Positions 1 through 64,000 of a stretch of 64,000 bases of DNA are shown one piece after another. The DNA is from Parapontixanthobacter aurantiacus. Lineage in GTDB: Bacteria > Pseudomonadota > Alphaproteobacteria > Sphingomonadales > Sphingomonadaceae. The stretch covers positions 1 through 64,000 of the forward strand of contig NZ_WTYW01000006.1 of assembly GCF_009827635.1 (NCBI RefSeq). Reading direction: 5' to 3'. A program made the translations under genes and the position numbers. The notes beneath the pieces are model-generated. The model was not told where the DNA came from, searched no databases, and saw only the letters and a list, made by a program, of their open reading frames with translations. The stretch's first letter is position 1. The number at the start of each line of letters is the position of its first letter.

Positions 1-61
1 CGCATTCGTTCCAAGCGCCGTCGTCCGGTTGCCCCCCGATACCGCATTCGTTCCAAGCGCC
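1..61. repeat. 19-base direct repeat inside the adhesin head
   Basis: The same 19 bases (cgcattcgttccaagcgcc) occur at 1-19 and 43-61. The 42-base period is 14 codons, matching the head repeat unit (ALGTNA on the minus strand). Such repeats are open to recombination or slippage, which can change adhesin length. Confidence 0.8.
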
Positions 62-2553
62 ACAACGTTCGCCGTCAGCGCTCGCGCACCAGAACCAATC
101 GCCAAAGCGTTGTCGCCTTGCGATATAGCACTCGCTCCATTTCCGTTGACGGCAAAATAAGCGAGTTCGCTCGCATTCGCCTGCGCCGTCGTATTAGCAG
201 CAGCGGCGAGATCGCGCGCGGTCTGGTCGATGCCCGCCCCGCCGCTGGACAGGCCGGCGATCATCGCGCTTACCTGCCCGAGCGTTGCGGCATCGCTTGC
301 AGCGACGCCATCGGCGACATTAACGAGCCGACGACGATACGTTTCGTTGCCGAAAGAGACGGTCTGCGCTTCGCTCGCCACCGAATCCGCGCCGAGTGCG
401 ACTGACCCGGAAGCGCTGCTGCTGGCATTGTATCCCAGTGCGAGCGAGGAACTGCCCGAGACGACCGCCCCCGCGCCCACCGCGATGGAATTGATGGCCG
501 AGGCGTCCGCGTTCGTGCCGAAGGCGAGGGCGTCGTTCCCCGAAGCGGCAGCCCCTCCCTGGGGCCCTCCGCCGAGTGCGACAGAGCGCATCCCGCTGGC
601 GGTCGAACCCTCGCCGATGGCAACTGCATGAGAGTTGCTCGCCGAAGTATTGCGACCGAGCGCGAGCGTACCCGTTCCGTTGGCCGAAGCGCCCGCCCCG
701 TGTGCGATCGCAAAACTGCCCACCGTGACGGCGCTCGAACCGATGGCGATATTCTCGCTGCCATTCGTGCGTGCCTCGCGACCCATTGCGAGTGCTGCAT
801 AGCCGGTGCTGCGCGCATCGGTTCCGATGGCGATGGCGTCATGGCCGTCGGTAAAGGCACCTTCCGCGTCGAGGTCGTTGCCGTCAGTCCCGATGACGAT
901 GCCGCGCGTGCCGGTCGATTGTGCGGCGCGTCCGACCGCAATTGCACCTTCCTTGTCGGCATAGGCGTAAGCGCCGAGCACAGTGGCTCCCATGCCTTCC
1001 GCCGTCGCATCGACACCGATTGCCGTAGCGCGACCCCCCGCGGCGTAACTGTCGTAACCCAGTGCGACCGATTCTCCGCCTTCGATGCCGCCGCCCCCGA
1101 TGCTGGTCGAGAAGTCGCCGGCAACGCGGCTGTCCGCTCCCAGCGCGTTCGAGTTGAGGCCGGAAACGTTCGCCTGCGCGCCGAAGGAAACGGAATTGCC
1201 GCCGACGCTCGTGGCATCGGTGCCGATGGCGATGGCGTAACTGCCGCTGGCCGAAGCGCCGATGGTGTCGACACTCGTCCCCATGATCTGCGCTGCATTG
1301 GCTTCGTTGAAGGCGCCGCCGAAACCGTCATATCCGTCGCCGCCGATGGCGATCGTGTTGTAGTCGCCTGCCAAGGCGCTAGCCCCGATCGCGACTGCCC
1401 GCTCGGCAGAGGCTCCTGCCGCTTTGCCGAAAGCGAGCGCGTCGATGCCGGTTGCCCTTGCCGCCGCGCCAGTCGAATTGATCGAGACGTAGTCGTTGCC
1501 AGCCTCGGCGAGGGCAGCGTTTAATTGCCCGACTGTCGCTGCGTCGTTGTCGTCGATCCCATGCGCGACGTTGACGAGGCGGCGTTGCGAGGTCGCATTG
1601 CCGAAGGAGACGGTGTCGGCTTCGCTCGCGACGGAACTGGAGCCGATGGCGACCGCGCGGGCGGCTTCGGCATAAACGCGGGCGTGGGCGCCCAATGCCG
1701 TGCCGAAGGACGCATCGACCGAAGCATAGGGGCCGGAAGCCAAACCGTATTCGGCAGTCACGCTGCTGCCCGTCCCGAACGCCGCGCCGAAGGCTCCGCT
1801 GGTCGTTGCGGAGCGGCCGACGGTCGTCGCATATTGGCCGGAAGCCGAGCTCGAATCGCCGATTGCGATGGCCGCTTCCCCGATCGCGCTTGCTGCCGCG
1901 ACCGAACCGTTCACCGCGACATAGTCGTTCCCGACATCGGCAAGAGCGGCGGTCAGCTGTCCGACTGTCGCGGCATCGCTCGCCGCGATCCCGGTCGCGA
2001 CATTCGTGATGCGCCGTTCGCCGCCGGAAAAGCCGACCGACACTGTGTTATTCGCAGAAGTCTGCGATCCTGCGCCGAGAGCGACGCTGTTCGTATGCGT
2101 GGCGCGGGCATCGGCACCGAGCGCGACGGAACTAATAGCGTTCGCATAGGCCCCCGTTCCGTCATTGTTGTAGTCCGCACCGATGGCGATGCTTCCCGAA
2201 CCCGACGCTTGCGCCGATCGACCGAGAGCCGCCGCATCAGCTCCGGCGACCGCGCCTGCGCCCACCGCCGTTCCATCCGTCATCGCTGTTGTGGAAATGC
2301 CGATAGCCGTGGCATTCGCGCCGGACGCAGTGGCGTAAGTTCCGCAGGCGAGCCGGTCGATATTGCCGCTTCCCGAATTCGCGCCGCCATCGGTGTCGGC
2401 CTCGGTCCCCGCCGTAACTTCGCCGTCATTGTTCGTATCGAGCAGGCAGTCGTCGGCGCGCGCCGCCGGTGCGCTCGCCAGCATTGCAACCATGGCGAAA
2501 CCCGTTGCGCCCGCCATAGCCATTGCGCGCGCGGAAATGTTCGAAATCATCAT
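1..2553 (-). CDS. Trimeric autotransporter adhesin (YadA-like), N-terminal part, runs off the window
   Basis: An open frame of 851 codons runs from an ATG-ATG pair at 2553 to base 1 without a stop, so the C-terminal stalk and membrane anchor lie outside the window. A signal peptide of about 33 residues ends in AARA. An Asp-rich stretch (DTNNDGEVTAG) follows, then many left-handed-roll head repeats of about 14 residues (SVALGA, AIAIGT, NSIAVGAGA). Three internal neck motifs ending in DAATVGQL or DAATLGQV lie near 1942-2018, 1509-1586 and 266-338, so the head is divided into segments. Proteins of this family form surface trimers that bind host, matrix or other cells; that role is inferred here. 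It is divergent from the PhoX-like gene. The Asp-rich stretch resembles a calcium-binding loop, but metal binding is a guess. Confidence 0.9.
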   Translation of the reverse strand, partial: MMISNISARAMAMAGATGFAMVAMLASAPAARADDCLLDTNNDGEVTAGTEADTDGGANSGSGNIDRLACGTYATASGANATAIGISTTAMTDGTAVGAGAVAGADAAALGRSAQASGSGSIAIGADYNNDGTGAYANAISSVALGADARATHTNSVALGAGSQTSANNTVSVGFSGGERRITNVATGIAASDAATVGQLTAALADVGNDYVAVNGSVAAASAIGEAAIAIGDSSSASGQYATTVGRSATTSGAFGAAFGTGSSVTAEYGLASGPYASVDASFGTALGAHARVYAEAARAVAIGSSSVASEADTVSFGNATSQRRLVNVAHGIDDNDAATVGQLNAALAEAGNDYVSINSTGAAARATGIDALAFGKAAGASAERAVAIGASALAGDYNTIAIGGDGYDGFGGAFNEANAAQIMGTSVDTIGASASGSYAIAIGTDATSVGGNSVSFGAQANVSGLNSNALGADSRVAGDFSTSIGGGGIEGGESVALGYDSYAAGGRATAIGVDATAEGMGATVLGAYAYADKEGAIAVGRAAQSTGTRGIVIGTDGNDLDAEGAFTDGHDAIAIGTDARSTGYAALAMGREARTNGSENIAIGSSAVTVGSFAIAHGAGASANGTGTLALGRNTSASNSHAVAIGEGSTASGMRSVALGGGPQGGAAASGNDALAFGTNADASAINSIAVGAGAVVSGSSSLALGYNASSSASGSVALGADSVASEAQTVSFGNETYRRRLVNVADGVAASDAATLGQVSAMIAGLSSGGAGIDQTARDLAAAANTTAQANASELAYFAVNGNGASAISQGDNALAIGSGARALTANVVALGTNAVSGGNRTTALGTNA

Positions 2554-2789
2554 GTTGGAGCGACCCTTTGTGAGTGGAGAGAGCCGGAAAGGCCGTCCCG
2601 AAACGGGAAAGGCATAGCCGTCACGTGGTTAAGGAGCGGTAATCGAACGGGTCGGTCGGAAGGGTAGCCTATTGCCTCGCCTGTTCGATTGTCATCGAAA
2701 ATTCATGCTTCGCAGCCTATTGCGAAATCGTCCGCCGACGACGGCACGGCGCCCCATGTTTCGGTGCGCCCCACTTTCGAGAGATCACT

Positions 2790-4127
2790 ATGACCCGTTC
2801 CCTGCCATCGCTTCCCCAATCGCGGCGGCGCTTCCTCGGCGCGACCAGCAGCGCCTTTGCAGCCCTCGTCGCGAGCGGCTGCTCCGTCTCGCCGCGGATC
2901 GCCAATGCGAGCACGCCCAGCGGCTACGGTCCGCTTCGCCCCGACCCTGCCGGGCTGCTCGACCTGCCCGAAGGCTTCTCCTATCGGGTCATCTCGAGCC
3001 TCGGCGACGCAATGAATGACGGCTTCACCGTGCCGAACAAGGCGGACGGGATGGGCTGTTTTGATATCGGCGGCGGGAAGATCGCACTGGTGCGCAATCA
3101 CGAACTCATCACGACCGACGAGGCCGGGGGCGCAATCCCAGCCGGCTTCGATAGCCGCGAGGGCAAGGTCCTGCCCGGCGGCACGACGACGCTGGTGCTC
3201 GATGCCGATACCCTGGCGGTCGAGCGGCAGTATCGCTCGCTCGCCGGGACCATCCGCAACTGTTCGGGCGGCGTGACGCCGTGGGGCAGCTGGCTCACTT
3301 GCGAAGAAGCCCCCGTCCGGCCCGGACAGCGCTACGGCGAGGGGATCGGCAAGGATCATGGCTGGGTATTCGAGGTTCCCGCGGCGGCAAATACGCTCGT
3401 CAATCCCGAGCCGCTGCGCGCCATGGGCCGCTTCAACCACGAGGCGGCTGCCGTCGATCCGGCGACGGGCATCGTTTACGAGACCGAAGACCGCGACGAT
3501 TCCATGCTCTATCGCTTCATTCCGAACGTCCCGGGGCAACTGGCGCGCGGTGGCCGGTTGCAGGCGCTCGCGCTGGTCGACGGCCTTCAGGATTCGCGCA
3601 ACTGGGACGCGCTGTCGATGCGCCTCGCCAAGCGATACGAGGCACGCTGGATCGACCTCGACGATGTCGAAAGTCCCGAGGACGACCTGCGCCAGCGTGC
3701 GGCCGCGAAGGGCGGCCTGAAGATCGCGCGCGGAGAGGGCATCCATCTGGGAGACGGCGATTTCTACTTCTGCGCGACCAGCGGCGGCGCAGCGAAGCTC
3801 GGCCAGATCTTCCGGCTGGTTCCCGGTCGTGACGGTGCGCCGGACACGCTCGAACTGTTCTTCGAATCGACCGATCCCGAGCAGTTCAACTACGGCGACA
3901 ATCTGACCGTGGCCCCCAATGGCGACCTTATCGTGTGCGAGGACCAGTATACCGAAACGGTGTCGAACCATTTGCGGGGCATCACGCCGCAGGGGCAGGC
4001 CTATCCGCTCGCGCTGCTTCGCCTTCAGACGGAGCCGGCGGGTGCGTGTTTCTCACCCGACGGACGCACGCTGTTCGTCAACGCCTACAGCCCGGCGCGG
4101 ACGCTGGCGATAACCGGGCCGTGGTAA
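2790..4127 (+). CDS. PhoX-type (DUF839) phosphatase-like protein, Tat-exported
   Basis: The 445-residue product opens with a twin-arginine signal (SRRRFLG at about residues 11-17), followed by a hydrophobic stretch and ASGC, so it may be a Tat-exported lipoprotein. The body matches the PhoX/DUF839 beta-propeller family, with conserved pieces such as NHELITTDEAG, a GG-V-TPWGSWLTCEE stretch, FNHEAAAVDP and NLTVAPNGDLIVCED near the C-terminus. PhoX enzymes are calcium/iron-dependent phosphomonoesterases of the cell envelope that release phosphate. At 445 residues this is shorter than classical PhoX of 600 or more, so it may be a divergent branch and its substrate is not known. No Pho box was recognised upstream. 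Confidence 0.85.
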   Translation: MTRSLPSLPQSRRRFLGATSSAFAALVASGCSVSPRIANASTPSGYGPLRPDPAGLLDLPEGFSYRVISSLGDAMNDGFTVPNKADGMGCFDIGGGKIALVRNHELITTDEAGGAIPAGFDSREGKVLPGGTTTLVLDADTLAVERQYRSLAGTIRNCSGGVTPWGSWLTCEEAPVRPGQRYGEGIGKDHGWVFEVPAAANTLVNPEPLRAMGRFNHEAAAVDPATGIVYETEDRDDSMLYRFIPNVPGQLARGGRLQALALVDGLQDSRNWDALSMRLAKRYEARWIDLDDVESPEDDLRQRAAAKGGLKIARGEGIHLGDGDFYFCATSGGAAKLGQIFRLVPGRDGAPDTLELFFESTDPEQFNYGDNLTVAPNGDLIVCEDQYTETVSNHLRGITPQGQAYPLALLRLQTEPAGACFSPDGRTLFVNAYSPARTLAITGPW

Positions 4128-4140
4128 CCGACGCAGCCAC

Positions 4141-4707
4141 TTGAGCCTTTATCCGCAAACGTTCGCGCCGACTCTCGCAATGGCGCTCGTCGTCGGCGGA
4201 CTGATTGTTTTCGGATCGCGCGCGGAACGCCTGGCGAGCGGTCTGGGAAGGAGCCTCGGTAAATCCCTTCCGTTTGTCGCAAGTCTGCTTGCGGCTGCGA
4301 TCGTCTCTGCGTCGAGCGCCACGCTCGGTCATCTCGCCCTTCGCGCGTTCTCAGGCGAACTGTTGCTCGTGCTGACGGCAGGCGCGCTGTTCCTGGCCGG
4401 TATCCGCCTTCTCATCTGGAGCGAACAGCGCCTTCCGGCGGAACCGACACGGTCGCTCGGCGCGGCGACACTTGCTTTGAGCGGACTCCTCGTATTCGAT
4501 GCCGCTCCGCTCGTGTTGTTCGCTCTCACGATGATGACCGGGCAGCCGGTCGCGATCGCGATTGGCGGGATGCTCGGAATCGCGGCAGGCATCGCGCTTT
4601 CGAGGCCCATAGCGGCAAAGGATCGAGTACGAATTCGCTATCGTTTCGCCCTCGCTCCGGTGCTCTTCGCGAGCGTAGCGGCGGCGATCACTGCCTTCCC
4701 GGCTTAG
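4141..4707 (+). CDS. Small integral membrane protein, unknown function
   Basis: The 188-residue product has about six hydrophobic segments (near residues 10-26, 40-65, 72-90, 105-140, 145-155 and 168-186) and few soluble residues. I recognise no family motif; the size and layout recall TMEM165/GDT1-like (UPF0016) proteins, but their signature E-x-G-D-(K/R) is not seen. It begins with TTG 13 bases after the PhoX-like stop codon, so the two are probably co-transcribed. An alternative in-frame ATG lies at 4180. Confidence 0.6.
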   Translation: MSLYPQTFAPTLAMALVVGGLIVFGSRAERLASGLGRSLGKSLPFVASLLAAAIVSASSATLGHLALRAFSGELLLVLTAGALFLAGIRLLIWSEQRLPAEPTRSLGAATLALSGLLVFDAAPLVLFALTMMTGQPVAIAIGGMLGIAAGIALSRPIAAKDRVRIRYRFALAPVLFASVAAAITAFPA

Positions 4708-4839
4708 TCTTCACCCGCCCTAAGCGAGGGGAAACCTTCAATTACAGTAATCGGCTTATTGCGCGCGCTTGCGGGAAACCGCGCACCTGTTTCTTCGTTG
4801 ATTTACCAGACACGCAAATGTGAGAAATCAGGAGAAAAT

Positions 4840-5301
4840 ATGACCCAGACCGGGGATAATTCGAAGACCGCCTTGGTGAAGGAACTGAACGGCCTGCTGG
4901 CCGACCACTTCGCCTTGTATATCAAGACCAAGAACTTTCACTGGCACGTTGCCGGGCCGCGTTTCCGCGACCTTCATCTGCTGTTCGACGAGCAGGCGAT
5001 CGAAATTCGCGACCAGATCGATGCGATCGGCGAGCGGGTTCGCAAGATCGGCCACGATACGTTGACGTCAGTCGGTGCGGTTGCACAACATACGCAGGTG
5101 AAGGATCAGGACGACACCGCTCTCGAACCCGATACGATGGTCGCCGAACTCCGCGACGACAATGCTCGTATGGTCGAGCGGCTGAAGGGGATGAAGCCCT
5201 TGGCGGAGAATGCGGGCGACAATGCGACTGACGGATTGCTCGACGAATGGACCGACATGGCCGAAGAACGCGTGTGGTTCTTGTCGCAGACTTTGAAGTA
5301 G
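4840..5301 (+). CDS. dps: Dps family DNA-protecting ferritin-like protein
   Basis: The product is 153 residues, the normal Dps length. Dps dodecamers oxidise and store iron and bind DNA to protect it under oxidative stress or starvation. Ferroxidase-site residues fit the family pattern: His34 in KNFHWHV, His46 and Asp50 in DLHLLFDEQ, and Asp61 and Glu65 with the spacing of the E. coli Asp78/Glu82 pair. The ATG at 4840 is chosen over an upstream in-frame start because AGGAGA precedes it at good spacing. The gene appears monocistronic, with 132 bases upstream that may hold its promoter. Confidence 0.93.
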   Translation: MTQTGDNSKTALVKELNGLLADHFALYIKTKNFHWHVAGPRFRDLHLLFDEQAIEIRDQIDAIGERVRKIGHDTLTSVGAVAQHTQVKDQDDTALEPDTMVAELRDDNARMVERLKGMKPLAENAGDNATDGLLDEWTDMAEERVWFLSQTLK

Positions 5302-5340
5302 AAGCGAATTGAGCGTAGGCTTCGCCGCATGAAGGAAGAC

Positions 5341-5988
5341 ATGACGGCGAAACCGACGATGATGGACGGAGCCGACGATGCGGTGATCGCATCGTGGCTC
5401 CATTCCTTTTTGTTCGACAGGCTGGCGCAGACGAGAGAGCCTGTTGCCATCTCTCTCCCCGGCGGATCGACGCCGTTTCCCGTCCTCGAACAGCTGATCG
5501 CGCACGATCGTGATCTGCCCGCCGATGAGCGGCTCGATTTTGCGCGCCTTAATATCTGGCCGGGCGACGACCGGATCGTCGAGGAAAGCCATCCCGCCAG
5601 CAATACGGGCAAGCTTCGCGAACTCTTCGAACCTGTCGGAGCGCATGTCGTGACCTTGTCGATCATGGAAAAGGTTCCGCACTTCGCGCTGGTCTGGCTG
5701 GGCATGGGCGCGGACGGCCATATCGCCTCGCTCTTTCCCAATACCGACCCGCAGGCCGACGATCCGCAGAAAGTGAGGCAGCTGACGCCCGACCCGCTTC
5801 CTCGCGAAGCGCCGTTCGACCGCGTCACGCTGACGATCCCCGCGCTACTCGACAGCGAGCAGATCGTCTTCGTCATCCGCGGCGAGGACAAACGAAACGT
5901 GTTCGAAGAAGCGGCGCGGGGCGCGAACGACCTGCCCGTCGCCAGGCTGCTGGCGGCGGCACGGCAGCCCGTCACCTGCTTCGCGTGA
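5341..5988 (+). CDS. pgl: 6-phosphogluconolactonase
   Basis: The product hydrolyses 6-phosphogluconolactone to 6-phosphogluconate in the oxidative pentose phosphate or Entner-Doudoroff route. Family motifs are visible: the substrate-binding SLPGGSTP near the N-terminus, LNIWPGDDRIV in the position of the usual W-x-D-E-R loop, and GMGADGHIASLFP, which carries the catalytic His region. The length of 215 residues is normal. The ATG at 5341 is preferred because AAGGA lies just before it; an upstream in-frame ATG at 5329 is possible. It overlaps the Nudix gene by four bases (GTGA), so the two are translationally coupled. Confidence 0.92.
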   Translation: MTAKPTMMDGADDAVIASWLHSFLFDRLAQTREPVAISLPGGSTPFPVLEQLIAHDRDLPADERLDFARLNIWPGDDRIVEESHPASNTGKLRELFEPVGAHVVTLSIMEKVPHFALVWLGMGADGHIASLFPNTDPQADDPQKVRQLTPDPLPREAPFDRVTLTIPALLDSEQIVFVIRGEDKRNVFEEAARGANDLPVARLLAAARQPVTCFA

Positions 5989-6494
5989 GGACCGCCCTTC
6001 TTCCGCGACCTCTTCATCGGTTGGCGCTGCGCCTCGCCCATCCGCTCCGCATCATGCTCTTCCGTTTCACGCAGCCGCATCTACGCAGCGTGCACGTGAT
6101 CGGAACGACGCCAGAGGGTAAACTGCTGCTCATCCGCCAGAGTTATGGCGCGGGGCACTGGACCCTGCCGGGCGGCGGAATGCGCAAGGACGAGGAAGCC
6201 GAAGCCGCGGCGCGGCGTGAGCTACGCGAGGAAACAGGCTGCGAACCGGCGCGGCTGGCGCATGTCGCAACCTTCGCGGAAGAGGTTCTCGGCACGGAGA
6301 GCACGGCACATCTCTATACCGCCACCCTGTCCGACATGCCGCGTGTCGATTGTCGCGAGGTGATCGAGGCACGCTTCTTTCCCACCCATTCGCTGCCCGA
6401 ACCGCTCAGCGCACAGGCGCGTAAACGGCTCGAATTGTGGCGCGACTGGCAAAAGGGGGTCGGCGCGATGAAGGGCAGTGCGCTGCCATCTTGA
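5985..6494 (+). CDS. Nudix hydrolase
   Basis: The 169-residue protein carries a Nudix box at about residues 60-82 (GGGMRKDEEAEAA then RRELREETGCE), which has the metal-binding Glu residues of the family. Nudix enzymes cleave nucleoside diphosphates linked to another group; the substrate cannot be read from sequence. The first 25 residues are basic and hydrophobic and may not be structured. It starts with GTG within the stop codon of pgl, so it is co-expressed with it. Confidence 0.87.
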   Translation: MRTALLPRPLHRLALRLAHPLRIMLFRFTQPHLRSVHVIGTTPEGKLLLIRQSYGAGHWTLPGGGMRKDEEAEAAARRELREETGCEPARLAHVATFAEEVLGTESTAHLYTATLSDMPRVDCREVIEARFFPTHSLPEPLSAQARKRLELWRDWQKGVGAMKGSALPS

Positions 6495-6512
6495 GGGAGC
6501 GTCCGGCTCGAT

Positions 6513-7679
6513 CTAGAACAATGTGAGCTGCGCTGCTTCCGAACGCGGTTTCTTCTTCGGCACACCTTCCAGCTTCGACAGGGTAAGACCCATCAGCCGG
6601 ATGGGGAGGGGGAGGGGCAGCATCTCGCCCAGCAATTCGTGCCCGATCTGCGCGAATTCCTCCTTTCCCGCGACCGCGCGATTGAGCGTCTTCGCATGGC
6701 TCGAAATCCGAAAGTCGTTATATTTCAGTTTCAGGGTGACGGTGCGGCCGCGCGCCTTGTTGTGCTCGATCCTTGCCCACACGATATCCACAATGTTGTC
6801 CAGCGTCTCGCGCAGGCGGGGCGCGGCGGAAATGTCCTCGCTGAAGGTGCGCTCCCCGCCCACCGACTTGCGGATGCGGTTGGAGCGGACGGGGCGGTCG
6901 TCGATGCCGCGCGCCGCGCGGTAGAGGTATTCCGCAAAGCTGCCGAAATTGGCCCTTAAAAACGCCATGTCGCGGGCCGCCAGATCGGCGCCGGTCTCGA
7001 TACCGAGGCGCGTCATCTTCTCCTCGCCCTTGGGTCCGATGCCGTGAAAGCGGCGGATCGGCAGGGACTGGACGAAAGCGGCTCCTTCGCCCGGTTTGAT
7101 GACGCAAATGCCGTCCGGCTTGTTCTGGTCGCTGGCGAGCTTGGCGAGGAACTTGTTGTAGCTCACTCCGGCGCTAGCCGTGAGGCGCGTTTCCTCGCGG
7201 ATGGAGCGGCGGATGGCCTGCGCGATGCGGGTCGCCGAGCCGAGGCCGTGGCGGTCCTCGGTCACGTCGAGATACGCCTCGTCGAGCGACAGCGGTTCGA
7301 CGAGATCGGTATGATGGCGAAATATTTCGCGGATCTGCTGGCTCACCTCGCGATAGACGTCGAAGCGCGACTTGCAGAAGACGAGGTCGGGACACAGCCG
7401 CTTTGCAGTGACGGAGGGCATCGCCGAGCGCACGCCGAAGCGCCGCGCTTCGTAACTTGCTGCCGCGACCACGCCGCGCCCCGACGACCCGCCGACTGCG
7501 ACGGGCTTGCCACGTAATTCTGGGTGGTCGCGCTGCTCGACGCTGGCGAAGAAGGCATCCATGTCGATATGGATGATCTTGCGGGTCGTCCCGGCTTCGG
7601 TATCGCTCGCCTCGACATCGTTGAAGGACGTTTCGGTGCCATTGTGCGCATCGTCGTCTGAGGGGTCGAAATCGTCCAC
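6513..7679 (-). CDS. dinB: DNA polymerase IV (Y-family translesion polymerase)
   Basis: The 388-residue product has the Y-family palm motifs: IIHIDMDAFFASVEQRD near residue 35 and LSLDEAYLDVTE near residue 125, giving the catalytic acidic residues. A helix-hairpin-helix region (GIGPKGEEKMTRLGI) and the little-finger domain follow. The C-terminus ends in QLTLF, a beta-clamp binding motif. The role is error-prone bypass of DNA lesions. The GTG start at 7679 gives an acidic N-terminal extension of about 33 residues before the catalytic domain; a shorter form cannot be ruled out. It is convergent with the Nudix gene, 18 bases apart. Confidence 0.93.
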   Translation of the reverse strand: MDDFDPSDDDAHNGTETSFNDVEASDTEAGTTRKIIHIDMDAFFASVEQRDHPELRGKPVAVGGSSGRGVVAAASYEARRFGVRSAMPSVTAKRLCPDLVFCKSRFDVYREVSQQIREIFRHHTDLVEPLSLDEAYLDVTEDRHGLGSATRIAQAIRRSIREETRLTASAGVSYNKFLAKLASDQNKPDGICVIKPGEGAAFVQSLPIRRFHGIGPKGEEKMTRLGIETGADLAARDMAFLRANFGSFAEYLYRAARGIDDRPVRSNRIRKSVGGERTFSEDISAAPRLRETLDNIVDIVWARIEHNKARGRTVTLKLKYNDFRISSHAKTLNRAVAGKEEFAQIGHELLGEMLPLPLPIRLMGLTLSKLEGVPKKKPRSEAAQLTLF

Positions 7680-7805
7680 GATCGTTCCGATATAGCGGGT
7701 CTTGCCAGTGGTGGAACCGTTCCTCTGCCGGAACGCTCAACCCTGTAAACCGAATGCGCCGGTGGCCTGAAAGCGGCTTCTACCGGCGCCTTTCAAGGAA
7801 AACCG

Positions 7806-9047
7806 ATGGATACCGCCGCCTCGATCAGCGAACGCACAGCGCCGGGCGAACGCGAACTGATCGTCATGATGGCGGCCCTCATGAGCCTTCAGGCGTTCGG
7901 GATCGACGCTATGCTGCCCGCGCTCGGCGCGATGGCGGCGGATTTCGCGATCGACGGCAATTCGCGCCAGCTCGTCGTCGCCGCCTATCTGCTGGGTTCG
8001 GGCCTCGGCGCGCTGTTTCCCGGGGCTTTCGCCGACCGGTTCGGACGCCGCCCGCTCCTGTTCTTCGGACTGACCTTCTATATCGGGATGTCGCTCGCCT
8101 GCGCGTTCGTGACCAGCTTTCCGCTGCTCGTCGGGCTGAGAGCGGTGCAGGGGATCGGCTGCGCTGCGCTGACGGTCGTGCCTGCTGCCATCGTGCGCGA
8201 CCAAGTGGGCGGGGACCGCATGGCCCGGCTGATGAGCCTCATCATGATGACCTTCCTCGCCGTGCCGCTGCTCGCTCCCTTCGTCGGCCAGGCGATCCTG
8301 CTGGTGGCCGAATGGCGCTGGATCTTCGGGGCGATGGCGCTTCAGGGAGGAGCGATCGCCTGCTGGATCTATCTGCGTCTTCCCGAAACGCTGGGGCACG
8401 ACAACCGCCAGGCGATCCATGTTCGCTCCATCTTGCGCAACATGAAGACTGCCGTTACGACCCGCAGCGCCATCGGCTACACGCTCGGCAGCGCGCTCAT
8501 CTTCGGCTCGCTGTTCGGCTTCATCAACAGCGCGCAGCAACTCATCGGCGAGACCTTCGGCGTGGGCGACATCTTCCCCTTCGTCTTCGGTGCGATGGTG
8601 AGCGGCATGGTGTTCGCCAATTTCGTGAACAGCCGCATCGTCGAGAAGTTCGGCGCGCGCCGGGTCAGCCATCTCGCCTTGCTACTGTTCATCATCGTGA
8701 GCGGCCTCCAGCTGCTGTCCTCAAGCCAGGCGGACCAGCCCTTATGGCAGTTCGCGCCCCTGATGGCGGTCAATCTCGGGCTGCTGGGATTCATCGGCGC
8801 GAATTTCAGTTCGATCGCGATGCAGCCCTTCTTCCATATCGCGGGTTCGGCATCCTCGGCGCAGACGTTCCTCAGGATGTCGACCGGAGCCATCCTCGGC
8901 GGCGCGATCGGTCAGTCCTTCGACGGGACGGCGCGCCCCTTCGCGATGTCGCTGGTAATCTGCGCGATCCTGTCGCTGTTCCTCGTCCTGTTCAGCGAGA
9001 ACGGTCGCCTGTTTCGGCGCCCTAACCAGCCGGTCGATCAGGCCTGA
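7806..9047 (+). CDS. MFS drug efflux transporter, Bcr/CflA type
   Basis: The 413-residue protein has 12 predicted membrane helices and the MFS loop motif after helix 2 (GAFADRFGRRPLLFFG). The sequence around helix 4 (LRAVQGIGCAALTVVP) is typical of the Bcr/CflA proton-antiport family, which exports bicyclomycin, chloramphenicol and other compounds. The ATG at 7806 follows AAGGAA. It stands alone, convergent with crtB with only 18 bases between the stops. The substrate is unknown. Confidence 0.88.
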   Translation: MDTAASISERTAPGERELIVMMAALMSLQAFGIDAMLPALGAMAADFAIDGNSRQLVVAAYLLGSGLGALFPGAFADRFGRRPLLFFGLTFYIGMSLACAFVTSFPLLVGLRAVQGIGCAALTVVPAAIVRDQVGGDRMARLMSLIMMTFLAVPLLAPFVGQAILLVAEWRWIFGAMALQGGAIACWIYLRLPETLGHDNRQAIHVRSILRNMKTAVTTRSAIGYTLGSALIFGSLFGFINSAQQLIGETFGVGDIFPFVFGAMVSGMVFANFVNSRIVEKFGARRVSHLALLLFIIVSGLQLLSSSQADQPLWQFAPLMAVNLGLLGFIGANFSSIAMQPFFHIAGSASSAQTFLRMSTGAILGGAIGQSFDGTARPFAMSLVICAILSLFLVLFSENGRLFRRPNQPVDQA

Positions 9048-9065
9048 CCGGAAAGCCGCGGCACG

Positions 9066-10079
9066 TTACCAGCCCCTGACGGGCAGGAGCATCTCGCGCT
9101 TCCAGTAGGGCATCGGGTCGGGCGGGGTTGGCCGGTTGATCAGCGCTTCCCCGAAAGACGCGGCGACATGCCAGAGCTTTTCGAGCCGCCCCACGACGAC
9201 CCGGTGGTTCCAGGCGTTTTGCCCGCGATCGAGCACCTTGTGGCCGATCGCACCGTAGATGCGCGCTGCGGCCAAGATCGCCCAGCGTTGCCGGAAGGAC
9301 AGCCGCGCCGCCCCCAGTCGCGCCGCGGCGATGTGCCGGTCCATCCGCTCGATCATGCGCGGCATCAGGCTGGCGAGCGCGAAGCGGTTGTTGGGCTTCG
9401 CGTGCTCGCCGGGTTCGAGATCGGCCTCCACCAGCCAGTTCGCGGGAATGTAGCAGCGCCCCGCCGCAGCATCCTCGACGACGTCGCGACTGATATTGGC
9501 AAGCTGAAAGGCAAGGCCCAGATCGCACGCCCGGTCGAGCGTATCGTCGTCACCGTCGGGGACGCCCATGACCTGCGCCATCATCACGCCGACCGCACCC
9601 GCAACGTGATAGCAATAGCGCATCAGGTCGCCATCCGTGCGCGGCTGCCAGTCGCTCGCATCGAGCGCGAAGCCCGAGATGACGTCGTCGGCCATCTGCT
9701 TCGTCAGACCGGCTTCCGCCGCGACCTGGCCGAACCCGTCGAAGGCAGGATCGGCGGTCGGTTGCCCCTCGAAGGCGCGGCGCGTGAGGACGCGGATGGC
9801 CTCGACCCGGTCCTGCTTGTTCTTCTGCGAACCGAGTTCACCGCCCATTTCCTGATTGTCGGCGATGTCGTCGCACCGGCGACACCATGCATAAAGCAGC
9901 CATACCCGCTCGCGCGTCTTCGTGTCGAACAGGGCCGACGCCATTGCAAAGCTGCGCGAACCCTCGCGGATCGCCTCATGCGCCTTGTCCACCAGCGCAT
10001 AGCGGTCGCGCCCGCCGCCGGGCTGGCCCGGGGTGGCGCGCATGACGCGCGAGGGGGAAAGAAGGCGGGGCTTGCTCAA
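9066..10079 (-). CDS. crtB: Phytoene synthase
   Basis: The 337-residue enzyme condenses two geranylgeranyl diphosphates to phytoene, the first committed step of carotenoid synthesis. Both Asp-rich prenyl-diphosphate motifs are present: RRCDDIAD near residue 88 and LANISRDVVEDAA near residue 193. RCYIP follows, as usual in CrtB. It is the last gene of the crt set, 92 bases after the LOG gene, so it may be read through from crtY or use a promoter in that gap. Confidence 0.95.
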   Translation of the reverse strand: MSKPRLLSPSRVMRATPGQPGGGRDRYALVDKAHEAIREGSRSFAMASALFDTKTRERVWLLYAWCRRCDDIADNQEMGGELGSQKNKQDRVEAIRVLTRRAFEGQPTADPAFDGFGQVAAEAGLTKQMADDVISGFALDASDWQPRTDGDLMRYCYHVAGAVGVMMAQVMGVPDGDDDTLDRACDLGLAFQLANISRDVVEDAAAGRCYIPANWLVEADLEPGEHAKPNNRFALASLMPRMIERMDRHIAAARLGAARLSFRQRWAILAAARIYGAIGHKVLDRGQNAWNHRVVVGRLEKLWHVAASFGEALINRPTPPDPMPYWKREMLLPVRGW

Positions 10080-10171
10080 GAAATAATCAGTCCGGGTGAG
10101 ATTCTTGTGGATGCGTTATCGTAATATGAAAGTGTTCACAAATCGCACACCATTCGGAACGGGAGCGGGCG

Positions 10172-10762
10172 TCACAGATCGTCGGCGGTCATCTCGAAAA
10201 TCGGGCGATGCGGTTCGTACCGGTCCATCTTTTCGAGCAGAGCGGTCAACGTAGCCGCCTGAACGATGATGGACTGGTGCGCAGGACGCACGAAACCGAC
10301 CGAAGCCATATGCGCGTTGAAGGCAATCAGCTGATCGTAGAAGCCGAAGGCATTGAGCAGACCGACGGGATTGCGATGATAGCCGAGTTGCGCCCAGCTG
10401 ACCGCTTCCCACAACTCGTCCATCGTGCCGACGCCGCCGGGCAGGGTGACGAACCCGTCCGACAGATCGGTAAACCGGGCCTTGCGCTCGTGCATTCCCG
10501 ACACGGTATGAAGCTCGGTGCAATCGTGATTGGCGACTTCGCTGCTGGCGAGGGCCTCGGGAATGATCCCGATGACTTCGCCGCCCGCTTCCAGCGCGCC
10601 CGATGCGACCGCTCCCATCAAGCCGAGCCGCCCGCCGCCATAGACCGTGGTGATGCCGCGCTCCGCCAGTTCGCGCCCGACGTCGCGCGCCAGTTCGATA
10701 TAGCGTGGATCGGCAGGTGTCGCGGAGCCGCAATAGACCGCGACGCTCGAAAGTGCGCTCAT
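10172..10762 (-). CDS. LOG family protein (TIGR00730 type nucleotide phosphoribohydrolase)
   Basis: The 196-residue product has the lysine-decarboxylase-like Rossmann fold and both LOG signatures, YGGGRLGLMG near residue 40 and LPGGVGTMDE near residue 100. LOG enzymes release the free base from cytokinin riboside 5'-monophosphates or AMP. The start at 10762 overlaps the crtI stop by four bases, so it is translationally coupled to crtI within the carotenoid cluster. A role in carotenoid synthesis is not known; co-expression is the only link visible. Confidence 0.88.
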   Translation of the reverse strand: MSALSSVAVYCGSATPADPRYIELARDVGRELAERGITTVYGGGRLGLMGAVASGALEAGGEVIGIIPEALASSEVANHDCTELHTVSGMHERKARFTDLSDGFVTLPGGVGTMDELWEAVSWAQLGYHRNPVGLLNAFGFYDQLIAFNAHMASVGFVRPAHQSIIVQAATLTALLEKMDRYEPHRPIFEMTADDL

Positions 10763-12333
10763 GCAGGAACCGACAGGTCTTGCAGGATGAGACCGGCAGT
10801 GGCCTTGGCGCTGCCGACGACGCCCGGAATGCCCGCGCCCGGATGCGTGCCGGCACCGACGAGATAGAAGTTCCTCACGACATCGTCCCGGTTGTGGCCC
10901 CTGAACCATGCGCTCTGCGTCAGGATCGGCTCGAGGCTGAAGGCGCTGCCCAGATGGGCGTTGAGATCGCCGGCGAAATCCTTGGGTGCGTAATGGAACT
11001 TCGTGACGATCCGGTCGTGGATGTCGGGCACGAGGCGGCGGCCGACCTCGTCGAGGATGCGCCTTTCGAGGATCGGACCGAGTTCGCTCCAGTCCATTGC
11101 CAGCTTGCCCATGTGCGGCACGGGAACGAGCGCGTAGAACGTGCTCTTGCCCGGCGGGGCCATGCTCGGGTCGGTGACGGTCGGATGGTGCAAATAGATC
11201 GAGAAATCCTGCGACAGGACGCCATTGTCGTAAATGTCCTCCAGCAGGCCCTTATAGCGGGGCCCGAACAGGATCATGTGGTGCGGAATACCGGGCCAGG
11301 TCCCCTCCAGTCCGAAATGCACGACGAAGAGGCCGGGCGAGAACTTCTTGCGCGACAGTGTCTTTGCGTAGTCGCCGCCCCTCTTCGACGTGGACAGCAG
11401 ATCGCGATAGGAATGCATGATGTCGGCATTGCTCGCCACCGCATCGAAATCCTGCCGCCAGCCGCTCTTCGTCTCGACGCCGGTGATGCGGTTGCCGAGC
11501 GAATGGAGCTGCACGATCTCGTCGCCGAGCCGCATCGTGCCGCCGAGCCGCTCGAAATGCTTGACCATCGCCGCGACGAGGCGGTTCGTGCCGCCCTTCG
11601 CCCACCAGACGCCGCCATCCTTTTCCAGCTTGTGAATGAGCGCGTAGATGGCGCTCGTCTTCATCGGATTGCCGCCGACGAGCAGCGTATGGAAGGACAG
11701 CGCCTCGCGCAGCTTCTCGTTCTTCACGAAGCTCGACACGATCGAATAGACCGAGCGGTAGGCCTGCTTCTTGGCGAGGGCCGGGGCCGCCTTCAGCATC
11801 GACTTGAAGTCGAGGAACGGGACGTGCCCCAGCTTGACGTAGCCTTCCTCGTAAACCCCGGCGGCGTAGTCGAGGAAACGGTGATAACCGGCAATGTCTT
11901 CCGGCTCCAGCTTGCCGATCTCCTGCCGCAGGGATTCTTCGTCGTTCGAATAATCGAAATTCGTCCCGTCCGGCCAGTTCAGCCGATAGAATGGAAAGAC
12001 CGGCATGAGTTCGATGTCGTCGGAAATGTCGTGACCCGTCAGCGCCCACAATTCCTCGAGGCAGGGCGGGTCGGTGATGACCGTCGGTCCGGCGTCGAAG
12101 GTGAAGCCGTCCTTCTCCCAGTAATATGCACGCCCGCCCGGCTTGTCGCGCTTCTCCACCACCGTCGTGGCGATCCCCGCCGATTGCAGCCGGATGGCGA
12201 GGGCAAGCCCGCCGAAGCCTGAACCCACGACGCAGGCGGTCTTGCCTGACAGGGCAGGGCTGAAGCCGCGGACGGGGGTATCGTCATTGTCGAGCCCGGG
12301 AAGCTGCGACTTGAGGTCGGTTTCGGCGTTCAT
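10759..12333 (-). CDS. crtI: Phytoene desaturase
   Basis: The 524-residue flavoprotein converts phytoene to lycopene (or a less desaturated product). A Rossmann FAD motif lies near residues 33-60 (VVGSGFGGLALAIRL). The CrtI C-terminal signature is present near residue 490 (YLVGAGTHPGAGIPGV). The ATG at 12333 is chosen because it overlaps the end of crtY by four bases (ATGA) and begins a normal N-terminus; the frame is open further upstream only as antisense-like shadow of crtY. It couples crtY upstream and the LOG gene downstream. Confidence 0.95.
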   Translation of the reverse strand: MNAETDLKSQLPGLDNDDTPVRGFSPALSGKTACVVGSGFGGLALAIRLQSAGIATTVVEKRDKPGGRAYYWEKDGFTFDAGPTVITDPPCLEELWALTGHDISDDIELMPVFPFYRLNWPDGTNFDYSNDEESLRQEIGKLEPEDIAGYHRFLDYAAGVYEEGYVKLGHVPFLDFKSMLKAAPALAKKQAYRSVYSIVSSFVKNEKLREALSFHTLLVGGNPMKTSAIYALIHKLEKDGGVWWAKGGTNRLVAAMVKHFERLGGTMRLGDEIVQLHSLGNRITGVETKSGWRQDFDAVASNADIMHSYRDLLSTSKRGGDYAKTLSRKKFSPGLFVVHFGLEGTWPGIPHHMILFGPRYKGLLEDIYDNGVLSQDFSIYLHHPTVTDPSMAPPGKSTFYALVPVPHMGKLAMDWSELGPILERRILDEVGRRLVPDIHDRIVTKFHYAPKDFAGDLNAHLGSAFSLEPILTQSAWFRGHNRDDVVRNFYLVGAGTHPGAGIPGVVGSAKATAGLILQDLSVPA

Positions 12334-13532
12334 GCCGCTGTCTCCTTGGAAAGGGGTTCGGTGCGCGATGTCGCCAGGGTCCGGATCGCACGACCGACGG
12401 GAACGGGAGGTTTGCCGATGAGAATACGCGCTTTGTCGGCATAAGTCGATTGGCAGGCGTAGAATCGCTCTACGAGGTCTTCTGGCAGGCGATAGAAGTG
12501 CTCGAATACCCGGTAGCGCTCTTCCGGGCGGGCGGCGCCGAACAGCATCTTGCCGAGCATCCGGTAGAAGCCCGTGGCGCGCCAGTGATCCTGCGCCGCT
12601 TTCTCCAGCGTTGCTGCCAGGACCGGCCCGCGTCCGATGGCAATCTCGTCCGCAACGAGGTGCGCGATTTCGACCGCCTTGGGGAGGGTATAGCTGGTCA
12701 GGGGATGGACGAAGCCACCGCGCGCCCCGGCCATAGCAACGCCCTCGATCCGGTGCGCTGCTTGAAAGGCTGCGAAGTCGCCGCCGGTGATGACGGGCAG
12801 GACGCCGGTCTCCTCGTCCTCGACCTCGCCCGACCATCCCTGCTCGCTGACATATTGCGCGATGCGTCCGCGAAGCGCTTCGATGTCGAGCGTCGGCGCG
12901 TCGTTGTAATAGGTGTCCTCGACGAACACGCGATGCTCGTCGAGCGGCAGGACGTAAACGAAGCGATAGCCGTCCTTCTGGGCGACCTCGACATCCATTA
13001 TGACCGGTTCGACGACATTGTGCGGCACGTCCGTTTTCCAGGTCTGGCCGAGGAAAACCTGCCATCCGCCAGATAGTTGCGGGGCGTTCGTGATACCGCG
13101 GCAGTCGATGACCACATCTGCCTCGACCCGGTCGCCATCGGCCAGGCTGATGCTGTTCCGATCAAGGCTAGCGACTTGCCGAGTTGTCAGGATGCTCCGT
13201 TGATTGAGCCGGTTTTCAAGGGTTTGCGCGAATTCGGTCGAGTAGAGGGAGTTGTATGAGGTGGCGAGATGCCGGCGATATTGCGGAAAGCGCACCTCGT
13301 AGCGAACCCGCCAACTCTTATGCGGAAATTCTTTCATCAAATCATGATCTTGCGGTGATATGTCGCTGGCGAACCAGCTCCAGCGGTGGTTGCCACCGAT
13401 CTGCTCTCCGCCTTCGATCAAAGTCACGGAAATGCCTGGATTTCTGCGCTGCAGGGCAAGGGCGATGAGGCCGCCCGACAGACCGCCGCCGGCTATTGCC
13501 ACATCGCTTCGCAGAACGCTCGTCACCAGCAA
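12330..13532 (-). CDS. crtY: Lycopene beta-cyclase (CrtY type)
   Basis: The 400-residue product cyclises both ends of lycopene to give beta-carotene. An N-terminal dinucleotide-binding motif (VAIAGGGLSGGLIALAL) starts near residue 10 and is followed by GGNHRWSWF, characteristic of CrtY. GARGGFVHPLTSY near residue 270 is the conserved second motif. It begins with TTG at 13532 or GTG at 13526; neither has a strong ribosome-binding site. It is the first gene of the set crtY-crtI-LOG-crtB. No crtE, crtZ, crtW or crtG is in the window, so any hydroxylation or ketolation must be encoded elsewhere. Confidence 0.93.
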   Translation of the reverse strand: MLVTSVLRSDVAIAGGGLSGGLIALALQRRNPGISVTLIEGGEQIGGNHRWSWFASDISPQDHDLMKEFPHKSWRVRYEVRFPQYRRHLATSYNSLYSTEFAQTLENRLNQRSILTTRQVASLDRNSISLADGDRVEADVVIDCRGITNAPQLSGGWQVFLGQTWKTDVPHNVVEPVIMDVEVAQKDGYRFVYVLPLDEHRVFVEDTYYNDAPTLDIEALRGRIAQYVSEQGWSGEVEDEETGVLPVITGGDFAAFQAAHRIEGVAMAGARGGFVHPLTSYTLPKAVEIAHLVADEIAIGRGPVLAATLEKAAQDHWRATGFYRMLGKMLFGAARPEERYRVFEHFYRLPEDLVERFYACQSTYADKARILIGKPPVPVGRAIRTLATSRTEPLSKETAA

Positions 13533-13648
13533 GCTTTAGGGGGTCTGTCGGAGGAGGGCAATCTCTCCGCCGAGCATACCGAGAAGGGGGCGGGCGGAAC
13601 GGGGCGGCAGGTCGTCAGTTAAAAACTGCGAACACGTGAGGGAATTGC

Positions 13649-14560
13649 ATGAAGAACAGTTTGTCCATCGCCGGCAGCCTGCTGGCCGTCGCCTTTGCTA
13701 TCCAGATGCCCGCCCATGCGCAGGACGGGGTCGACGTAGAGACATCGACGGTCGTTCCGGACATCGAGGAGCCGGAAGATGACGCGCTGATGGGGCCGAC
13801 GGTCTTCGACGGTGACTGGGTCAGTGTCGGCATCGGCGGCGCCTACAGCCCGAGCTATACCGGGTCTGACGCTTACCGTTTTTCCGTTCTGCCGATCGTT
13901 CAGGGCTCGCTGGGCGGCATCGACGTCAATCCTCGGCCGGGCGGGCTGGCCCTCGACTTCCTCCCCGATGCGGATGAGGGACCGGGGCTCGATCTCGGCA
14001 TCGCCGCACGACTGAGGAACAATCGCACCGACATCGAGGATATCGACGATCCCGTAGTGGAGATGCTGGGCGAGCTCGATACGGCCTTCGAAGTCGGTCC
14101 AACCGTGGGCGTGAGTTTCCCGGGGGTCCTCAATCCCTTCGACAGCCTGAGCTTTAGCGTCGATGCGCGCTGGGACGTCGCCGGAGCGCATGAGGGCTTT
14201 TCTGCGAACCCCTCGATCACCTATTTCACGCCGCTGAGCCGCGCCATCGTAACCTCTCTCTCGATCGGGGCGGAATATGCCGATAGCGATTTCAACGACT
14301 ACTACTTCTCGGTTTCCGAAGCCGGTTCAGCCGTCAGTGGCCTGCCGCAGTTCGAGGCTGACGGCGGCATAAACTCGGTAAGCGCGAACCTGCTTGCGGG
14401 CTTCGATCTCAGCGGTGATGCGACCGATGGAGGTCTCGCGATCGTTACCATCGCAGGCTATTCGCGCCTTGTCGGCGATGCAAAGGATACGCCGCTGACC
14501 AGCATTCGCGGCGACGCCGACCAGTTCTTCGTCGCCGCGGGTATCGGCTACACCTTCTAG
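13649..14560 (+). CDS. MipA/OmpV family outer-membrane protein
   Basis: The 303-residue product has a signal peptide ending in MPAHA, then a beta-barrel body that matches MipA/OmpV proteins (VGIGGAYSPSYTGSDAYRFS and the phrase PIVQGSLGG near the N-terminus, alternate hydrophobic strands, and a C-terminal aromatic residue in GIGYTF). Members are outer-membrane proteins; E. coli MipA is linked to peptidoglycan synthesis complexes, but the role here is open. It is divergent from crtY with 116 bases between, which must contain both promoters. Confidence 0.87.
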   Translation: MKNSLSIAGSLLAVAFAIQMPAHAQDGVDVETSTVVPDIEEPEDDALMGPTVFDGDWVSVGIGGAYSPSYTGSDAYRFSVLPIVQGSLGGIDVNPRPGGLALDFLPDADEGPGLDLGIAARLRNNRTDIEDIDDPVVEMLGELDTAFEVGPTVGVSFPGVLNPFDSLSFSVDARWDVAGAHEGFSANPSITYFTPLSRAIVTSLSIGAEYADSDFNDYYFSVSEAGSAVSGLPQFEADGGINSVSANLLAGFDLSGDATDGGLAIVTIAGYSRLVGDAKDTPLTSIRGDADQFFVAAGIGYTF

Positions 14561-14573
14561 ACTAGAGCGAGTT

Positions 14574-14602
14574 GCCCGGCGCCCGACGAACGGGCACCGG
14601 GC
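14574..14602. terminator. Hairpin between convergent genes, likely bidirectional terminator
   Basis: A stem GCCCGG-c-GCCCG pairs with CGGGC-a-CCGGGC around the loop ACGAA, between the stop codons of the OmpV-like gene and the S9 peptidase. There is no clear T-run on either side, so it may act as a weak or Rho-assisted terminator. Confidence 0.55.
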
Positions 14603-14610
14603 TTCGTGCG

Positions 14611-16671
14611 TCAGTCCGCCGCGGCAGTCGTGCCGGTCGTTCCCGCAGCGAGCGTGGGCCGCGCATCGGGTAGCGGCGCATCACGGTCGCCGGTCTTGAG
14701 ATAGGTGTCGAACCACCGCATCATCCGCAAATTGTAATCGTAGCGTGAAGAGGCGCGCGCATTGCCGTGGCCTTCCCCTGGGAACAGAACGAGCCGGACC
14801 GGCGTGTCGGGCTTGCGAACCTTGATGTTGCGATAGAGTTCGTAGGACTGGCTCGGGGCAACGCGGGTATCCTCCGCGCCATGCATGATGAGGAGCGGAG
14901 TCTCGGCCCGGTCGACGTAATAGATCGGCGAGACTTCCAGCATGCCCTGCCAGTCCTCCCACGGGTATTGCCGCGCATGAACGTTGTACATCTCGCGCGG
15001 GATGTCGGTCGTGCCGAACTTGCTGATCTGGTTGGAGATGCCGACGAACATCACGCTGGCGGCGAACTCGTCGCTTTGTGCGGTAGCGCCCCACGCAGAC
15101 GCATATCCGCCATAGGACCCGCCGGTGATGCCGGTACGGTCGGGATCGGCAATGCCCGCCTCGACCAGCGCCCGCTTCCCGTCCACGAGATCGTTAAATT
15201 CCTTGCCTGCGTAATCGTTCTGATGGGCCTTCGCGAACGCCGTACCGTAAGCCGTCGAACCGCGATAGTTCGGCAGGAAGACGGCATAACCCTGACCTGC
15301 GGCAACTTGCCCGGGTTTGCTGTAAGCGGTCTGCCATCCGTTCGATTCATGTGCTTCCGGTCCGCCATGCACGTTGAGGATCGTCGGTGCGCCGCCATCG
15401 GGCAGGCCACCTACCGGCTCGATGAGAACGCCTTCGATGCGCTGACCGTCGCGCGCGACGTACGTCATGATGCGCTGCTCGCCGAAGTCGATCTCCGAGA
15501 GCCACGGATTATGCGTGGTCAACCGTGTCAGGCGCTCGCCGTCGAGGCGGAAAAGCTCGGGCGGATGCATCGGCGAATGTGCTTCGACCGCGATCGTCCC
15601 GCCATCGGTTTCGATGTCCATCACGATGAGGTTGCCGGGATCGATTTCCTGCAGGACGTTGCCGTCGCCATCATACATCCGCAGAAGGCTTCGCGCGCCC
15701 ACATGGACAGCCGCAGCGAGACGACCGTCGTCAAGCCATTCGGTATCGACGACGGCTTCCGCTGCCCCGGGATTGACCGCTTCGAACGATCCGGTCGCCA
15801 TGTCGACGAAATGAAGCGTCGTGGGAGCGGGATCGTTGACGTCAACCCCTGCGATGAGTGCGAGGCGTCGTCCGTCCGGTGAAATCTCGACGTCGTCGAT
15901 CTTTCCTTCGGTCTCGACCACCGCACTGACGTTTCCGCTCGCGAGATCGATGATGTGGACACGCTTGCGCGTATAGCTGTCATCGACGCTGGGCGTCGGG
16001 GCGCTATCGACGATCGCGCGTCGTCCGTCGCTCGCCACCTGAAAGGCGCTGACATAACCGGGAATCTCGATTTCCAGCGGTTCGGCATCGACTTCGCCGC
16101 CTGCATTCGCGCGGAACAGCCGATTGAGACGCGCTTCCTCTTCGTAGACGATCGCATTGAAGCCGGCGTCCCGTTCGCTCTCGCGTCGTTCGACGCTCTC
16201 CGCCCCGACGAGCATGTAGATCGCACTACCGTCCGGCGCCCACACATAGGAGCGAACCGCAGCATCCTCGACTTCGGCGAGCTTGCGATAGGCGCCGCCG
16301 TCGACCGGAATGCCCCAGACCGCGCGTTCTTCGTCGCCGTCCGACCAGAGGAAGGAAACCATGCGTCCGTCCGGCGAGAAGGCGATACCCGACACGTTCA
16401 TGTCTTCGGGGAGGAATTCGCGCAGGTCGCTGCCATTGACCAGCTTCAGCTGCTGGGTGGACGTGCCGTCTTCCTCGCCGCCGGTAATGTCGGGCAGGCG
16501 CGAAGTCGTGTAGGCGATCCGCTGTCCATCGGGAGAGACCGCTATCGCACCGACGCTTTCCAGCTTGGTCACGTCCTCCGGCGTCATGGGACGTGCCCAC
16601 GCGGGTGCTGCTGTCACCGCTGTGGCAGTGATAAGGGATGTTGCAAGAAGGGCGGGGCGGAAATGTTTCAT
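14611..16671 (-). CDS. Secreted S9 family (prolyl oligopeptidase-like) peptidase
   Basis: The 686-residue product has a signal peptide ending in PAWA, an N-terminal WD40-like beta-propeller (repeats of the type ISPDGRRLA and FSPDGRMVSF), then an alpha/beta hydrolase domain from about residue 420. The catalytic Ser lies in GITGGSYGGY, with the Asp and His expected in MHGAEDTRVA and GEGHG. S9 enzymes cleave short peptides, often after proline or as acyl/dipeptidyl peptidases, in the periplasm. It is divergent from the amidohydrolase at 16823, with 151 bases between them. Confidence 0.92.
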   Translation of the reverse strand: MKHFRPALLATSLITATAVTAAPAWARPMTPEDVTKLESVGAIAVSPDGQRIAYTTSRLPDITGGEEDGTSTQQLKLVNGSDLREFLPEDMNVSGIAFSPDGRMVSFLWSDGDEERAVWGIPVDGGAYRKLAEVEDAAVRSYVWAPDGSAIYMLVGAESVERRESERDAGFNAIVYEEEARLNRLFRANAGGEVDAEPLEIEIPGYVSAFQVASDGRRAIVDSAPTPSVDDSYTRKRVHIIDLASGNVSAVVETEGKIDDVEISPDGRRLALIAGVDVNDPAPTTLHFVDMATGSFEAVNPGAAEAVVDTEWLDDGRLAAAVHVGARSLLRMYDGDGNVLQEIDPGNLIVMDIETDGGTIAVEAHSPMHPPELFRLDGERLTRLTTHNPWLSEIDFGEQRIMTYVARDGQRIEGVLIEPVGGLPDGGAPTILNVHGGPEAHESNGWQTAYSKPGQVAAGQGYAVFLPNYRGSTAYGTAFAKAHQNDYAGKEFNDLVDGKRALVEAGIADPDRTGITGGSYGGYASAWGATAQSDEFAASVMFVGISNQISKFGTTDIPREMYNVHARQYPWEDWQGMLEVSPIYYVDRAETPLLIMHGAEDTRVAPSQSYELYRNIKVRKPDTPVRLVLFPGEGHGNARASSRYDYNLRMMRWFDTYLKTGDRDAPLPDARPTLAAGTTGTTAAAD

Positions 16672-16822
16672 CTATTCATCCTGTTGGAGCGAATTGTGCG
16701 GCTCTCATAGCAAGCACGACGTCGAGGGCAAGGCATCGGCCACGCGGGCAAAATTCCTGGCTACTTGCTCTTCGGCCGTCACGGCGGCATGACGTCCGAA
16801 AAGCTAATGAGGGAGGGCTGGA

Positions 16823-18103
16823 ATGTCGAAGATCGCTACTCTTTGCAGCGCGGCTGCCGTCGCGTTGCTGGCACCGATCGCGGCGCAGGCGGAAACGACC
16901 TACATCCATGCGGGGTCGGTCATCAGCGATGCGGATGGCGAGCCATCGGGGCAAGCGACGATAACCGTGACGGACGGGCGCATCGTCGAAGTGCTTCCGG
17001 GTTTTGCACAGCCACCGGCGGATGCAACACTCGTCGACCTCAAGGACCATACGGTCCTTCCCGGCCTCATCGATACGCACACCCACCTGTCAGGGGATCC
17101 TGGCGGCGACTATTGGCGCGAGGCCGTCGATCCGACCGAGTGGAACACGCTGGTCGCGGCGAAGAACGCCCGGCTGACAGCGCGCGCCGGTTTCACGACG
17201 GTTCGCGATCTGGGTTCGGGCGGCCAGGTCATGCAGTCGCTCCGGCGAGCTACCGCCGAAGGGCTTGTCCCCGGCCCTCGCATAGTCACCGCAGGCAATT
17301 CAATCGCGATCATCGGCGGCCATGCCGACGTGTCGGGCTTCACGCCGCAGATCAACGAAGCTCTCGCGACGGGGTTCACCTGTACCGGGGCGACCGAATG
17401 TGCCGCAGTCGTGCGCAAGGCGTCGAAGCAAGGCGCTGAAGTCATCAAGATTACCGCGACCGGCGGTGTCCTCAGCCAGCAGGCACGTGGTCTCGAAGCG
17501 CATTTCACCGATGCCGAGATGGAAAGCATCGTGACGACCGCCAATTCGCTTGGACTGAAAGTCGCCGCTCATGCCCACGGTGCGCGCGGGATCGAGGCGG
17601 CAAGTCGCGCTGGCGTGGACAGTATCGAGCACTGCACCTTCGGCGACGATGCCGCGATCGCCGAAATGAAGCGCAACAAGACAGCCTGCGTCCCCACCCT
17701 GATGGCTTATACCGGCATTCGGGAAAGGCTGGGCCAGGGCGTCTATACGCCGCAGGTCGAGGACAAGATACGCGCGACGCTCGAAGTTGTCGGGCAAGCG
17801 GCTGCGAGAATGCATGAGGGGGGCGTCGAACTCGTATTCGGCACGGATGCCGGCGTGTTCGAGCATGGCCGCAACGCAGAAGAATTCAGAATGCTGCGCG
17901 AACTCGTCGGCATGTCGAACAGGGAAGCGCTCGCCAGCGCTACGACGCGCGCCGCCCGGTTACTCGACATGGAAAGCGAAATTGGCCGGATTGCACCCGG
18001 CTATTCGGCGGACCTGATCGCTGTTCGTGGCAATCCGTTGAGCGATGTGACTGTCCTCGAAAATGTCGACTGGACTATGGTGCGCGGCCGGACCATCGAG
18101 TGA
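16823..18103 (+). CDS. Secreted metal-dependent amidohydrolase
   Basis: The 426-residue protein begins with a signal peptide (ends AAQA) and carries the amidohydrolase-superfamily metal site: HTHLSG after LPGLID near residue 85, a Lys in VIKITATGGV that can be the bridging carboxylated residue, AAHAHG near residue 250, EHCTFG, and FGTDAGV with the catalytic Asp near residue 340. The closest recognised group is the imidazolonepropionase-like/Xaa-Pro dipeptidase branch, whose members often cleave N-acyl or C-terminal dipeptides. GAGGGAGGGC precedes the ATG. Together with the divergent S9 peptidase it suggests periplasmic peptide use. Confidence 0.88.
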   Translation: MSKIATLCSAAAVALLAPIAAQAETTYIHAGSVISDADGEPSGQATITVTDGRIVEVLPGFAQPPADATLVDLKDHTVLPGLIDTHTHLSGDPGGDYWREAVDPTEWNTLVAAKNARLTARAGFTTVRDLGSGGQVMQSLRRATAEGLVPGPRIVTAGNSIAIIGGHADVSGFTPQINEALATGFTCTGATECAAVVRKASKQGAEVIKITATGGVLSQQARGLEAHFTDAEMESIVTTANSLGLKVAAHAHGARGIEAASRAGVDSIEHCTFGDDAAIAEMKRNKTACVPTLMAYTGIRERLGQGVYTPQVEDKIRATLEVVGQAAARMHEGGVELVFGTDAGVFEHGRNAEEFRMLRELVGMSNREALASATTRAARLLDMESEIGRIAPGYSADLIAVRGNPLSDVTVLENVDWTMVRGRTIE

Positions 18104-18185
18104 ATATCCTGCGCCGTAAACGTGGCGCTCATCCATAAGCGCTAGACGCGGTGGGCGAAAGACAAGTCAGTTCAAGGAATTATGC

Positions 18186-18656
18186 GTGCGCTTTACAATC
18201 GTAGCCGTGATGTTCGCTCTTGCAGCGCCGCTCTCCGCGCAGCAGGCGGGTGAGGATGGTTCGCTGACGCGCTCCGACTTCATCTCGCAGATGGACGCCG
18301 AATTCTCGCGGCTCGACGGTGACGCGAACGGCTTCATCAACGAGGGTGAGATACTCGCCTCCCAGCGACAAAGCGCACGAGAGGAAGCATTGCGCCAGAA
18401 TGCCCGCGTATTCGCAGGGCTCGACGCCGACAAGGACGGGCAACTCAGCCAGCAGGAGTTCGCGGCGCTGGCCAATCCCGACGCCATTCCCGTCGATGCC
18501 GCCCCGCTGATGCAGCAATTCGACAGCGATCGGGACGGCGTGATCACGCTCGTCGAATATCGCATCGGAACGCAAGCGAATTTCGACAAGATCGATTCGG
18601 ATCGGGATGGCGTCGTCAGCGACATGGAAATGCGGGCTGCCGGAATTGTGCGCTGA
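18186..18656 (+). CDS. Exported EF-hand calcium-binding protein
   Basis: The 156-residue protein has a short signal peptide (ends LSAQ) and four EF-hand loops: DGDANGFINEGE, DADKDGQLSQQE, DSDRDGVITLVE and DSDRDGVVSDME, spaced as two pairs. It should bind calcium in the periplasm or outside the cell. The start is GTG at 18186 with AAGGA upstream. It follows the amidohydrolase by 82 bases. Its partner is unknown. Confidence 0.85.
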   Translation: MRFTIVAVMFALAAPLSAQQAGEDGSLTRSDFISQMDAEFSRLDGDANGFINEGEILASQRQSAREEALRQNARVFAGLDADKDGQLSQQEFAALANPDAIPVDAAPLMQQFDSDRDGVITLVEYRIGTQANFDKIDSDRDGVVSDMEMRAAGIVR

Positions 18657-18821
18657 GCGCCCAGCGGCGAGCGGCGCGTTAACACTGGACACAAAACGAG
18701 TGCCGAAATGAACCGCCGCGGGTGAAGGCAGTGGCTTCGTGCCGAAATCACGCGCATTGAGCGACTTTCGTAATCTGCTAGTGAAGCTGCTTTCCGATTA
18801 TGCCGCAACGGGAGTCCAGAC

Positions 18822-19070
18822 TTGGAAACCATATGGGATTGGCTGACGATATTTTGCTTCGCCGGCCTCGTCACCTTGATGCTACAGCGTTCGAGCGAAG
18901 AGGTTCTTCGCGACAAGCTATGGCACTACGCTCCTCCAGCGGTCGCTTGTGCCGTCGCCAATTACGTCGGCAACGAGGGAATACACTGGCTGGCGGGCCT
19001 GATCCTCGTCGGAGTCATCATCTACATCTTCAAGGTGCTGAAGGTCGAAATACCGGGCGGTCGATCCTGA
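18822..19070 (+). CDS. Small membrane protein, probable XrtV sorting-system accessory protein
   Basis: The 82-residue product starts at a TTG with METIWDWLTIFCF and has two membrane segments, near residues 6-20 and 57-73, with a conserved-looking VANYVGNEGIHWLAG between them. This matches my memory of the small accessory protein family that occurs with exosortase V in sphingomonads; I cannot check the match. It stands just before the exopolysaccharide genes, while the exosortase itself lies 15 kb away. Confidence 0.65.
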   Translation: METIWDWLTIFCFAGLVTLMLQRSSEEVLRDKLWHYAPPAVACAVANYVGNEGIHWLAGLILVGVIIYIFKVLKVEIPGGRS

Positions 19071-19233
19071 TGGGATGCAGCGGCAATGGGGGTGAAAAAG
19101 ACTTGCTCGACTTCGCTTTCAGTCAGGGCGTCATGCGGCATTAATTAAGAAATGTTATTTCGCTATCGAATTGAGATGCGATTAGGAAAGCTTCGCTAGG
19201 ATCGTCCGAGATCTTCCTCGATGCCAAGGTCTT

Positions 19234-20647
19234 ATGAAAACGGGTGATGTCGTGAACGCCAGCGCCAAACTTACAGTCAACGCACGGCAGATCGTCGAAT
19301 CTTCGGCGTCTGGTCGGCTACCCGCGCGCGAGAAGCGTACGATCCTCTACGTCGTATCGATGCTGCTGGACGTGCTTGCCTTGGTCGGCGGATATATCGT
19401 CGCGACCTCGATGCGCGATCTTGCCTATCTGCAGGCAGCGGATCAGTCCCTCATCGGAATTGCACTTCCGGTGTTCATCATGTTCGCCATCGCGCGCGAG
19501 GTCCAGTCCGAGGAGTCCCTAGAGAGCCGATCGATCGGCACGCGGCGCGCGCTCGGGGCCTTGGGTGCGACGGCACTGGTGATGCTCGGTGCGTTGTTCC
19601 TCTTCAACGTCGACGAGTTTTCCCGCCTGGGGTTCGTCATCACCTTTGCGGTTGCCGCCCTTTTCAGCATCTGCGGCAAGCTGATCCTCGATTTCATTTT
19701 CAAGCGCTGGATGGGCGGGTCGGCGACTGCGACCGTCCTTTTGCTTGACGGGCTCGATGTGCCGGATCGGGGCATCAGGGATGTGATCGACCTGCCGGCG
19801 TGCGACATTAAGCTCAGGCTGAACGATCCGGCTAGCATGGACATCCTGTCGCGCCTGGTCGAGCCGTTCGATCGCGTAATTGTCGCCTGCAAGTACGAAA
19901 ATCGCGGCGACTGGGCGATGTTTTTGCGCAGCCACGACGTGGGGGGGCGAGATTATTCTCGACCGCGACCTGCTTTATGGTGCCGTTTCCATCGGTCAAT
20001 ATGCCGACCACGACACTTTGGTCTTGTCGCGCGGTCCCTTGAGCCTGCCGAACCGCTTGCAGAAGCGCACGTTCGACATCGTCGTTTCGGCCCTCAGCCT
20101 GCTGCTGCTCGCACCGATTTTCGCCATCGTTGCGCTGCTGATCAAGCTGGAATCCAAGGGGCCGGTGTTCTTCAAGCAGACGCGTGTCGGACAGGGCAAC
20201 CGGCAGTTTTCGATCTACAAGTTTCGTTCCATGCGGGTCGAGCGCAGCGATTCAGATGGCAATGTCTCGGCATCGCGGGACGACGATCGTGTCACCCGGA
20301 TCGGCAGGATTATCCGCCGCACGAGCATCGACGAATTGCCGCAATTGCTTAACGTCTTTCTCGGTCAAATGAGTGTCGTCGGGCCGCGGCCCCATGCGCT
20401 CGGCTCGCAGGCCGGCAACAACCTCTTCTGGGAAGTTACCAATCAATACTGGTTGAGACATGCCTTGAAGCCCGGTATCACCGGCCTTGCGCAGGTGCGC
20501 GGATTTCGGGGCGCGACCAACCGGATCGAAGACCTGCAGGATCGTGTGCGGGCGGACATCGAATATCTCGCTACCTGGTCGCTGGCGAACGATATCATCA
20601 TCATTCTGCGCACCTTGCGCGTTGTCGTGCACCAGAACGCGTACTGA
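19234..20647 (+). pseudogene. Polyprenyl-phosphate sugar-1-phosphate transferase, broken by a one-base frameshift
   Basis: The gene encodes the priming enzyme of exopolysaccharide synthesis (WcaJ/ExoY-like), which moves a sugar phosphate from a UDP-sugar to undecaprenyl phosphate. The first part (19234 to about 19947) encodes several membrane helices and a Rossmann-like segment. The reading frame then shifts at a run of seven G at 19941-19947. The rest continues in the next frame to 20647 and holds the complete catalytic domain: KRTFDIVVSAL, FFKQTRVGQGNR, FRSMR, RRTSIDELPQL, VGPRPHA and PGITGLAQVRG. With six G the protein would read through GGEIILDRD as one 470-residue chain. Either the indel is a sequencing error, or the gene is off, or expression is switched by slippage. 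Confidence 0.85.
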
Positions 20648-20673
20648 CGGCCGACTGAACGAGCGAACAACAA

Positions 20674-22182
20674 ATGCGCTATATCGGTATTGTCCTCGTT
20701 ATCGCTTCGTTGCCGGGTTTCTATCTGATCCTGACCTCGCAGCCGCAATTTCGGCGATGGGCATATTTCGCCCTCGGTTTCCTGCCGCTCCTGCTGAGTG
20801 CGCTGAATGTCGACGCAGCCTTCTACAACCTGCCGCGCTGGCTCGGATATACCGATTCCATCTCTTTCAGCCTTCTGGACACGCTGGCGCTCGCCCTGAT
20901 CGCGACGCATCGCAACGTGTTGAAGAATCTGCCGTTCGTCGGCCCGTTTCTCGTCTACATCCTGGCCGTTGCGACCTCGACGTTCTTTGCCGAACAGTTC
21001 ATTCCGGCGACGTTCTATGTCGTACAGCTCATGCGGGTGTTCATCATCTTTCTGGCGGTGGCAGCCGTCGTGAAGGAGCCGGAAGCGGTGAAGATGATCT
21101 GTCTGGGGCTTGCCTGTGGTGCCGTCTACCAAGGCGCGATGGGCATTTATCAGCGACTGACCGGCGTTTTCCAGGTGACCGGCTCCTTCGCGCACCAGAA
21201 CACGCTCGGCTTCATGCTGCACTTCGTGACCATTCCGCTTCTTTCGCTGGTCATGCTGAAGAAGCAGCCCGCGATATATCTCTGGGCAATTGCCGCCGGC
21301 ACGATTGCCGTCTCCCTGTCAGCCTCGCGTGGGTCGATCGCCTTCGTTGCGATGGGCGTCGTCCTGCTGTTTGCCCTCTCGCTCATCCGTCAGTCGACAT
21401 CGCGAAAATACGGCATCATCGGAGGGGTCGCCGTCCTTGCCGTCGTCGTATCGCCGATCGTCGTAGCCGGTCTCGACAAGCGTTACGAGACCTTGGACGA
21501 AGGAAGCTATGACGAGCGCGCTGCCTTCGAAAGCGCCGCGACCATGATGCTTCAGGAAAATCCGATGGGCGTCGGCGCGAACCAGTATCCGCTCGCTGCG
21601 AACTTGCTGGGTTATTCGGACCGTGCCGGCGTCATCTGGGCGTATGGCAGTCGCAGCGCGAACGTTCATCACATGTATCTGCTGATGGGGGCCGAGACGG
21701 GATGGGGGGGAATGCTGTCCTTCAGCTTCCTTCTGTTCTGGATAATCGTTCGCGGGCTTGCCTTTGCGTTACGCAATCGACGCGACCCTATCGGAGATCT
21801 CGTGCTGGGATTCACGGTGACCATGATCGTCATCGCGATCCACGGCTTCTACGAGTGGATCTTCGTCACCTACGAAGTGCAAACGATCTTCGCAGTGGCA
21901 CTCGGCATTATTGCCGGGTCGATCCGCCTCGCCAATAGCGGCAAGATTTCGACGATGCTGGCCGAACAGCGGGCGGCAGCCGGGGAAGTCGAGGAAGGCG
22001 AAGAGGCGAACGGCTCGACAGGGGCGGGCGCCCCGGGACTTGCAGGAACGTCCGGTCTGGGTCGCCCCGGAAAGGCACAGCCCGTGCTTCCCCTCGCGGC
22101 GGCGCGAAAGCCGGAAAAAGCAAAGGATCGGGGCATCAAGGGCGTGATGCTGTCTCCCCCGCCGTCACGCTCGACGAAATGA
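20674..22182 (+). CDS. O-antigen ligase/Wzy-like polysaccharide polymerase
   Basis: The 502-residue product has about 11-12 membrane helices and the large periplasmic loop region of the Wzy/WaaL family (SFAHQNTLGFML near residue 170 and SASRGSIAFVAMG near residue 215). It likely joins repeat units of the exopolysaccharide in the periplasm. The last 70 residues are soluble, rich in Ala, Gly and Glu, and end in a basic tail, which is unusual for the family. It lies 26 bases after the priming transferase, in the same operon. Confidence 0.88.
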   Translation: MRYIGIVLVIASLPGFYLILTSQPQFRRWAYFALGFLPLLLSALNVDAAFYNLPRWLGYTDSISFSLLDTLALALIATHRNVLKNLPFVGPFLVYILAVATSTFFAEQFIPATFYVVQLMRVFIIFLAVAAVVKEPEAVKMICLGLACGAVYQGAMGIYQRLTGVFQVTGSFAHQNTLGFMLHFVTIPLLSLVMLKKQPAIYLWAIAAGTIAVSLSASRGSIAFVAMGVVLLFALSLIRQSTSRKYGIIGGVAVLAVVVSPIVVAGLDKRYETLDEGSYDERAAFESAATMMLQENPMGVGANQYPLAANLLGYSDRAGVIWAYGSRSANVHHMYLLMGAETGWGGMLSFSFLLFWIIVRGLAFALRNRRDPIGDLVLGFTVTMIVIAIHGFYEWIFVTYEVQTIFAVALGIIAGSIRLANSGKISTMLAEQRAAAGEVEEGEEANGSTGAGAPGLAGTSGLGRPGKAQPVLPLAAARKPEKAKDRGIKGVMLSPPPSRSTK

Positions 22183-22282
22183 CAGGTGGACCGAGCCGGT
22201 TGGCACTTATCCTTTATTCACATTTCCCCGGCTTCGTGCCAATTCACTCACCTGCGATCCTCGTGCACCGGACTCCCTTTCA

Positions 22283-23497
22283 ATGACCATCGGCTATCTG
22301 ACGAGCCAGTATCCCGCGGCGTCGCATACCTTCATTCGTCGCGAGATTGCCGCGTTGCGGTCCGAGGGCATCGACATCCTGACATTCTCGGTCAGGCCGG
22401 GCCAGATCGAAACCGGAGAGACCGTTCCATCCATCCTCGGGCAAGCGAAGTCGCGTATCGTCTTGCGCGTCATCCGCTCGCTTGTGCTCTCGCCCGTTCG
22501 CTCTTTGCGGACCTTCGTCGTTTCGCAGCAGCATCGCGTGCCGGGCCTGAAGGAATGGGTGTGGAGCATCTTTCACTTCATCGAGGCGCTCGTCCTGGCA
22601 GACATGCTACGCGAGGCGAAAGTGGAGCGATTGCATTCGCACTTCGCGAACAGCGGCGCGACCGTCGGCCTCTTGGCGGCACATTTCGTCGGCATTCCTT
22701 GGAGCCTGATGCTGCACGGCATCTCCGAGACGGACTATCCGATGGGAGGCCTTCTCGCCGACAAGATCGAACGCGCTGACTTCGTGGCTGCGGCAAGCTC
22801 CTTCATGCGCGCGCAGGGGATGAGAATTACCTCGCTGCAAAACTGGAACAAGTTCACGATTGTGCGCTGCGGCGTCGAACTTCCGCCGAAGCCGCCATTG
22901 CCTTCCGGTCCTGTTCGCAATTTCTGCACTGTCGGACGATTGTCCGCCGAAAAGGGATATTTCGGCCTGTTCAAAGCGCTTGCTTCGATGAAGCGGAGAG
23001 GGCTCGATCCAACTTTGACCATTGTCGGCGATGGCCCGCTCAGCAGGGATATAAGCCGTCAGATTGCGGAATTCGGACTGACGGACTGCGTGACCCTCCG
23101 TGGCGCGCTACCGGAACAGGAAGCGCTCGAAGAGATCGGCAAGGCCGATGCGTTCGTCCTGCCGAGCCTAATGGAAGGCCTGCCTGTCGTCCTGATGGAA
23201 GCCATGGCCGCGGGAAAACCGTCCATTGCAGCTTGTGTCGCGGGAATACCCGAACTCATCGAGCATGGCGAAACCGGATTGCTCTTCGAAGTCTCCAACT
23301 GGGACGATCTCGAAAGGCAGATGACGGCGGTGATGGAACAGCCGGATTTGTGCGAAAGGCTTTCCGCGAATGGCCGTTTCAAGGTCGAACAGGAGTTTGC
23401 CATCGAACGTGCCGTTCAACCGCTTCTAGCGCTGTTCGACCAGAAGAAGGCCCTGTCACACGCCGAGCAGGCGCAACTGGCTCAAATTCAGTCGTAA
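22283..23497 (+). CDS. GT4 family glycosyltransferase
   Basis: The 404-residue product has the two Rossmann domains of GT-B enzymes. The C-terminal domain carries VGRLSAEKGYFGLFKAL, and the EX7E signature in SLMEGLPVVLMEAMA near residue 300, followed by GIPELIEHGETGLLF. It should add a sugar from a nucleotide donor to the lipid-linked oligosaccharide on the cytoplasmic side. Its 3' end overlaps that of the convergent kinase gene by ten bases. Confidence 0.9.
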   Translation: MTIGYLTSQYPAASHTFIRREIAALRSEGIDILTFSVRPGQIETGETVPSILGQAKSRIVLRVIRSLVLSPVRSLRTFVVSQQHRVPGLKEWVWSIFHFIEALVLADMLREAKVERLHSHFANSGATVGLLAAHFVGIPWSLMLHGISETDYPMGGLLADKIERADFVAAASSFMRAQGMRITSLQNWNKFTIVRCGVELPPKPPLPSGPVRNFCTVGRLSAEKGYFGLFKALASMKRRGLDPTLTIVGDGPLSRDISRQIAEFGLTDCVTLRGALPEQEALEEIGKADAFVLPSLMEGLPVVLMEAMAAGKPSIAACVAGIPELIEHGETGLLFEVSNWDDLERQMTAVMEQPDLCERLSANGRFKVEQEFAIERAVQPLLALFDQKKALSHAEQAQLAQIQS

Positions 23498-24267
23498 TAA
23501 CGGCTGTAGGTCTTGGACGACGTATAGCCGTAACTGTCGGCCAGTCCGCCCTTGTAGCGGTTTAGAACGGTGCCGATGCATGGCGCAGGGCGAAGCATTT
23601 CCATACTGTCGCGCAATTGCCGCTCCGTCGTTTTGCCGCTGTGCACGACCATGAGATAAGCATCCAGCTGTTCCATGGTCAGCATCGTATCGTCATTGGC
23701 AAAGACCGGCGGCAAGTCGACAAGGACGATGCTTTTCTCCGCTTCAGCGCGCAGCTGTCGCATCAGTTCGGCATAGTTCTCGCTGGCGAGCAGGCTGCTC
23801 GAATCCCCGGAAACCGGCATCGTCGGCAGAATGGCTAGCGGAAACTCTTCCGTCCGGATCGCAATGTCGCGAATGCTGCCGACCTTTCCTTCGAGGAAAT
23901 CGCCGATGCCCCGTTGGACCTCAAGACCGAGATCCTGCGCGATCGAGCCACGACGCAGATCGAGATCGACGAGCAGAACGGGCGTGTCGTTTAGGCGAGC
24001 AATCGCGCCGGCCAGATTGAGAGACAGGCACGACTTGCCTGCGGTCGGCGCCGGCGAGGTAATGCCCACCATGCGCAGATTATGCGCGTATAGCTGCTTC
24101 GTGAACTTCGTCCGCATCAAATTGAACGGACGCGAGCGTATGTCCCGGCTATCGAGGCTTACGATCTTATGTTCCTCCAGCACCGCCGCATCGGGCGTGA
24201 AGGTCGGGAGGGCGGTGTAGTCCAGCAAGGCTTCGCGCGGCGTGGTCATGGGATCGGCTTCGGCCAT
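23488..24267 (-). CDS. Bacterial tyrosine kinase (CpsD/CapB-like, BY-kinase)
   Basis: The 259-residue cytoplasmic protein has a P-loop (SPAPTAGKS near residue 75), a Walker A' motif (VLLVDLDLRRGS) and a Walker B motif (IVLVDLPPV). The C-terminus is rich in tyrosine (YGYTSSKTYSRYYD), the usual autophosphorylation cluster. It should cycle with the Wzz protein encoded 16 bases upstream to control chain length and export. The ATG at 24267 is chosen because AGGAA precedes it; the frame stays open upstream only by chance. Confidence 0.92.
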   Translation of the reverse strand: MAEADPMTTPREALLDYTALPTFTPDAAVLEEHKIVSLDSRDIRSRPFNLMRTKFTKQLYAHNLRMVGITSPAPTAGKSCLSLNLAGAIARLNDTPVLLVDLDLRRGSIAQDLGLEVQRGIGDFLEGKVGSIRDIAIRTEEFPLAILPTMPVSGDSSSLLASENYAELMRQLRAEAEKSIVLVDLPPVFANDDTMLTMEQLDAYLMVVHSGKTTERQLRDSMEMLRPAPCIGTVLNRYKGGLADSYGYTSSKTYSRYYD

Positions 24268-24283
24268 CTCTGTTGTTCCTGTC

Positions 24284-25726
24284 TTATCGTCGACCGGCGA
24301 GACCGGGAATGAAGCGTCTTGCGCCCCGTTGTTTCGGCGTCTTGCGCTTTTCGATGACCGGTACGACGGCCATTGGGTTCTGACCCGTAATTCCGAGCAG
24401 CGCGTCGGGGCCACGGATCGGGCGCATGATGAACTCGACCGCCAGCGCCAGCACACCGCCAAGCGCAAGGCCCGCACCGACGCAGATGGCGAAGATAAGC
24501 AGTCGGTCCGGCCAGATCGGCGTATCGGGGATGATCGGAGCCTCGACCAGCGTGAGGCGTTCCGCAATCTGCTCGTCCTCGGCTTTAACCCCGGCCCGAG
24601 CAGCGGTCAGGCGCTGTTGCACGTCCTGATATTGCGAGTTGAGGCCGGAAAGGTTCTGCTGAAGCGCCGACAGTTCCTGCTGCACGACGGGCGCCCTCGA
24701 CTGAGCGGCCAGGCGGGCATTGAGTTGGGCCTGCTCCTGCGCCTTTGCCGCCTGAAGCGCAGAGATCTGTCGATTGTTGAACGCGATCTGGTCGTCGATC
24801 GCTTCGAAGGGCAGGTTGGAAACATTTTGCCGGGCAAGCTCGCGTGCTTCGGCAAGGCGCTGCTTTGCGCGAACGACGTCGGGATGGTTCTCGGTGTAGA
24901 TTGCACGTGCACTTGCGAGCGCGGCTTCCGCCGACAATACGCCGGGATCGCGCTGATCGGACGACAGTGCGCGATTGCGCTGAATGACGAGATTGGCGTT
25001 GTCGCGCTGCAGCGAGGCGATCTGCACGTCGTAACTGCCGCCACCGCCGCTAACGACCGGTCCGTTCGAAAGAACCTGACCGTTGCGCATGGTAACGCCG
25101 GCAATCTGACTTTGGACGGCGTCGATCCGTTCCTGCAGTTCGGCGGCCTGATCTGAGAGGAACTGGACTGTATTGGTCGCCTGCTCGACATTGCCGGTCG
25201 CGTCGAGCTCCAGAATGCTATCCATCAAGTCCTGGGTCACGGCCTGTGCGGGCGCAGCCTCGGAATACTGGAAGCTCAGGCGATAGGCGATCGTGCGTTC
25301 GTCGCGTCCGGAAGCGACCTCGGCCGTCGTGGGTACGAGCGCGATATTGTCGCGCATCGTCGAGATCACATCGGAAAGCGGCTGCGACTGGCGCGCCTCG
25401 GTATACAGCCGATGCCGTTCGATGAGCGAGACCAGGTTCGGTCTGCTGATCACTTCTTCGCGGATGCGGGCGATACGCCGGTCGACGACCTCGTTGTTGA
25501 GGTCGGCGAAGACTTCCCCCTGCACCTGCGGCGACTGAACGACCATCAAGGCGGACGACTGATAGACCGGCTTGATGAGAAGGGTCGCTGCGACAGCGGC
25601 TATCAGACCGAGGATCAACGGAACTATGATCCACCACTTACGGTCCCACAGGATCGTCGGGATCTGCGAGAAGAAACTTCCGATCCCCGCTCCGGCCGGC
25701 TCATCCGATCCAGGCATTGTGCTCAC
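24284..25726 (-). CDS. Wzz/GumC-like polysaccharide co-polymerase
   Basis: The 480-residue protein has a transmembrane helix near residues 30-52 (WWIIVPLILGLIAAVAATLL), a long periplasmic region with coiled coils near residues 175-260 and 300-400, and a second helix near residues 415-440. The end is basic and likely faces the cytoplasm. This matches inner-membrane chain-length determinants of exosortase-linked polysaccharide loci. It starts with GTG overlapping the stop of the beta-barrel gene by four bases. Confidence 0.92.
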   Translation of the reverse strand: MSTMPGSDEPAGAGIGSFFSQIPTILWDRKWWIIVPLILGLIAAVAATLLIKPVYQSSALMVVQSPQVQGEVFADLNNEVVDRRIARIREEVISRPNLVSLIERHRLYTEARQSQPLSDVISTMRDNIALVPTTAEVASGRDERTIAYRLSFQYSEAAPAQAVTQDLMDSILELDATGNVEQATNTVQFLSDQAAELQERIDAVQSQIAGVTMRNGQVLSNGPVVSGGGGSYDVQIASLQRDNANLVIQRNRALSSDQRDPGVLSAEAALASARAIYTENHPDVVRAKQRLAEARELARQNVSNLPFEAIDDQIAFNNRQISALQAAKAQEQAQLNARLAAQSRAPVVQQELSALQQNLSGLNSQYQDVQQRLTAARAGVKAEDEQIAERLTLVEAPIIPDTPIWPDRLLIFAICVGAGLALGGVLALAVEFIMRPIRGPDALLGITGQNPMAVVPVIEKRKTPKQRGARRFIPGLAGRR

Positions 25727-27054
25727 GAAATTTCTCCGAAAAGATAGCTTATGCCGATCTCGAACAGGAGATTGGGATCGCGGTTGGTGCCAAAGTTGGA
25801 ACTGCTGTCCGACACACCGGCAGTCAGGAAGGCGGACAGGCGGTTTCCGAAATAGGTCCGGTAGCGCGCCTGGGCACCATAGACTTCGGAATCGACCGGC
25901 AGGTCTTCGACGAGTTGGACATTACCAAGCCGGCTGGCGCGGCCATAGCGCGCATTGACCGAAATGGAATCCCGTTCGCTCAAGGCGCGGCTGTAATTGA
26001 CGCCAACGGTCGTCGAATTGCTCAATCCGCCAAAGGTTGTCGGACGCGCACTGCGCGAACCGTTGATGCACAGGTTCGTGCGTGCTCCGCGGTTGCAGAA
26101 CGACCCATTGAAGGCGAAGCTCGTGTTGGAGAAAGTTTCTCCGGTCGCCGTGTTGACCCACGAAAACGATGCGCCGGCCTGAAGCGTAAGGCTCTGCGTC
26201 GGGCTGAGTTGCTGTGAGATACCGATGAGCGGGCTGACGTAATAGGCATCGCCGACCGAAGTGCCGACACGTTCGACGCGCGAGGCATCGATGTTCGTCT
26301 GCAGATTGCGACGCGGCGACAGCTGGTGCGCCCAGCTGAAGAAGGCGCCGGCCTGCCGATAGTCGAATGCATCGATGCGGGCGGTGGATCGCTCCGATGC
26401 CCTGATGCCGACGGCGAAACTGTCTCGTGGCGAAAGGATATGGCGGATCGATGCGCTCGCGCTCAGCGATTCCGAGCGAGTACCAAGTCCGGCCAGGGTC
26501 GGGTCGGAGAAATCGACAAGCGGGAACTCGCCCGGATCGAGACCGGCATCGACGCCGATATTGCCATCGTCGATGCCAAGTTCAGGACCGAGGTCGTCCG
26601 TGTCCACGAATTCGTCTGTCGGATCGTCGAAGCCGACAAGTCCGCCGCGGATAAAATCCTGCGCCCGATTGCGGCTCGAGCGAAAGCCCACGGTCGCGTT
26701 GAGCGAGGTCCGCTCGTTCAGCCGCGTCGCACCGCCGCCGGTGATGTAATAGGCATCCTGAGTGCCGTATCGCTCGCTATATTGCTCGAACCGGATGTCG
26801 CCAGCGATGCGAAATGTCGTGCGCTCGTCTTGATAATAGAGCGACGGTTCGATCTCGATCGTTCCCCGCAGTGCGGTCGTGTCGTCACCGTCGCGCAGAA
26901 AGGCGTTTGTTTCCGCGCCTGCACCGGCAGATACGCGGACCTGCGTTTCCACCTGCGCTTGCGCAGCGGAAGGCATGACGAAGAACGCTGCCGTCCCGGT
27001 GAAGAGGGCAGTCGCGCAACGTGCGCGTATCGTGGCGGTGCGTCCGGCAATCAT
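25723..27054 (-). CDS. Outer-membrane beta-barrel protein of the polysaccharide export operon
   Basis: The 443-residue product has a signal peptide ending in SAAQA, then many alternating amphipathic strands with charged turns and a terminal FGEIS after the strand GISYLF. It fits a porin-like outer-membrane barrel, similar to proteins found in PEP-CTERM/exosortase polysaccharide clusters. It sits between wza-like and wzz-like genes with four-base overlaps on both sides, so it is made together with them. A role as export pore or polymer-modifying partner is inferred from position alone. Confidence 0.8.
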   Translation of the reverse strand: MIAGRTATIRARCATALFTGTAAFFVMPSAAQAQVETQVRVSAGAGAETNAFLRDGDDTTALRGTIEIEPSLYYQDERTTFRIAGDIRFEQYSERYGTQDAYYITGGGATRLNERTSLNATVGFRSSRNRAQDFIRGGLVGFDDPTDEFVDTDDLGPELGIDDGNIGVDAGLDPGEFPLVDFSDPTLAGLGTRSESLSASASIRHILSPRDSFAVGIRASERSTARIDAFDYRQAGAFFSWAHQLSPRRNLQTNIDASRVERVGTSVGDAYYVSPLIGISQQLSPTQSLTLQAGASFSWVNTATGETFSNTSFAFNGSFCNRGARTNLCINGSRSARPTTFGGLSNSTTVGVNYSRALSERDSISVNARYGRASRLGNVQLVEDLPVDSEVYGAQARYRTYFGNRLSAFLTAGVSDSSSNFGTNRDPNLLFEIGISYLFGEIS

Positions 27055-27665
27055 GGGACGATCACCGTATCGCCGCTTTCAATCCGAACGAGATTGGAAT
27101 TGGAAACATCGCTTCTGCTGACGCTACCTTTCAGCAAGCCACCCATCCGCACACGGATCGGGCGCAATTCGTCGCCGAACTTGCGAATGATGACGATGTT
27201 GTTGACGTCGGCGAACTCGTTCGGCCCGCCAGCAAGGCTCAAGGCTTCGAGCGCATTCACGTAGCGACCCGGTTGGAAGTTGCCAGGCGAGTTGACCCGG
27301 CCAATGACCGAGAATTGCATTCCGACCGGAGAGACGGAAATGGTGACCTGCGGGACTTCACCGCGATACTGGTCGCTCAGTCCTTCGCGGATCCGCTCTT
27401 CGAGTTCGCTGGGAAGCAGGCCGCGCACGTTCAACTGACCGATCAGGGGAAACGCAATCGTCCCGTCGGGCAGAACGTTCACGTTGCGCTGCAGGCGTTC
27501 CTCGCCCCAGACGTAGATTTCCAGCACGTCGCCCGGATTAATCCGGTAATCGGCAAGCTGGCCGCTCTGATCCGCGTCCTGTGCCATCGCCGGCACTGTC
27601 GGCAGGCCAACCGAGAGGCCGGCAGCCGTCAACGCAATAATCACTTTTTTCGTCCAAAGCTTCAT
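27051..27665 (-). CDS. Wza/KpsD-type polysaccharide export protein
   Basis: The 204-residue secreted protein has a signal peptide ending in AMAQ, the Poly_export domain (LADYRINPGDVLEIYVWGEE near residues 38-57, LPDGTIAFPLIG), and one SLBB domain (VIGRVNSPGNF). It lacks the C-terminal helical barrel of E. coli Wza, so the outer-membrane channel may need the neighbouring beta-barrel protein. The start at 27665 is preferred because AGAGG lies upstream and the signal peptide follows. It is the first gene of an operon of four: export protein, barrel, Wzz, kinase. Confidence 0.92.
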   Translation of the reverse strand: MKLWTKKVIIALTAAGLSVGLPTVPAMAQDADQSGQLADYRINPGDVLEIYVWGEERLQRNVNVLPDGTIAFPLIGQLNVRGLLPSELEERIREGLSDQYRGEVPQVTISVSPVGMQFSVIGRVNSPGNFQPGRYVNALEALSLAGGPNEFADVNNIVIIRKFGDELRPIRVRMGGLLKGSVSRSDVSNSNLVRIESGDTVIVP

Positions 27666-27731
27666 TAGATAACCTCTGCCCAATGCATTTGGGCCTTGTT
27701 CCCGGGTAATTCCGGCATAGTAAGACAGAAG

Positions 27732-29330
27732 ATGATTTCAATCCAATTAATTAAACATGGAAACCGCCACGTGAAATGGTGGGCTGTCCCATTCTTGGCC
27801 GCGTGTCTCTTAATGGCGGCTTGCTCGGATTCGCGTGAGGAAGCGGCGGAATATGGCGCGCTCGCACAGGCGCATCTTCAGAACGGGAATATTCCAGCCG
27901 CAAGAGAGGCCATTCGTCAAGCCGTTTCGGCCCGAGACGACGTGGTCGAACTGCAACTCCTGCGAGGCAGAATCGAGCTCGCGGCGGAATCACCGGAGGC
28001 AGCTTATGGCGCGTATTACGCAGCACTCGCTCTGGACCCTGTAAATGTCGAGGCATTGCAGGCCGTGTCGCAGTTGGGCCTGACGACGGGTAATCTGGAC
28101 CAGTCGCTCGACGCGACCGACCGGATACTGACGCTCGATCCGAACCAGCCAAGCGCGCTTCTTGTCCGCGGACTCCATGAACTGGTCAGGCGCCGATATT
28201 CCGATGCGATCGAATATGCCGACCGACTTGCCGCAACGGGCGGCATGAACGAGAATGCGCGCATTCTAAAGGCCCGTGCGCTGTTCCTTGATGGCAAAAC
28301 AAAGGAAGCGCTCGCTCAGGTTGCCTTGCCGGGTGAGGCAGAGGCCATCGAAGGCGGCATCGCGCCATCTGAAACGATTGCTTTGACCCGGCTCGAGATA
28401 TTCCGGGAGATGCGCGACGAGGCGCGGTTGGCGGCGGAATTTACGCGCCTGAAAGGTATGCGGCAGCAGGATGTCGGCTTGCGCCTCGACGAAGCCAATT
28501 TTTATTTTCGCCGGGGGCGGCCAGACGAAGCAGCCGACTTTCTGACGAATGCTTTATCCAATGACAATGTGACCGAGACCAATGCGGTCGAGGCAACGCG
28601 CATTCTCGACGAATACGGCGCCGATGTGCTGGATGCAGGGCAATGGCGGCAGATCGCATCCCGAACGAGCCAGGATGCCCTGCCGACGCTGTCTCGCTAT
28701 CTCCTGACAACCGAAGCCCTCGACCCCGCGCGCATTCTTATCAATGCGATCGAAGGGCGCGCCAAGCCGGGGCTGGTTGCCCGCCTCCAGGCGATCGCGG
28801 GCGACAACTCCGCCGCTGCGCGCTCGGCCCAGGCGGTGCTTTCCGCCGATAGCACCAATTGCGACGCGCTCGTTGCACAGAGCCGAGTCTTCCTCGCACG
28901 CAATCGTGCCGAAGATGCCGTCCGCCTTGCGCAGCAGGCAAGTTCCGAATGTCCGCAGGACATAGGAGCATTCTTCGCGGCGGCTGAAGCTTACGATGCT
29001 TGGGAGCGCCCGGCCTCGACGCGCCGCATCCTTGGCCAGGCCTTGACTGAAAATCCGCAGAACTTCACGGTCGCGAAGACCTTTGCGGACTGGCTCATGG
29101 CAAATGGCGAGGCGCGGCCGGCTGTTGCGGTGATGCGCCGCTATACCCGGGACTCGCCGTCCTCCCAGCGCGGCTGGTCCTATTACGGCACCATCTGTAC
29201 CCGCGCCAATGCCAGCTGTGCGGACGAGGCGCGCGCCCGCTTCGCCTCGGTATCCGACCGCTATGGCCTCGACCTGTCGACGGGACAATTGCAGCCCAAT
29301 GGCCTGTTCGGCCGCTTCGTAACGCGCTGA
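27732..29330 (+). CDS. TPR-repeat lipoprotein of the exosortase/polysaccharide locus (PrsT-like)
   Basis: The 532-residue product has a lipobox (LLMAAC) near residue 30 and then TPR-like helical repeats throughout (for example AREAIRQAVS and AYYAALALDPVNVEALQ). It resembles the TPR protein PrsT of PEP-CTERM systems but is much shorter than the usual 900 or so residues. It is divergent from the export operon, 66 bases apart, and followed by the WecB-type gene after 14 bases. It may be a scaffold for the export machinery; that is inference. Confidence 0.82.
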   Translation: MISIQLIKHGNRHVKWWAVPFLAACLLMAACSDSREEAAEYGALAQAHLQNGNIPAAREAIRQAVSARDDVVELQLLRGRIELAAESPEAAYGAYYAALALDPVNVEALQAVSQLGLTTGNLDQSLDATDRILTLDPNQPSALLVRGLHELVRRRYSDAIEYADRLAATGGMNENARILKARALFLDGKTKEALAQVALPGEAEAIEGGIAPSETIALTRLEIFREMRDEARLAAEFTRLKGMRQQDVGLRLDEANFYFRRGRPDEAADFLTNALSNDNVTETNAVEATRILDEYGADVLDAGQWRQIASRTSQDALPTLSRYLLTTEALDPARILINAIEGRAKPGLVARLQAIAGDNSAAARSAQAVLSADSTNCDALVAQSRVFLARNRAEDAVRLAQQASSECPQDIGAFFAAAEAYDAWERPASTRRILGQALTENPQNFTVAKTFADWLMANGEARPAVAVMRRYTRDSPSSQRGWSYYGTICTRANASCADEARARFASVSDRYGLDLSTGQLQPNGLFGRFVTR

Positions 29331-29344
29331 CGAAAGCTGGTTCG

Positions 29345-30112
29345 TTGGCCGAACGCGTGGAATTTCTCGGGCTGCCGTTCGACGTCGCGGATCAGGTCCA
29401 GACGCTTGAAATGATCGACGTCCGGGCGCGGCAGGACGAGTTCTCTCTCGTCGTAACGCCGAATGTCGATCACATGGTGAGGCTATCGGCAATGGAGCGC
29501 GATGCCCCCCTATGGAACACTTACCGCGAAGCCGAGGTCATCGTCTGCGACAGTCGGATCCTGCAAGGTCTCGCCCGGTTGTCGGAGATCGATCTGCCAC
29601 TTGTCACGGGCAGCGATTTGACGGCGAAGCTCGTTGCGGACCTCGCGCGGCGGGGGCGTTCGGACACCGCCAAAGTCGCGGTAATCGGCGGGGATGCGGC
29701 GCTTCTCAACGAGTTGCGGACCCTCTATCCGACGATCGAATGGACGCATGACGAACCGCCGATGGGCGTCGCGAGAAACCCGGCGGCTCAGGAAGAAATC
29801 GCCGAATTCGTCGAGCGGAGCGAAGCGCGCATTTTCCTGTTCGCGATCGGTTCTCCGCAAAGCGAGATCGTCTGTGACCTTATCAAAAAGCGCGGAAAAG
29901 CGCGGGGTGTAGGGCTGTGCATCGGCGCTTCGCTCGAGTTCATGACGGGCGAAAAAAAGCGGGCGCCGAGGTGGATGCAGGCGCTGAAACTGGAATGGCT
30001 TTTCCGCTTGGGAAGCGAGCCGACGCGCCTCTGGCGGCGCTATCTCCTCGATGGTCCACGCATCTTCCGAGTCTGGAAAAAGTGGCACGATAACAGGCGT
30101 CTGGCCCGGTGA
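29345..30112 (+). CDS. WecB/TagA/CpsF family glycosyltransferase (GT26)
   Basis: The 255-residue product has the family signature VVTPNVDHMVRL near residue 37, VTGSDLTAKL near residue 85, and GSPQSEIVCDLIKKR with GLCIGASLEFMTGEKKRAP in the C-terminal half. Such enzymes add N-acetylmannosamine or related sugars to lipid-linked intermediates. The start is TTG at 29345, 14 bases after the TPR gene. Its stop codon directly abuts the stop codon of the convergent GT2 gene. Confidence 0.9.
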   Translation: MAERVEFLGLPFDVADQVQTLEMIDVRARQDEFSLVVTPNVDHMVRLSAMERDAPLWNTYREAEVIVCDSRILQGLARLSEIDLPLVTGSDLTAKLVADLARRGRSDTAKVAVIGGDAALLNELRTLYPTIEWTHDEPPMGVARNPAAQEEIAEFVERSEARIFLFAIGSPQSEIVCDLIKKRGKARGVGLCIGASLEFMTGEKKRAPRWMQALKLEWLFRLGSEPTRLWRRYLLDGPRIFRVWKKWHDNRRLAR

Positions 30113-31309
30113 TCAGTCGCGGATTTCGCCCTCGCGCCGGGTCCTGTTCCACCCCGTCCGGCGGTTTCTAAAGAAGCCCAGATAGAGCGGTATCTTCCAC
30201 AAAACATAGCCCGGAACGCGCAAAATAGCGTGCGAAGTCAAAGTCTTGCGACCTTCCTTGCGCCATGCGAGCACAACTGCACCTAAACCGGCCATGATGG
30301 CACCAAGCAGCACCGAGGCCGGGGCAAGCGAAGCCGAAAACAATGCGAGGAGCACGACCGCGAGCAGGCAGGCGAAGGACAGCATGAACAGCAGCGCGAG
30401 CGGCGGCACGAGCAGGTGCATCCCGATCGCCAAAAGGTGCCGCGACAGGCCAAGGACGCCGCGCGCCACCAGCGGTAGCGCCTGGCTCAGTGCCGTTTGC
30501 AGAAAGCCATGCTCCCACCGGCTGCGCTGCGCCGACATGTCGGCGGAGGCTGCGGGCTCGCTTATGATGCGGGCACGTTCGACAAGCTGCACCTTGCGCC
30601 CCTCCTGCGCGAGGTCGAGCGCCAGCTTCATGTCTTCGACGAGGTCGCCGCTCGCCAAGGCCGCTGTCGCGAAGATCGGCCAGGGAAAGCCCATGCCCGT
30701 TCCGAACAGCGTGATCCCGCCGCCGATGCGGTTCATGCCGCGCGCCCGGACGAGGTTCTTCACCAGCATCGCGAAGTTGGATATCTGCACCATCGGCAGC
30801 GCGCCGGGATGCGAGGCAAGCAGATTGCTCGCTTGCACCGGGACTTGCAATGCGTGAGCCTGCCGCGCGAGCAGCGCAAGGCTCGCCCGGTCGCTGCGGC
30901 AATCGGCGTCCAGAACGATCACCGCTTCGGGTCGCTCATCTGCGGGCAGGCTCGCCAGATGATCGCGTCCATGCGCGAGTGCGTAGCCCTTGCCCCGCCG
31001 CTCGGCATCCGAGCGCTCGACGACGTTCACCCCGTGCTCGCGCGCGATCCGCGCGGTTGCGTCGCTGCAATTGTCGGCCACGACGAGGATCGACATCGCG
31101 GTCTCTTCGGCGATCGCATCGAGCAGACCCGACAGCGTGCGCGCAACCGTCGTTTCCTCGTCATGTGCGGGAATGAGGATGGTCGTGCGGGGCAGCGGTC
31201 CGCCGGGTTCGGCTCGATCGAGCCGTTTCAGCCCGAGCAGGATCTCCAGCGTGAACCAGCCGAGCGCGACGATCGGCGGCAACGCGATGATCCAGGCAAG
31301 CAGGGTCAT
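30113..31309 (-). CDS. GT2 family membrane glycosyltransferase
   Basis: The 398-residue product has an N-terminal membrane helix, a GT2 catalytic domain (TTILIPAHDEETTVARTL, VLDADCRSD as DxD, LVEDMKLALDL and the QRSRW motif in AQRSRWEHG), then two or three C-terminal helices. The QxxRW motif is the hallmark of processive or membrane-coupled beta-glycosyltransferases. ATG at 31309 overlaps the stop of the upstream GT4 gene by four bases, so an earlier in-frame start inside that gene is rejected. Confidence 0.9.
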   Translation of the reverse strand: MTLLAWIIALPPIVALGWFTLEILLGLKRLDRAEPGGPLPRTTILIPAHDEETTVARTLSGLLDAIAEETAMSILVVADNCSDATARIAREHGVNVVERSDAERRGKGYALAHGRDHLASLPADERPEAVIVLDADCRSDRASLALLARQAHALQVPVQASNLLASHPGALPMVQISNFAMLVKNLVRARGMNRIGGGITLFGTGMGFPWPIFATAALASGDLVEDMKLALDLAQEGRKVQLVERARIISEPAASADMSAQRSRWEHGFLQTALSQALPLVARGVLGLSRHLLAIGMHLLVPPLALLFMLSFACLLAVVLLALFSASLAPASVLLGAIMAGLGAVVLAWRKEGRKTLTSHAILRVPGYVLWKIPLYLGFFRNRRTGWNRTRREGEIRD

Positions 31310-32442
31310 GCCGCGTCGGCGGCGTTTGCGAACGGACCGGCAGCACCGTCGGGCCGCGCGGAACCGGCGATGACCTGTTCGATGAAGCTGCGATATTGGG
31401 CCGCGATGACGGGCCAGGTGAAACGCTCTATCCCGCTTTTGCCGGCCCGTGCCCCGCTGGACAGCGAGTTGCGCAGCGTCGCGACCAGTTCGTCGCGCTT
31501 CGTCGTGTCGCACAGATATTGCTTGTCGCCGAGAATCCAGCGCGTCAGCACGCTGTCCTCGGCCACCACCGGCAGGCCGCTGGCCCAGGCTTCGAGAAAG
31601 ACGTTGCCGAAGGATTCGTTGATGCTCATGTGCAGGAATGCGTCCGCTGCGCGATAGAGGTCGGGCATCCCGGTCGCGGGCAGGCTGACTCGGTGATAGC
31701 GGTCCGGCAGAATCTCCGCTGCCAGCGCGTCGCCCTTGCCGCGCAAGGGACCGTCGCCGGCGACGACCAGCACCGCATTGTCCAGTTCCGCGATCGCCCG
31801 CATCCCGTCCAGCACGCGCTTCGTTTCGATAAAGGCGCTCACCATGAGGACGATTGGCTTGTCGGCGGGCAGGCCGAGTCGCTCGCGCATGGCGCGACCT
31901 GCCGCCGCATCAGGCCCGAACCGGGTAAGGTCGATGCCGTTCGGGACCAGCGCGGCTGGCCAGCGTTTCTTGTTGCGCGCGTAATAGCTCGGATTGGTGC
32001 AGACCAGCCCGTCGCAGGAGAACAGGCGATATTCGCTCTTGTCGCTAAAGGCCGGCCAGTCGCCGTTCTGCGTAACGAAGATGTGTTTCGCGCCAGCCTT
32101 GCGGCCGCGCCTCAGCGCCATGTTGGCGTAGGGAAAACCGCACGTCACCGTGGCGTCATAGCGTCCGGCCTCGCCGCTCATGGCGAGGCGCGCGGCGAAA
32201 GTGGCATCTTCCCACTGCGTCTCGTTTCGGAAACCGGGGAGGGCGGGAAACTTCTCGAACTTCTCGCGCCCGATCGCCGGAAGATGGCGGAAGGTGTAGG
32301 GCGTATCGGATCGTTCCGTCCCGCTGCCGCAGACCGTTACTTCGTCGCCTGTGCGGGCGAGCTCGCTCGCCACCGACAGCAGGGCGACCTCGGCCCCGCG
32401 ATCGTAGCGATGGAAGCCGGAAAGGGCGAAAAGGATACGCAT
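31306..32442 (-). CDS. GT4 family glycosyltransferase
   Basis: The 378-residue GT-B enzyme has an N-terminal acceptor domain that starts MRILFALSGFHRYDRGAE and a C-terminal donor domain with the EX7E motif in INESFGNVFLEAWASGLP near residue 275. It belongs to the exopolysaccharide set and is coupled to the GT2 gene by a four-base overlap. The sugar it transfers is unknown. Confidence 0.9.
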   Translation of the reverse strand: MRILFALSGFHRYDRGAEVALLSVASELARTGDEVTVCGSGTERSDTPYTFRHLPAIGREKFEKFPALPGFRNETQWEDATFAARLAMSGEAGRYDATVTCGFPYANMALRRGRKAGAKHIFVTQNGDWPAFSDKSEYRLFSCDGLVCTNPSYYARNKKRWPAALVPNGIDLTRFGPDAAAGRAMRERLGLPADKPIVLMVSAFIETKRVLDGMRAIAELDNAVLVVAGDGPLRGKGDALAAEILPDRYHRVSLPATGMPDLYRAADAFLHMSINESFGNVFLEAWASGLPVVAEDSVLTRWILGDKQYLCDTTKRDELVATLRNSLSSGARAGKSGIERFTWPVIAAQYRSFIEQVIAGSARPDGAAGPFANAADAA

Positions 32443-32515
32443 GGCTGGGAGAGTCCCGGTTGTCGGCGCGCCCGCCCGCTAAAGGACTGCGACGCGCCGG
32501 GTTCGGGCGGAGCGG

Positions 32516-33370
32516 CTACTCCGCCGCTTCGGCGGCGGGCTCGGCAGCCGGTTCGGCGTCGGGATCGAACCCGTCCTGATAGGTGATTTCGGCTTCCGCG
32601 CGACGCTGCTCCAGCCGCTGCTCGAGCGTCTGCTGGATATTGTTGCGACGCATCGCCTCAAGCGCGATCGGGCGGCTTTCCTGCGCGCTGACCGGGCGGG
32701 GTTCGGAGCCGGTGATGACCGCAACCGTCACATTGCCGCCCTCAGGCGTCACGAACGGCTCGCCTGCCGGAACGGCGCGGATCTGACGCAGGCGTTCCTC
32801 ACCCACACGCGCGCTGTCCATCTGGGCGGGACCGCGGGTGAATTCTATGCCCATCGAGTTGAGCGAGGCGGCGACCTCGTCCATCGTCATGTCGTCCTCG
32901 AGCTGCTTGAGCATCGAAAGATCGCCGGGAAGCGGGAACTGGATGCGGTCGAGCGTATAGATCGTGCGGTTCGCGAACATGCTCGGATTTTCGTCGATGT
33001 AATTGTCGATCGCGCTTTCGCTCGGCACGGTTGCGGCCCGCTGCTCCCGCTGCTGAAGCAGCTGGATGAGAAGCGCGTCTTCAAGTTGGCGACGGCGGAT
33101 AAGGAATTCGGGCGTCTGGTCGAGGCCATCCTCGCGCGCAGCCTGGGCGAGCAGGCGCCGGTCGATGATCCGCTTCAGGACGCCCTGACGCAGACGATCC
33201 TCGTCCACGCCTTCGGGCGCAGGAACCGTGGCAAGCTCGGTATTGACTTCCTGCAAGGTGATTTCCTCGCCGTTGACGACGGCGGCAACCTGGCCGGTCG
33301 GCTCGTTGTCGCATGCCGAAAGAAGAGCGGCGCTGGCGAGAAGGCCGATAGTGAGCAAGCGGTGTTTCAT
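32516..33370 (-). CDS. epsD: EpsD-like peptidyl-prolyl isomerase lipoprotein
   Basis: The 284-residue product has a lipobox (LLSAC near residue 20) and a SurA/EpsD-like N-terminal domain (VAAVVNGEEITLQEVN, then a helical region with RLRQGVLKRIIDRRLLA). A low-complexity tail of Ala and Glu closes the protein. EpsD-type isomerases are found with exosortase polysaccharide loci and may help fold secreted or outer-membrane parts. GGAGGG precedes the ATG at 33370. Confidence 0.85.
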   Translation of the reverse strand: MKHRLLTIGLLASAALLSACDNEPTGQVAAVVNGEEITLQEVNTELATVPAPEGVDEDRLRQGVLKRIIDRRLLAQAAREDGLDQTPEFLIRRRQLEDALLIQLLQQREQRAATVPSESAIDNYIDENPSMFANRTIYTLDRIQFPLPGDLSMLKQLEDDMTMDEVAASLNSMGIEFTRGPAQMDSARVGEERLRQIRAVPAGEPFVTPEGGNVTVAVITGSEPRPVSAQESRPIALEAMRRNNIQQTLEQRLEQRRAEAEITYQDGFDPDAEPAAEPAAEAAE

Positions 33371-33392
33371 GGTTTTCCCTCCGGAAAGAAGA

Positions 33393-34106
33393 TCAGGCAA
33401 GCAGCAGCCGTTGCAGGGCCGGGGGCGAGGCTGCGATGAAGTTGGCGGCGAAGTCGCGCAATTGTTCGAGCGCGTTTTCGCGATTGGGCGAAAGCATCGA
33501 GACGCGCATCAGCATCCCGTCGGGAATGTTCCCGGCCAGGTTGGCGCGCACGACGCTCAACCGCTGTTCGGCCCAGCTGCGCGGATAGGCGGAGCCGAGG
33601 CGGGTAAAATAGGCGACCTGCTCGACCCGGTCGGGGCCGGTGGCGGTGAAGAAATTGGACGGAATGGTGCGCCCGGCGGCAGCGATCGGCAGTTCCTGCG
33701 TCGGGGTCAGTTCGAACCCGCCGACCGGATAGCACACTTCGGGCCGATGAACCTGCAACACGCCGTCCTGCGTGTTGTTATAGGCCAGCAGCAACATGAT
33801 CGGTGTGGCCTGTTCCTTCGAATAGACCCGCGTCGCGAGATTGTCGTACAAGCGGTCGCGCAGCGTATCGGGCGGGGGCAGGACCACGCCGCTTTCCGAG
33901 ACGACCTCGTATCCACCGACGGTGCGCGGGACCATCTCCTCGAACTCTTCGGGATCGACCGGCTCCTTGTGCGGCGTGGGCATCCGCGCATAGGCGATGC
34001 CCGAGGCAGCGGCGAGCGCCCCGCCGATCAGCATGTGCCGCCGCGAAATCAGCGGCTGCGTCGCGCGGGTGGGGGCGCCGGGGTTCGCGAAATCCTTCTC
34101 AGCCAT
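33393..34106 (-). CDS. epsI: EpsI family exosortase-associated protein
   Basis: The 237-residue product contains the EpsI domain (PRTVGGYEVV, then a VCYPVGGFELTPTQ block near residue 125 with the conserved Cys-Tyr, and a Trp/Arg-rich C-terminal half). EpsI domains occur fused to or beside exosortases and are thought to act in the same sorting or polysaccharide step. The N-terminus has SRRHMLIGGALAAA, which looks like a Tat signal and is unusual. The gene overlaps the exosortase gene by eight bases. Confidence 0.85.
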   Translation of the reverse strand: MAEKDFANPGAPTRATQPLISRRHMLIGGALAAASGIAYARMPTPHKEPVDPEEFEEMVPRTVGGYEVVSESGVVLPPPDTLRDRLYDNLATRVYSKEQATPIMLLLAYNNTQDGVLQVHRPEVCYPVGGFELTPTQELPIAAAGRTIPSNFFTATGPDRVEQVAYFTRLGSAYPRSWAEQRLSVVRANLAGNIPDGMLMRVSMLSPNRENALEQLRDFAANFIAASPPALQRLLLA

Positions 34107-35007
34107 GCTTGCGCATCTTCCTGTTCCAGATGGGCCGGATCAACTCGTCGAGCGCGAAGGTCAGGCCCAGCGCGATGGCGAACATGAAGATGCCGGCGAA
34201 ATTGTGGAGGAAGCCCTGCGCCGTTGCTTCGCCTGCATGATAGGTCAGCAGGATAAGGATGAGGACGCGGGCGAAATTGGCGATCATCGCGATCGGAATG
34301 ACCAGCACGACGAGCAGCAACGCATAACGCCATTCGGCCTGGTGCCGCAGATAGACGTAGAACAGCGAGATCGCGGTCAGCGAGATGATCGAGTTGAGGC
34401 CGGAGCAGGCGGCCGCCACGAGCAGCTCGTACTGTCCGATATAGATGCGCACGCCTTCGCCGCCGATCGGATAGCCGAGCAGGTTTAGAAACGCGATGGA
34501 TATGCGCGACAGCTCGATCTTCAAGGGGACGGTGATGGCCGCGACCAGCGTGTCGGGCGGGGGAAACGCGAAGCCGAGATAGAGCAGCGGGAACCACAGC
34601 TTCTTCATCGCGGTCCCGCCGATCATCGAATACAGGACGACGAGGAGGACGGCATACATGAGGTAGGCCTCGATCTCGACGATCTCTGTCACGCGCGCGA
34701 AGACGTAGAGCGGTACGAGCACGGCGAGGAGCGCGACGACGCGCCCGATGGGCGGCTGCGAGGCGAGGTGGCGGATCGGCGCCCATTCGCGCCAGAGCAG
34801 CCACAGGCCGGTGAAGAGGATGATAGGGCCGTGCGCGCCTTCTTCCCCGCTCCACCCTTCGCGGGCGACGAACAGCATGGTCGGGAGGATGAAGACGACG
34901 AGGCCGGCGAGCAGGATCAGCAGTGCAGGCGAGAACAGGCTGGCCGGATCGAGCGGGCGCTGCCCGCTTTGCTTGTCCGCTTCTACCACGCTTGCCATGT
35001 TCATCAT
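34099..35007 (-). CDS. xrtV: Exosortase (probable XrtV type)
   Basis: The product (302 residues from the ATG at 35007) is a multi-pass membrane protein with about eight helices. The catalytic Cys lies in AAACSGLNSII (Cys201), the Arg in NFARVLIL (Arg247) and the His in GFLHNFAG (His268), the triad of exosortases. These cut PEP-CTERM tails, likely at the Pro-Glu-Pro sites. It is likely the V type because of the separate EpsI and the accessory gene at 18822. The start could also be 34998 or 35004; none has a good ribosome-binding site. A CtrA-like site lies upstream at 35132-35146. Confidence 0.9.
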   Translation of the reverse strand: MMNMASVVEADKQSGQRPLDPASLFSPALLILLAGLVVFILPTMLFVAREGWSGEEGAHGPIILFTGLWLLWREWAPIRHLASQPPIGRVVALLAVLVPLYVFARVTEIVEIEAYLMYAVLLVVLYSMIGGTAMKKLWFPLLYLGFAFPPPDTLVAAITVPLKIELSRISIAFLNLLGYPIGGEGVRIYIGQYELLVAAACSGLNSIISLTAISLFYVYLRHQAEWRYALLLVVLVIPIAMIANFARVLILILLTYHAGEATAQGFLHNFAGIFMFAIALGLTFALDELIRPIWNRKMRKHG

Positions 35008-35131
35008 TGTTCCGAGCTGCCCCACCCTCTCCGGGTGAATTGGACATTATAGGCGAAGACCCGGCGCGACAATGCCTATCGCGTCTGCTCTGCCGAACTG
35101 TCCTGTTATTGGATGCATTGCCGATAATACA

Positions 35132-35146
35132 TTAACGCCGCCATAA
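35132..35146. promoter_or_regulatory. CtrA-like site, one mismatch, upstream of the exosortase gene
   Basis: The sequence TTAA-cgccgcc-ATAA matches the CtrA consensus TTAA-N7-TTAA at seven of eight fixed bases and lies about 125 bases before the exosortase start. CtrA is a conserved regulator in sphingomonads, but a single near-match is weak evidence. Confidence 0.35.
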
Positions 35147-35270
35147 GGCGAGACGCGTAGTTCGTATTATTCGGTCGCGGATAGCCTTTGGTGGCTCATC
35201 GGTCGTGAATTCTCGACGATTTGCAACTGGCTTCTTTTCTATGCAGGCGGTGAGGGGGGGGCAACGGTGC

Positions 35271-35299
35271 AAAAAAAGGGGAGCCGAAGCTCCCCTTTT
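35271..35299 (-). terminator. Rho-independent terminator of the PEP-CTERM gene
   Basis: On the minus strand the RNA has GGGGAGC, the loop UUCG, GCUCCCC and then seven U. The stable UUCG loop and long U-run make this a strong terminator. It follows the PEP-CTERM gene by 24 bases and separates it from the exosortase gene. Confidence 0.93.
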
Positions 35300-35322
35300 C
35301 GTTTGGTTCTGCGCAGCTTCGC

Positions 35323-35883
35323 TTATGCGAAGTTGTAACGTACGCGGCTTTCGCGGACGGCAGGCTTGCTGCGACGCATGCTGAAGCCGACGGCTGCGAA
35401 GCCGAGGAGCAGAAGCGCCCAGGTGCCCGGCTCGGGAACGGCTGCGGTCGGTGCGAAGGAAATCGTACCGGCGAACGAGCCGTTACCGCGCGAGATGCCG
35501 TTGACGACGAGCGTCTGAAGACCGGCGACGGCGGGAAGCTCAGCGATCGCGCCGAACTCGTTGAAGCCGAACGGACCTTCGAACAGCGTGAATTCTTCAC
35601 CGTTCAGGAAGATCGACGTGAAGTCCACGTCGGTCATGCTGCCGATCTGGACGGTCGTCGTGCTGGCCGAGCCGCTGAGAACACCGGACTCGTCGAGCGT
35701 GAAGGTGAAGGTCGCCGAGAAGTTGTCGATTTCGTCGACGGTCGCGGCGAATACGCCGGTTTCCGTGCCGTCTTCTTCTTCAAGGACGATTTCGCCGCCG
35801 TCGATCTCGACCAGTGCGGACGCTGGCGTAGCCAGTGCCACAGTGGCCAACGACGCAGCGGTCGTAAGCATTAGTTTCTTCAT
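35323..35883 (-). CDS. PEP-CTERM sorted surface protein
   Basis: The 186-residue protein has a signal peptide ending in ASA, a small acidic beta-rich body, and a C-terminal sorting signal: VPEPGTWALLLLGFAAVGF near residues 150-168, a basic cluster (MRRSK) and a short tail ending in RVRYNFA. It has the PEP-x-x-W-A type of signal common in sphingomonads, so it is likely processed by the exosortase encoded next to it. It has its own terminator, so it can be made at high level. Its function is unknown; similar proteins are found in biofilm matrices. Confidence 0.9.
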   Translation of the reverse strand: MKKLMLTTAASLATVALATPASALVEIDGGEIVLEEEDGTETGVFAATVDEIDNFSATFTFTLDESGVLSGSASTTTVQIGSMTDVDFTSIFLNGEEFTLFEGPFGFNEFGAIAELPAVAGLQTLVVNGISRGNGSFAGTISFAPTAAVPEPGTWALLLLGFAAVGFSMRRSKPAVRESRVRYNFA

Positions 35884-36027
35884 AGATTACCCCTTTTGAG
35901 CGTAGGATGTGACACCTCCCGGCGGGTCCGGTCGGCATCCAGTTCTAAACTGCGACCCTAATTCCGGTGGCTTTTGCCTTGCCGGAAACTCGTCTTAGTC
36001 GAGCGATGGAAGCGAGTCGCAATTCAC

Positions 36028-36042
36028 TTAACAGAATCTTAA
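36028..36042. promoter_or_regulatory. Perfect TTAA-N7-TTAA site (CtrA type) upstream of the PEP-CTERM gene
   Basis: The plus strand reads TTAACAGAATCTTAA, an exact match to the CtrA full site. It lies 145 bases upstream of the PEP-CTERM start. Chance matches are rare in GC-rich DNA but less so in this AT-rich gap. Confidence 0.5.
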
Positions 36043-36090
36043 ACTTGGTCAAAGTTCCTCGAAACACAGGTTTTTTTCATACTTGGCCCA

Positions 36091-36154
36091 ATTGGACCTC
36101 GTTTGTGCCACTATGAAACGAAATTGCTCCAATTCGGCACAGATGAGGTCGAAT
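36091..36154 (+). ncRNA. Candidate structured RNA: 19-base stem with 26-base loop
   Basis: Bases 36091-36109 pair with 36136-36154. Sixteen of nineteen positions are Watson-Crick. Two more pair as G-U only if the plus strand is transcribed, leaving one G-G mismatch. No T-run follows on either strand, so it is not a simple terminator. It could be part of a leader, a small RNA, or only a protein-binding dyad. Confidence 0.35.
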
Positions 36155-36203
36155 GATCCTGTCGTAATTTGAGCCGTTAACGAAGGCCCGTAACCGTTGC
36201 CTA

Positions 36204-36258
36204 GCGGGACAATGTGTCATGCGCATGAATGATCCCGCGCTTCCGAGCTCGATCGAGC
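36204..36258. repeat. Cluster of two perfect 12-base palindromes within nested inverted repeats
   Basis: TCATGCGCATGA (36217-36228) is flanked by GCGGGA (36204-36209) and TCCCGC (36233-36238), making a nested hairpin. GCTCGATCGAGC (36247-36258) is a second perfect palindrome. They may be operators for dimeric regulators. Confidence 0.5.
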
Positions 36259-36288
36259 ACATCATGCGTTCGGACGAGGAAGCCGCAC

Positions 36289-36447
36289 ATGCGAGCTTAC
36301 ATTAACACTTTTGATAATGTTAACGAATCGTTCCGTCGAACGGAGTCTGATCAGCGACGAGCCGATAAACGAAAACACGCTGTAACCCGCGGATTTCCTC
36401 GGTTCGTCGCAGCTATATGCGTGTCGTTTCAGACCATCGCAAGATGA
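36289..36447 (+). CDS. Possible small protein of 52 residues, unsupported by homology
   Basis: An ATG at 36289 follows GAGGA at eight bases. It encodes a basic 52-residue peptide with a short hydrophobic stretch (FVAAICVSF) near the end. I recognise nothing in it. The good ribosome-binding site is the only support, and its start contains the TTAACA inverted repeat. Confidence 0.22.
   Translation: MRAYINTFDNVNESFRRTESDQRRADKRKHAVTRGFPRFVAAICVSFQTIAR
36302..36323. promoter_or_regulatory. Inverted repeat TTAACA-N10-TGTTAA
   Basis: Two six-base arms with a ten-base spacer, centred about 223 bases before the DUF1996 start. The arms are 16 bases apart, about one and a half helical turns. The binding factor is unknown. 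Confidence 0.35.
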
Positions 36448-36509
36448 ACCCGGCCCAACGCCTTGTTTTGCGCCGTTAAGGTGGTTTTTACCCATTTAGA
36501 GAAAGTTCG

Positions 36510-36530
36510 CCCTCGAATTAAATGCGAGGG
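36510..36530 (+). promoter_or_regulatory. Hairpin that sequesters the ribosome-binding site of the DUF1996 gene
   Basis: CCCTCG (36510-36515) pairs with CGAGGG (36525-36530) around a nine-base AT-rich loop. The second arm contains the only Shine-Dalgarno-like sequence (GAGGG), five bases before the ATG at 36536. Translation may depend on opening this short stem. Confidence 0.5.
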
Positions 36531-36535
36531 AAACT

Positions 36536-37744
36536 ATGCGAAACGTAATGCGGCTGGCTTACCTGCCGGCGCTGATGGCGATAGCGGGCTGCGTGCCGGA
36601 AGATGGTACCGAGGACCTGCTAACCGTACCCGAACCGGTTGCCGTCGAAACGACACCCGAAGAAACGCCCGCACCTGCCCCTGCTCCGACGCCGACCCCG
36701 ACGCAGTCGCCGACCGGCATCAAGAATGAGAAGGGCTACGTCGAACTCGATCCGATCGCGACGAATTTCGACAGGAGCGAGTGGATCGGAGGGCGCAGTC
36801 TGCCGGATTCCTCAGCACCGGACGTCGTGGGTGCATTCCGGTTCATCTGCCGCCCGAGCCACAATGCGTATGACGATCCCATCGTCTTTCCGGGCCAGAA
36901 GGGTGCAGCGCATCTGCACACCTTCTTCGGCAACACGATGACCGATGCGAATTCGACCTATGAAAGTCTCCGGACGACGGGCGACAGCACCTGCAACAAC
37001 GCCCTTAACCGCTCAGCCTACTGGATGCCGGCCTTGATGAACGGACGTGGCCAGGTCGTCATGCCGGACGCCATCTCCATCTATTACAAGCGTCGCCCGG
37101 CGAGCGATCCGGCGTGCCAGGAAGGCAAGGGATGCGTCCCCGTTCCGCGCGGTCTGCGCTATGTCTTTGGCCGTACGATGTCCGGCCCGGGACCAGGCGA
37201 TCACGTCTATTTCAAATGCATGAACGTGGACGGGAAATACGACAGTCTACCTGAAGCGGCTCGAAATTGTCCTTCAGGTCGGCAGATTGGTGCAGTTGTG
37301 GCATCGCCGCAATGCTGGAACGGAACCGAGCTCGACAGTGCCGACCACCGTTCGCACATGGCCTATATGCAGCGAGACCGGAACACCGGTCAGCAGGCCT
37401 GCCCGAGCACACATCCTTACACCCTGCCGCAATTTACGATGGGGGTCTGGTACACGACCGACGATACGCTCGACCGGTCGGGCGACCTGTCGACCTCGCG
37501 CCAGACGTGGTATTTCGCCTCCGATCGGATGGAAGGCAAAACCTGGCTTCCGTCGGGCCACACCTTCCATGCCGACTGGTTCGGCGCGTGGGACGACGAC
37601 GTTCTCAAGACGTGGAATGACAACTGCATCGACAAGCTGCTGAATTGTGCCGGCGGTGACCTCGGCAACGGAACCGGGCTGCGGTTGAACGAAATCTCCC
37701 GTGAGCGGGACAACAATCTCGTGGATGTCCCGCCGCGAACCTGA
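36536..37744 (+). CDS. DUF1996 domain lipoprotein
   Basis: The 402-residue product has a lipoprotein signal (MAIAGC, Cys19), a linker rich in Pro, Thr and Glu (about residues 30-62), then the DUF1996 domain with the family pieces FRFICRPSHNAYDDPIV, HLHTFFGN and SAYWMPAL, and several Cys that could form disulphides. The function of the domain is unknown; it occurs in secreted proteins of fungi and bacteria. The long linker would hold the domain away from the membrane. It is followed by a strong terminator and is a single-gene unit. Confidence 0.88.
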   Translation: MRNVMRLAYLPALMAIAGCVPEDGTEDLLTVPEPVAVETTPEETPAPAPAPTPTPTQSPTGIKNEKGYVELDPIATNFDRSEWIGGRSLPDSSAPDVVGAFRFICRPSHNAYDDPIVFPGQKGAAHLHTFFGNTMTDANSTYESLRTTGDSTCNNALNRSAYWMPALMNGRGQVVMPDAISIYYKRRPASDPACQEGKGCVPVPRGLRYVFGRTMSGPGPGDHVYFKCMNVDGKYDSLPEAARNCPSGRQIGAVVASPQCWNGTELDSADHRSHMAYMQRDRNTGQQACPSTHPYTLPQFTMGVWYTTDDTLDRSGDLSTSRQTWYFASDRMEGKTWLPSGHTFHADWFGAWDDDVLKTWNDNCIDKLLNCAGGDLGNGTGLRLNEISRERDNNLVDVPPRT

Positions 37745-37776
37745 TTTCGCCGCACACGTCATTCGCTCAAGAAATG

Positions 37777-37812
37777 GGGCATCGCGCATCGGGCGCGGTG
37801 CCCTTTTTTTTC
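37777..37812 (+). terminator. Rho-independent terminator after the DUF1996 gene
   Basis: GGGCATCGCG pairs with CGCGGTGCCC (one mismatch or wobble) around a seven-base loop and is followed by nine T at 37804-37812. Confidence 0.92.
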
Positions 37813-37953
37813 GAGATTATGGTCTAGCGGCGTAGCTGGACGACAATCTGTTGCTCCACTTTGAAAAAGCGGTATGCTCATTGGCGAGTCAGGTGTCTGA
37901 ACACCGACCACCGGGAAGGATACTATGCCAAAAGCTGAAGCGGACCCTTTCGC

Positions 37954-39531
37954 TTGTCCGAGAATGCGGCCAGTGTCGCAGGATCGAAAATCGGGGATGT
38001 TGCCGTCGTGAACGTGCAACCCACCAATTCGGCAATGGTCAACGACCGGCCTGCGGCACCGCCGCTTCCGACACGGGTGAAATTTGCTTTCGGCTCGGGG
38101 GCGATGGCCAACGGCATCAAGAGTGCCGCCTTCTCCACCTATCTCATGCTGTTCTTCAACCAGGTGATCGGCGTTCCGGCGAGCATCGTGGGAACCGCGC
38201 TTGCGCTGACATTGCTGGTCGATGCGATCGTCGATCCCTTTCTCGGGCGGTGGGCCGACGTCACCCGCTCGCGGTGGGGCCGGCGCCATCCGTTCATGCT
38301 GGCCTCGGCCATTCCGACGACGCTGTTCTTCTTCTTCACCTGGTTTCCGCCGACGGGCCTCACCGATATCCAGTACGGCATCTGGATTTTCTGTTTCGCG
38401 GCAGCCACGCGAGCATCGATCAGCGCCTTCGAGATCAATGCATCGGCGATGGCTCCCGAACTGACCGAAATTTATAGTGAGCGGACCAAGCTGTTCAGCA
38501 TCCGCTACTGGTTCGGCTATGCGGGGGCATACGGCTTTGCCGCCTTTTCGCTCGCCTTCATCTTCATCGAGAGCGAGGCCTATCCGCGCGGACAGCTAAA
38601 CCCTGCGAGCTACGCGAATTTCGCGTTGCTCGGCGCCGGGCTCATCCTGCTCGCGATCCTCGTTTGCACATTCGGTACGCGCTCGCGGATCCCCTATTTG
38701 CGCCAAGCGGACCAGCGCGCGGATGGCGACAGCATGCCCGTGAAGGAGCATCTGGCTGAGATGTTCGCCGCATTCCGCAACCGAGCATTCCTCGCGATCT
38801 TCGGCTTCGGCGTATTCAAGTACACGGCGATCGGTCTCTACAGCGCGATCAACATCTATTTCGGCACGTATCTCTTCAAGCTGAACGCCGGGGCACTCGC
38901 ATTGCTGACGCTGGACAGCTTTCTCGCCGCAACGCTCGCCGCGCCGCTTGCGCCCATTTGTTCGCGCATCTTCGGCAAACGCACGAGTTCGATGGTGTTC
39001 GCCGTACTCGGCGTTTCCATCGGCCTCTCGCCCCTCATCCTCAGCTATTTTGATCTGTTCTTCGTCGCAGGCGATGCCCTGCTGTTGCCGACCCTGTTCC
39101 TCATCGGAGCAGTTTATATGGCGATGGTCACAATTTCACTCATCAACACGACGTCGATGCTTGCCGACGTCGTGGAGGACAGCGCGGTCGAGACCGGGCG
39201 GCACACGGCAGGAACCTTCTTCGCGGCGAGCAGCTTCATGCAGCAATGCTCCAACGCGCTCGGCATATTCGTCGCGGGCCAGGTCCTGATGATCGCTCAG
39301 TTTCCCGAGAATGCCGATCCGGACACGATCGGCCAGCCTGCGCTGGACAGCCTCTTGATGAGCTATATTCCGATCAACCTGACATTGTGGACCATCGGTG
39401 CGCTCATTCTGCTATTCTACCCCATCACGCAGGCCCGCCATGAACGGAACGTCGAAATCCTGCGCGCTCGCGAGGCGGAAGCGCGCGAACAGCAACAACG
39501 CGACACGCCGATCGGCGGTCCTGCCAGATAA
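37954..39531 (+). CDS. MFS/GPH-type sugar or glycoside:cation symporter
   Basis: The product has about 12 membrane helices and GPH-family features such as DAIVDPFLGRWADVTRSRWGRRHPFML near residues 90-116 (loop between helices 2 and 3) and AFEINASAMAPELTE. GPH carriers move sugars, glucuronides or glycosides with sodium or protons; the substrate here is unknown. The TTG start at 37954 has no clear ribosome-binding site; GTG at 38008 with GGGGA upstream is a good alternative and gives a protein about 18 residues shorter. It precedes the acyl-CoA dehydrogenase genes by 14 bases and is probably in the same operon. Confidence 0.82.
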   Translation: MSENAASVAGSKIGDVAVVNVQPTNSAMVNDRPAAPPLPTRVKFAFGSGAMANGIKSAAFSTYLMLFFNQVIGVPASIVGTALALTLLVDAIVDPFLGRWADVTRSRWGRRHPFMLASAIPTTLFFFFTWFPPTGLTDIQYGIWIFCFAAATRASISAFEINASAMAPELTEIYSERTKLFSIRYWFGYAGAYGFAAFSLAFIFIESEAYPRGQLNPASYANFALLGAGLILLAILVCTFGTRSRIPYLRQADQRADGDSMPVKEHLAEMFAAFRNRAFLAIFGFGVFKYTAIGLYSAINIYFGTYLFKLNAGALALLTLDSFLAATLAAPLAPICSRIFGKRTSSMVFAVLGVSIGLSPLILSYFDLFFVAGDALLLPTLFLIGAVYMAMVTISLINTTSMLADVVEDSAVETGRHTAGTFFAASSFMQQCSNALGIFVAGQVLMIAQFPENADPDTIGQPALDSLLMSYIPINLTLWTIGALILLFYPITQARHERNVEILRAREAEAREQQQRDTPIGGPAR

Positions 39532-39545
39532 CGAAGGAGAAGCTC

Positions 39546-40757
39546 ATGGCTACCCAGCCGGAAATCGACACGCATAGCGAAGAAGAAGCCTTCCGCGAGG
39601 AAGTGCGCCAGTTCCTGGCGACCCATTTCCCGCCCGAATTGAAGGGCGAGGGCAATCCGGGCGCCGGCATCGAAGGCGACCTTGACGAAACCGAAGCGCA
39701 GAAGAAATGGCGCCTCGCCATGGGCGAACGCGGCTGGGGCACCCCTACCTGGCCGAAGGAATATGGCGGGGGCGGGTTGACGCGCAAGCAGGCTGCCATT
39801 CTCAACGAGGAACTCGCCAAGGCCGGGGCATATAATCCGATCGGCGGCATGGGCGTGATGATGTTCGGTCCCACGCTCCTCGAATTCGGAAGCGAGGAAC
39901 AGAAGCACGAGCATATCCCCCCGATCTGCAAGGGCGAAGTGCGCTGGTGCCAGGGCTATTCGGAGCCCAATGCCGGTTCGGACCTCGCGAACCTTCAGAC
40001 CATGGCGGAGGACAAGGGCGATCACTACCTCGTCAACGGTCAGAAGACCTGGACCAGTGGCGGCCAGTGGGCGGACAAGTGCTTCTGCCTCGTGCGCACC
40101 GATCGCAGCGACAAGCACAAGGGCATCTCCTTCCTGCTCATCGACATGGATGTGCCGGGCGTCGAGGTGAAGCCGATCCAGATGATCAGCGGCATGAGCC
40201 CCTTCTGCGAGACCTTCTTCACCGACGTAAAGGTCCCCAAGGAGAACCTCGTCGGCGAGGAAGGGCAGGGCTGGACCATCGGCAAGCGCCTCCTCCAGCA
40301 CGAGCGCACGAACCTGTCGGGCGGTGGCAGCATGGCCCGGCTGATGGGCGCGAGCCTGTCGGACATCGCGAAGAAGTATATCGGCACCGATAGCGAAGGA
40401 CGTCTGGCGGACCCCGTCATGCGCGACCGCATCGCCGATTTCGAGATCCGCTGGAACGCCTTCCTGCTGACGGCGCGTCGTGCCGCCGAGGAATCCAAGG
40501 CGCAGGGCGGCGTCTCCGAAATCAGCTCGGTCCTCAAGAAGGTCGGAACGAAACTCGGGCAGGAGCGCGCCGAAATGGCGATCGAGATCATGGGCCTCCA
40601 GGGGCTCGGCTGGGAAGGCGAAGGCTTCACGGACAGCGAACTGCGCGGCGTTCGTGCCTGGCTGTTCGGCAAGGCGACGACGATCTACGGCGGCTCGACC
40701 GAAATTCAGAACAACATCATCGCGAAGCGTGTCCTCGGCATGCTCGACCACCAGTAA
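39546..40757 (+). CDS. Acyl-CoA dehydrogenase, subunit or isozyme 1
   Basis: The 403-residue flavoprotein oxidises the alpha-beta bond of an acyl-CoA. Signatures include GYSEPNAGSDLANLQTMAED near residue 138, the FAD/substrate segment TSGGQWADKCFCLVRTD, and IYGGSTEIQNNIIAKRVLG near the end. In that last motif the usual catalytic Glu (YEG) is Gly, as in the FadE26-like branch where the base sits elsewhere. AAGGAG precedes the ATG. The next gene is a second dehydrogenase 17 bases on, so the two may form a heteromer. Confidence 0.92.
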   Translation: MATQPEIDTHSEEEAFREEVRQFLATHFPPELKGEGNPGAGIEGDLDETEAQKKWRLAMGERGWGTPTWPKEYGGGGLTRKQAAILNEELAKAGAYNPIGGMGVMMFGPTLLEFGSEEQKHEHIPPICKGEVRWCQGYSEPNAGSDLANLQTMAEDKGDHYLVNGQKTWTSGGQWADKCFCLVRTDRSDKHKGISFLLIDMDVPGVEVKPIQMISGMSPFCETFFTDVKVPKENLVGEEGQGWTIGKRLLQHERTNLSGGGSMARLMGASLSDIAKKYIGTDSEGRLADPVMRDRIADFEIRWNAFLLTARRAAEESKAQGGVSEISSVLKKVGTKLGQERAEMAIEIMGLQGLGWEGEGFTDSELRGVRAWLFGKATTIYGGSTEIQNNIIAKRVLGMLDHQ

Positions 40758-40774
40758 GAAGGGGCCGCGAGAAC

Positions 40775-41845
40775 ATGGCTATCTTGAACGAAGAACAGGA
40801 AATGCTGCGCGACATGGCGCGCGACTGGGCGAAGAACGAAAGCCCGGTGACCGAATGGCGCAAGGTTCGCCGCGACGGTGACGAGGCTGCCTATGACAGG
40901 AACGCCTATGCGACCATGTCCGAAATGGGCTGGGCGGGCGTCATCATTCCCGAAGATCATGGCGGCTCCGACTTCGGCTGGCTCAGCGCCGGGCTGGTGA
41001 TCGAGGAACTAGGCAAGACCATCACGGCAAGCCCGCTCGTCGCATCGACCATCGCGGCGAGCGCGATCATCATGGGCGGCAGTGACGAACAGAAGGCGAA
41101 ATGGTTGCCCAAACTCGCCAGCGGCGAAGCCGTGGGGACGATCGCCGTGGACGAGGGGCCGCGCCATGATCCCTCGCAGATCGAGACGAGCGTATCGGCT
41201 GGCAAGATCAGCGGGACGAAGGCCTTCGTGCATGAAGCACACGGCGCCGATGTTTTCGTGGTCGCCGCAAAGGACGGCCTCTACCTCGCGGAGAAGGGCG
41301 AAGGCGTATCGCTATCGACGCGCAAGCTGGCGGACCTGCGCAGCCATGCGGAAGTCACCTTCGACGGTGTCGCGGCCGACAAGCTGGCAAGCGGCAAGGA
41401 CACGCTGATCGACGACGTGCTGGACCGCGCTCGTGTCCTGACGGCGTGCGAGATGCTCGGCATGGCGCAGGCGATCTTCGACACCACGCTCGATTACCTG
41501 AAGCAGCGCGTGCAGTTCAATCAGGTGCTCGCCACGTTTCAGGCCTTGCAGCATCGCATGGCCGACCTGTTTGCCGATCTCGCGCTGATGCGTTCGGCGG
41601 TCGAGGGCGGTCTGCAGGCAATCGACGGCGGGTTCGGCATCTCGCGTGCCGCGACGCAGGCCAAGGCCGAAGCAAACCGCGTCCTTCATCTGATGAGCCG
41701 CGAGGGCATCCAGTTGCACGGCGGTATCGGCATGACCGACGAATACGATATCGGCTTCTATCTGAAACGCGCCCGCGTGCTCGAGGCGAGTTTCGGCGAT
41801 ACTTCGTATCTGAAGCGCCGCTTTGCGGAACTGAGCGGCTATTGA
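40775..41845 (+). CDS. Acyl-CoA dehydrogenase, subunit or isozyme 2
   Basis: The 356-residue product has the same fold but weaker active-site motifs: the C-terminal region reads LHGGIGMTDEYDIGFYLKRA followed by SFGDTSYLKRR, again without a Glu in the classic place. Such partly degenerate second subunits occur in heterotetrameric steroid-side-chain dehydrogenases. Together with the first subunit it suggests a bulky acyl substrate; this is inference from arrangement. Confidence 0.9.
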   Translation: MAILNEEQEMLRDMARDWAKNESPVTEWRKVRRDGDEAAYDRNAYATMSEMGWAGVIIPEDHGGSDFGWLSAGLVIEELGKTITASPLVASTIAASAIIMGGSDEQKAKWLPKLASGEAVGTIAVDEGPRHDPSQIETSVSAGKISGTKAFVHEAHGADVFVVAAKDGLYLAEKGEGVSLSTRKLADLRSHAEVTFDGVAADKLASGKDTLIDDVLDRARVLTACEMLGMAQAIFDTTLDYLKQRVQFNQVLATFQALQHRMADLFADLALMRSAVEGGLQAIDGGFGISRAATQAKAEANRVLHLMSREGIQLHGGIGMTDEYDIGFYLKRARVLEASFGDTSYLKRRFAELSGY

Positions 41846-41849
41846 CCCC

Positions 41850-43160
41850 TTGGATCCGCTCAGGGATCCGGAAGCACAAACCGACGTGGCTAGCGCGCAG
41901 CGTAGCGCGCTGGCCGAACATGCGCGGTTCGTCGACGCCAATCTGAAGAAGAATTACCGCGCGAATTTCATTCATGGCGTGCTCGGCATGACCGGCTTTC
42001 GCCTGATCTACGCGCCGACCATCATTCCTGCCTATCTGCTGCTTCTCACGGGAAGCACGGCTGCCGTGGGCCTCGGCGCAGCGCTGTTGCAACTCGGCGC
42101 GACCATCAGCCCCATCGCCAGCGGCTCGCGGATCGAACATCGCAGCCATATCCTGCCCTATGCCATTCGCGTGGGTTCGCTGATGCGGCTCATGATCCTG
42201 GGACTGGCGCTGGCAGCGTGGTTCCTGACCGGCGATCTATTGGTTGTCGCGACGTTCGCCTGCTTCCTCCTGCTCGGCTTTTTCACAGGCGCGCAGCGGG
42301 TCGCGTTCCAGATGCTGATGAGCAAGCTCATCCCGATCCGGCAGCGCGGCCGGTTGCAAGGCTATCGCAATTTCGCCGGCGGGCTGATCGCCGCGATCCT
42401 CGCCTATTTTGCCGGTGCCTATTTTATCGAGGATGCCTGGCTCGGGAACGGTTATGCGACGACCTTCCTCTTCGCCTTCCTGCTGACGAGCGCGGGCCTC
42501 GTCGTCCTCCAAACGATGATCCGGGAGCCTGCTGCGCCCATCTCCCGCCCACAAATGCCGATGATGGAACGGCTAAGGCAATTTCCCGAACTGATGGCGG
42601 AGAGGGGTTTTCGCAATTTCCTCATCGTGCACAGTTTCGCGACCGTCTCTCGCGTCGGCGGACCGTTCTGGACGGTCTATGCGGGCAGCGTCCTCGGGCT
42701 GGATGGCGCACTGATCGGGGGTTTGAGTTTCGTCTTTCTCGGATCGGACACGGTATCGAACATCATCTGGGGACCGATGGGCGATCGCTACGGGTTCAAG
42801 CGCGTCTATGCCGGATCGCTTATCTGCACCCTGGCCGGCATCGTCTGCCTCATTATCGGCGCGAGCGAAGCACCGATCTATGCCGCCTTCATCCTGCTCG
42901 GCATGGGAATGTCGGGATGGATGCTGGCCTCGACCACGATGGTCCTCGAATTCGGCAGCCAGGAAGACACGCCGATGCGGCTCGCCTTCACCACGACGGT
43001 CGAGGGCGCGATCGCTGCGGCGGGCCCGGTCCTCGCCGGTCTGCTTGTCGCGGGTTACGGCTTCGCGCCGCTCTTCACGATCATGCTTGCGGCCTTGGGG
43101 GCAGCCCTGGTGCTGCTCGTCTGGCGGGTCGAGGAGCCGCGGCAGTTCGATGCTGCCTGA
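41850..43160 (+). CDS. MFS transporter of the catabolic cluster
   Basis: The 436-residue protein has about 12 membrane helices and the loop sequence GPMGDRYGFKRVYAG between helices 8 and 9. It starts with TTG five bases after the dehydrogenase stop, so it is in the same operon. Its N-terminus has a 40-residue soluble stretch before the first helix. Import of the substrate or export of a product are both possible. Its stop codon abuts that of the convergent regulator. Confidence 0.82.
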   Translation: MDPLRDPEAQTDVASAQRSALAEHARFVDANLKKNYRANFIHGVLGMTGFRLIYAPTIIPAYLLLLTGSTAAVGLGAALLQLGATISPIASGSRIEHRSHILPYAIRVGSLMRLMILGLALAAWFLTGDLLVVATFACFLLLGFFTGAQRVAFQMLMSKLIPIRQRGRLQGYRNFAGGLIAAILAYFAGAYFIEDAWLGNGYATTFLFAFLLTSAGLVVLQTMIREPAAPISRPQMPMMERLRQFPELMAERGFRNFLIVHSFATVSRVGGPFWTVYAGSVLGLDGALIGGLSFVFLGSDTVSNIIWGPMGDRYGFKRVYAGSLICTLAGIVCLIIGASEAPIYAAFILLGMGMSGWMLASTTMVLEFGSQEDTPMRLAFTTTVEGAIAAAGPVLAGLLVAGYGFAPLFTIMLAALGAALVLLVWRVEEPRQFDAA

Positions 43161-44396
43161 TCAGTTTTTCTTCGGCCCGAGAAGGCCTCCCGACAGGGAT
43201 TGCGCATAGGCTTCGATCGCCGTTGCCGGATCGTCGAACCTCTGCGCCCAGCGGCGCGCGTCATAGGCTCCGTTCAGCGTCGACATCATCACCTGGCTGG
43301 CGATCAACGGATCGATCGGTCGCACCGAACCGTCCGCTATGCCGTCGATCAGCATCCCGGCGAAGCGGCGCGCCAGCCGGTTGGAGCGCGTGACGACATC
43401 TTCCCGGTGGCCGCTTTCAAGCGCTTGCAATGCGGTCGTGCGCAAAAGCGGCATGGCATCGAAGAACTGCAATTCCAGCAGTTCCGCCAAGATTCCCGTG
43501 GTGCGGGTCCAATAGTCGCCCGGCGCGTCGATCCCGGCCATCTGGATGGCTGACAGCCGATCGTAGCTACGCTGAAAACAGGCAAGCACGAGATCATCCT
43601 TCGCATCGTGATGATGATAGAAGCTGCCCTTCGTGACATTCAGCATTTCCGCGATGCGATTGATCGAGGCCCCGCGATAGCCGCGCTCGTTGATCATCAG
43701 CGTGGCAGCGCGCAGGAACTCGTCGTTCTGGCTTGGCGGTTCGCCAGTGTCGCTGCGCCAGCCACCGGGTGACAGCTTGGCCGGGTTCCAGCGTTCGGGC
43801 GCGCTCGCCACGCCATGTGCGAGAATGTCGAAGATGCGGTCCTCGATCCGCGGAAAATCGAGCGTCGAATAGCGCAGCGACCAGATCGGCCACCACATGA
43901 ACGCCTCCAGCAGCATGTGAGCCTTTGCGGAAAACCGCGCCCGCTCTTCCTGCGACGCCGGCTCGCCGAAGAAGCTTCGCACGCAATCGACGATCTCGCG
44001 ATAACGATCGAGCAGCGGTGCCTGCACCTCGTCATCGAGCGTCCTTATCTCGGACAATGCGGTGATGAGACCACGCTCGCCCTGCCGGATCCGGGTCCGC
44101 AGGCCCACATGCAGCGCGATGTACTTGCGCAGCCGCGCCGCCGGGTCCGCTTCGGCGAGCGCTTCGCTCGCCATCCCGTGCATGAGGTCTAGGGTTTCTT
44201 CGTAAACCGCAACCGCGAGCTTGTCCTTGCGCGGGAAGTAATAGGTGATGCTGGTTGCATTGAGACCGATGGCGCGCGCAACGCTCGACAAGGTCGTCGC
44301 CTGCAGCCCGACGTCATTGATCGACTTCGACGCCGCATGGACGATCGCCCGGCGTTTCTCGCCAAAGCGTTTGGTTTCACTGCTCTTGCTCGCCAT
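43161..44396 (-). CDS. Regulator with two TetR DNA-binding domains in one chain
   Basis: The 411-residue protein is twice the usual TetR length. A first TetR_N helix-turn-helix lies near residues 15-62 (AIGLNATSITYYFPRKDKL) and a second near residues 225-272 (MLNVTKGSFYHHHDAKDDL), each followed by a helical ligand-binding-like part. It is therefore a covalent tandem dimer or a fused pair. It lies between the dehydrogenase-MFS genes and the CoA ligase gene and probably controls them in response to an acyl-CoA; that role is inferred. Confidence 0.88.
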   Translation of the reverse strand: MASKSSETKRFGEKRRAIVHAASKSINDVGLQATTLSSVARAIGLNATSITYYFPRKDKLAVAVYEETLDLMHGMASEALAEADPAARLRKYIALHVGLRTRIRQGERGLITALSEIRTLDDEVQAPLLDRYREIVDCVRSFFGEPASQEERARFSAKAHMLLEAFMWWPIWSLRYSTLDFPRIEDRIFDILAHGVASAPERWNPAKLSPGGWRSDTGEPPSQNDEFLRAATLMINERGYRGASINRIAEMLNVTKGSFYHHHDAKDDLVLACFQRSYDRLSAIQMAGIDAPGDYWTRTTGILAELLELQFFDAMPLLRTTALQALESGHREDVVTRSNRLARRFAGMLIDGIADGSVRPIDPLIASQVMMSTLNGAYDARRWAQRFDDPATAIEAYAQSLSGGLLGPKKN

Positions 44397-44463
44397 GACC
44401 TCCCCCGAGAATGACGCGCGTTACATCAAACACGCCCCTGCTGCCAAGCGCAAGCGGCACGCA

Positions 44464-46218
44464 TCAGCCGAACATGCCCGCCAGGTCCTTCTTCAGGATC
44501 TTGCCATTGGCATTGCGCGGCAGCGTTTCGTGCGAGAACGCGATCTTCACCGGCACCTTGAACTTGGCGAGCCGGTCGGCGACCCATTCCTGCAACTCCT
44601 CCTCGCTCGCCTGCGTACCCGGTGCGAGATGCACGACCGCTGCCGGCTCCTCGCCCAGTTCGCGATGCGGGAGGCCGATCAGTGCGGCATCCGTCACCGC
44701 CGGATGGTCGTAAAGGACGTTCTCGACCTCGCTCGAATAGATGTTCTCTCCGCCGCGAATGATCATGTCTTTCGCCCGATCGGCGATATAGCACCAGCCT
44801 TCCTCGTCGAGCCGGGCGAGATCGCCGGTCTTGACCCACCCGTCGACAAAGGTTTCGGCGGTGGCTTCCGGGTTCTTCCAATAGCCTTTCACCACCATCG
44901 GACCGCGCGCCCACAACTCCCCGATTTCGCCGACAGGCAGCTCGCGCGAACCGTCCTCGCTCATGATCTTCAGATCGGCGACGGCGACGGGCGGGCCGCA
45001 ACTGTCGGGCCGGTTGAGGTAATCCTCGCTAGAGTGACCGGTGACGGTCGCCATCGTTTCCGTCATGCCCCAGCCATTGCCAGGCAGCGCGCCGAACTCC
45101 TCGCGGATCTTGCGGACCAGCTCGGGCGCGGCGGGTGCGCCGCCATAGGCGATCGCTTCCAGGCTGGAGAGATCGTAGTTCTTCCGCTCTGGATGTTCGA
45201 GCAATTGCCAGGCGATCGTCGGTACGCCGCCCGTCACATTGACCTTTTCCCGCTCGATGATCTGAAAGGCCTCGATCGGGTCCCACTTGTACATGAAGAT
45301 AAGCGTGTTCCCGGCGGCGATATTCCCCATCAGTCCTGCCGAACAGGCGGTGACGTGAAACAGGGGAATGACGGTCAGCCCCTTTTTCGGGACGGGGTCA
45401 GGTATTTTCTCCCCGCGGCGCAGGACGGCACAGGCCGCGTTGTAGCCGCTCGACAGGATGTTGGTGCACAGGTTGCGATGCGTGCCGAGCGCGCCTTTCG
45501 GTCGACCCGTCGTGCCGCTGGTGTAGAAGATGGTCGCGTCGTCCTCGGGCGCGATCTCGACCTCGGGCAGTTCCATGGTATCGAGGGACTTGTAGTCGTT
45601 GGGCTTGCCGATGATGTCCTCGAGCCGCCTTGCGCCTTCCGGCTGGCCCTCGCATCGCGAAACGATAACCGTTTCGATTGCCGGACAGTCGCCGCGATGC
45701 TCGGCAATACGCTCCCACCGTTCGTCGTCGCAGACCAGCAGCTTCGTTCCCGAATCGGACAGGCCGTAAGCGAGCTCTGGCCCGGTCCACCACGCGTTGA
45801 GCGGGACGCAGATCGCGCCGATGGTGGTCGCCGCGAAGAACACGACTGGCCATTCGGGCAGGTTGCGCATGGCGAGCGCCACCCTGTCGCCCTTCGCGAT
45901 CCCGTGTTCGCGAAAGGCATGCGCTAATTTCGCGACCGCCTGAAACCAGGCCGCGTAGGTCACGCGCTCGTCGTCGTAGATCATGAATTCGCGCTCGCCA
46001 TACATCCGGCCAAACATGGCGAGGGCGCGAAGATTGGGAGGCGCATTCTTCCAGGTGCGCAGGCGGACGCCGCGGATGTCGACCTCTTCCATTTCGAACC
46101 GTTCGCCGGGAGCCGTCAGCAGTTCCTTGCACTGCTCCCGGCTCATGGCCGGCCAGTTGTCGGGCGGAACCCAGCCGATTGCCGATGCAAGGTTCGATGG
46201 TTGCGACTGCGAACTCAC
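44464..46218 (-). CDS. Acyl-CoA synthetase (AMP-binding ligase)
   Basis: The 584-residue product activates a carboxylic acid to its CoA thioester. The AMP-binding motif reads TIFYTSGTTGRPKGALG near residue 205, WGMTETMATVTGHS lies near residue 385, and GWVKTGDLARLDEEGWCYI and the C-terminal Lys motif (PRNANGKILKKDLAG) near residue 570 complete the family set. The GTG at 46218 is chosen because GGGAGAG lies before it. It has the size of medium- or long-chain enzymes; the substrate is unknown. Confidence 0.92.
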   Translation of the reverse strand: MSSQSQPSNLASAIGWVPPDNWPAMSREQCKELLTAPGERFEMEEVDIRGVRLRTWKNAPPNLRALAMFGRMYGEREFMIYDDERVTYAAWFQAVAKLAHAFREHGIAKGDRVALAMRNLPEWPVVFFAATTIGAICVPLNAWWTGPELAYGLSDSGTKLLVCDDERWERIAEHRGDCPAIETVIVSRCEGQPEGARRLEDIIGKPNDYKSLDTMELPEVEIAPEDDATIFYTSGTTGRPKGALGTHRNLCTNILSSGYNAACAVLRRGEKIPDPVPKKGLTVIPLFHVTACSAGLMGNIAAGNTLIFMYKWDPIEAFQIIEREKVNVTGGVPTIAWQLLEHPERKNYDLSSLEAIAYGGAPAAPELVRKIREEFGALPGNGWGMTETMATVTGHSSEDYLNRPDSCGPPVAVADLKIMSEDGSRELPVGEIGELWARGPMVVKGYWKNPEATAETFVDGWVKTGDLARLDEEGWCYIADRAKDMIIRGGENIYSSEVENVLYDHPAVTDAALIGLPHRELGEEPAAVVHLAPGTQASEEELQEWVADRLAKFKVPVKIAFSHETLPRNANGKILKKDLAGMFG

Positions 46219-46429
46219 TCTATCTCTCCCGTGCCGATCGCACCAGACCGATGCGATTCTTCCGTTCGAAATCGATAAAGGCAGATGCGCCGCTGCGATG
46301 CAAGAGCACAAAACGGGAGAAGTTTCTAAACTTCGGGTATGAGGGTTCAATCTGCGCCGAAAGATGGCTATCGCAAAACGAAAGAACGAGCGGTATGCCG
46401 CCGAGCATAGAGCAGCAAGGGAAGAGGAT

Positions 46430-47662
46430 ATGGATGTAGCGGACCCGAAAGGGGCAGGTTTCGACGCCGACAAACTCGCCCGGATCGATGCGTTTCTCGA
46501 ACGCGATTATATCGACAAGGGGCGGTTGAAGAGCACGCAGATCATCGTCGCACGCGACGGCAAGCCGGTTCATTACGGCCATCAGGGCATCATGCGCGAA
46601 GACGGCACGCAAATGCGCGAGGACGCCCTGTTCCGCATCGCCAGCATGACCAAGCCGGTTACCTCGATCGCCTTCATGCAACTCGTCGAGCAATGCAAGG
46701 TCGCGCTCGACGATCCGGTTTCGCGCGTCCTTCCCGAATTCTCCAAGCTCGGCGAATATGCCGGCGGCGGCGGTTCGATCCCCTTTGCGCCTACGAAGCG
46801 GGGTCGGCCGACGCGGTTCGTCGATCTGATGACGCATATGTCGGGGCTCACCTACGGCTTTCAGAACCGCAGCAGTATTGATGCCGCCTATCGCGAGGCG
46901 CGGCTGGACCTTGCCCGGCAGAACATCGATTCGGACGAATACATCGCGACGCTTGCGCGGATTCCGCTGGAGTTCGAACCGGGCACGCGCTGGAACTATT
47001 CGGTCTCGACCGATGTCCTTGGCGTCGCGGTTGAGCGGCTGTCAGGCATGAAACTCGGCGAGTATTTCGAGAAGCACATCTTCGGTCCGCTCGGCATGAG
47101 CGATACGGGATTCGATGTTCCTTCCGACAAGGCGGACCGCCTGGCCGACGTCTATCAGTATCGACCCGGCAAGGAGCCGCTGCTGATGGAGAAGGGCGCC
47201 GAGAGCAAGGCGCTGCAGGCTGCTCGGTTTCATTCGGGCGGCGGCGGCCTCGTCGGAACGGCTGCCGATTATCACCGCTTCGCAACGATGCTGCTCAACA
47301 AGGGCGAACTCGACGGGACGCGGATCATCGCACCCAAGACGCTCGACCTGATGACCGCAAACCATCTCCCGGGCGGCGCGGACCTCACGCAGATGAGCCA
47401 GAGCCTCTTCAGCGAGGCGAACAATGCCGGGACCGGGTTCGGACTGGGCTTCGCGATGGTGATCGATCCTGCGCGAACGTTGATGCCCGCGAGCAAGGGA
47501 GAATTTTACTGGGGCGGGGCGTATTCGACCGCCTTCTTCGTCGATCCGGTCGAGAGAATAACCTGCGTCTTCATGACGCAGCTCTATCCCTCTTCGACCT
47601 ATCCCATCCGCCGACAGTTGAAGACACTTATCTATTCCGCTTTGAACGACAGCTACGCTTGA
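46430..47662 (+). CDS. Class C beta-lactamase-like serine hydrolase/esterase
   Basis: The 410-residue protein has the SxxK motif (SMTK near residue 73) and a Tyr motif ([11 protein letters not shown] near residue 190), as in class C beta-lactamases, penicillin-binding esterases and EstB-type enzymes. No signal peptide is seen, so it likely acts in the cytoplasm, which favours an esterase over a beta-lactamase. The ATG at 46430 follows AGAGGAT. It is divergent from the ligase gene and 14 bases before the FadB-like gene. Confidence 0.87.
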
Positions 47663-47676
47663 ACGAAGGAGAGAAC

Positions 47677-49716
47677 ATGCCATCCCCCATCTCGACAGAA
47701 AAACAGGGCAACGTCCTTGTCGTCACCTCCGACAACCCGCCGGTAAACGCATTAGGCCAGGCGGTCCGGCAGGGCCTCAAGGAAGCCATCGAACAGGCAG
47801 GCTCCGACAGCGACGTCGAAGCGGTCGTCATCCGCTGTGACGGACGCACTTTCTTCGCCGGTGCCGACATCACCGAGTTCGGCAAGCCCCCGCAAGGGCC
47901 GAGCCTGCCCGAGGTCTGCGATGCCATCGAGGCATCTGACAAGCCGGTCGTCGCTGCAATTCACGGCACGGCACTTGGCGGAGGCTGCGAAGTTGCGCTT
48001 GCCTGTCATTACCGGATCGCTGTCGCCGATGCGAAGCTCGGCCTGCCGGAAGTTAAGCTCGGCCTCATCCCCGGAGCCGCGGGAACGCAGCGCCTGCCGC
48101 GCCTCGTCGGAGCCGAAGCGGCCCTGCCGCTGGTCGTCATGGGTAATCCGATCCCGGCCAAGAAAGCGCAAGGCATCGGTCTCGTCGATCACATCGTGAC
48201 CGACGGCGATCTGAAGGACGCCGCCATTTCCTTCGCGCAGTCCAAGATCGGAGCGGATATTCCGCGCACTTCCGAAATGACGAACAATCAGGACGGCGTG
48301 AAGAACCCGGACATCTTCGATGACTTCCGGGCCAAGAACGGGCGCAAGCTGCGCGGTTTCGATGCGCCTAACGCGGGTATTGCGGCGGTGAAGGCCGCTG
48401 GCGAGATGTCCTTCGCCGAAGGCGTGAAGAAGGAGCGCGAACTCTTCACCCAGCTGATGATGGGAACGCAAAGCGCCGCCATGCAGCACTATTTCTTCGC
48501 CGAGCGCGCGGCGAACAAGATCGACGACGTGCCGAGCGACACGAAGCTCATCGACGTCAAGAAGGTTGGTATCATCGGCGCCGGAACTATGGGCGGCGGA
48601 ATTGCGATGAACTTCCTCAGCGCGGGAATTCCGGTGACTATGCTCGAAATGAAGCAGGACGCGCTCGACCGCGGCACCGGCGTAATGCGCAAGAATTACG
48701 AGAACACCGCGAAGCGTGGCCGGATGACGGAAGAGCAGGTGGAAGGAGCAATGAACCTTCTCACCCCGACGCTTTCCTATGACGATCTGGCGGATTGCGA
48801 CCTCGTCATCGAGGCGGTTTACGAGAACATGGACGTCAAGAAAGAAGTGTTCGCAAAGCTCGACGAAGTCGTGAAGGACGGCGCGATCCTCGCATCCAAT
48901 ACGAGCTATCTCGATATCGACGAGATCGCGACCGCGACGAAGCGTCCGGGCTACGTCATCGGTCTGCACTTCTTCTCTCCGGCGAACGTGATGAAGCTGC
49001 TGGAAGTCGTGCGGGGCGAGAAGACCCGCGACGATGTTCTCGCGACCGCGATGAAGCTGTCCAAGACCATCGGCAAGGTTGCCGCGGTGTCCGGCGTCTG
49101 CCCCGGCTTTATCGGCAACCGGATGCTTTCGAAGCGTCAGGAACAGGCTAACCAGCTTATCCTCGAAGGAGCGAATTACTGGGAAGTGGACGATGTCTTG
49201 CTGGAGTTCGGCTTCCCGATGGGCCCTTTCCAGATGGGCGATCTCGCCGGGCTCGACATCGGCTGGCACCGTGACCCCAACAAGGTGACGACCGTGCGCG
49301 AGGCACTGTGTGCCGCAGGACGGTTCGGGCAGAAGGCGGGCAAGGGCTTCTACGACTACGACGAAGCGCGCAACCGGACGCCATCTGACGAGGTGAAGAA
49401 AATCATCGCCGATTTCGCGGAGAAGGAAGGCAACGAGCAGCGCGACATCTCGAAAGACGAGATCCGCGAACGCCTGCTCTATCCGATGGTCAATGAAGGC
49501 GCGAAGATCCTCGACGAGGGCATGGCGCAGCGCGCGAGCGACATCGATGTCGTCTGGATCAACGGCTATGGCTGGCCGCTCTACACCGGAGGACCGATGT
49601 TCTGGGCCGACACGATCGGGCTGAAGACGGTCGTTGACGGCCTCAAGAAGCATGACCTTCCGGTCAGCGACTATCTGGCGAAGAAAGCCGAAGCGGGCGA
49701 ACGCTTCAACAAGTAA
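47677..49716 (+). CDS. Bifunctional enoyl-CoA hydratase/3-hydroxyacyl-CoA dehydrogenase (FadB/FadJ-like)
   Basis: The 679-residue product carries an N-terminal crotonase domain with the two catalytic Glu ([10 protein letters not shown] and GLPEVKLG), then an NAD-binding 3-hydroxyacyl-CoA dehydrogenase domain ([18 protein letters not shown] near residue 295) and two C-terminal domains ([25 protein letters not shown]). It does the middle two steps of beta-oxidation. AAGGAG precedes the ATG. The strong terminator at 49730-49767 follows. Confidence 0.94.
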
Positions 49717-49729
49717 ATGCGTAGATATG

Positions 49730-49767
49730 AAAAAGGGCCGGTTCCGGAGAGGGAGCCGGCCCTTTTC
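49730..49767. terminator. Bidirectional Rho-independent terminator between convergent genes
   Basis: AAAAGGGCCGG pairs with CCGGCCCTTTT around a 14-base loop, with A-runs and T-runs on the two sides, so it can stop transcription from both the FadB-like and the carboxylesterase gene. Confidence 0.92.
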
Positions 49768-49787
49768 TTATGTCCTAGCGACTGGCC

Positions 49788-51383
49788 TTAGCCGCCGAGT
49801 TCGCGAATGGCGCGTTCCGGGTCGTCGACGATACGCGGTTCGAGATCGAGTTCCATCACGTTGCGGTCGGCAACCGTGTAGGGCTCCCATTCGGGCAGCA
49901 GCGGACTGGAAGGCGTGCCCGTCTTCGCGAAGGCGATCCACGCGTCGCTCATCATGTCGGCCATGCGCTGCGCTTCCTCGCCCGTCCCGACGAGGGCCGC
50001 GCTCTCCTTGGCGTTGTCGAACATCAGGGGGATGTCGAGCGTGTGCGGACTGCGCAGGATGCCGCCGCCGACCGGCGTCTCCCAAGTCAGCCGATAGACA
50101 TAGACCGGCGCGTCCGCGCTTCGGCTCTGCTGGTCGGCGAGAAGGTAACTGCCCTGCACGAACCGCGAACCCATCGCCGCGCTGGCGAGATGCGTCGGCG
50201 AATAATCGGGATACATCTCGCGATAGGCGGCGACGGCGGCAACCGCCTGTTCGCCCATCGCCCCGCTCATCATTTCGAGCGTCGCTTCGTCGAGCCGGCC
50301 GAACCACGGCTGGCTCGCAACGAACAGGGTCATCTCATCTTTGTTGTAACCGATGAGGACCGGAATATCGCTCGACTGTTCGGGCGCGGCGGGCAGGAAT
50401 GGATCGCGCGGCAGGATCGATCCGTCGGCGATTGGCCCGAAGGACGGTCCGCGGGCGAACCCGCTATCGGCGGGTGTCGCTTCGCGGATCGCCGCGATAA
50501 GATCGTCCGCGGGCAATGTGCGCAGTTGCTCGACAGATTCAACGCCCGCAGCATCGAGTACCGTTCCCGCATAAGCGGCGGCTTCTGCAGGCTTCCCGCT
50601 GGTCACGCCCGGTCCGGATTGAATGACCGCCTTGTCGAACAGCCCGTCGGCAGCAGGCATCGCCATGAGGTGACTGACTTTCGAGCCGCCGCCCGACTCG
50701 CCCATGATGGTGACGTTGTCCGGGTCGCCGCCGAATGCAGCGATGTTGTCGCGCACCCATTCGAGCGAGCGGACGAGATCGAGATTGCCGGCATTGCCGG
50801 ATGCGGCGAAATTCGCTCCGAACCGCTCGGCCAGGTTCATGTAACCGAAGGCGTTGAGACGGTGATTGACCGTGACGACGACGACATCGCCCTTCTCTGC
50901 GAGATTGCGCCCGTTATAGGCCGGCCAGCCGCCAGATCCGTAGGCGTAGCCGCCGCCATGGAACCAAACCATGACCGGTCGCTTCCCGCCGTCGCCGGCG
51001 TCGGGCGTCCAGACATTTAGGAACAGACAATCTTCGTTATCGATCTTCTCTTCCGTCCCGGTCAGAAAGATGCTCTGGAACTGGCGCGTGAGATCGGACG
51101 CGTTCGGACCGCTCGGCGTATAGAGCTGCATGCACGGAGCGCCGTAGCCGCTGGCATCGGCGATGCCATCCCATGCTTCGGCGGGCTCGGGTGGCATGAA
51201 GCGCCGTTCGCCGGTCGGCGGCGCGGCGTAGCGTATCCCGAGAAACGCATCGATCCCGTCCTGCTCGAGGCCTTGGACGAGGCCCTTATCCGTTTCGACG
51301 ACCGGGGTCGTCGCGGGTTGGGCGAATGCCGTACCGGCAAACAAAGCGGGCAGGAGCGCTGCCGAAAATCCAAATTTTCTCAT
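49788..51383 (-). CDS. Secreted carboxylesterase, type B
   Basis: The 531-residue product has a signal peptide ending in AFAQ and the carboxylesterase family motifs: FLGIRYAAPPTGERRF, ENEDCLFLNVW-like block (KIDNEDCLFLNVWTP), oxyanion segment HGGGYAYGSG, nucleophile GESGGGSK, Asp/Glu in GYNKDEMTLF and His in PHTLDIPLMF. It hydrolyses carboxylic esters in the periplasm or outside, and may supply the acids for the neighbouring CoA ligase. Convergent with the FadB-like gene. Confidence 0.93.
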   Translation of the reverse strand: MRKFGFSAALLPALFAGTAFAQPATTPVVETDKGLVQGLEQDGIDAFLGIRYAAPPTGERRFMPPEPAEAWDGIADASGYGAPCMQLYTPSGPNASDLTRQFQSIFLTGTEEKIDNEDCLFLNVWTPDAGDGGKRPVMVWFHGGGYAYGSGGWPAYNGRNLAEKGDVVVVTVNHRLNAFGYMNLAERFGANFAASGNAGNLDLVRSLEWVRDNIAAFGGDPDNVTIMGESGGGSKVSHLMAMPAADGLFDKAVIQSGPGVTSGKPAEAAAYAGTVLDAAGVESVEQLRTLPADDLIAAIREATPADSGFARGPSFGPIADGSILPRDPFLPAAPEQSSDIPVLIGYNKDEMTLFVASQPWFGRLDEATLEMMSGAMGEQAVAAVAAYREMYPDYSPTHLASAAMGSRFVQGSYLLADQQSRSADAPVYVYRLTWETPVGGGILRSPHTLDIPLMFDNAKESAALVGTGEEAQRMADMMSDAWIAFAKTGTPSSPLLPEWEPYTVADRNVMELDLEPRIVDDPERAIRELGG

Positions 51384-51734
51384 CGAAAAATATCCTCAAC
51401 CGTGACCGTTTTAATTATGCGGAGGGTGTTGCTGAGGAGACGTCGATCTGAGACTGCGCACTGCCGGCGGTCCATCCATTCCTGAAAATTCGGTAGGGCG
51501 TCGCAAGGCACCACCGCGTTTCTGGCGCGGTTGCAGTTCACGAGTATCGTATGGTGCCTCCCCAAGGGCTCCAAGACGCATCTCCTCTTTCCCGAGGGCG
51601 AAGCTATCTCCAAACGGCGACGCTCACAAGGTTCAAGTTGGAAAGGGGGGTATGACGCTCCGGCGGTTATCGCAGATCATACTGACATAACGCGACAGTC
51701 GGGTTGCGACGGCGGTGGCTTTCCAATAACCGGT
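51384..51734. other. 351-base gap between divergent carboxylesterase and thioesterase genes
   Basis: I see no gene, strong hairpin or recognised operator. It must contain the promoters of both divergent genes. Confidence 0.6.
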
Positions 51735-52664
51735 ATGCAGAAAACAGATAAAGGGGGGCGGACCATAGATCTTCAAGCGATCCTAATGCCGGAACGAACG
51801 AGTGACGGCGTTTATCTGGGCAAGGTCGGGCCATCGATGGGTCCCAGGCTCTTCGGCGGACAGGCAGTCGCGCAGGCTTTGCTCGCCGCGGGGGAAGAGG
51901 AAGATACCGGGCGACTACCCCATTCCCTACATGCCTATTTCCTGAAAGCCGGTTCCAGCGAAGACCCGGTCGAATATCGCGTCACGAGCCTGTCGGCGGG
52001 TCGCAGCTTCGCGACGCGGCGGGTCGAGGCGTTTCAGGACAATACGCTGATCTTTTCCATGATAGCCTCGTTCCAGCTCGAGGAAATGGGGTTCGCCCAC
52101 CAAGTTGCGCCCGCCTTCGAGCTCGACATTGACGCAGCACGGTCCGCGCTCGACACATGGCGCGAGAACAATCCCAAAGCCAATTCGGCCCCGATAATCG
52201 AGCGCCTCCAGAAACGTCCCATCGAACTCGTTCCGCTCGATCCGGGAGCGATCTTCGGTTCGAAGATCAAGGCTGAACATAACGGCGTCTGGATGCGAAT
52301 GCGCGAGCCCGCACATGCCAGCCCGATCGAACAGCGCGGCCTCCTGGCGTATGCCTCGGATATGATGCTGCTGCGCAATGCCCTTTTGCCGCACGGGGTT
52401 TGGCCGGGCAGTTCGACCGTCCAGGCCGCTTCCCTCGATCATGCGATCTGGTTTCATGAGAACCCCGATTTCGACCGCTGGCACCTTTTCGTCACCGACA
52501 GCCCGTGGGCCGGTCATGCGCGCGGCCTCAACCGCGGACACTTCTACGACATCGATGGTCGAATGGTGGCGAGCGTCACACAGGAAAGCCTCATGAGACC
52601 GCAGGGCGAGGTACGCGAACGAATGCTGGCCGCTGAAGGCGAGCGGGAAACGCCACAGGACTGA
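51735..52664 (+). CDS. tesB: Acyl-CoA thioesterase II (TesB type)
   Basis: The 309-residue product has the double-hotdog TesB features: RLFGGQAVAQALLAA near residue 38, HSLHAYFLKAGSSEDPVEYRV near residue 62, and the later SLDHAIWFHENPDFDRWHL with GHARGLNRGHFYDIDGRMVASV near the C-terminus. It cleaves acyl-CoA to free acid and CoA. The start at 51735 begins a normal N-terminus; the frame is open further upstream without homology. It is 15 bases from the SDR gene. Confidence 0.92.
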   Translation: MQKTDKGGRTIDLQAILMPERTSDGVYLGKVGPSMGPRLFGGQAVAQALLAAGEEEDTGRLPHSLHAYFLKAGSSEDPVEYRVTSLSAGRSFATRRVEAFQDNTLIFSMIASFQLEEMGFAHQVAPAFELDIDAARSALDTWRENNPKANSAPIIERLQKRPIELVPLDPGAIFGSKIKAEHNGVWMRMREPAHASPIEQRGLLAYASDMMLLRNALLPHGVWPGSSTVQAASLDHAIWFHENPDFDRWHLFVTDSPWAGHARGLNRGHFYDIDGRMVASVTQESLMRPQGEVRERMLAAEGERETPQD

Positions 52665-52679
52665 AAGGAAAATCGCAAA

Positions 52680-53444
52680 ATGTCGCTATTCGATCTGAAG
52701 GACAAGGTCGCTGTCGTTACCGGCTCGAGCCGCGGCATCGGCAGGGCCATCGCGGAAGAGCTTGCAGCGCATGGCGCCAAGGTCGTCATCTCCAGCCGCA
52801 AGCAGGATGCCTGCGAGGAAGTGGCAGCGGCGATCAACGCCGAGCACGGGGAGGGGGCAGCAATCGCTGTGGCTGCCAGCATCTCGGAGAAGGACCAGCT
52901 CGCAGCGCTATTCGAGGAAACGCGCGAACGCTTGGGTCCGGTCGATATTCTTGTCTGCAACGCAGCGTCCAATCCCTATTACGGTTCGATGGACGGGATC
53001 AGCGACGAGCAGTTTCGCAAGGTGCTCGACAATAACATCCTGTCCAATCACTGGCTCATGCAGTTGGCCTTGCCGGACATGCGAGAGAAGGGCGAAGGTG
53101 CGGTCATCGTCGTCAGTTCAATCGGCGGTTTGCGCGGTTCTCCTACGATTGGCGCTTATAACGTTTCGAAAGCGGCCGATTTCCAGCTCGTGCGCAATTA
53201 TGCGGTCGAGAACGGCCAGTATGGCGTGCGCATCAACGCAATCGCGCCCGGCCTCGTGAAGACCGATTTCGCACGGGCATTGTGGGAAGATCCCAAGGCG
53301 CTCGCCGCGACGGAAGCACGATTGCCGATGCGAAGGATCGGCGAGCCGCGCGATATTGCAGGCGCCGCCGTCTACCTGTCTTCGCCAGCCGCGAAATGGA
53401 CGACGGGTCAGATGATCGTCGTCGACGGCGGGGCCACGATATAG
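52680..53444 (+). CDS. SDR family oxidoreductase
   Basis: The 254-residue enzyme has the cofactor motif TGSSRGIGRAIAEEL, the NAA motif (VCNAAS near residue 90), the active-site Ser followed by YNVSK near residue 160, and the C-terminal PGLVKTDFA. The Arg in SSR suggests NADP(H) preference. It may oxidise a hydroxyacyl-CoA or alcohol of the catabolic cluster. AAAGGAAAA lies before the ATG. Confidence 0.92.
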   Translation: MSLFDLKDKVAVVTGSSRGIGRAIAEELAAHGAKVVISSRKQDACEEVAAAINAEHGEGAAIAVAASISEKDQLAALFEETRERLGPVDILVCNAASNPYYGSMDGISDEQFRKVLDNNILSNHWLMQLALPDMREKGEGAVIVVSSIGGLRGSPTIGAYNVSKAADFQLVRNYAVENGQYGVRINAIAPGLVKTDFARALWEDPKALAATEARLPMRRIGEPRDIAGAAVYLSSPAAKWTTGQMIVVDGGATI

Positions 53445-53478
53445 GTGCTGGGGCGGCGTATGGGCTGTTTCTCTCAGG

Positions 53479-54591
53479 TCAGTTCCGCTCTCCCCAGATC
53501 TCGATATTCCGGGACCTTTCGACGCGGATCGGCAAATCCCGCTGCAGGAGCGGGGCGAGGGAGTGCTCTTCGAATAGCCGAAGGACGTTTGCATCCCCGA
53601 CACTCGCATCGCGCAGTCGCTGCCACAGGAAAAAGACATAGGGCTGCACGCCTCCGACATAGGATGCACCGCGAAACGTCGTTTCGACCTGTCCGATGAT
53701 GCGCCGATGCGGCTTGTCGGTTACTGGCTCGCCGGGGATGGCGTGCCCCTTTCCAACGTGATCGCGCAGGACAGAAAGCCCGTCCGTCAGCCCCGGCAGG
53801 AGTTCGGCAGCCATCTGATCGAGCAGTGGCAACAACGTTGCGGGGATTTCGTCGTCGGGAAGGAAATCGCTGTTGCCGTGATCGTAACCAACGAGATCGA
53901 GATCGGGGGCGTTCATGCGCTCGACCCAGCGAAAGGTCTTGGGCGAACGGTCCTGCATGATGCCGAGCGGCACCGGATCGCGCCCGAGATGCGCGAAAAG
54001 CGGGCCGAGTAACGAGTAATCCCCGATCGAAGGCCGATTTCCTAGCAGATAGGGGAAGCGCGCGAAGTGCCTTTCCAGATTTGCGAGCAGCGCGAGGTAG
54101 CTTTCTTCGATTGCGGGGATTGTCTCTTCCGTCACGCCGAGCATCGGCAGGTAGCTGTGCATCCTGCGCATGGTTGTTTCGGTGCGCTCCGGATCGCCGC
54201 CGAGGCCGAAGGCATCGCGCAGGAAATTCTCCTGCTTTTCGAGATATGACCAGCGATAATGCATCGCGTGGCGCGTGAGGACAGCGACCGAGTAAAGTTC
54301 GAACAGATGCGCCACCGCTCGTTGGGCCGCGCCTTCCGGGTAGGCGGACCAGCGAACGCCCGCTCCTTCGAAGTGATCGATGATGTCGACCGTGTCCTGC
54401 ACGATCGTTCCATCGTCCAGTTCGATAACGGGAATGATGACCCGTCCGATCTGCGGAACGACATGCTCGGCGAAGCGGCCTTCGGTCGGCGCGACTTCGC
54501 GATAGTCGATCCCCTGCTTGCGAAAATAGGACCGCACCTTTCCCGTATAGAGCGAATGGGGCAGGCCATAGAGCGTAATTGGCTCGGTCAT
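53479..54591 (-). CDS. Glutathione S-transferase-like protein
   Basis: The 370-residue product has an N-terminal thioredoxin-like half (ITLYGLPHSLYTGKVRSYF near residues 5-23 and a Ser-containing VDIIDHFE segment near residue 68) and a helical C-terminal half (IGDYSLLGPLFAHLGRDP near residue 190). It is longer than the usual 200-230 residues by a C-terminal extension of about 120 residues with no known domain. The start at 54591 follows a GGGAT sequence. The substrate is unknown. Confidence 0.82.
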   Translation of the reverse strand: MTEPITLYGLPHSLYTGKVRSYFRKQGIDYREVAPTEGRFAEHVVPQIGRVIIPVIELDDGTIVQDTVDIIDHFEGAGVRWSAYPEGAAQRAVAHLFELYSVAVLTRHAMHYRWSYLEKQENFLRDAFGLGGDPERTETTMRRMHSYLPMLGVTEETIPAIEESYLALLANLERHFARFPYLLGNRPSIGDYSLLGPLFAHLGRDPVPLGIMQDRSPKTFRWVERMNAPDLDLVGYDHGNSDFLPDDEIPATLLPLLDQMAAELLPGLTDGLSVLRDHVGKGHAIPGEPVTDKPHRRIIGQVETTFRGASYVGGVQPYVFFLWQRLRDASVGDANVLRLFEEHSLAPLLQRDLPIRVERSRNIEIWGERN

Positions 54592-54632
54592 GCTGTAAGA
54601 TCCCTCGTCATCATGGTGCGAATTGACCTGCT

Positions 54633-55595
54633 TCACGCAGCGCCCGCTTCTGCCGCCGGAACGATCTGTTCCGCGAGCAACCGGCGAAGCGCGCCGATAT
54701 GGTCGCTTCCGCGTTCGCTGTCGGTGTCGGACGTCATCACGACCGTCAAGGCCAGTTCCGGAAGGACGAACACCATTTGCCCGCCATATCCCCAGGCGTA
54801 GCGGACTGCATACCCGCCCGCTTCGCCGATGAACCATCCATAACCGTAATCCTCGCCGCTCCAGGGAGAGACGGTCCGCGGCGTCCAGCTTGCCTCGACC
54901 CAGCCTTCCGGCAGCACGCGCTCTCCATCGATCATGCCGTTCATGCGGTAGAGTTCGCCGAACCTCGCGAGGCCTTGCGGGCTCATCAGCATGTTGTAGC
55001 CGCCAAAGTAGATGCCTTGCGGATCGCGCTGCCATTGCGGGATCGCTATATCGAGCGGCGTGGCGAGCCAGTCTTGCGCTAATTCATAGGTGCTTCTGCC
55101 GGACGCGCGGGTCAGGATGGCTGAAAGCAGATGGGTGCTGCCCGTCGAATAGAGCATCCGACCGCCCGGCTCGGCAACGAAGGGCTGGGCAAGTGCATAG
55201 CCGACCCAGTCGCCACTGGTGACCCAGCGCCCGTAATTGTCGCCCGAAGTCCTCTCCAGTCCGGCCTGCATGGACAGAAGATTGCCGATCGTCACTTCAC
55301 CCAGCCGAGGATCGGAATTGGCCGGGGCATCCGGTCCGAGAACGGAAAGGATCGGCTGGTCCGTCCCGCGCAGGATGTCGCGCTCTATGGCAATGCCGAC
55401 AAGGGCCGAGATAACCGATTTGGAAGCCGATTTGACGTTCACGGGTCGATCGAGCGGGGGACCTGCGTTGAAACGTTCGGCGATGATCGTCTCACCGTCG
55501 CGCATGACGATCAGTGAATTAAGTTGCGGAAGGCGCTCTGCCGCATCGATGGTTTGCGCGATACCGGATGAGGAAAGTCCCGTGGTTGACGACAC
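54633..55595 (-). CDS. Beta-lactamase-like serine hydrolase, probably a lipoprotein with unusual start
   Basis: The coding frame holds a PBP-type fold: SxxK (SASK near residue 57) and a Tyr motif in MLYSTGSTHLLSAIL, and a C-terminal GYGGQMVFV strand in place of the KTG. The first ATG, GTG or TTG in frame is GTG at 55595, but in-frame codons upstream to 55763 encode a lipoprotein signal with Cys at 55649-55647 (FALSSC). The true start may therefore be a rare CTG at 55763 (AGGAG lies just before it), or the normal start codon was lost. With the shown start the protein has 320 residues and would be cytoplasmic. Confidence 0.78.
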   Translation of the reverse strand: MSSTTGLSSSGIAQTIDAAERLPQLNSLIVMRDGETIIAERFNAGPPLDRPVNVKSASKSVISALVGIAIERDILRGTDQPILSVLGPDAPANSDPRLGEVTIGNLLSMQAGLERTSGDNYGRWVTSGDWVGYALAQPFVAEPGGRMLYSTGSTHLLSAILTRASGRSTYELAQDWLATPLDIAIPQWQRDPQGIYFGGYNMLMSPQGLARFGELYRMNGMIDGERVLPEGWVEASWTPRTVSPWSGEDYGYGWFIGEAGGYAVRYAWGYGGQMVFVLPELALTVVMTSDTDSERGSDHIGALRRLLAEQIVPAAEAGAA

Positions 55596-55880
55596 CTGCT
55601 GATTTGCCGCGGGGGTCGCTGTCGGAGCCTGTTCGGAGGCCGAACCGCAACTCGAAAGGGCGAATGCCGCAGCGATTAGGGCGCCTTTGACGCAGCGATG
55701 AAAGCCCGGTGTTCGATCTCTCGCTATGATCGTGTTGCTTGCTTGGTATTTGAAAAAGATCAGTCTGCTCCTGCTTGACTATTAACAAGACAGGCCTTCC
55801 GAGGTTTCTTCAAACTGAACTGGCTGAGCTCTCCGATGAACGACCGCCATTCGGGTTGAAGATCGATAGAAGAAATTTTT

Positions 55881-57590
55881 CTACTGGCCCGTGCGAACTT
55901 CGTCCGCGATCAGTTCCGCGCAGCCCTCGGCGGTAGTCGGTACCCCCTGCCGCTTCCTCAGCAGGTCGAACAGGACGGCCTTGCAGATGGATATCCCCAT
56001 CAGTGCGACGACGGCGGAGAATGGCAGGGCGCCAATGATCATCGTTATGCGGATCGCCTCGATACCTCCGAGCACGAGCATCGAACCTACGACGAAGGCG
56101 AGAGCCATCCCCCAGAACAGGATATGGACCTGTCTTTCGCCCTCCGTCTCGCCTGCGCCGTTGATCGTATTCACGATGAGAATGGCACTGTCCGCCGAAG
56201 TGACCAGATAGGTCAGCAGCAGGAGTACGATGAGGGCAGAGACGATTTGGAAGATGGCCGGATCGAGCAATAGGGCAAGTGTCGCATATAGCTGGTCCGA
56301 AATGCCCGCGTTCACGATCGTTCCGTTCGCTGCACCGCTCAGTTCCAGATCGATTGCGGTTCCGCCGACCAGCGTCATCCAGATGAAACAGACGAGGGAA
56401 GGGACGAGCACGACGCCCAGAACGTATTCGCGCACCGTGCGCCCGCGCGAGATGCGCGCGATGAACATACCGACGAATGGCGAGAAAGCGATCCACCATG
56501 CCCAGTAGAAGACCGACCAGTCCAGCTGCCATTGCACCAGTTCCTCTCCGAACGGAGCGGCGTCGGAGAAGAGGGTGAGCGAGTTTGGTATCAAGGTCCG
56601 GAAATAGTCGTAAATGCCGACACCTAGCAGTTCGAGTCCGAACATCCCGGAACCGACAAGTGCGAATAATGCGAGCAGAGCGACCGAAAGCCCCAAGTTG
56701 ACATTCGAAAGCCACTTGATGCCTTTGCCGACGCCCGACAGCGCGCTCAGCGTCGAGGCTCCGACAAGCAGGACGAGTGCAAGAAGGACCGCCGGCAGGG
56801 ACGAGCTTCCATCGGCATCGAGTAGCCAGTCGCCAAGTCCTAGCCTCGCAAGACCGGCTACGAACTGCTCTACGCCGAGCCCCATCGTGACGGCCACTCC
56901 CAGGATCGTCGCGACCACGGCAACGATGTCGACCAGATGTCCTGCCAATCCGGACATTGCCCTGCCGAAGATCGGAGCAAGTGCCGAGCGGATCGTCAGA
57001 GGCAGTCCCCGCCGATAGGCGACGTAGCCGATCGCCAGGCCGACGAGCGCGTAGGTTACCCAAGCCGCGAACCCCCAATGAAGGAACGTATAGATGTAGG
57101 CCGAACGCACCGTTTCGGCCGATTGCGGCTCTACGAGACCGCGGATCACGTCGGGGTTGTTGGAGAAATGCGCGAGCGGTTCGCCGGTCGAATAGGTCAG
57201 CATTCCGATGCCGATACCGGCGCCGAAAAGCATGGCGAACCACGACAGTCGACCGAATTCAGGCTTCTCGCCGGGATGACCGATACGCAGCGACCCCGAT
57301 TGCGGAATGATCGCCAGCACGGCGCAAATCGCCATGAGGGAGGCGACGAGATAGACATACCACCCCGAGAAGGTCGAAATAATGGTCGAATTGGCCGCCG
57401 TCAGCGTCTCGCTCGCACTTACGGGAAAGAAGATTGCCCACAGTACGATGAGCGACACGACGATCTTGGAAGGGATCGTGACCGCTCGACTGAAACCGTC
57501 GTAGAATCCGCGGTCATGCGTATTGATCGGAAGGTCCACGAGCGGCGGCGCGATCGTGGCCTCTTTCGGCAGGTCTGTAGTTTCAGGCAT
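55881..57590 (-). CDS. BCCT family betaine/carnitine/choline transporter
   Basis: The 569-residue product has about 12 membrane helices and the BCCT signature near residues 320-350 (FYWAWWIAFSPFVGMFIARISRGRT). Family members import glycine betaine, choline or carnitine with sodium or protons, mainly for osmoprotection. The start is placed at the ATG at 57590, which has AGGGAC upstream; an earlier in-frame start would add only a weak, non-homologous N-terminus. Neighbours give no further hint to the substrate. Confidence 0.92.
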   Translation of the reverse strand: MPETTDLPKEATIAPPLVDLPINTHDRGFYDGFSRAVTIPSKIVVSLIVLWAIFFPVSASETLTAANSTIISTFSGWYVYLVASLMAICAVLAIIPQSGSLRIGHPGEKPEFGRLSWFAMLFGAGIGIGMLTYSTGEPLAHFSNNPDVIRGLVEPQSAETVRSAYIYTFLHWGFAAWVTYALVGLAIGYVAYRRGLPLTIRSALAPIFGRAMSGLAGHLVDIVAVVATILGVAVTMGLGVEQFVAGLARLGLGDWLLDADGSSSLPAVLLALVLLVGASTLSALSGVGKGIKWLSNVNLGLSVALLALFALVGSGMFGLELLGVGIYDYFRTLIPNSLTLFSDAAPFGEELVQWQLDWSVFYWAWWIAFSPFVGMFIARISRGRTVREYVLGVVLVPSLVCFIWMTLVGGTAIDLELSGAANGTIVNAGISDQLYATLALLLDPAIFQIVSALIVLLLLTYLVTSADSAILIVNTINGAGETEGERQVHILFWGMALAFVVGSMLVLGGIEAIRITMIIGALPFSAVVALMGISICKAVLFDLLRKRQGVPTTAEGCAELIADEVRTGQ

Positions 57591-57737
57591 CAGATCCGTC
57601 CCTGGGGACGCTCTCATAGATTGTTGGAAAGCGGAGCTAGCACTCCGAAGGGCCTCTGAAGGATAGGCTGTGTTCTGAAGAATGCAAATTCGCCCCGGTG
57701 AGACGAAGTCACGAACCATAATCTATCAGTCGCTTCG

Positions 57738-58586
57738 CTATTCCCCCGAACGACGGGCGAACCAGTCTGTCGTGCCGACAGGCACAATCCGGTCGCCATG
57801 CACGATACCTTCGAAGTTGCGCGTCACGCCGTCAATGGGAAGGCTGAAGCGCAGGCGGTCACCTTCAAGTTCGGGTTGCAGCATTATAGTTTCAGAACCG
57901 ACTTGAGCTGTCCCCTCAACATCCTGAAACCGTTGCGCGAAGATGACGGGAAATTCGTCGCCGTCGATCTGGAATTGCCATTGTCCATCAACGTCGGCAG
58001 GGACGATCCAAAGGTAGGACCGCGAGGAACCGATCGTATCGGTCGCATCTGGACGCCAGTCGCCCATGTCGAAGGCGTGACTGACGATGCGACTGCCCGG
58101 TTCGAGTTGTTCGAGAAGGCGTGGGCGAAGGCGCAGATTGACGCTCGGCAAGAGATACATCGTGACGACGTCGGCACCCTCGAGCGAAGTCTCGAAGAGA
58201 TCGGCTTGGGCGAAGGATACGCGGTCGGAGACACCTGCGCGAACCGCATTCGCCTTTGCAGCTGCGATCATGGCCGGGTCAAGATCGACGCCCAGCCCCG
58301 TCGCGCCGCGATCCTTCGCCGCCGAAATGAGGATGCGACCATCCCCCGTTCCCAGATCGACTACCCGGTCGTCGGGGCCGACCTCGGCCAGATCGAGCAT
58401 CTTGTCGATCATTTCCTGACGCGTCCCGATATACGGCACGTCGAGTTCCGGCGTGATGCCGAGAAGGACGCGCAACGCGCTGCCGTCGAGGAACAAGGCC
58501 GCCCCCAGGAACAGCGAGGCCGTAGCGACAAAGGCGCCGCCAATCTTCAGCGCCTGTCGCCATAACGGCCTATCCGCGACGTCCAT
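57738..58586 (-). CDS. Membrane-anchored class I methyltransferase
   Basis: The 282-residue product has one N-terminal membrane helix (near residues 15-32) followed by a SAM-binding Rossmann domain (VVDLGTGDGRILISAA near residue 75, GLGVDLDPAMIAAA, ADVVTMYLLPSVN). The C-terminal third is a beta-rich domain of unknown type. The core resembles PrmA/lysine-methyltransferase-like proteins found in bacteria. The start overlaps the HAD gene by 17 bases, so the two are coupled. The substrate is unknown. Confidence 0.8.
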   Translation of the reverse strand: MDVADRPLWRQALKIGGAFVATASLFLGAALFLDGSALRVLLGITPELDVPYIGTRQEMIDKMLDLAEVGPDDRVVDLGTGDGRILISAAKDRGATGLGVDLDPAMIAAAKANAVRAGVSDRVSFAQADLFETSLEGADVVTMYLLPSVNLRLRPRLLEQLEPGSRIVSHAFDMGDWRPDATDTIGSSRSYLWIVPADVDGQWQFQIDGDEFPVIFAQRFQDVEGTAQVGSETIMLQPELEGDRLRFSLPIDGVTRNFEGIVHGDRIVPVGTTDWFARRSGE

Positions 58587-59271
58587 CCGCTCTTTCCCGC
58601 TGCAACAGCCTCAGCAAGTCGGCATGGCTCGATACGACATGCCGCGCGCCCCTGTCCTTCAGCCTTCGTCCCAGCTTGTCATCGGCGTGGCTGCCGCCCG
58701 TAAAGCCGATCGCCGTCATGCCGGCTGCGACGGCTGCTTCGATGCCGTGGATACTGTCCTCGACGACGATGCACTTTTGCGGCGCGACTTCCAGCCGTTC
58801 TGCCGCCAGCAGAAACAGATCGGGTGCTGGCTTGCCGTGCTCGACGAGGTCAGCGGAATAGATATGCGGGACGAAAAGCTGCGCGAGAGCGGTCAGTTCC
58901 AGCTTTGCCATCAGCCGCTCCGTCGGAGCTGACGAAGCCACGGCGACGCGCCCCTCGAATGCTTCGATTACGTCACCAACGCCGGGAAGGGGTTGCAATT
59001 CCTTCTCCACCCGCGACCAGATGGCGTCTTGCAGCTTCTCCCCGAAATCAGCCGGGAAAGGGCCGCGCTCCAGTTTCAGGTAATCCGTTTCGAGAGCGGC
59101 GTAGAAGTCTCGATTGGCAAGACCGACGAAGCGCGAAACATAGACTTCTTCTTCGTAAACGAGCCCGAGTTCGGCAAGTAACGTGCGCTCGACCGCAATA
59201 TGGATAGCCTCTGAATCGACAAGGACACCGTCACTGTCGAAGATGATCGCGGCGTGATCGACTAACTCCAT
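58570..59271 (-). CDS. HAD-superfamily phosphatase (beta-phosphoglucomutase-like)
   Basis: The 233-residue product has the HAD motifs: nucleophile FDSDGVLVDSE near residue 12, VASSAPTE (motif II) near residue 112, Lys in HGKPAPDLF, and VVEDSIHGIEAAVAAGM (motif IV). This subfamily (phosphonatase/beta-PGM type with a helical cap) acts on small sugar phosphates or similar. It is coupled to the methyltransferase gene downstream. Confidence 0.9.
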   Translation of the reverse strand: MELVDHAAIIFDSDGVLVDSEAIHIAVERTLLAELGLVYEEEVYVSRFVGLANRDFYAALETDYLKLERGPFPADFGEKLQDAIWSRVEKELQPLPGVGDVIEAFEGRVAVASSAPTERLMAKLELTALAQLFVPHIYSADLVEHGKPAPDLFLLAAERLEVAPQKCIVVEDSIHGIEAAVAAGMTAIGFTGGSHADDKLGRRLKDRGARHVVSSHADLLRLLQRERADGRRG

Positions 59272-59392
59272 GACATCAGACTAGCTCGGACGTCGCAATG
59301 GGCAAGGTTATAAAGGACTCCCCGCGATTGACAGCGAAGGATCGTTGCGCCAACGGCTTCTTGCAACTGATTATCAATATTGAAAGCGCCTC

Positions 59393-59947
59393 ATGGTCAA
59401 GCCTAAGACACGCAACATCTTCGTCCTGTTCCACCTGTTCGCGGCATCTCTGCTGGCGCCGATGTTCCTTATGGTGGCGATTACGGGCGCCAATTACCTT
59501 CTGGGGTTCGAGGGCGAAACACGCGAAACGCCGATCAGCCTGCCTGTCGGCATGACATTCGATGCTGAAGCCGACGATACCGAAGAAAAAGTGCGCTCAG
59601 TTCTGAGTACAAACGAGCTTCCAGCGGACTTCGACTACCTTCGAACCCGTCCGGGCAGCATTACGACGCGACCGACATCACGCGATTACGTGCAGTTCAC
59701 CGAAGAGGACGGTGTCTGGTCGGCGACGCTCTACGAACCGAACCTTCAATACAGTTTCATGGAGCTGCACAAGGGTCATGGTCCGCAGCTTTTTCGCACC
59801 TACCAGATTGTTGCCGGGATCGTGCTGTTCCTCGTTACCATAGGAGGGCTTGTCGTCGGGCTAATGGCGAAGACGTATCGTCGCAAGACGATCTATTCGA
59901 CGATTGGCGGAACGCTGGTCTTCGCTGCGCTCGCATTTCTCGCCTGA
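59393..59947 (+). CDS. PepSY-associated-type membrane protein, hypothetical
   Basis: The 184-residue product has three membrane helices, one near residues 10-35 and two near the C-terminus (residues 130-150 and 162-182), with a periplasmic middle part. The layout resembles small PepSY_TM proteins, but no definite motif is present. The role is unknown. The next gene (LOG) follows 93 bases later. Confidence 0.6.
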   Translation: MVKPKTRNIFVLFHLFAASLLAPMFLMVAITGANYLLGFEGETRETPISLPVGMTFDAEADDTEEKVRSVLSTNELPADFDYLRTRPGSITTRPTSRDYVQFTEEDGVWSATLYEPNLQYSFMELHKGHGPQLFRTYQIVAGIVLFLVTIGGLVVGLMAKTYRRKTIYSTIGGTLVFAALAFLA

Positions 59948-60040
59948 CAGTCTTCAGAAGCGACAAATTCTCACTCGTGCATCGGGTGTGACGAGCGCTC
60001 GCGCTTGCCCATCGCTTCCTTCCGCCCTACGGGCTCTCGC

Positions 60041-60925
60041 ATGACAGAAATATCCGACGAGGACGGCCTTACCGGTCGTCGCTTCTACAAGGCGGAGCAG
60101 GAAGCCGCCTTTTCCGCAGCGGAACCGCACGAAACCCCGCAGACGCAGCATCCGGCCTATACGCTGGCGTTCCAGGATACCGATTTTCTCCTGCGCGACG
60201 AACTGCGCCCTGTGCGTTTTCAGCTCGAACTGCTGAAGCCGGAAATGCTTCTCGACGAAGCGGGGGTCGGCTCGACCCTCGTCGTCTACGGGTCCGCACG
60301 CATTCCCCCACCCGAAGCGGTCGAAACGGCGCTCGAAGGGGCCAAGGATTTGCCCGAGCCAGAGCGTCGCGTGGTAGAAAACCTCGCGAAGAAAGCGAAA
60401 TATTACGACGAGGCGCGTAAGCTGGCCAAGCTTGTCAGCGAAAAGTCGATCGTCGAAGGGGGCAAGCGCCAGTTCGTCGTCTGCTCAGGCGGCGGCCCGT
60501 CCATCATGGAAGCCGCTAACCGGGGCGCATCCGAGGCCGGGGCAGAATCGATCGGGCTCAATATCGTCTTGCCGCACGAACAGGCCCCGAACGGTTACGT
60601 GACTCCGTATCTCTCGCTGAACTTTCACTATTTTGCCTTGCGCAAGATGCATTTCCTCCTGCGCGCGAAGGCCGTCGCGGTCTTTCCGGGCGGATTTGGA
60701 ACTTTCGACGAATTCTTCGAATTGCTCACACTCATTCAAACCGGCAAGATGAAGCCGTTGCCGATTTTGCTTTTCGGCAAGGAGTTCTGGGAGCGGGTCG
60801 TCGATCTGGAGGCGCTGGCCGACGAAGGCACGATCAATCATGCCGACCTCGAACTGTTCCAGCCATGCGAAACGGCCGAGGAAGCATGGGATTACATAGC
60901 CGGCTTCTACAAGCTTGACCGCTAG
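60041..60925 (+). CDS. LOG family protein (large form)
   Basis: The 294-residue product has the LOG signatures VCSGGGPSIMEAAN near residue 150 and FPGGFGTFDEFFELLT near residue 215, with a 100-residue N-terminal extension that contains VVYGSARIPPPEA. It is the second LOG protein in the window. It may be a nucleotide 5'-monophosphate nucleosidase such as PpnN-like enzymes. The ATG at 60041 is chosen because an upstream TTG only adds a weak N-terminus. Confidence 0.88.
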   Translation: MTEISDEDGLTGRRFYKAEQEAAFSAAEPHETPQTQHPAYTLAFQDTDFLLRDELRPVRFQLELLKPEMLLDEAGVGSTLVVYGSARIPPPEAVETALEGAKDLPEPERRVVENLAKKAKYYDEARKLAKLVSEKSIVEGGKRQFVVCSGGGPSIMEAANRGASEAGAESIGLNIVLPHEQAPNGYVTPYLSLNFHYFALRKMHFLLRAKAVAVFPGGFGTFDEFFELLTLIQTGKMKPLPILLFGKEFWERVVDLEALADEGTINHADLELFQPCETAEEAWDYIAGFYKLDR

Positions 60926-60929
60926 CGGA

Positions 60930-61742
60930 TTAGCCGGACTTGCGAACCGCCTGATGGCCGAGCGGACCTGATCCGCTACCGTATTCGGGTGCATTCTCGA
61001 TCGCACGGAGCACGAATTGGCGCGCGACGCGCACTGCGTTTTCGAGGCTCTGGCCGTGCCCGGCAAGGCAGGCAATTCCGCTGGACAACGTGCAGCCGGT
61101 GCCATGCGTATGGCGTGTCGCGATACGTTCGTGTCCGAACATGCTTTTCGAACCGTTCGGTTCCAGAAGCCAGTCATTGACCATATCGTCGCGGTTCTCG
61201 GCATGACCGCCCTTCAGAAGGACGGCGACGCCCAGCCGTCTCGCAAGCTCGCCTGCCGCGGCGACCGGATCGGCCGAGTTCTTCTGATCGCCTTTCGTTA
61301 AAGCAAGAAGTTCGGGAAGGTTCGGGGTCACCAGCGTAGCGATTTTCATGAGCCGCTCGAACGAAGCGATCGTCTGCTCGTCCGCCAGCACGCTGCCGCT
61401 CGTCGCCACCATTACGGGATCGAAGATTATGGGGACGTTCAGTGCCTCGAGCCTGTCCGCCACGAGGGAGGCGATTTCCGCCGAGCCCAACATTCCTATC
61501 TTGACCGCATCGACACCGATGTCGTGAACGCAGCTGTCGATTTGCGCAGCCACCATGTCCGGTTGCAAAGAGACGACCGCTTGCACCCCGACGCTGTTCT
61601 GCGCGGTGACGGCCGTGATTGCCGTCATCGCATAGCCGCCGAGCATCGTGACGGTTTTGATGTCTGCCTGTATTCCAGCGCCGCCGGAACTGTCCGATCC
61701 GGCAATGCAAAGGGTGCGGGGCGGGCGCGGGGGGCTTATCAA
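60930..61742 (-). CDS. thiD: Hydroxymethylpyrimidine/phosphomethylpyrimidine kinase
   Basis: The 270-residue kinase phosphorylates the pyrimidine precursor of thiamine twice. Motifs seen are [18 protein letters not shown] near residue 12, [15 protein letters not shown] and the anion-hole [12 protein letters not shown] near residue 210. The TTG start overlaps the stop of glmM by four bases, so thiD is in an operon with glmM. Confidence 0.94.
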
Positions 61743-63079
61743 GAAGAAACCTGCTCGACCGCCCGGCAGATGCGATCCACGACTTGTTCGACCTGCTCGC
61801 GGTCGTCTCCTTCGGCCATCACCCTGATGACCGGTTCGGTACCCGAAGGACGAATGACGAGCCGCCCTTTTCCTGCAAGTTCACTTTCCGCTTTGGCGAT
61901 GACGTCCTTCACCGTAACGTTTTCGAGAGGTTGCCCCTGCGAATAACGCACGTTGCGAAGCAACTGGGGAACGGGATCGAACAGATGCAGCATCTCGCTT
62001 GCTTTCTTTCCCGATTGGACGAGGGCCGCGAGCACCTGCAGCGCTGCGACCGTGCCGTCGCCCGTAGTCGCATGATCGAGAAGGATCATGTGGCCCGACT
62101 GCTCGCCCCCGACATTCAGACCCTTCTGCTTCATCATTTCTAGGACGTAGCGATCACCGACCTTGGCTCGGTGCAGGGTCAGCCCTTCGTTTTTGAGAAA
62201 CCGTTCGAGGCCGAGATTGGACATGACGGTTGCCACGATCCCGCCACCGCGCAATTCCCCGCTTGCCGCCATGCGTTTGGCGATAAGGGCCATCAGTTGA
62301 TCGCCGTCCACGGTCTGACCCTTCTCGTCTATTACGATCAGCCGATCGGCGTCCCCGTCCAGGGCAAGGCCGATATCCGCCTGTTCCTGCACGACCCGCG
62401 CACGAAGCGCGTCGAGCGAAGTCGAGCCGACCCCGTCGTTAATGTTACGCCCGTTGGGATCGACACCGAGGGACACGAGGCGCGCGCCAAGTTCCCAGAT
62501 TGCTGCCGGAGCGACTTCGTACGCCGCGCCATGCGCACAATCGACAACGACCTTCAGATCGTCGAACCGGATGTCTTCGGGCAGCGATTTCTTCACCGCG
62601 TGAATATAGCGGCCACGCGCATCCTCGATCCGCCTCGCGCGCCCGATATCGGGAGCGCTCGCGACCGCCGGCTGGTCTTCTAGGGCGGCTTCGATCGCAA
62701 GTTCGTCCTCGTCGGACAGTTTGAACCCGTCCGGTCCGAACAGCTTGATGCCGTTGTCTTCATATGGATTATGACTGGCGGAAATCATCACTCCGAGATC
62801 GGCACGCATTTCCCGAGTGAGGAGTGCAATCGCGGGTGTCGGCAGAGGGCCGGTCATGATGACGTCCATGCCGACGCTTGTGAACCCGGCGACGAGCGCG
62901 CTTTCCATCATGTAGCCCGATAGCCGGGTATCCTTGCCGATGACGACGCGATGACGATGATCGCCCCGCAGGAAATAGGCCCCGGCTGCCTGCCCGACGC
63001 GCATCGCGGTCGCAGCCGTCATCACCCCCTCGTTCGTGCGGCCTCGTATCCCGTCCGTGCCGAAGAATTTGCGTCCCAT
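61739..63079 (-). CDS. glmM: Phosphoglucosamine mutase
   Basis: The 446-residue enzyme converts glucosamine 6-phosphate to glucosamine 1-phosphate for UDP-GlcNAc, needed for peptidoglycan and lipopolysaccharide. The active-site Ser lies in [13 protein letters not shown] near residue 100, the metal-binding loop in [10 protein letters not shown] near residue 240, and the phosphate-binding loop in [15 protein letters not shown] near residue 408. It is the promoter-proximal gene of the glmM-thiD pair. Confidence 0.96.
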
Positions 63080-63183
63080 ATCAAAGTCCGTCCGTAAGTT
63101 TCAGGCCAAGCAGCTTTTTCGCGATGCTTCACGATTGCCTCTTGCCTTAGCCGCGTTAGAGAGGCTGTGAAAAGGGGGCAGCG

Positions 63184-64000
63184 ATGGTCGCTCAGGCGGA
63201 TGGCGAGACGAAGGGCGGGCTGGTAACGATCGAGTTGCCGGTCTGGTGGACGCTTGCCGGCCTGATCGGTGGATTGATCGCCGGGATAGCGACGATCGAC
63301 ACCGCGCTGGCCGAACCGTTGCTCTCACTTGCCGGCCCGATCGGATCGATGTGGCTGCAGGCGCTGCAAATGACGATTATTCCGCTGGTCGCCGCGCTCC
63401 TCGTCATGGGTATTTCGCAACTGGCCGAAGCTGCACAGGCGGGTCGGACCGCGCGCAGAATGCTGCTCCTCGTATTCGCTGCGCTGTTCGTGGGCGGCCT
63501 CGCAACGCTCATCCTGTTTCCGCTTTTGCTCGAGTTATTTCCGATACCCATTTCGGCCGGTGCATTTCTGTCGCAGCAACCCGGGGAGGCGCAGGAAGTA
63601 CCGGGTATCGCCGAGTTTCTCACCTCGCTGATCGCGCCGAACCTGTTCGCTGCCGCTGCCGAGACGGCGATGCTGCCGCTGACGATCTTCTTCGCGATCC
63701 TGGCACTCGCGTTGCAACGTATTCCGGCAGAGCAACGCGAAATTCTCCTGCGCTTCTTCCACGCGCTCGGCAACGCGATGCTCATCATCATCGGCTGGGT
63801 GTTGTGGCTTGCGCCGATCGGCGTGTTCGCTCTTGCCGCGGGAGTTGCCGCACGGGCCGGAAGCGGGGCATTCGCTGCCCTCGCGCATTATATCGGCGTC
63901 GTTTCCGCCATGGGACTCGTCGTGCTCATCCTTGCCTATGGCTTGGCGTTATTCGGTGGAAGAGCCTCACTTGCCCGGTTCGCCAAGGCTGCCTTGCCGG
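63184..64000 (+). CDS. Dicarboxylate/amino-acid:cation symporter (DAACS), N-terminal part
   Basis: A frame of 272 codons runs from ATG at 63184 to the right edge without a stop. It encodes at least six membrane helices, with MWLQALQMTIIPLVAALLVMGI near residue 60 and a serine-poor loop. This matches the sodium:dicarboxylate/glutamate symporter family (GltP/DctA). AAGGGGGCAG precedes the start. The substrate-binding C-terminal half is outside the window. Confidence 0.85.
   Translation, partial: MVAQADGETKGGLVTIELPVWWTLAGLIGGLIAGIATIDTALAEPLLSLAGPIGSMWLQALQMTIIPLVAALLVMGISQLAEAAQAGRTARRMLLLVFAALFVGGLATLILFPLLLELFPIPISAGAFLSQQPGEAQEVPGIAEFLTSLIAPNLFAAAAETAMLPLTIFFAILALALQRIPAEQREILLRFFHALGNAMLIIIGWVLWLAPIGVFALAAGVAARAGSGAFAALAHYIGVVSAMGLVVLILAYGLALFGGRASLARFAKAALP

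Follow-up and report, generated by a model that had tools for sequence, protein, structure and literature searches.

The described proteins closest to the gene analyzed here are the priming enzymes WcaJ (TIGR03023), EPS_sugtrans (TIGR03025) and WbaP. The C-terminal part of WcaJ of E. coli was reportedly able to restore the mucoid phenotype on its own (PMC4361858), and the N-terminal domain of WbaP is reported to be a nucleotide-sensing regulator (PMC10942596). Non-mucoid Klebsiella pneumoniae carried deletions in poly-A/poly-T runs of wcaJ, wzy, wzx and wcsM (PMC7590720), and wcaJ was also lost through the insertion of IS1 (PMC7142929). A run of five G biases the mutation of mucA in P. aeruginosa devoid of mismatch repair (PMC2781719).

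The length at which G runs are considered relevant differs between studies: a survey of Neisseria takes nine G as the minimum at which phase variation becomes likely (PMC5953494), and a study of Campylobacter jejuni counted poly-G/C tracts of at least 7 (PMC4965091). In Akkermansia, the G9 run of Amuc_1413 differs in length among strains and occurs as a mixture within reads (PMC13055324). The closest published account concerns the meningococcal capsule gene siaD, whose 7C run was judged in a 2025 review to be an accidental mutation-prone tract (PMC11868660). Among the titles and abstract openings listed from the open-licence literature, none concerned homopolymer phase variation in the Sphingomonadales.

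In this study we analyzed a window (the whole stretch of 64,000 nucleotides, positions 1 to 64,000 of contig NZ_WTYW01000006.1 of Parapontixanthobacter aurantiacus) containing a gene of a WcaJ-type priming phosphoglycosyl transferase (19234-20647), whose reading frame shifts internally by one base at 19941-19947. The gene shares with WcaJ, EPS_sugtrans and WbaP the sequence, the order of domains (a PF13727-like region followed by PF02397) and the setting in a polysaccharide locus, but in the assembly it is split by the frame change. Both here and in siaD (PMC11868660) a polysaccharide gene contains a seven-base run, and about 40 runs of this kind occur in the genome. Capsule switching has been linked to changes in the length of the siaD tract, whereas the present case comprises one sequence; in this genome, moreover, the runs are fewer than composition predicts. 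The seven G lie below the Neisseria limit and exactly at that used for Campylobacter (PMC5953494, PMC4965091). The Klebsiella cases likewise concern single-base homopolymer changes in the priming transferase or another capsule gene, but these were poly-A/poly-T deletions from selected non-mucoid colonies and not poly-G (PMC7590720). Amuc_1413 offers another G run in an exopolysaccharide gene, the protein of which is truncated when one G is gained; there, however, the run has nine G, was seen in several isolates and lies in an export gene, in contrast to seven G in a priming enzyme (PMC13055324).

Reading frames and domains of the priming transferase gene

In the window sequence the run comprises exactly seven G (Table 1). 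The frame opened by the ATG at 19234 crosses it and ends after 372 codons, the final 136 of which do not correspond to the frame of the WcaJ-type family, and the catalytic frame, one base over, extends from a TTG at 19880 to 20647 (255 codons). The break follows residue 236, approx. 40 codons ahead of the catalytic domain. With a codon-usage model, the best coding frame shifted by one base across the run for both 180-base and 300-base flanks. To judge from the aligned relatives, the G-rich stretch at this junction represents the codons of a conserved Val-Gly-Gly-Glu motif.

Table 1. Features of the split priming gene and of the adjacent polysaccharide locus (window coordinates).
Feature	Position	Strand	Basis
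N-terminal part of large phosphoglycosyl transferase (PF13727-like region), ends ...SHDV	19234..19941	+	TIGR03025; PF13727 below cut-off; 70% identity to G109
G7 run, one-base frame change	19941..19947	+	Sequence and codon-usage model
Out-of-frame tail of the product starting at 19234, stop 20350-20352	19948..20352	+	ORF 19234..20352, translation
Catalytic part, other frame	19943..20647	+	PF02397; 80% identity to G109; PDB WbaP chain matches
TTG codons 20018, 20024, 20039 and 20057 between run and domain	20018..20059	+	Start-codon scan of catalytic frame
Wzy_C (O-antigen ligase/polymerase-like) protein, in-frame G7 at 21704-21710	20674..22182	+	PF04932; codon-model frame
Family 4 glycosyltransferase	22283..23497	+	Best NCBIfam model EpsE, below cut-off
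Tyrosine-autokinase-like protein, chain-length determinant, outer-membrane protein, polysaccharide export protein	23488..27683	-	Profile matches; nearly full-length G109 matches
PrsT-like TPR protein and WecG/TagA-type glycosyltransferase	27696..30112	+	Profile matches; G109 matches

The N-terminal part matched positions 1-129 of TIGR03025 (27.8 bits, E 1.5e-6) and positions 2-125 of the WcaJ model TIGR03023 (E 2e-4), and its match to PF13727 (22.1 bits, E 1.7e-4) fell under the cut-off of 25. The catalytic part matched positions 1-178 of the 179 of PF02397 (220.8 bits, E 1.2e-65, cut-off 27; domain placed at 20063-20629), as well as positions 238-453 of TIGR03023 (E 2.4e-91) and 228-444 of TIGR03025 (E 3.1e-87). 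Each piece alone scored under the curated cut-offs of the two TIGR models. The identity to the intact relative G109 extends over residues 7-236 of the N-terminal part. Since the two parts match complementary pieces of one family, they constitute one large phosphoglycosyl transferase gene read in two frames, i.e. a split gene of the WcaJ-type family rather than an intact member of it.

Matches of the catalytic part in the PDB comprised chains of WbaP and 205-residue chains of diacetylbacillosaminyl-phosphate transferase. The RRTS-DELPQL and VGPRP stretches are kept in the alignment with WbaP, the Asp-Glu pair being the catalytic one. A preliminary description of this DNA had placed a frame-shifting G7 within the gene of a priming sugar transferase in a polysaccharide locus and considered the rest of the catalytic domain fully conserved. 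All of this was borne out: the frame shift by the sequence, the open reading frames and the codon model, the identity of the gene by the PF02397 and TIGR03023 matches and by its relatives, and the state of the domain by the extent of the PF02397 match and the relatives' loci.

Between the run and the domain, the four TTG codons listed in Table 1 are the only ATG, GTG or TTG codons of the catalytic frame, the further TTG at 19880 lying upstream of the run. The Shine-Dalgarno match at the TTG codons of this frame does not exceed 3 bases, compared with 4 at the priming gene's own start. This is weak evidence, because the starts of two neighbouring genes (20674 and 22283) also match by 3 bases. 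RNA around the run folded no better than shuffled sequence (z 0.25), and a scan of 18600-22600 for promoters and terminators gave the same counts as in shuffles.

A scan of genome contigs with the catalytic part, which may omit records very near the source genome, returned 49 loci with at best 62% identity; the best named matches were to Sphingomonas and Qipengyuania. The genome encodes a second PF02397 protein, and no other was found. This small protein (187 aa; G000:C4:8567-9100, L152:7562-8125) shows 40% identity to the catalytic part of the split gene, and its gene adjoins epimerase-like and CapD/WbpM-like genes (named by eye) in what is apparently another polysaccharide locus. It probably primes another glycan.

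The surrounding polysaccharide locus

The best NCBIfam models for the genes of the locus are of the XrtA/Eps kind, none of them reaching its cut-off, and the superfamily model TIGR00696 passes the cut-off for the WecG-type protein. The gene order of the G109 locus is the same as that of the window. The stretch fetched from G109 (L150, G109:C18:12000-31999), however, contained nothing that matched the Wzy_C protein; in it the family 4 glycosyltransferase gene lies directly 3' of that of the priming enzyme (L150, 10411-10583), and the polymerase gene of G109 may have been moved or lost. In the fetched stretches, whose edges cut off some of the end genes, counterparts were not found for three proteins in G019 (the family 4 glycosyltransferase, the S9 peptidase and the EF-hand protein) and for the EF-hand protein in G128. 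A decaying locus was considered and is not supported, as the neighbouring genes match those of the relatives over nearly their full length.

The G7 in the Wzy_C gene is situated 1.8 kb from that of the priming gene. The G+C content of the region 18001-24000, which covers the priming enzyme, Wzy_C and glycosyltransferase genes, is 0.58-0.60, compared with 0.62-0.63 in the preceding 8 kb.

The junction in related genomes

A DNA search of 59 relatives (mostly one genus each) yielded matches in 23, that in G019 being the best by far. The N-terminal part, searched against 397 genomes of the family, had matches in 180 of them, and 147 of the 150 matches listed have an open frame of at least 460 codons. 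The other three of these 150 are the window gene (388 codons from stop to stop) and two distant copies of the priming enzyme, in G241 (L164; 383 codons) and G313 (L163; 355 codons), the frames of which break within the catalytic region. Broken copies of the priming enzyme therefore do occur in this family or in its assemblies. The G241 copy sits near a contig end.

Among 30 homologous loci examined (L080-L109), the window gene is the only one split at the junction; all 29 others form one open frame of 463-510 codons. This led us to reject the idea that two separate genes are the designed state. At the junction, the ten of these 29 loci that are closest (L081-L090) read V-G-G-E, encoded with a longest G run of 7, in frame, in the nearest relative G109, of 5 in G019 and G103, and of 2-4 in the remaining seven. 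The length of the G run at the junction is thus not kept among the relatives.

Relative to G109, dN was 0.222 for the N-terminal part and 0.148 for the catalytic part, with similar values for the neighbouring genes, and synonymous sites were near saturation (pS 0.72 and 0.77, respectively). Relative-rate counts with G019 as the outgroup were 17:12 and 19:14, a slight excess on the window side, and by these counts neither part showed a significant speed-up (chi-square <1 each). These values indicate that the priming gene has been under selection until recently, in keeping with the earlier claim that it was functional a short time ago. The codons of both parts still look constrained. Selection up to recent times would be seen equally under a reversible switch, after a young mutation, or if the assembly were in error.

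G runs and homopolymers across the genome

Merging by hand of 70 overlapping seven-G matches gave 42 runs of at least 7 G on the two strands of the genome. A second-order Markov model, built from 93 kb of the genome, predicts 34.4 such runs per Mb (approx. 100 in total), and a first-order model approx. 250. Long G runs are avoided in this genome, with 42 observed against about 100 expected.

The frames on the two sides of each of the 42 runs were compared with the codon model. With flanks of 180 bases, (i) 17 runs had the same frame on both sides, (ii) 22 had one side that did not pass as coding, (iii) one lay at a change of strand, and (iv) two coincided with a change of frame; with 300-base flanks the respective numbers were 11, 27, 2 and 2. 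The second of the frame changes (L123, G000:C1:1459254) is the junction of a glycosyltransferase gene with that of a hexapeptide-repeat transferase. The 17 in-frame runs include those in genes of a GMP synthase, an amino-acid kinase, LigD and an RND transporter (Pfam), and a run in a ProRS-like gene, which ends shortly beyond it, was counted among the 22. Our impression from the Pfam names is that the genes holding G runs are mostly housekeeping ones.

We also surveyed homopolymers of at least 5 bases in the window, 38 stretches of 4 kb and two loci (approx. 240 kb, with some overlap). The frame was kept at 145 of the 155 homopolymers that had coding sequence of one strand on both sides. Two of the 10 exceptions belong to the event described here (T5 at 19921 and the G7), seven are gene junctions (L123 and six assigned by reading of the frames), and one (L115:1704) is doubtful, being located in a doubtful coding sequence. 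With L115:1704 set aside, no homopolymer tested in these approx. 240 kb coincides with a frame change inside a gene except at the break of the priming gene. Overall the assembly is clean, a fact that reduces but does not abolish the likelihood of a local error, and the frame tests of G runs and homopolymers gave no support to a generally poor assembly. The unusual point is that a G7 breaks a gene, and not the presence of a G7 as such. The genome encodes MutS (open frame of 910 codons) and MutL (645 codons), and a mutator strain is for this reason not supported.

Origin of the frame change

The explanation that we favour, and to which we assign an about even chance, is a real one-base slip in a stretch that is G-rich by accident, in a gene that is intact in the 29 other loci examined, leaving the catalytic domain out of frame. 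The encoded enzyme of the WcaJ type would initiate exopolysaccharide synthesis by transferring a sugar phosphate to undecaprenyl phosphate. A one-base replication slip in the Val-Gly-Gly-Glu codons would place the catalytic domain out of frame, and the seven-G state would then yield a 372-residue product. Because this product would be without the catalytic domain, priming would most likely be absent, and the exopolysaccharide of the sequenced strain is most likely unprimed, provided that the sequence is right. Such a change would be of recent date, and reversion could be expected at the low frequency that is usual for these runs. With the genus represented by one genome and one strain sequence, the slip may exist in the assembly alone. 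Some enzyme activity could also remain if the catalytic frame were translated separately, by analogy with the active C-terminal part of E. coli WcaJ.

Single-base errors in the length of homopolymers are a common residual fault of assemblies. An intact gene in the strain, with the G run misread during sequencing or assembly, is accordingly a serious contender, albeit one that we hold to be short of an even chance. It predicts that the 29 other loci are intact at the site and that neither part of the gene has decayed, both of which were found; it is made less probable by the 17 other runs of at least 7 G or C that keep the coding frame on both sides, and by the singularity of this break among the homopolymers tested (L115:1704 aside). 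An evolved phase-variable switch, in which slippage of the G run would turn the priming enzyme and the exopolysaccharide on and off, had been raised in the preliminary description beside a sequencing error, and it is here that our results depart from it: its identification of the transferase, the conserved domain and the recent selection stand, but the switch is not supported and appears improbable. Of the ten closest other loci, nine have only 2-5 G at the site, even if the nearest relative shares the seven; both mismatch repair genes are in place; and G runs as long as this one are fewer than expected from composition and lie in frame at 17 other places in the genome. The homopolymer does sit in the committing enzyme, and the same genome has a run of 11 G two codons 3' of the ATG of another gene. 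Seven G are short by the Neisseria cut-off (PMC5953494) while tracts of at least 7 were taken as loci in C. jejuni (PMC4965091), and the G9 of Akkermansia, reported as phase variable (PMC13055324), is a better candidate for a switch of the G-run type than the G7 described here. For siaD, the 2025 review sees no evolved mutability in the 7C run, with approx. 40 such runs per genome, many of them arising by chance (PMC11868660).

The remaining possibilities retain a product with catalytic activity. It is very unlikely that the split gene still works through initiation at an internal TTG, giving a small enzyme without the N-terminal domain. The break does precede the catalytic domain, which is whole in one frame of 255 codons, and solved relatives of 205 residues exist; the candidates ahead of the domain are TTG codons exclusively, with weak Shine-Dalgarno matches, although these signals do not decide against a start there, since the starts at 20674 and 22283 are equally weak. 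Ribosomes cannot restart ahead of the domain after termination of the upstream frame, because its stop at 20350-20352 lies inside the domain, and a restart behind that stop was rejected on the same ground. Seven G form, in principle, a slippery sequence, so that programmed recoding (ribosomal frameshifting or slippage of RNA polymerase) could yield the full protein. We nevertheless rejected a programmed frameshift, which we rate as hardly probable at all, as none of the 29 other loci needs a shift at the site and the RNA around the run gave no signal of structure. A further reading, with a similarly slight probability, is that the slip alters control: on the report that the N-terminal domain of WbaP is a nucleotide-sensing regulator (PMC10942596), a small catalytic enzyme devoid of this domain might be made, and the cell could change reversibly between a feedback-controlled and an uncontrolled priming enzyme. 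The sufficiency reported for the C-terminal part of WcaJ (PMC4361858) is compatible with the internal start.

Taken together, the frame change at the G7 looks like an ordinary event: either the run slipped by chance or the assembly is wrong by one base, and an evolved switch is not indicated. If real, the slip adds a further case of a strain that loses its exopolysaccharide through slippage in the priming enzyme, and it matters for the reading of phenotype from this genome. An accidental G run can be told from an evolved switch by comparing relatives, counting the runs of the genome and testing the frames.

Other G runs in the genome

The 11-G run (G000:C5:65397-65407; L146:1998-2008) is located at the 5' end of a gene of approx. 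500 codons, which by eye resembles a membrane glycosyltransferase and had no Pfam match at 1e-5. The frame of the ATG that precedes the run soon stops, and a GTG 3' of the run shares the frame of the gene. The 5' ends of four distant homologues (26-30% identity) are without such a run. This gene is a better phase-variable candidate than the priming gene with its G7.

Several other long runs were observed. In the window, a G8 at 35254-35261 has no clear coding sequence on its left side. A G15 (G000:C1:374007-374021) lies just 3' of an L-asparaginase-like gene (identified by eye), and a 16-base run (G000:C2:34007-34022) is found in poorly coding DNA. A G8 and a C9 form a hairpin-like pair (G000:C3:76616-76635) 3' of a TonB-receptor gene.
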